DNA of 14,770 nucleotides from Pseudomonadota bacterium. Its GTDB lineage: Bacteria; Pseudomonadota; Gammaproteobacteria; Burkholderiales; Burkholderiaceae. The notes under the pieces were generated by a model. That model was not told the origin of the DNA, did not search any database, and was given only the letters and a program-made list of their open reading frames with translations. The position numbers and the translations under genes are program-made. Location: assembly GCA_023441105.1 (NCBI GenBank), contig JAEZQX010000499.1, positions 1-14,770 of the forward strand. The letters are read 5' to 3'. Position 1 is the first letter of the stretch. Every line of letters starts with the position of its first letter. Below are positions 1 through 14,770 of the stretch, one piece after another.

Positions 1-77
1 GCGCCCACCACGCCGGGGGCCGGCGGTGCGGAACCCGTGTCAAGAACGCAAGACCTCGCGCAGTCCGCCGATGCCCC

Positions 78-977
78 CTACCCCAGCTCCTCCCGACTGA
101 AGCACACGTCATAAGTGAACTTCTCCAACGGCCCCGGCAGCGGCTTGAACGAAACCCGCCCGCCCAGGGGCGAGGTCCTGGCGCGATACCCGCGGTAGCC
201 GTGACTCGCCATCAGGTCGAAGATGTCCTGCGTCTTCGCCCCATAGGCGCTGGCGAGCGGATCGCCGACCTCGACGAACACCGTCGTCGCCGGCCGGGCG
301 AGCAGTGTCGGCATGCCGCGCAGCACCGCCAGCTCGAAGCCTTCGACGTCGATCTTCACGAAGAGCGGCATGCCCTCGTCGATCCGCCCGTCGAGCAGGT
401 CGTCGAGCCGCGCCATCCTCACCTGCGTCTCGCCTCCGCCGTCTCGAACGGCGCCACTGCCAGCCGTGCTGACCGAGCTCATTCCATGATGTTCATGGAC
501 ATCCAATGACGCAACCCCATTGAAGTCTCCGGCGGCCGAGTTGATGACGGTGGTGTTGCCGATGCGGTTGTGCGCCACCGCCTCCTCGAGCCTCCCGACC
601 AGCCGCGCCGACGCTTCCACCGCGAACACGCGTCCGTTCGTCCCGACTGCCTTCGCCGCGCACAGCGTGATGAAGCCGATGTTGGCGCCGACGTCGATGA
701 CGCACGACCCGGGCCGCACGGTCTGCCGGATCAGCTCGCACAGGTCATCCTGGTAGTAATGCCCGGCATGCAGCGCATAGCGCTCGAGCCAGTCGTCCTC
801 GGACAGCCGCATCTGGTAGCCATGCGGGCGAACGCTGCGCCAGACCGGCCGGCTGCCGGAAAGCGAGCGATGGCGGTCGTGCGGCGACAGACGGCGCCAC
901 AGTCGATAGCGCCAGAAGGGAGAGATATGACCGGCACCGCCGGCCACCGCGAAGGCGATTCTTTCCTGCAAGTTCAT
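78..977 (-). CDS. FkbM-family SAM-dependent methyltransferase
   Basis: A 299-residue protein with a class I methyltransferase fold of the FkbM type. These enzymes usually O-methylate sugars or polyketides, and within this EPS locus it probably methylates a sugar of the polymer or its lipid-linked unit. Motif I is VIDVGANIG (residues 93-101), an acidic end of beta-2 lies at Glu121, and the FkbM hallmark VKIDVEGFE is at 207-215. The first ~60 residues are Arg-rich and not clearly part of the fold. The ATG at 977 is preceded by AGGA at suitable spacing. An ATG-TAA start-stop pair sits directly before it. It is divergent from the plus-strand glycosyltransferase at 1098. No signal peptide or membrane segment is seen, so it is likely cytoplasmic. 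The family assignment is firm; the substrate is unknown. Confidence 0.9.
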   Translation of the reverse strand: MNLQERIAFAVAGGAGHISPFWRYRLWRRLSPHDRHRSLSGSRPVWRSVRPHGYQMRLSEDDWLERYALHAGHYYQDDLCELIRQTVRPGSCVIDVGANIGFITLCAAKAVGTNGRVFAVEASARLVGRLEEAVAHNRIGNTTVINSAAGDFNGVASLDVHEHHGMSSVSTAGSGAVRDGGGETQVRMARLDDLLDGRIDEGMPLFVKIDVEGFELAVLRGMPTLLARPATTVFVEVGDPLASAYGAKTQDIFDLMASHGYRGYRARTSPLGGRVSFKPLPGPLEKFTYDVCFSREELG

Positions 978-1057
978 TTACATCCTGAGAGGGTTGCGGT
1001 TGCGCCCGCGCTGCGCGCGCGACCCGCAAACCGAAGGGTTGCTACATCGACAATGGC

Positions 1058-1087
1058 GCCTTGCCGTTATGCTTGAGGGCGCAAGGC
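1058..1087. other. Inverted repeat before the GT2 start
   Basis: GCCTTGC (1058-1064) and GCAAGGC (1081-1087) form a perfect 7-bp stem with a 16-nt loop, ending 10 nt before the GTG start of the plus-strand glycosyltransferase. It lies in the 120-bp divergent intergenic region (978-1097), where I could not recognise a good promoter for either gene. It could be a leader hairpin or chance in GC-rich DNA. Confidence 0.3.
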
Positions 1088-1097
1088 AACACCCGAC

Positions 1098-2183
1098 GTG
1101 AAGAGAAGCACCCCACCCGCATCGCCCACCGTCAGTTGCGTCATCAGCAACTACAACTACCAGGCCTACGTCGGGCAGGCGGTCGAGTCGGCGCTTGCGC
1201 AGACCGTGCCGTTCGACCGTGTGATCGTGGTCGACGACGGCTCCACCGACGACTCCCTCCCGCTGCTGCGGCAGTATGGCGATCGCATCGACCTCTTGGA
1301 GAGCACAAACCAGGGACAGACGGGCGCCTGCCTCGAAGGCTTGCGCCGCTTGCCGGGCTCGGACTACGTCTATTTCCTCGATGCCGACGACTACCTGCCC
1401 GACTACTTCGTCGAGCGGGTGCGGCACCACCTGCAGTCGCGCCCGGCCAAGCTGCAGTTCCAGCTGTCCTCCGTCAGCGAGCAGCTGAAGGCGTTCGAGG
1501 CGCTCTTCCCGACCTATCCTGCCAGCTATGGCTCGCGCGAGATGCAGCGTGACAACCGCATCATCGGCTACTACCGTTCGCCGCCGACATCCGGCAACGT
1601 GGTGCGGGCGGATGTGCTGCAGGCGCTGGACATCGACCGGCTGGACAAGCGCGGCGCCATCGATGGCACGCTCAACCTGATCATGCCGTATCTCGGCGAC
1701 GTGGTGTCGGTCAACGAGCCGCTGGCCTTTCGCCGCGTGCACGACAGCAGCCTCGGCCAATGGTCGCGGCCGACGGTGGAGCTGCTGCAAAAAGAGATCG
1801 CCGCCTTCCACAAGACGTGGGAAGAGGCCCGCCACCTCCTGGCTTGGGAAACGACGCCTTTCGACCGCGACGAGCCGCTGTACATCCTCGAGCGGCGGAT
1901 GATGATCGCCGCGCTCGAGGGGCAGGTGGCCTGGCAGGCGCCGCGCTTTGCCGGCGCGATCATGCGCACCGGCCAGCCGATCGGGCAGCGGCTGATGCTT
2001 GCCGGCTGGTCGCTGCTGCTGCTCGTACCGCAGCGCGGCTGGCAGTCGTATCTGGTCGGCGCCCGTCGGTCGCCCCACAACCGCAGCCGTCGACTCGAGG
2101 CGGTGGTGCGGGCGGTGCTGTCGCCGGGAAGGACCAAGGCCGCCGGCCAACCGCACCAGCCACCGCCGTCCCACCGCCACTGA
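1098..2183 (+). CDS. Family 2 glycosyltransferase (soluble type)
   Basis: A 361-residue GT-A fold glycosyltransferase with a GT2 N-terminal domain. It begins TVSCVISNYN, then has the nucleotide-binding VVDDGSTDDS (residues 44-53) and the metal-binding LDADD (94-98, the DxD motif). The C-terminal half is less conserved; it has a hydrophobic stretch near residues 290-325 that may lie on the membrane, followed by a basic, Pro-rich tail. It likely adds one sugar to the EPS repeat unit at the cytoplasmic face. The start is a GTG: an in-frame TGA 24 nt upstream (1074) excludes any earlier start, and AAGG 11 nt upstream is a weak ribosome site. It is the only EPS gene at this end on the plus strand, convergent with the membrane GT2 (49-bp gap, no obvious terminator). 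Donor and acceptor are unknown. Confidence 0.88.
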   Translation: MKRSTPPASPTVSCVISNYNYQAYVGQAVESALAQTVPFDRVIVVDDGSTDDSLPLLRQYGDRIDLLESTNQGQTGACLEGLRRLPGSDYVYFLDADDYLPDYFVERVRHHLQSRPAKLQFQLSSVSEQLKAFEALFPTYPASYGSREMQRDNRIIGYYRSPPTSGNVVRADVLQALDIDRLDKRGAIDGTLNLIMPYLGDVVSVNEPLAFRRVHDSSLGQWSRPTVELLQKEIAAFHKTWEEARHLLAWETTPFDRDEPLYILERRMMIAALEGQVAWQAPRFAGAIMRTGQPIGQRLMLAGWSLLLLVPQRGWQSYLVGARRSPHNRSRRLEAVVRAVLSPGRTKAAGQPHQPPPSHRH

Positions 2184-2232
2184 AGCCTGTCCTGGCGCGA
2201 CCGCGCCTACCCGCATCCGTCGAATACCGCCC

Positions 2233-3378
2233 TCACTTGCGCGCGGTCGCCGCCGTCGTCCAGGTCTGGTAGCGCTCGCCGGCCAGCGACTTCCAGACCC
2301 CCAGCCCGGTTGCCGCGAAAGCAGCCAGGAACTCGCGGATGCGGGCAACCACGCCGAAGCCGGGCGTGCGCGACAAGGTCCAGCCCAGCAAGCCAAACGC
2401 CAGCAGCGCGAGCATTGCCGGCGTACCCTGGCCGCGAGTGGCGAACCAGGCAAGCAGGCTCAGGACGCAGGCGCCCTGCAGGTAGATGCTGATCCAGCGC
2501 AGGAACTTGTGCGAGACGTACTTGTAGAGGTCCAGCGACCGCAGCGTGCGCAGGCGCCGCCACAGCAGGCGATGGCAGTTGAAGGCGCGGCAGCTGATGC
2601 GGACCTTGCGACGGAACTCTTCGCTGGTGCTGGACACCGACCGCTCGTAAGCCAGCACGTCGTCCGCCCGCACCAGCCGGTAGCCATCGCACAGGATGCT
2701 CAACGACGTGTGCATGTCGTCGATGATGTCGGGCGGCGGCGTCCTGAACAGCTTGCGACGGATGGCGAACAGCGAGCCGTCGGCGCCCATTACCGAACCG
2801 GTATCGGTCTCGAGGCGCTTGAGCATCTCCTCGAAGCGCCAGTACAGGGACCCGGCCGCTGCCGCCTCGCTCTCGCGCGCATTGACATAGAGCAGGTGGC
2901 CGCACACGCAGCCGACGTCCGGCTGGCTGAAGTGATTGGCGAGGTTGCCGAAGGCCTCGACGTCGAGCTCGACGTTGGCATCGGTGAAGACCACGATGTC
3001 GCCCTTCGCCGCCTTCAGCAGCGTATTCATGCCGACGCTCTTGCCTTGCCGCTTCTCGCTAATCACCACCCCGATCTGCTCCCCGTAGCGGCGCAGGATG
3101 CCCGCGGTGCCGTCCGACGAGCCATCGCTGTAGATCAGGATCTGCACATCCTTCCAGCGCTCGCGGATCGCCAGCAGGTTGTGGATCTTGCGTTCGATGA
3201 CCCGGGCCTCGTTGTAGGCGCAGCAGACGATCGTGTAGCTCGGCGCCGGATGCGACACCGCGTCGCCAGCCGGTGCGGCATAGCGCCGGCGGCGCAACGC
3301 CATCAGCGACAACGGATAGGTCACGAAGGGATGCAGGGCAAGCAGTGCAAATGCGATCGAGAGGTACAGCCAGGTCAT
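2233..3378 (-). CDS. Membrane-associated family 2 glycosyltransferase
   Basis: A 381-residue GT2 enzyme of the processive-like membrane type. An N-terminal transmembrane helix (residues ~3-25) precedes the catalytic domain, which carries YSDGSSDGT (83-91), the metal-binding TDAN (132-135), GADGSLFAIRR (198-208) and IDD (219-221, catalytic acid region). An RRKVRIS segment (257-262) replaces a clear QxxRW motif. Two or more C-terminal hydrophobic segments (~295-312, ~320-335) follow, ending in a GERYQTW tail typical of this group. It probably extends or assembles the EPS backbone at the inner membrane. It is last in the minus-strand EPS gene series, 103 bp after the lyase gene, with a tandem repeat in that gap. 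The ATG at 3378 has only a weak GGA ribosome site. Whether it is processive cannot be told from sequence. Confidence 0.88.
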   Translation of the reverse strand: MTWLYLSIAFALLALHPFVTYPLSLMALRRRRYAAPAGDAVSHPAPSYTIVCCAYNEARVIERKIHNLLAIRERWKDVQILIYSDGSSDGTAGILRRYGEQIGVVISEKRQGKSVGMNTLLKAAKGDIVVFTDANVELDVEAFGNLANHFSQPDVGCVCGHLLYVNARESEAAAAGSLYWRFEEMLKRLETDTGSVMGADGSLFAIRRKLFRTPPPDIIDDMHTSLSILCDGYRLVRADDVLAYERSVSSTSEEFRRKVRISCRAFNCHRLLWRRLRTLRSLDLYKYVSHKFLRWISIYLQGACVLSLLAWFATRGQGTPAMLALLAFGLLGWTLSRTPGFGVVARIREFLAAFAATGLGVWKSLAGERYQTWTTAATARK

Positions 3379-3396
3379 GATGCAGTCCAGGACAAC

Positions 3397-3477
3397 GGGT
3401 TCAACGGCTTCGAAGGGTTCAACAGATTCGACGGGTTCAACGGATTCGACAGCTTCAACAGATTCAACAGCTTCGAC
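3397..3477. repeat. Nine-copy 9-bp tandem repeat between lyase and GT2
   Basis: Nine contiguous 9-bp units of consensus RGNTTCRAC fill the gap between the lyase stop and the membrane GT2 start: GGGTTCAAC, GGCTTCGAA, GGGTTCAAC, AGATTCGAC, GGGTTCAAC, GGATTCGAC, AGCTTCAAC, AGATTCAAC, AGCTTCGAC. TTCAAC and TTCGAM alternate in the first seven units, giving an 18-bp higher-order period. On the transcribed (minus) strand it reads as GUYGAA repeats. It is not in a recognised reading frame and forms no strong hairpin. Confidence 0.92.
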
Positions 3478-3481
3478 GCGC

Positions 3482-4651
3482 TCAGCGATCGCTCAGCCTC
3501 ACCCCACGCGCGACATCCATGTCCGCAAAATGCAGGGTCAAGTTGCCGCCGAGCCATTCGTGCGCCACCGGTCGATGCGGTGCCACCAGCTTCTCGAGGC
3601 GCGGGTCGGGAAAGCGCGCGAGGTAGGGCTCGAGCCAGGCAAGCGTCCAGACCTTGCCGCGCGGATCCACTTCCTGTCGCCCGCCGACCAGCCGCTCGAC
3701 GCTGGAGATCTCTTCCATGCCCGTGGCGACGAGATGCGCGAGCCGGTGGATCGCGCCGCCGCGCAGCTCGTAAAGGGCCATCCCGTTGCGTTCGCCGATC
3801 TCCGCCAGCAGCACCAGCGGCGCAAGCGAGAAGACGTGGTAACCGAAAGCCTTCTCGCGGCGCGCGACTTCCTTCGGCAACAGCCCCTCCGGCGTGATGG
3901 CGTCGACGGCATGTCGATATTTCTCGGCGGCCTTCTCGAGCAGGCGACGATCGTCCACCGCCGCCGCCACGGCCGCTTCGGCGAGGCCTTGCCAGTACAT
4001 GTGGTTGTTCCATGACTCGCGCCGCCAGGTGGCGTAGTACGCGTCCATCTCGCGCGCCAGCTGGCGCAGCCAGCCTTCGATCGCAGCCTTGCGCTGGGGA
4101 CCGACGCTCGTGGTCGGCTTGATCGCGACATACGCCAGGGCGATCGACGCCAGGGTCCACTTGCGGTAGTGCTGCGCGAGCGGCCCGTCGATCTCACCCA
4201 GCATCGCACTGCCGTCGGCCCATTCGCCCAGCCAACGGACCAGGCAGCCGGTGACCGCCTCGCGATGCTCGCGCTGCAGGAGCGCCTGGTCCGCCATCCA
4301 GGTCACCTTCCGCGCGTAACGGTGCAACGGATCGGCGCTGCGGTCGGCGTCCTTGCGGCGCTTCTCGTCGACGATGCTGTAGGCCTTGTCGGTGTAGTAC
4401 TCGGCGATGCGGATGTCGCGCACGGCGGGCTGCGGCCGCGGGCAGTCGAACGGCTGGTCGGTTCGGGCAAGCTGCCGCCCCCGGTCACGGGCGTCGAACG
4501 GACCCTTGACCTCCGCCGAGGCCGACAGCGGCGCGGCGGCCGCGGCGGCGGTGGCCACGCAGAACAGCAGCCGCCAGGCGGCAGCCAGGGACGCGGCGCG
4601 ATCCCCGCTCGGCACGCGCGCGCGACCCGCCCCACCGACAGGCAGCACCAT
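3482..4651 (-). CDS. PL5/AlgL-like periplasmic polysaccharide lyase
   Basis: A 389-residue protein resembling alginate lyases of polysaccharide lyase family 5. It has a probable Sec signal peptide (hydrophobic residues ~20-42, cleavage near ASA46), although its n-region is long. An alpha/alpha-toroid-like helical domain then carries the family's NNHxYW motif (Asn215, Asn216, His217) and an RRxxAxxYHxxSL segment with Arg264 and Tyr271. These match the catalytic Asn/His and Arg/Tyr arrangement of AlgL and Sphingomonas A1-III. Length is close to AlgL (~370). It probably cleaves the nascent EPS by beta-elimination in the periplasm, for chain-length control or to clear stalled polymer. Its ATG overlaps the polymerase stop (TGATG), so the two are translationally coupled. 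No alginate biosynthesis gene is seen, so the true substrate is probably another uronic-acid polymer. The enzyme class is firm; the specificity is unknown. Confidence 0.85.
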   Translation of the reverse strand: MVLPVGGAGRARVPSGDRAASLAAAWRLLFCVATAAAAAAPLSASAEVKGPFDARDRGRQLARTDQPFDCPRPQPAVRDIRIAEYYTDKAYSIVDEKRRKDADRSADPLHRYARKVTWMADQALLQREHREAVTGCLVRWLGEWADGSAMLGEIDGPLAQHYRKWTLASIALAYVAIKPTTSVGPQRKAAIEGWLRQLAREMDAYYATWRRESWNNHMYWQGLAEAAVAAAVDDRRLLEKAAEKYRHAVDAITPEGLLPKEVARREKAFGYHVFSLAPLVLLAEIGERNGMALYELRGGAIHRLAHLVATGMEEISSVERLVGGRQEVDPRGKVWTLAWLEPYLARFPDPRLEKLVAPHRPVAHEWLGGNLTLHFADMDVARGVRLSDR

Positions 4652-5883
4652 CACCGCCCTTCCCGCCGCGCGGGTGGGCAGTAGCCCATCGCCAGCACGA
4701 ACATCAGGTAGACGATCGGCGGCTGCAGGAAGGCGCCCGACAGGAAGTAGAAGATGACCAGGAGTGCCCAGGCCAGCACAGCCGACTGGCGAAAGCGCAG
4801 CGCTGTGAAGATGCTGAAGACCAGGAACACGACGAACGGCAGCACGCCATACTCGATGACCACCTTGGCGAACACGTTCCACTGGTCGTTGTGGTTTTCC
4901 TGGACGTTGCCCGGGCCGTCGCCGACGAAGACGCTGCGGGCGCCCTCGGCCTGCACCGTGTCGACCGGCAGCTGGAACGGCGCGACGAACCTCGAGTGGG
5001 CGCTGGTGCCGGGCTGGGCGAAGGTCCCCAGCCGCTGGTAGACGACATCGGTCCAGCCGGTCGCGATGGCGGCGGTGGCCAGCAGCGGCACGGCGACGAG
5101 CAGCGGCAGCAGCAGCCGCGGGCTGAGCCGCACCAGCAGGAACGGCAGCGTCACCAGCAGCAGCAGCAGGCCGGTGCCGGCCACGGTGCCGAGCAGGGCG
5201 ACGGCGAACAGCAGCAGCACGCGGATGCGCTGGAACCAGATCAGCTCGACGACGATCGCCAGCGCGAGGAACTGTGACAGGAAGGAGGCTTCGAGCATGA
5301 AGAAGCCGTTGGGCTTCATGAAGCTCGAGCCCCACACGATCGGCTGCAGGTAGACGTACTCGCGATAGATGAGCGGGTCCGGCAGCAGCGCGTCCAGGTT
5401 CATCGGCCTGCCGAACAGGTATTGGAACACGTAGCCCGACAGGGCCAGCAGCGCGATCAGCATCATGAAGCGCTGGAACATCAGCAGGATGCGGCGGTAC
5501 GTCGGCGGCTCGATGGTGATCCGGAAGGCGAAGGCGCCGTAGAGGATCATGGCGGCAAGAAAGGACGGCAGCGAGAATCCGGCCTCGGCCAGCAGCAGCG
5601 TCGGCAGGCAGGCGAGGAAGAACAGGCCCAGCAGGCCGAGCTGCACCAGATCCACCCGCACCCGGCCCTTGAGCGCCAGCCAGGCCAGCACCGACGCGAA
5701 GATCGGCACCGACGCATGCAGCTGCGGGACGCGACCGCCGCCGCCGGCACCGAGCGGCAGGGCGACCTTCTGCAGGATGATCACCGCGAGCAGGATGAAG
5801 AAGGCGCCCGTCACCGCCGCGTCGCGTTCGACGCGGGGCGGCGCGATGGCGCGCATCGCCGGAAGGTTCAGTGCCGCTTCCAT
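4651..5883 (-). CDS. Wzy-like EPS polymerase / O-antigen ligase family membrane protein
   Basis: A 410-residue polytopic membrane protein with about ten hydrophobic segments spread from residue ~27 to ~400 and a larger hydrophilic loop near 270-335, the layout of Wzy polymerases and the O-antigen ligase family. Sequence conservation in these families is low, so the call rests on topology and context between EpsG and the lyase. It would polymerise undecaprenyl-linked repeat units on the periplasmic side of the inner membrane. The ATG at 5883 is preceded by AGGA with 8-nt spacing. Its TGA overlaps the lyase ATG by one base. It starts 56 bp after the EpsG stop and is very probably in the same transcript. 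A ligase role is the alternative. Confidence 0.8.
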   Translation of the reverse strand: MEAALNLPAMRAIAPPRVERDAAVTGAFFILLAVIILQKVALPLGAGGGGRVPQLHASVPIFASVLAWLALKGRVRVDLVQLGLLGLFFLACLPTLLLAEAGFSLPSFLAAMILYGAFAFRITIEPPTYRRILLMFQRFMMLIALLALSGYVFQYLFGRPMNLDALLPDPLIYREYVYLQPIVWGSSFMKPNGFFMLEASFLSQFLALAIVVELIWFQRIRVLLLFAVALLGTVAGTGLLLLLVTLPFLLVRLSPRLLLPLLVAVPLLATAAIATGWTDVVYQRLGTFAQPGTSAHSRFVAPFQLPVDTVQAEGARSVFVGDGPGNVQENHNDQWNVFAKVVIEYGVLPFVVFLVFSIFTALRFRQSAVLAWALLVIFYFLSGAFLQPPIVYLMFVLAMGYCPPARREGR

Positions 5884-5939
5884 GCTTCCATTCCTGCCCG
5901 CGCCGGGTCAGCCACGCGAGGCCTGCCGCCAGCAGCCAA

Positions 5940-6845
5940 TCAGAATTCGCCGAGGTTGGAACCGATCACGCTCGCGCCGGCCGCGGTGGCCTTGGCGGCG
6001 AACGCCTGCAGCGAGCGGTAGCTGGTGCGACCCTGCCGGATGGTGAGCAGGCTGGCACCGCTTTGCGCCGCGATCATCATCGCCTCGCCGCCGGCATCGG
6101 CCGCCGGCGTGTCCACGATCACCATGTCGTAGACCCGCGAGAAGATGCCCAGCAGCTCGGGAAACGATTCGCCGGCGAACAGGTCTAGCGGGTTCGGCGG
6201 AATGCCGCCGCAGGGAAGCACGGACAGGCCGCGCAGCGCCGGAAACTGCTGCACGGCGTAGGCGACGCTGCGGCCGGCGAGCAGTGCCGACAGGCCCGTC
6301 TGGTTGGGGATGCCGAAGAGCTCGTGCTGGCGTGGATGGCGAAAGTCCGCATCGATCAGCAACGTGCGCTGGCCGACCTGCGAGAACGCGACCGCTAAAT
6401 TGGCGGCGAGGAAGCTGCGACCTTCGTCGCGCCCGGGGCTCAGGATCGCCAGGGCATTGTTGCTCCGCTCGCCAGCCTTCCACTTGAGCAGCACCTGGTT
6501 GCGCAACTCGCGCAGGTCCTCGGCAAGCTTGTCGGCGGCTTCGTAGGCGGTCACCACCTCCGCGCTCACCATGCCGCTGCCGGGCGCCATCACCGGAAAG
6601 TCGAACTGGTAGGCCAGCACCCGCTGCAGCTCGTCGCGCCGCAGGACGCCGAGGTGGACGGCGGCTTGGCCGAACTTCTGCTGCTTGCGCCGGGCATGCG
6701 CGAGGATCCGGTCGATGGTCTTGGCATCGACCATGCCGGCATCGAGCAGGATGTCGCCGATGCGGCGATCGCGCTCGCGCGACGGCAGGTCTTCGTCGAT
6801 TTCCTCGGGCGCCAACAGGTCGGCAGTGCGTGCTGGAGAATTCAT
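5940..6845 (-). CDS. epsG: EpsG-type chain-length tyrosine-kinase-like ATPase with MshEN-like N-terminal domain
   Basis: A 301-residue cytoplasmic partner of EpsF, in the BY-kinase/ParA-MinD-like P-loop family. Residues ~28-85 hold two 24-residue helical motifs of the MshEN/type II secretion ATPase N-terminal type (starting R28-I-G and K57-F-G), exactly 29 residues apart. The P-loop region is SPGRDEGRS (136-144), with Arg143 where most family members have Lys. Walker A' is LLIDADFR (162-169) and Walker B is MVIVDTP (241-247). The protein ends shortly after the last strand and lacks the C-terminal Tyr cluster of Wzc/CapB kinases. Its ATG overlaps the EpsF stop by 4 bases (ATGA). It likely controls EPS polymerisation together with EpsF; kinase activity is uncertain. 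Confidence 0.88.
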   Translation of the reverse strand: MNSPARTADLLAPEEIDEDLPSRERDRRIGDILLDAGMVDAKTIDRILAHARRKQQKFGQAAVHLGVLRRDELQRVLAYQFDFPVMAPGSGMVSAEVVTAYEAADKLAEDLRELRNQVLLKWKAGERSNNALAILSPGRDEGRSFLAANLAVAFSQVGQRTLLIDADFRHPRQHELFGIPNQTGLSALLAGRSVAYAVQQFPALRGLSVLPCGGIPPNPLDLFAGESFPELLGIFSRVYDMVIVDTPAADAGGEAMMIAAQSGASLLTIRQGRTSYRSLQAFAAKATAAGASVIGSNLGEF

Positions 6846-8293
6846 GCGGATTTCCCGGGTTGAGGCGAGCCGAAGGTGAGCGGCACCAGCCGCGGCGGCC
6901 CCTGCACCCGCGCGACCAGCGTGCTGCGCTTCGCCCTGCGGGTCTTGCCGAGGACCGGCACGCCGCCGGCGGCGGCCAGGTCGTCGGCATCCAGCACCCG
7001 GCGGTTGAGGTATTCGACGAGCACGGCAACGCCCACGGCGAGGAAGCTGCCGACGATCGCCGCCAGCAGGAGATTGAGCAGCAGCTTCGGACTCGAATGG
7101 CTGGACGGCGCGGCGGCCGGCTTCAGGATGAAGACGTTGGCATGCGTCGCCTGGCTCTCGAGGCCGACCTGCGTGACCCGCTGCGCGATCGACTCGTAGG
7201 CACTACGGGCGTTGTCGACGTCGCGCTGCAGGACCTGCAGCTCGTCGCGCGCCTGCTTCATCTGCAGCACCTTGCGCCGCTGCTCCTCGAGCGTGCCGCG
7301 CAGCGCGATCTCGCGCGCGGAGATCAGCTGCGCGCTCCGGTCGAGGCTTTGCACGATCAGCGCCATCTCGCGCTTGAGCCGGCCATTGACCGCGTCGAGC
7401 TCCTCGCGGACGCGGCGATACTCGGGATGGCTGGTGCCGAAGGCGACCGCGCTTTCGCCCAGCCGCGACTCGAGCCGCGTCTGGTCCGCCTTCAGCTGCT
7501 GCACCACCGGGCTCTGCACCACGTCCGGCAACTGCCCGGCTTCACCGCTGGACTGTGCGGTCTTGGCAAGACCCTGGCGCTTCACCGCCTCTACCGCTTC
7601 GGCGGAGACGGTCGTGTGCTGCGACGACAGCTCCTGCAGGCGCCGGGTCTCCACATCGAGGCCTTCGTCGGCCGACACGATGCCGCTGCCGCGCTGGTAT
7701 TCCGACAGGCGCCTTTGCGCCGCATCGAGGTCCTCGCGCAGCGTCTGCGACTGGCCTTCGAACCAGCGCCGCTGCTGGGTGGCGGGTTCGACCCGCATCT
7801 CGATGTTGGTGTCGACGTAGGCCGAGGCGAATGCGTTGGCGACGGTGGCCGCGAAGTCGGCGGAGGGCCAGGAGAACGCGATCCGCATCACGCTCGAGTC
7901 GCGGCCGGGCTTGACCTGGAGCTTCTCGAGCAGCAGCTCCGCCAGGTACTGGCGGATCGACCCCGCGCCGTCCGCATCGTCCTCGAAGCGCGCAATGAAC
8001 GCCGGATCCCGCGTGAGGTCGAGCCGGTCGACCACCATCAATGCCAGCCGTTCGCTGCGCGCGATGTCGATCTGGGTGGCCATGTAGCCCGGCGTCAGCA
8101 GGCCAGGCAGCACCACGCCGGCGATCGGATCGGGCGACTTCACGTCGACCACGACCTCCGCCTCCGCGGTATAGCGTTTCGGCAGCAGGAGACTGGCCGC
8201 CGCCGCCAGGCCGACGATCACGGCGAAGGTCAGCAGCAGCAGCCCCCAACGGGCCCTCAACATGGGAAGGAGGCGGATCATGGGGATGGTCAT
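6842..8293 (-). CDS. epsF: EpsF-type chain-length determinant (Wzz/PCP family)
   Basis: A 483-residue inner-membrane polysaccharide co-polymerase. A short basic N terminus leads into transmembrane helix 1 (~17-36), then a Wzz-type periplasmic domain beginning YTAEAEVVVDV. A long predicted coiled-coil region follows (~160-380), then transmembrane helix 2 (~404-429) and a ~54-residue cytoplasmic tail starting NRRVLDADDLAAAGG, the usual kinase-contact end. It sets EPS chain length with EpsG and the polymerase. I chose the ATG at 8293 (MTIPMIRL) because AGGA lies 6 nt upstream and the frame upstream (ATG at 8380) adds 29 residues of Arg/Pro-rich sequence unlike the family. It is separated from the epimerase by a 394-bp gap, so it may have its own promoter. 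Confidence 0.88.
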   Translation of the reverse strand: MTIPMIRLLPMLRARWGLLLLTFAVIVGLAAAASLLLPKRYTAEAEVVVDVKSPDPIAGVVLPGLLTPGYMATQIDIARSERLALMVVDRLDLTRDPAFIARFEDDADGAGSIRQYLAELLLEKLQVKPGRDSSVMRIAFSWPSADFAATVANAFASAYVDTNIEMRVEPATQQRRWFEGQSQTLREDLDAAQRRLSEYQRGSGIVSADEGLDVETRRLQELSSQHTTVSAEAVEAVKRQGLAKTAQSSGEAGQLPDVVQSPVVQQLKADQTRLESRLGESAVAFGTSHPEYRRVREELDAVNGRLKREMALIVQSLDRSAQLISAREIALRGTLEEQRRKVLQMKQARDELQVLQRDVDNARSAYESIAQRVTQVGLESQATHANVFILKPAAAPSSHSSPKLLLNLLLAAIVGSFLAVGVAVLVEYLNRRVLDADDLAAAGGVPVLGKTRRAKRSTLVARVQGPPRLVPLTFGSPQPGKSA

Positions 8294-8687
8294 GCGATGT
8301 CCTGCTGCGGGTGGAAGAGGCCTGACGCGCGGGCGGGAGGTCCGCTGGATCGAGCCGGGCCGCATGGCTGCGGCCTTCAATGGACCGGCGTCTCGCGGCC
8401 GGGATCACGGTGGCGCGAGTCGGGCGAAGTCGCGGAGGGAGGCTCGATCAGAAGCGGGCCGGCTGGAAGCGGGCCGGCCCGGCGCACTGCTGCCAAGCCG
8501 GTCACTGCTGCCTGGCCGATCCGGCGGATCGCCTCACAAGGGTCCGATGCAGGACCCCGGGCAATCACCGGCCACGCGTCGGGCACGATGATAGGCCGCG
8601 AATGCGCTGCATCTCGCAGCGCAACGAACCAAGCGGTTACGAATCGTTAGTGATGTAAGTCAGCGGCGGCTTACCGCTGCGACGATG
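8294..8687. other. Non-coding stretch between epimerase and epsF
   Basis: No convincing gene lies in these 394 bp on either strand. It holds a two-copy 15-bp direct repeat (8449-8463 and 8464-8478, sharing GAAGCGGGCCGGC), a perfect 15-bp palindrome CGATCCGGCGGATCG (8517-8531), a 9-bp palindrome core ACGAATCGT, and the hairpin described separately at 8661-8679. A TATCAT box on the minus strand could be a -10 element for epsF, but no fitting -35 is seen. The length and the inverted repeats suggest a regulated promoter or leader for the epsF-epsG-polymerase-lyase-GT operon. Confidence 0.5.
8661..8679 (-). terminator. Weak hairpin after the epimerase gene
   Basis: CAGCGG and CCGCTG form a 6-bp stem with a 7-nt loop, 9 bp past the epimerase stop. 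There is no U-run after it on the minus strand, so it is not a standard intrinsic terminator. It may protect the 3' end of the mRNA or be part of an alternative-folding leader with the flanking CTTAC/GTAAG elements. Confidence 0.3.
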
Positions 8688-9713
8688 TCAGCCGATGTAA
8701 GCGCGGTACCAATTGCAGAATGCCGCCAGCCCTTCAGGCAGCGGCGTCAGCGGCGCGAAGCCGGTGGCGGCCTGCAGCCGATCGATGCTGGCGCAGGTCA
8801 CCGGCACGTCCCCCGCCTGGATCGGCATTTCGTTGCGGATCGCCTTGCGATCGAGGATGCGCTCGAGCGTCGCGATGAAGTCGTTGACCGTCGTCGGCCG
8901 GTTGTTGCCGATGTTGAAGATCGCGGTGTTGCCCTCGACGCGCGGCGGAAGGTCCAGCACCCGGCAGACGCCTTCGACGATGTCGTCGACGTAGGTGAAA
9001 TCGCGCAACAGCTCGCCGTAGCCGAACACCTTGATCGGCTGATCCTTCAGGATCGCCTCGGTGAACAGCCATGGCGCCATGTCGGGGCGGCCCCACGGGC
9101 CGTAGACGGTGAAGAAGCGCAGGCCGGTCGACGGGATGGCGTAGAGATGGCTGTAGCTGGCCGCCATCGCTTCGTTGGCCGCCTTGGTCGCGGCGTAGAA
9201 GCTTGCCGGCTTGTCGATGCGGTCTTCTTCGGCGAACGGCGTGCTGTGCCGGCCGCCGTAGACGCTCGAGCTGCTGGCATAGACCAGGTGCGACGACTTG
9301 CGCGCCCGCGCCAGCTCCAGGATATTGGCCATGCCGACCAGGTTAGACCGGACGTAGACGTCCGGCCGATCGATCGAATAGCGCACCCCCGCCTGCGCGG
9401 CGAGGTGTACGATGCGATCGAAGCGGCTCTCGAGCATCGCCGGCCCGAAGTCGGCGTCGGCGATGTCGAGCCGGCGGAATTCGAAGCGGCCAATGCCGCT
9501 GATGCGACCGATGCGGCTGGCGTCGCCGACCTGGCGTTCGATCTCCCGCAGGCGGTCGCGCCGCAGGGTCTCCAGGACCGGCAGGTTGCCGGCGCCGAGC
9601 GCATCGATGCCGACCACGTCGATGCCCGCGCGCAACAGGGAGATGCAGACGTGCATGCCGATGAAGCCGGCCGCGCCGGTGACCAGGACGGGATCGCGGA
9701 CACTTTCGCTCAT
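8688..9713 (-). CDS. UDP-glucuronate 4-epimerase-like SDR epimerase
   Basis: A 341-residue extended short-chain dehydrogenase. The NAD-binding GAAGFIG is at residues 13-19, SSSSVYGG at 147-154 supplies the catalytic Ser, and YAATK (173-177) holds the catalytic Tyr and Lys. The stretch TGLRFFTVYGPWGRPDMAP and the following RDFTYVDDIVEG match UDP-glucuronate 4-epimerases better than GalE or dTDP-glucose dehydratases. The enzyme would convert UDP-glucuronate, made by the divergent ugd, to UDP-galacturonate for the EPS. I start it at the ATG at 9713, because an in-frame ATG at 9812 would add 33 residues with no family similarity before the Rossmann strand. No strong ribosome site precedes 9713. 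UDP-glucose 4-epimerase activity is a less likely alternative. Confidence 0.88.
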   Translation of the reverse strand: MSESVRDPVLVTGAAGFIGMHVCISLLRAGIDVVGIDALGAGNLPVLETLRRDRLREIERQVGDASRIGRISGIGRFEFRRLDIADADFGPAMLESRFDRIVHLAAQAGVRYSIDRPDVYVRSNLVGMANILELARARKSSHLVYASSSSVYGGRHSTPFAEEDRIDKPASFYAATKAANEAMAASYSHLYAIPSTGLRFFTVYGPWGRPDMAPWLFTEAILKDQPIKVFGYGELLRDFTYVDDIVEGVCRVLDLPPRVEGNTAIFNIGNNRPTTVNDFIATLERILDRKAIRNEMPIQAGDVPVTCASIDRLQAATGFAPLTPLPEGLAAFCNWYRAYIG

Positions 9714-9832
9714 GTTGCGATTGTCGCACCGAACCTGTTCGCGCCGATGATGTGCACAGGCCGTCCGTCGGTCACCGCGGCCCGTCGCCGCGACAGGTCC
9801 GCAGGCGCGCAACGCGCAGCGGCGGCGCGTTT

Positions 9833-9840
9833 GTTATCCT
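9833..9840 (+). promoter_or_regulatory. Possible extended -10 promoter for ugd
   Basis: TGTTATCCT (starting at 9832 or 9833) fits an extended -10 element (TGnTATnnT) 34 bp before the ugd start, with no good -35. It lies in the 160-bp divergent region between the epimerase and ugd, which also has a CGCGG/CCGCG inverted repeat near 9775-9795 and TGTGCACA near 9753. Confidence 0.3.
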
Positions 9841-9873
9841 GACCCGCTTTGCTGCAGCTACCAGGAAGAACAG

Positions 9874-11193
9874 TTGAAAGTCACGATCATCGGCACCGGA
9901 TATGTAGGCCTCGTCACCGGCGCCTGTCTCGCGGACGTGGGCCACGAGGTGCTCTGCGTCGACCTCGACCAGCGCAAGGTCGACCGTCTGAACCAGGGCG
10001 AGATTCCCATCCATGAGCCGGGCCTCGAGTCCGTGGTCCGGCGCAACGCGGCCGAGAAGCGGCTGTCGTTCACCACCTCGCCGGCCGACGGCGCGGCGTA
10101 TGGCGACGTGCTGATGATCGCCGTCGGCACGCCGCCCGACGAGGACGGCTCGGCGGACTTGTCGCACGTGCTGGCCGCGGCCCGCTCCATCGGGCAGCAC
10201 CTCCAGCGCTACGTGGTCATCGTCAACAAGAGCACGGTGCCGGTGGGCACCGGCGACCTGGTCGAGAAGGCAGTCGGCGAGACGCTGGCGGCGCGCGGCG
10301 CCAACATCGAGTTCGCGGTCGTCTCCCATCCCGAGTTCCTCAAGGAAGGCGCGGCGGTCGAGGACTTCCAGAAGCCCGATCGCATCATCCTCGGCACCGA
10401 GGATGCGCGCGCCGAGAAGGTGATGCGCGAGCTTTACGCGCCGTTCCAGCGCAACCACGACCGGGTGCTGGTGATGTCGCGCCGCTCGGCCGAGCTCACC
10501 AAGTACGCCGCCAACGCGATGCTCGCGACCCGCATCTCGTTCATGAACGAGCTCGCCAACCTCGCCGAGACTCTCGGCGGCGACATCGAGCAGGTCCGCC
10601 GCGGCATCGGCTCGGACAGCCGCATCGGCTATTCGTTCCTCTATGCCGGCACCGGCTACGGCGGCTCGTGCTTTCCGAAGGACGTGAAGGCGATCCTGCA
10701 CAGCGCGAAGACCGCCGGCCAGCCGCTGCGGCTGCTCGACGCGGTCGAAGCGGTCAACGAGCAGCAGAAGCTGGTGCTGGTGCGCAAGGCGCTCGGCCAT
10801 TTCGGCGGCTCGCTGCAAGGCAAGCGCTTCGCCCTGTGGGGCCTGGCGTTCAAGCCCGACACCGACGACATGCGCGAGGCGCCGGCGCGCGCCATCCTCG
10901 AGGCGTTGTGGGCCGAAGGCGCCTGCGTGCAGGCCTACGATCCGCTGGCGATGAACGAGTGCCGTCGCATCTACGGCAACCGCCGCGACCTGGTGCTGAC
11001 CGCATCGCCGATGGAAGCGGTGGTCGGCGTCGACGCGCTGTTCATCGCCACCGAGGCCAAGCCGTATCGCGCGCCCAACTTCAACGACATGATGGCCAGC
11101 ATGAACGCGCCGGTCATCTTCGACGGCCGCAACCTCTACGATCCGCAGGCGGTTGCCAAGGTGGGCTTCACCTACTTCGGCGTCGGCCGCTGA
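9874..11193 (+). CDS. ugd: UDP-glucose 6-dehydrogenase
   Basis: A 439-residue UDP-glucose/GDP-mannose dehydrogenase-family enzyme. It would oxidise UDP-glucose to UDP-glucuronate with two NAD+ in the cytoplasm. The N-terminal Rossmann motif is GTGYVG (residues 7-12). VGTPP (84-88) and SHPEFLKEG (151-159) follow, then ELTKYAANA (207-215) with Lys210 and Asn214, and the catalytic cysteine motif GGSCFPKD (263-270, Cys266). Length is normal for a bacterial Ugd. The start is a TTG with AGGAAG 5 nt upstream; it is supported because the first strand (KVTIIGTG) begins at once and no other start fits. It is divergent from the epimerase that would use its product. GDP-mannose dehydrogenase is less likely given that neighbour. 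Confidence 0.93.
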   Translation: MKVTIIGTGYVGLVTGACLADVGHEVLCVDLDQRKVDRLNQGEIPIHEPGLESVVRRNAAEKRLSFTTSPADGAAYGDVLMIAVGTPPDEDGSADLSHVLAAARSIGQHLQRYVVIVNKSTVPVGTGDLVEKAVGETLAARGANIEFAVVSHPEFLKEGAAVEDFQKPDRIILGTEDARAEKVMRELYAPFQRNHDRVLVMSRRSAELTKYAANAMLATRISFMNELANLAETLGGDIEQVRRGIGSDSRIGYSFLYAGTGYGGSCFPKDVKAILHSAKTAGQPLRLLDAVEAVNEQQKLVLVRKALGHFGGSLQGKRFALWGLAFKPDTDDMREAPARAILEALWAEGACVQAYDPLAMNECRRIYGNRRDLVLTASPMEAVVGVDALFIATEAKPYRAPNFNDMMASMNAPVIFDGRNLYDPQAVAKVGFTYFGVGR

Positions 11194-11212
11194 AGCGGCA
11201 GCCCGAACCGCC

Positions 11213-11905
11213 ATGCCGGCCGGCCGCTCGCAACCGACGATTGCACTGGCCGGCGGCGGCAGCGTATCCGGTCTGCTCGACAGCCCGGCGACCCCGCGAG
11301 CCTGCTACGTCTTCGCCCACGGCGCAGGCGCCGGCATGCAGCATTCGTTCATGACGGCCATCGCGGACGGGCTCGCCGCCCGCGGCATCGCGACGCTGCG
11401 CTTCCAGTTTCCCTACATGGAGCAAGGCTCCCGGCGCCCCGACCCACCCAAGGTGGCGCAGGCGGCGGTGCGCGCGGCGGTCGCGGAAGCCGGGCGCCGA
11501 TTGCCCGGCGTGCCCCTCTTCGCCGGCGGCAAATCGTTCGGTGGCCGTATGACCACGCAGGCGCAGGCAGCCGATCCATTGCCTGCCGTGCGCGGCATCG
11601 TGCTGTTCGGCTTTCCGCTCCATCCCGCCGGCAAACCCGGCGTCGAGCGCGCCACGCACCTGGCCGACGTCCGCCTGCCGATGCTGTTCCTGCAGGGAAC
11701 GCGGGATGCGCTCGCCGATATCGATCTCATCCGCCAGGTAACCGGCCCGCTCGGCGACCAAGCCACCCTGCAGGTGGTGGACGGCGCCGACCATTCGTTC
11801 CACGTGCTGGCGCGCTCCGGCCGCACCGATGCGCAGGTGAGGGAGGAGCTGCTGGATGCCGTGGCGCGGTGGGTGGATTCCCCGCGGTCGGTCGACTCCC
11901 GGTAG
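11213..11905 (+). CDS. Small alpha/beta hydrolase (KANSL3/Tex30-like family)
   Basis: A 230-residue cytoplasmic alpha/beta hydrolase. HGAGAG (36-41) is the oxyanion region, GKSFGG (106-111) is the nucleophile elbow with Ser108, GTRD (162-165) gives Asp165, and the His is in GADHSFH (His194), so the triad is complete. The segment TLRFQFPYME between strands is typical of the Tex30/KANSL3-like group, whose substrates are mostly unknown. The ATG at 11213 lies 19 bp after the ugd stop and is probably co-transcribed with it, although no clear ribosome site is seen. The C terminus has a small local duplication: the VDSR-stop end is followed in frame by MDSR-stop. It converges with the MerR gene at an 11-bp gap. 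A link to EPS is not evident. Confidence 0.85.
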   Translation: MPAGRSQPTIALAGGGSVSGLLDSPATPRACYVFAHGAGAGMQHSFMTAIADGLAARGIATLRFQFPYMEQGSRRPDPPKVAQAAVRAAVAEAGRRLPGVPLFAGGKSFGGRMTTQAQAADPLPAVRGIVLFGFPLHPAGKPGVERATHLADVRLPMLFLQGTRDALADIDLIRQVTGPLGDQATLQVVDGADHSFHVLARSGRTDAQVREELLDAVARWVDSPRSVDSR

Positions 11906-11916
11906 ATGGACTCCCG

Positions 11917-12960
11917 CTAGCCAGCTGAGTAGGTCGCGCGCCAGCGAGCGACGGCCGCGACGGCGTCATCGAGCCCGGGCAGGATGAAGAGGCCCACGCC
12001 CGCAGGCGCCTTGCGCGCGCCGCTGCCGCCGGCCCACAGCTCGATCGTCGCCGGCAGCACCGCCCGCAGCTGGCCCAGCAGGGCCGGCACCTGGCGCGTC
12101 GGAAAGGCGCCGGAAAAAGACAGGGCGACCGCGTCCACCCGATGTGCCTGCGCCGCCTGGACGATCTCCAGCAACGGCATCTGCGTGCCCAGCGAAATGC
12201 AATAGGCGCCTTCCAGCGACAGCAGGGCTTCGACCATCAGCAGACCGAGGCCGTGCTGCTCGTTGGGCAAACTGGTGAGCAGGATCCGCGGCGCGGCGCC
12301 GCCGGGCACGGCGGCGATCGCCTGCCGCAGGATGCGCGTCGTCAGCTCGGTGAACAGGTGCTCCTCGAACACCTGCAGCTCGCCCGCCTCCCAGGCGCGC
12401 CCCACCGCGACCGCCAATGGCGCAATCGTGTCCTGGACAAAGCCCTGCAGGCCGTACCGTACGAGCCGCTGCTGCGCCGCCTGCAGGTAGCCCTCGCCGT
12501 CATGCCGGCGCACCATCGCGAGCAGGTTCTCCAGCTCACCGGGAGCCGGGGCGAAGATGTCCGCAGGCTCCCGCTCCCTTCGTCCGGAGGCCCTCGCCGG
12601 GGCATTGGCGACGCTCTCCCTTGATATCCCCGCCGCCCCCGCCGCACCCGCCGCTCCCGCCGCCCCCGCCAGTTCCCCTGCTCCCGCTGCCGCCCCGGTA
12701 CCGCCAACCAGGCGCGGTCGCGACAACGTCTCGAGCTCGTCGACCGGCAGTGCCAGCAGCCGCCCCGGCCGGAACCCCTGGTCCATCAGCCGCTTCACCT
12801 GCCGTAGCCGCCTTACCTGCTCCGCGGGGTAGAGACGTTCGCCATGCGCGTCGCGGGAAGGCGCGGGAAAGCCGTAGCGCCGCTCCCAGACCCGCAGCAC
12901 GTCCTTGGAGAGCCCAACATCCCGCTCGACCGCCGCGATCGTGAACCGAGTTTCGCTCAT
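11917..12960 (-). CDS. CarH/LitR-like MerR regulator with cobalamin-binding domain
   Basis: A 347-residue regulator. Residues ~6-75 form a MerR winged helix (TIAAVERDVGLSKDVLRVWE, then YPAEQVRRLRQVKRL). An Ala/Gly-rich linker (~86-112) follows, then a helical bundle with W190-x9-E200-H201 and a B12-binding Rossmann domain with E234-x-H236-x-x-G239. These are the two signatures that hold adenosylcobalamin in CarH: Trp/Glu/His cap the upper face and His ligates the lower face. By family knowledge such proteins bind their operator as a tetramer in the dark and release it when light breaks the Co-C bond. The ATG at 12960 directly abuts a 15-bp palindrome that overlaps its AGGA ribosome site, so autoregulation is likely. 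It is divergent from the fasciclin lipoprotein. Function as a light sensor is inferred from the intact motifs. Confidence 0.9.
   Translation of the reverse strand: MSETRFTIAAVERDVGLSKDVLRVWERRYGFPAPSRDAHGERLYPAEQVRRLRQVKRLMDQGFRPGRLLALPVDELETLSRPRLVGGTGAAAGAGELAGAAGAAGAAGAAGISRESVANAPARASGRREREPADIFAPAPGELENLLAMVRRHDGEGYLQAAQQRLVRYGLQGFVQDTIAPLAVAVGRAWEAGELQVFEEHLFTELTTRILRQAIAAVPGGAAPRILLTSLPNEQHGLGLLMVEALLSLEGAYCISLGTQMPLLEIVQAAQAHRVDAVALSFSGAFPTRQVPALLGQLRAVLPATIELWAGGSGARKAPAGVGLFILPGLDDAVAAVARWRATYSAG
12429..12439. promoter_or_regulatory. Third operator-like palindrome inside the MerR gene
   Basis: TGTCCTGGACA is an 11-bp perfect palindrome identical to the core of the two intergenic palindromes at 12961 and 13024. 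It lies within codons for Val-Gln-Asp in the regulator's own gene, about 530 bp from them. It could be an auxiliary operator or a coding coincidence. Confidence 0.35.
12628..12672. repeat. Five-copy 9-bp repeat coding the Gly-Ala-Ala linker
   Basis: Five tandem units, CCCCGCCGC twice, ACCCGCCGC, TCCCGCCGC and CCCCGCCAG, encode a (Gly-Ala-Ala)n stretch on the minus strand in the linker between the DNA-binding and cobalamin-binding domains. The unit keeps the reading frame, so copy number could vary between strains and change linker length. Confidence 0.85.
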
Positions 12961-12975
12961 TTTGTCCTGGACAAA
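12961..12975. promoter_or_regulatory. Palindromic operator 1 (MerR start / fasciclin -35)
   Basis: TTTGTCCTGGACAAA is a perfect 15-bp palindrome around a central T. It abuts the MerR start codon and covers its ribosome site on one strand, and ends 3 bp before the -35 of the fasciclin promoter on the other. Its core recurs 62 bp away, close to six helical turns. It is the probable binding site of the adjacent CarH/LitR-like regulator. Confidence 0.7.
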
Positions 12976-12978
12976 TGG

Positions 12979-13007
12979 TTGACAGCCAGTTCGACTGCGC
13001 CTATTCT
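12979..13007 (+). promoter_or_regulatory. Sigma-70 type promoter for the fasciclin gene
   Basis: TTGACA (12979-12984) and TATTCT (13002-13007) are 17 bp apart: a consensus -35 and a four-of-six -10. Transcription would start near 13013-13015, about 60 nt before the fasciclin ATG. The promoter lies between two copies of the palindrome, the classic layout for repression. Confidence 0.7.
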
Positions 13008-13016
13008 GGCGACGCG

Positions 13017-13022
13017 ATTCTA
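13017..13022 (-). promoter_or_regulatory. Possible -10 box for the MerR gene
   Basis: On the minus strand TAGAAT (five of six to consensus) lies just downstream of operator 2 and would start transcription about 50 nt before the MerR ATG. No good -35 is found at 16-19 bp. Operator 2 would fall between -35 and -10, the usual position for MerR-family binding. Confidence 0.35.
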
Positions 13023-13023
13023 G

Positions 13024-13036
13024 TTGTCCTGGACAA
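13024..13036. promoter_or_regulatory. Palindromic operator 2
   Basis: TTGTCCTGGACAA is a perfect 13-bp palindrome, identical to the inner 13 bp of operator 1. It lies about 10-22 bp downstream of the expected fasciclin transcription start and just upstream of the possible MerR -10, so a bound repressor could block both directions. Confidence 0.7.
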
Positions 13037-13073
13037 AACTACCAGACCCTTACCACCTTGCAAGGAGTACGAG

Positions 13074-13586
13074 ATGTTCCGCTGGCTCAAGGTTCTAGTC
13101 GTCGCCTCCGCCCTGGCAACCGTCGCCGCTTGCGGCAGCGACGACGATGACGACGCTTCCCGCGATCGCAATGTCGTGCAGCAGGCGCAGGCCGACTCGA
13201 GGTTCTCGATCCTGGCCGAAGCGGTCGCGGCGGCCGACCTCGCGACGACGCTCTCCGGTACCGGGCCGTTCACCGTCTTCGCACCGACCAACGAAGCCTT
13301 CGCGTCGTTGCTGGCGGAGCTCGGCGTCACCCAGGCGCAGCTGCTTGCCGACAAGCCGCTGCTCACCAAGGTGCTGACGTATCACGTCGTCGCCGGGCAG
13401 GTGCTGAAGGCAGAGGTGCCGGTCGGCGTGCCGATCAAGACGCTGCAAGGCGGCACCTTCACCGTCGACAGCGCGCTTTCCATCACCGACCAGCGCGGGC
13501 GCAGCTCCCGCATCGTCGAGACCGACGTGGTGGTCAGCAACGGCGTGATCCACGCCATCGACAAGGTGCTCCTGCCGGCGCCCTGA
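13074..13586 (+). CDS. Fasciclin (FAS1)-domain lipoprotein
   Basis: A 170-residue secreted protein with one FAS1 domain. The N terminus is a lipoprotein signal peptide with lipobox VAAC and acylated Cys20. Residue +2 is Gly, not Asp, which favours outer-membrane sorting. A five-Asp run (23-27) follows. The FAS1 domain (~38-168) has the H1 motif TVFAPTNEAF (67-76), the conserved YH (103-104) and a terminal H2 region ending GVIHAIDKVLLP. FAS1 domains mediate adhesion or ligand binding; the ligand is unknown here. The start at 13074 is fixed by AAGGAG 6 nt upstream (13062-13067) and by the signal peptide; an upstream in-frame ATG at 12975 lies in the operator/promoter. It is divergent from the CarH/LitR-like gene and likely its target, so probably induced by light or low B12. 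Confidence 0.92.
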   Translation: MFRWLKVLVVASALATVAACGSDDDDDASRDRNVVQQAQADSRFSILAEAVAAADLATTLSGTGPFTVFAPTNEAFASLLAELGVTQAQLLADKPLLTKVLTYHVVAGQVLKAEVPVGVPIKTLQGGTFTVDSALSITDQRGRSSRIVETDVVVSNGVIHAIDKVLLPAP

Positions 13587-13621
13587 CCACGCGACTTGGC
13601 GCTTTTCCTGTCATCGAACGC

Positions 13622-13641
13622 GGGCCCACGCTGCTGGGCCC
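13622..13641 (+). terminator. Hairpin terminator after the fasciclin gene
   Basis: GGGCCCA and TGGGCCC form a perfect 7-bp GC-rich stem with a 6-nt loop, 35 bp after the fasciclin stop. Only a short T-run (TTT, 6 bp later) follows, so termination may be partial. It separates the fasciclin gene from the YihY-family gene. Confidence 0.5.
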
Positions 13642-13694
13642 ACAGTTTGCTATGCGGCCTCGTTCCGAGACGTTTCGGATAGGAAAGGTGAAAA

Positions 13695-14770
13695 ATGTCA
13701 GCAACTGCAGCAGCCACCCATCCCCTAGGCCGTGACGCCGCGACCCCGACCCAGATCCCTGCACCGGGCTGGAAGGAGATCGCGATGCGGGTCTACAAGG
13801 AGTTCAGCAAGGACCGCGTGATGCTGGTCGCGGCCGGCGTCACCTTCTACCTGCTGCTGGCGATGGTGCCGGCGATGACCGCCTTCATCTCGCTCTACGG
13901 CCTGTTCGCCGACCCGGCGACCGTACAGCAGCACATTTCCTTCATCAACGACTACATGCCGAGCGGCGGCCAGGAGATCGTCACCGAACAGTTGACCCGT
14001 CTTTCGCAGCAACCCAGCTCGGGCCTCGGTTTCGCCTTGGTGATCTCGCTGGGCATCGCGCTGTGGAGCGCCAACGCCGGCATGAAGGCGCTGTTCGAGG
14101 CGATGAACGTCGCCTACGACGAGGCCGAGAAGCGCGGCTTCGTCAAGCTGACGCTGACCTCGCTGGCCTTCACGCTCGGCGCCATCGTGTTGCTGCTGGC
14201 GATCATCGGCGTGGTGGTGGTGATGCCGCTGGTCGTCGAAAGCCTTGGCCTGGGCGCGATGACCGAGCTGATCGTCAAGATCGGCAGCGCCATCGTGCTG
14301 ATCCTTGCCGCCCTGCTTGCCCTGTCGGCGCTCTATCGCTGGGGCCCCAGCCGCTCGGAGGCGCAATGGAAATGGATCACGCCCGGCGCGGTCGTCGCGG
14401 TGGCGATCGCCATGGTGGGCTCGCTGCTGTTCTCCTGGTATGTCGCCAACTTCGGCTCCTACAACGAGACCTATGGCTCGCTGGGCGCCATCATCGGCTT
14501 CATGACATGGCTGTGGATCATGGCCACCTTCGTGATCACCGGCGGCGAGCTCAATGCCGAGATGGAGCACCAGACCCGCGAGGACACCACCACCGGACCG
14601 GAGCAGCCGCTCGGCACCCGGGGCGCCGAAATGGCGGATACGGTCGCCCAGGGTCCGAACGATACCGGAGATGATTCCAAGGGCGCGGCGCAGGCGGCGC
14701 CCTCGGCAAAGGACGCGAGCCACGGCAGCGGCGCGACTTCCGAGAGCATCGGCAGGCAACACAGCCGGGA
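13695..14770 (+). CDS. YihY/BrkB-family inner-membrane protein (3' end outside window)
   Basis: An open frame of 358 codons with no stop before the window edge. It begins with a ~30-residue soluble N terminus, then a YihY/BrkB domain with about six membrane segments. The first carries the family-typical AAGVTFYLLLAMVPAM, a central one LWSANAGMKALFEAMN, and the last GFMTWLWIMATFVITGGELNAEME near residue 283. E. coli YihY is about 290 residues; here a hydrophilic Ala/Gly/Asp/Thr-rich tail of at least 65 residues continues from ~295. The ATG at 13695 has AAGG about 7 nt upstream. The family was once misnamed ribonuclease BN; its function is unsettled, with transport proposed. The gene follows the fasciclin terminator and probably has its own promoter, which I could not identify. 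Confidence 0.9.
   Translation, partial: MSATAAATHPLGRDAATPTQIPAPGWKEIAMRVYKEFSKDRVMLVAAGVTFYLLLAMVPAMTAFISLYGLFADPATVQQHISFINDYMPSGGQEIVTEQLTRLSQQPSSGLGFALVISLGIALWSANAGMKALFEAMNVAYDEAEKRGFVKLTLTSLAFTLGAIVLLLAIIGVVVVMPLVVESLGLGAMTELIVKIGSAIVLILAALLALSALYRWGPSRSEAQWKWITPGAVVAVAIAMVGSLLFSWYVANFGSYNETYGSLGAIIGFMTWLWIMATFVITGGELNAEMEHQTREDTTTGPEQPLGTRGAEMADTVAQGPNDTGDDSKGAAQAAPSAKDASHGSGATSESIGRQHSR

Follow-up and report, generated by a model that had tools for sequence, protein, structure and literature searches.

A CarH-like regulator divergent from a fasciclin lipoprotein gene, with twin candidate operators around the shared promoter region and a putative third operator in the regulator coding sequence

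Introduction

CarH operators are described as tandem 11-bp repeats of the form nnnnTnnACAn that overlap the promoter, and the Thermus operator as three such repeats, one of which contains the −35 element (PMC9304148, PMC8156234). In Thermus CarH, His132 is reported to ligate cobalt after illumination, and the H132A variant stays largely tetrameric in the light (PMC10442372). The published light signature comprises GxxW, EH, GxxH and GxxxP, but the upper His is not found in every light-responsive protein of this kind, since both CtMerR and the photocobilins respond to light without it (PMC11796333).

Genes of several functions respond to photo-oxidative stress in alphaproteobacteria. In Rhodobacter sphaeroides, expression of RSP_1409, encoding a fasciclin protein, is reported to increase under this stress (log2 change of 2.8 and 4.5), as is that of folE2 and two cyclopropane-type genes (PMC7074977). 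In Azospirillum, a fasciclin protein under RpoE-ChrR control is associated with flocculation (Dubey 2021, a study with photooxidative stress and flocculation in its title, as cited in PMC10949492), and the citing source also mentions another bacterium with an unexpressed fasciclin.

Here we describe a Burkholderiaceae locus in which a gene for a CarH-like regulator and a gene for a fasciclin-domain lipoprotein diverge from a short shared region in which two matching palindromes bracket a predicted promoter. Throughout, the window denotes the whole stretch of 14,770 nucleotides that was analysed.

Results

Analysis of the divergent region revealed a compact arrangement of candidate operators around a single predicted promoter. 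The regulator, a CarH/LitR-type protein of 347 residues assigned from Pfam domains, PDB matches and signature residues, is encoded on the minus strand (11917 to 12960), and the putative target, a fasciclin-domain lipoprotein of 170 residues, on the plus strand (13074 to 13586; Pfam Fasciclin, E = 4.6e-30). The ribosome site AAGGAG at 13062 to 13067 points to ATG 13074 as the likely fasciclin start, rather than position 12975 of the open reading frame list. The protein has one Fasciclin domain (Pfam) behind a lipoprotein signal whose lipobox, VAAC, was read by eye, which places it among the fasciclin-domain lipoproteins.

The start codons of the two genes are 113 bp apart, and O1, a σ70-like promoter and O2 all lie between them. 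As stated in a preliminary description of this DNA, the palindromes O1 (TTTGTCCTGGACAAA, 12961 to 12975) and O2 (TTGTCCTGGACAA, 13024 to 13036, within the fasciclin leader) have centres 62 bp apart, at 12968 and 13030, and enclose a predicted fasciclin promoter (12979 to 13007, plus strand) with the −35 element TTGACA at 12979 to 12984, a 17-bp spacer and the −10 element TATTCT at 13002 to 13007. Also in agreement with that description, O1, which directly adjoins the regulator ATG at 12960, covers the regulator ribosome site, an AGGA on the minus strand 4 nt upstream of this ATG. A third copy of the palindrome with one mismatch, absent from the preliminary description, is found within the regulator gene at 12428 to 12440 (O3; TTGTCCAGGACAC on the minus strand, codons TTT GTC CAG GAC AC), and the window outside 12428 to 13036 contains no operator site with fewer than two mismatches. 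Under a first-order Markov model, 8.6e-5 perfect matches to TTGTCC[AT]GGACAA are expected in the window; two were observed, and none occurred in 300 simulated windows. The window contains 13 odd palindromes with 6-bp arms, and a common sequence is found only in the O1/O2 pair.

The surroundings of the locus include polysaccharide-type genes on the regulator side (6842 to 11193), encoding a Wzz/GNVR chain-length protein, an epimerase and a UDP-glucose dehydrogenase, and, 3′ of fasciclin, a gene for a BrkB-family membrane protein (PF03631; 13695 to 14769, plus strand).

The regulator combines the domains of CarH with a departure at the cobalt ligand. Its MerR_1, B12-binding_2 and B12-binding domains (the last at residues 225 to 334) all score above the Pfam cut-offs, and its best solved relatives are PDB entries 3whp and 5c8d, of which 5c8d bears the name CarH. 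The adenosylcobalamin residues W190-x9-E200-H201 and E234-x-H236-x-x-G239 (E234-Q-H236) are present as previously described. With 112 bits against a cut-off of 400 for the NCBIfam CarH equivalog NF052513, the protein is a CarH-like relative and not an equivalog by that model. Nor does it belong to class II LitR, since both cobalamin domains are present and the operator is different, or to class III LitR of Burkholderia, described as having a C-terminus without similarity to known domains (PMC9758184), since B12-binding was detected. Relatives were collected by a scan of genome contigs, from which the best 80 of 105 loci, mostly from Betaproteobacteria, were taken; among these, the nearest to the window regulator is L001, from a Burkholderiaceae contig, at 65% identity. 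Many of the relatives have about 300 to 310 residues, fewer than the window regulator, which has an Ala/Gly-rich linker between the HTH and the B12 domain (residues about 85 to 115).

At the positions of the light signature, the window regulator reads GRAW, EH, NEQH (in place of GxxH) and GTQMP. Where Thermus CarH has His132, the window regulator has Glu, and His was absent from this position in all 81 proteins compared. These differences would fit a regulator that uses B12 but not light and senses the AdoB12 level or redox, with fasciclin expression following B12 or oxygen, particularly as the H132A substitution blocks most of the light-driven disassembly of Thermus CarH (PMC10442372). Nevertheless, we consider such a light-independent regulator unlikely, because W-x9-EH and E-x-H are retained in 78 of the 81 proteins (as are EH and the lower-axial-type His), because CtMerR and the photocobilins respond to light without the upper His (PMC11796333), and because relatives have genes of stress type and for carotenoids as their likely targets. 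Since CtMerR too lacks the upper His, we did not take this residue as defining the family. Photochemistry of the window regulator thus appears likely from the precedent of CtMerR, and its details may differ in view of the missing His132 equivalent.

The regulators of three loci (L073, L074 and L077) have lost both cobalamin features, with EH changed to ER and the lower His to Ser or Asn, and are perhaps B12-blind relatives like CarA. They nonetheless adjoin ORFs from the flavin-oxidase cluster and the folE2 cluster described below.

Comparison of O1 with the promoter revealed the repeat register known from CarH. In the window, the O1 half TGGACA (12968 to 12973) and the −35 element are exactly 11 bp apart, giving two tandem direct repeats on the plus strand (12968 to 12984) that match the CarH consensus nnnnTnnACAn (PMC9304148); with two repeats here and two or three in many relatives, the locus carries a candidate operator of the CarH type. 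Where O1 and a promoter were both identified (55 loci), the O1 half and the −35 element lay 11 bp (24 loci), 22 bp (24 loci) or 10 bp (2 loci) apart, with 12, 23, 26, 27 and 102 bp seen once each; because the rows are related, the 48 of 55 loci at 11 or 22 bp do not represent 48 independent events. In a slightly differently defined set, also 55 of 81, TnnACA was found at offsets −22 (24 loci), −11 (28 loci) and 0 (52 loci, partly by definition of the −35 element), and at no further offset between −45 and +59 in at least 8 of the 55 loci. All three tandem repeats occur in 19 of the 55. The shorter, 11-bp form is found in the window and its fasciclin relatives, and the 22-bp form largely in one branch of the tree. 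The preliminary description had judged the operator to be unlike the TGTACA-type sites of related regulators. This part stands with respect to the TGTACA-N12-TGTACA operator of class II LitR (PMC9758184), but needs to be qualified in that the site does fit the TnnACA rule of CarH, −35 element included (PMC9304148, PMC8156234).

The same register bears on whether the regulator acts in the manner of MerR, as an activator or as separate dimers on each palindrome, with the 11-bp repeat at the −35 element being incidental. MerR proteins are described as binding palindromes as dimers (PMC8156234), and O2 and O3 of the window appear by eye to be plain palindromes without an 11-bp neighbour, as such a mode would have it. 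The exact spacing of 11 or 22 bp in most loci and the three repeats in a subset of them argue against this mode, to which we assign a low probability. In addition, promoters activated by MerR have a long spacer, unlike the normal 17-bp spacer found here.

The minus-strand half of O2 may function as the −35 element of the regulator's own promoter in many relatives. Among the 54 loci with O2, this half reads TGGACA in 31 and TAGACA in 13, and 39 of the 54 fit it as a −35 element with a −10 element 16 to 18 bp away, opposite the −10 element of the target; as the proposed −10 element is nearly the reverse of that of the target, this role is one that we infer. In the window, where O2 is T-centred and its minus-strand half reads AGGACA, the proposed regulator −35 element is weak, as is the −10 element CAGAAT at 16 bp from it.

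Codon usage within the regulator gene points to a third operator. O3 coincides with residues F174-V-Q-D-T, encoded in the window by TTT GTC CAG GAC ACG, and lies 534 bp from O1 in the window and about 400 bp from it in typical relatives. The pattern TTGTCNNNGAC was present at the O3 position in 34 of 39 genes and in 2 of the other 42. When synonymous codons were permuted 2000 times inside each gene, the pattern appeared in 4.7 of the 39 genes on average and never in more than 12. Selection of the 39 genes relied in part on the motif (with L066, L067 and L071 added); tree-based sets of 41 and 35 genes are fairer, the set of 35 consisting of two branches (8 and 27 rows) that do not together form a supported branch. 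In these sets, O3 was found in 32 of 41 genes (shuffled mean 4.5, maximum 13; 3000 rounds) and 31 of 35 (mean 4.3, maximum 12; 3000 rounds). After thinning to less than 70% identity, the wider set kept O3 in 18 of 22 genes (mean 2.5, maximum 9) and the core set in 17 of 18 (mean 2.4, maximum 8); at less than 65%, the counts were 14 of 18 and 13 of 14, respectively (again 3000 rounds each). On the tree, the O3 trait requires at least 8 changes.

Held-out members of the fasciclin branch came from a later survey of 147 relatives of a single Ramlibacter genome, of which 36 had the regulator. The 30 loci fetched comprised six genomes already used, four new members of the branch, assigned by likeness (L100, L104, L105 and L108), and 20 more distant loci; the held-out test of O3 was made with the four members. 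The pattern TTGTCNNNGAC is intact in L104, L105 and L108, and L100 has CAC for GAC; when a 13-mer with no more than one mismatch was required, which is stricter, L104 and L105 alone qualified. Two of the distant loci, L120 and L121, have a site at another position.

These data were also considered in terms of an O3 that is no operator, in which case translation, mRNA structure or shared ancestry would fix the FVxDT codons and the resemblance to O1 and O2 would be due to chance. Such an origin would be in line with the fact that O3 is mostly one base short of the full 13-mer, since Thr ACN fixes the last bases, with the strong codon bias at the single columns L238 (CTC) and S18 (TCC), and with the genes that lack O3 (5 of the 39, and one of the four held-out genomes). 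Still, the constraint falls on precisely the codons spelling TTGTC-NNN-GAC, and neither of the two biased columns has such a pattern around it. The middle codon varies among the 35 genes (CAG in 26, CTG in 4, CAA in 2, and otherwise ATG, ACG or GAG), so that the amino acid changes (Q, L, M, E or T) while the flanking DNA arms mostly stay. Furthermore, in the thinned set of 18, the five top 5-codon conservation windows all overlap O3 (top score 17.5, compared to 10.0 for the best window clear of the site and a median of 3.1), and outside the clade the same position has mostly TTC for Phe (25 of 37) and mostly GTG for Val (22 of 36). Together with the retention of O3 in three of the four held-out genomes, these observations make such an origin quite improbable, and we take O3 as a true operator to which binding is putative.

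The twin arrangement upstream of the regulator is itself conserved. Pairs of TTGTCNNNGACAA sites with at most one mismatch each, 58 to 82 bp apart, were found upstream of 49 of the 80 related regulators (best 80 of 105) and of 33 of 34 in the core set, and in none of 60 rounds of first-order shuffling of all 80 regions. Conservation of the palindromes in orthologous regions had been named beforehand as a test by the preliminary description, and the outcome supports its proposal of a CarH-type regulator with twin operators around the target promoter. The 31 of 80 upstream regions without a pair at one mismatch or fewer are mainly distant rows, and exact pairs occur in 13 of the 80 regions (best 80 of 105), including all 7 fasciclin loci. 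O2 is present in 54 of 81 regions, and a promoter defined as a TTGAC-type element, 16 to 18 bp and TAnnnT in 55 of 81, the other 26 having none by this definition.

Across ten genomes, the exact site TTGTCYWRGACAA was found in 17 places, 16 of them at the regulator locus, and the reversed reading of the pattern in 2 places; one of the ten genomes, G008, has no exact site anywhere. The one exact site outside the locus, in Azonexus hydrophilus (G010, L098:2077-2089), ends 16 bp ahead of the first ATG in the reading frame of a Lipocalin_2-domain protein. A looser 12-base pattern gave more scattered places across 14 genomes. Of the out-of-locus places inspected (L139 to L145), L139, L141, L142, L143 and L144 have a single one-mismatch site each, L140 has two one-mismatch sites 306 bp apart and L145 has one perfect TTGTCCTTGACAA with no partner; the module spacing occurs in none of them. 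It is highly improbable that the palindromes serve some other DNA-binding protein, with the CarH-like gene a mere neighbour, given that the sites accompany the regulator family in most loci, that their exact form is nearly confined to the regulator locus and that a further copy lies within the regulator's own gene.

One genome contains candidate sites at additional genes. Ramlibacter aurantiacus (G003, the genome of L022) has a second fasciclin gene (L131:893-1492), which lies on the contig of the regulator at a distance of about 187 kb and has 65% identity to the window protein over residues 1 to 170. Its upstream region has TTGTCATAGACAA, TTGACA in 11-bp register, 18 bp, TAATCT and TTGTCCTGGACAT, with the palindromes, one perfect and one with a mismatch, 63 bp apart. 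Six stretches with further fasciclin genes (L133 to L138) have no site at one mismatch, so the in-trans fasciclin case comes from one genome. The same genome has a carotenoid cluster, with a crtI family match above cut-off, a CrtW-like ketolase below cut-off, a polyprenyl synthetase and a glycosyltransferase, whose divergent starts carry TTGTCATAGACAA and TTGTCATGGACAG 153 bp apart (L146:7116 and 7269), which is not the module spacing. These sites suggest that the carotenoid genes of R. aurantiacus are under the same regulator. In all, the loose pattern occurs in 11 distinct places in this genome: three at the regulator locus, two at the second fasciclin gene, two at the carotenoid genes and four elsewhere.

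Supply of AdoB12 to the regulator is plausible, since all ten genomes have a match to the PduO-type cobalamin adenosyltransferase (in G001 a 35-residue piece at a contig end); a CobA/BtuR adenosyltransferase was found in two of the ten. A search for ChrR as a ChrR-type Cupin_7 domain gave matches in 8 of 10 genomes and was dropped, because the domain does not identify ChrR.

The gene opposite the regulator differs among relatives. In a wider set, the divergent genes formed clusters of 44, 32, 29, 22 and 7 ORFs, and the Pfam names, taken from one or two representatives per cluster, included flavin amine-oxidase-like, folE2-type GTP cyclohydrolase, glutathione peroxidase, DUF1365 and cyclopropane-synthase-like proteins. 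Fasciclin is divergent from the regulator in 7 of the 80 loci (best 80 of 105) and in the window, and the branch uniting these eight loci has a support of 94, without a star. The gain or loss of fasciclin is a single change whose direction cannot be read from the tree. Three of the four held-out genomes have fasciclin at the locus. In the fourth, G017 (L129), a gene for a glycosyl hydrolase family 3 protein takes its place, O3 has CAC for GAC and the upstream region has a single palindrome at one mismatch. Two tandem fasciclin genes follow the module at L130:4133-5123 (G033).

The different targets may keep one physiological theme, photo-oxidative stress, since fasciclin, folE2 and cyclopropane-type genes are all stress-induced in Rhodobacter sphaeroides. 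The view of the target as a surface protein of adhesion type, put forward in the preliminary description, is too narrow: relatives have stress-type genes at the same promoter, and induction of fasciclin genes by photo-oxidative stress is reported for an alphaproteobacterium (PMC7074977, PMC10949492).

Discussion

Taking together the sites, their register and conservation, the codon constraint and the difference in target genes, we propose a repressor of the CarH-like (class I LitR-like) kind that, with AdoB12 in the dark, represses fasciclin and its own gene through O1, O2 and O3 and releases them in the light, an account that we consider probable. In the dark, the AdoCbl-loaded regulator would oligomerise on O1 and the adjoining 11-bp repeat at the −35 element, and would also bind O2 downstream of the transcription start, so that the occupied shared region would keep both fasciclin and the regulator off or low. 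O3 would serve as an auxiliary operator that strengthens autoregulation, either as a roadblock or through a loop held by a tetramer. Light would break the Co-C bond, the oligomer would fall apart and release the DNA, and both genes would be expressed, with the fasciclin lipoprotein being made as part of a putative photo-oxidative-stress response. The account is weakened by the missing His132 equivalent, by NxxH in place of GxxH, by the NF052513 score below cut-off and by the 31 of 80 regions without a pair. More tentatively, a single tetramer could bridge O1 with its −35 repeat, O2 and the intragenic O3 in the codons of the cobalamin domain, jointly controlling the face-to-face promoters and the regulator's own elongation, with a light step that does without the bis-His ligand switch of Thermus; we regard this three-operator switch as conceivable but somewhat doubtful.

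In the literature, among the matches listed and as judged from titles and the starts of abstracts, we found no report of TTGTC-N3-GACAA operators, of an intragenic CarH operator or of a CarH-fasciclin pair, although an earlier mention is possible. If confirmed, the locus would represent a new layout for the B12 light-switch class, with a third site hidden in the coding sequence of the regulator. It would extend CarH-type regulation, described mainly for carotenoid genes in the sources cited here, to a broad betaproteobacterial set whose regulators probably act on photo-oxidative-stress genes and, within one branch, on the gene for a fasciclin surface lipoprotein. As a conserved site within the regulator gene, O3 offers a clean test case for whether a photoreceptor acts by DNA looping or by blocking its own elongation, and the 81 proteins, all without the second cobalt-binding His, could be used to test the generality of the known light mechanism. 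Finally, the operator set is compact and nearly unique in the genomes searched and, if binding is confirmed, would be a ready green-light part.

Several known systems share some of these features. Class II LitR proteins of Pseudomonas (PplR1, PmlR2) are repressors of light-induced genes, with a P. putida set that includes folE and a furan-fatty-acid gene, and have sites at the −35 region and between the transcription start and the start codon (PMC9758184). That class, however, is described as keeping only the four-helix bundle and working with a LOV partner, whereas the full cobalamin domain is present here, and its TGTACA repeats differ from the present operator in spacing as well as in sequence (PMC9758184).

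CarH of Thermus thermophilus, Bacillus megaterium and myxobacteria (class I LitR) shares with the present regulator the MerR HTH and two-part cobalamin domain with W-x9-EH and E-x-H, the TnnACA direct repeats at 11 bp with the −35 element as one repeat, and, in one relative here, a carotenoid cluster among the likely targets. In contrast to those proteins, the present regulator has no His132 equivalent and has NxxH for GxxH. The DNA differs as well, in that the outer repeat has an inverted mate, forming a 13-bp palindrome, two further palindromes lie downstream of the start site and within the coding sequence of the regulator, respectively, and the putative target is a fasciclin lipoprotein or a stress-type gene.

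In the lac operon, a tetrameric repressor uses several operators, one of which is about 400 bp away inside coding sequence. The present locus is similar in having multiple candidate operators with one intragenic, but here the intragenic site lies in the regulator's own gene, and the tetramer and looping are hypothetical. RSP_1409, folE2 and the cyclopropane-type genes of Rhodobacter sphaeroides are RpoE-dependent. With such fasciclin, folE2 and cyclopropane-type genes, the RpoE-ChrR regulon of alphaproteobacteria resembles the set of putative targets described here. The two differ in their sensors: a sigma/anti-sigma pair senses singlet oxygen in that regulon, whereas a B12-type repressor would act at the promoter in the present one.
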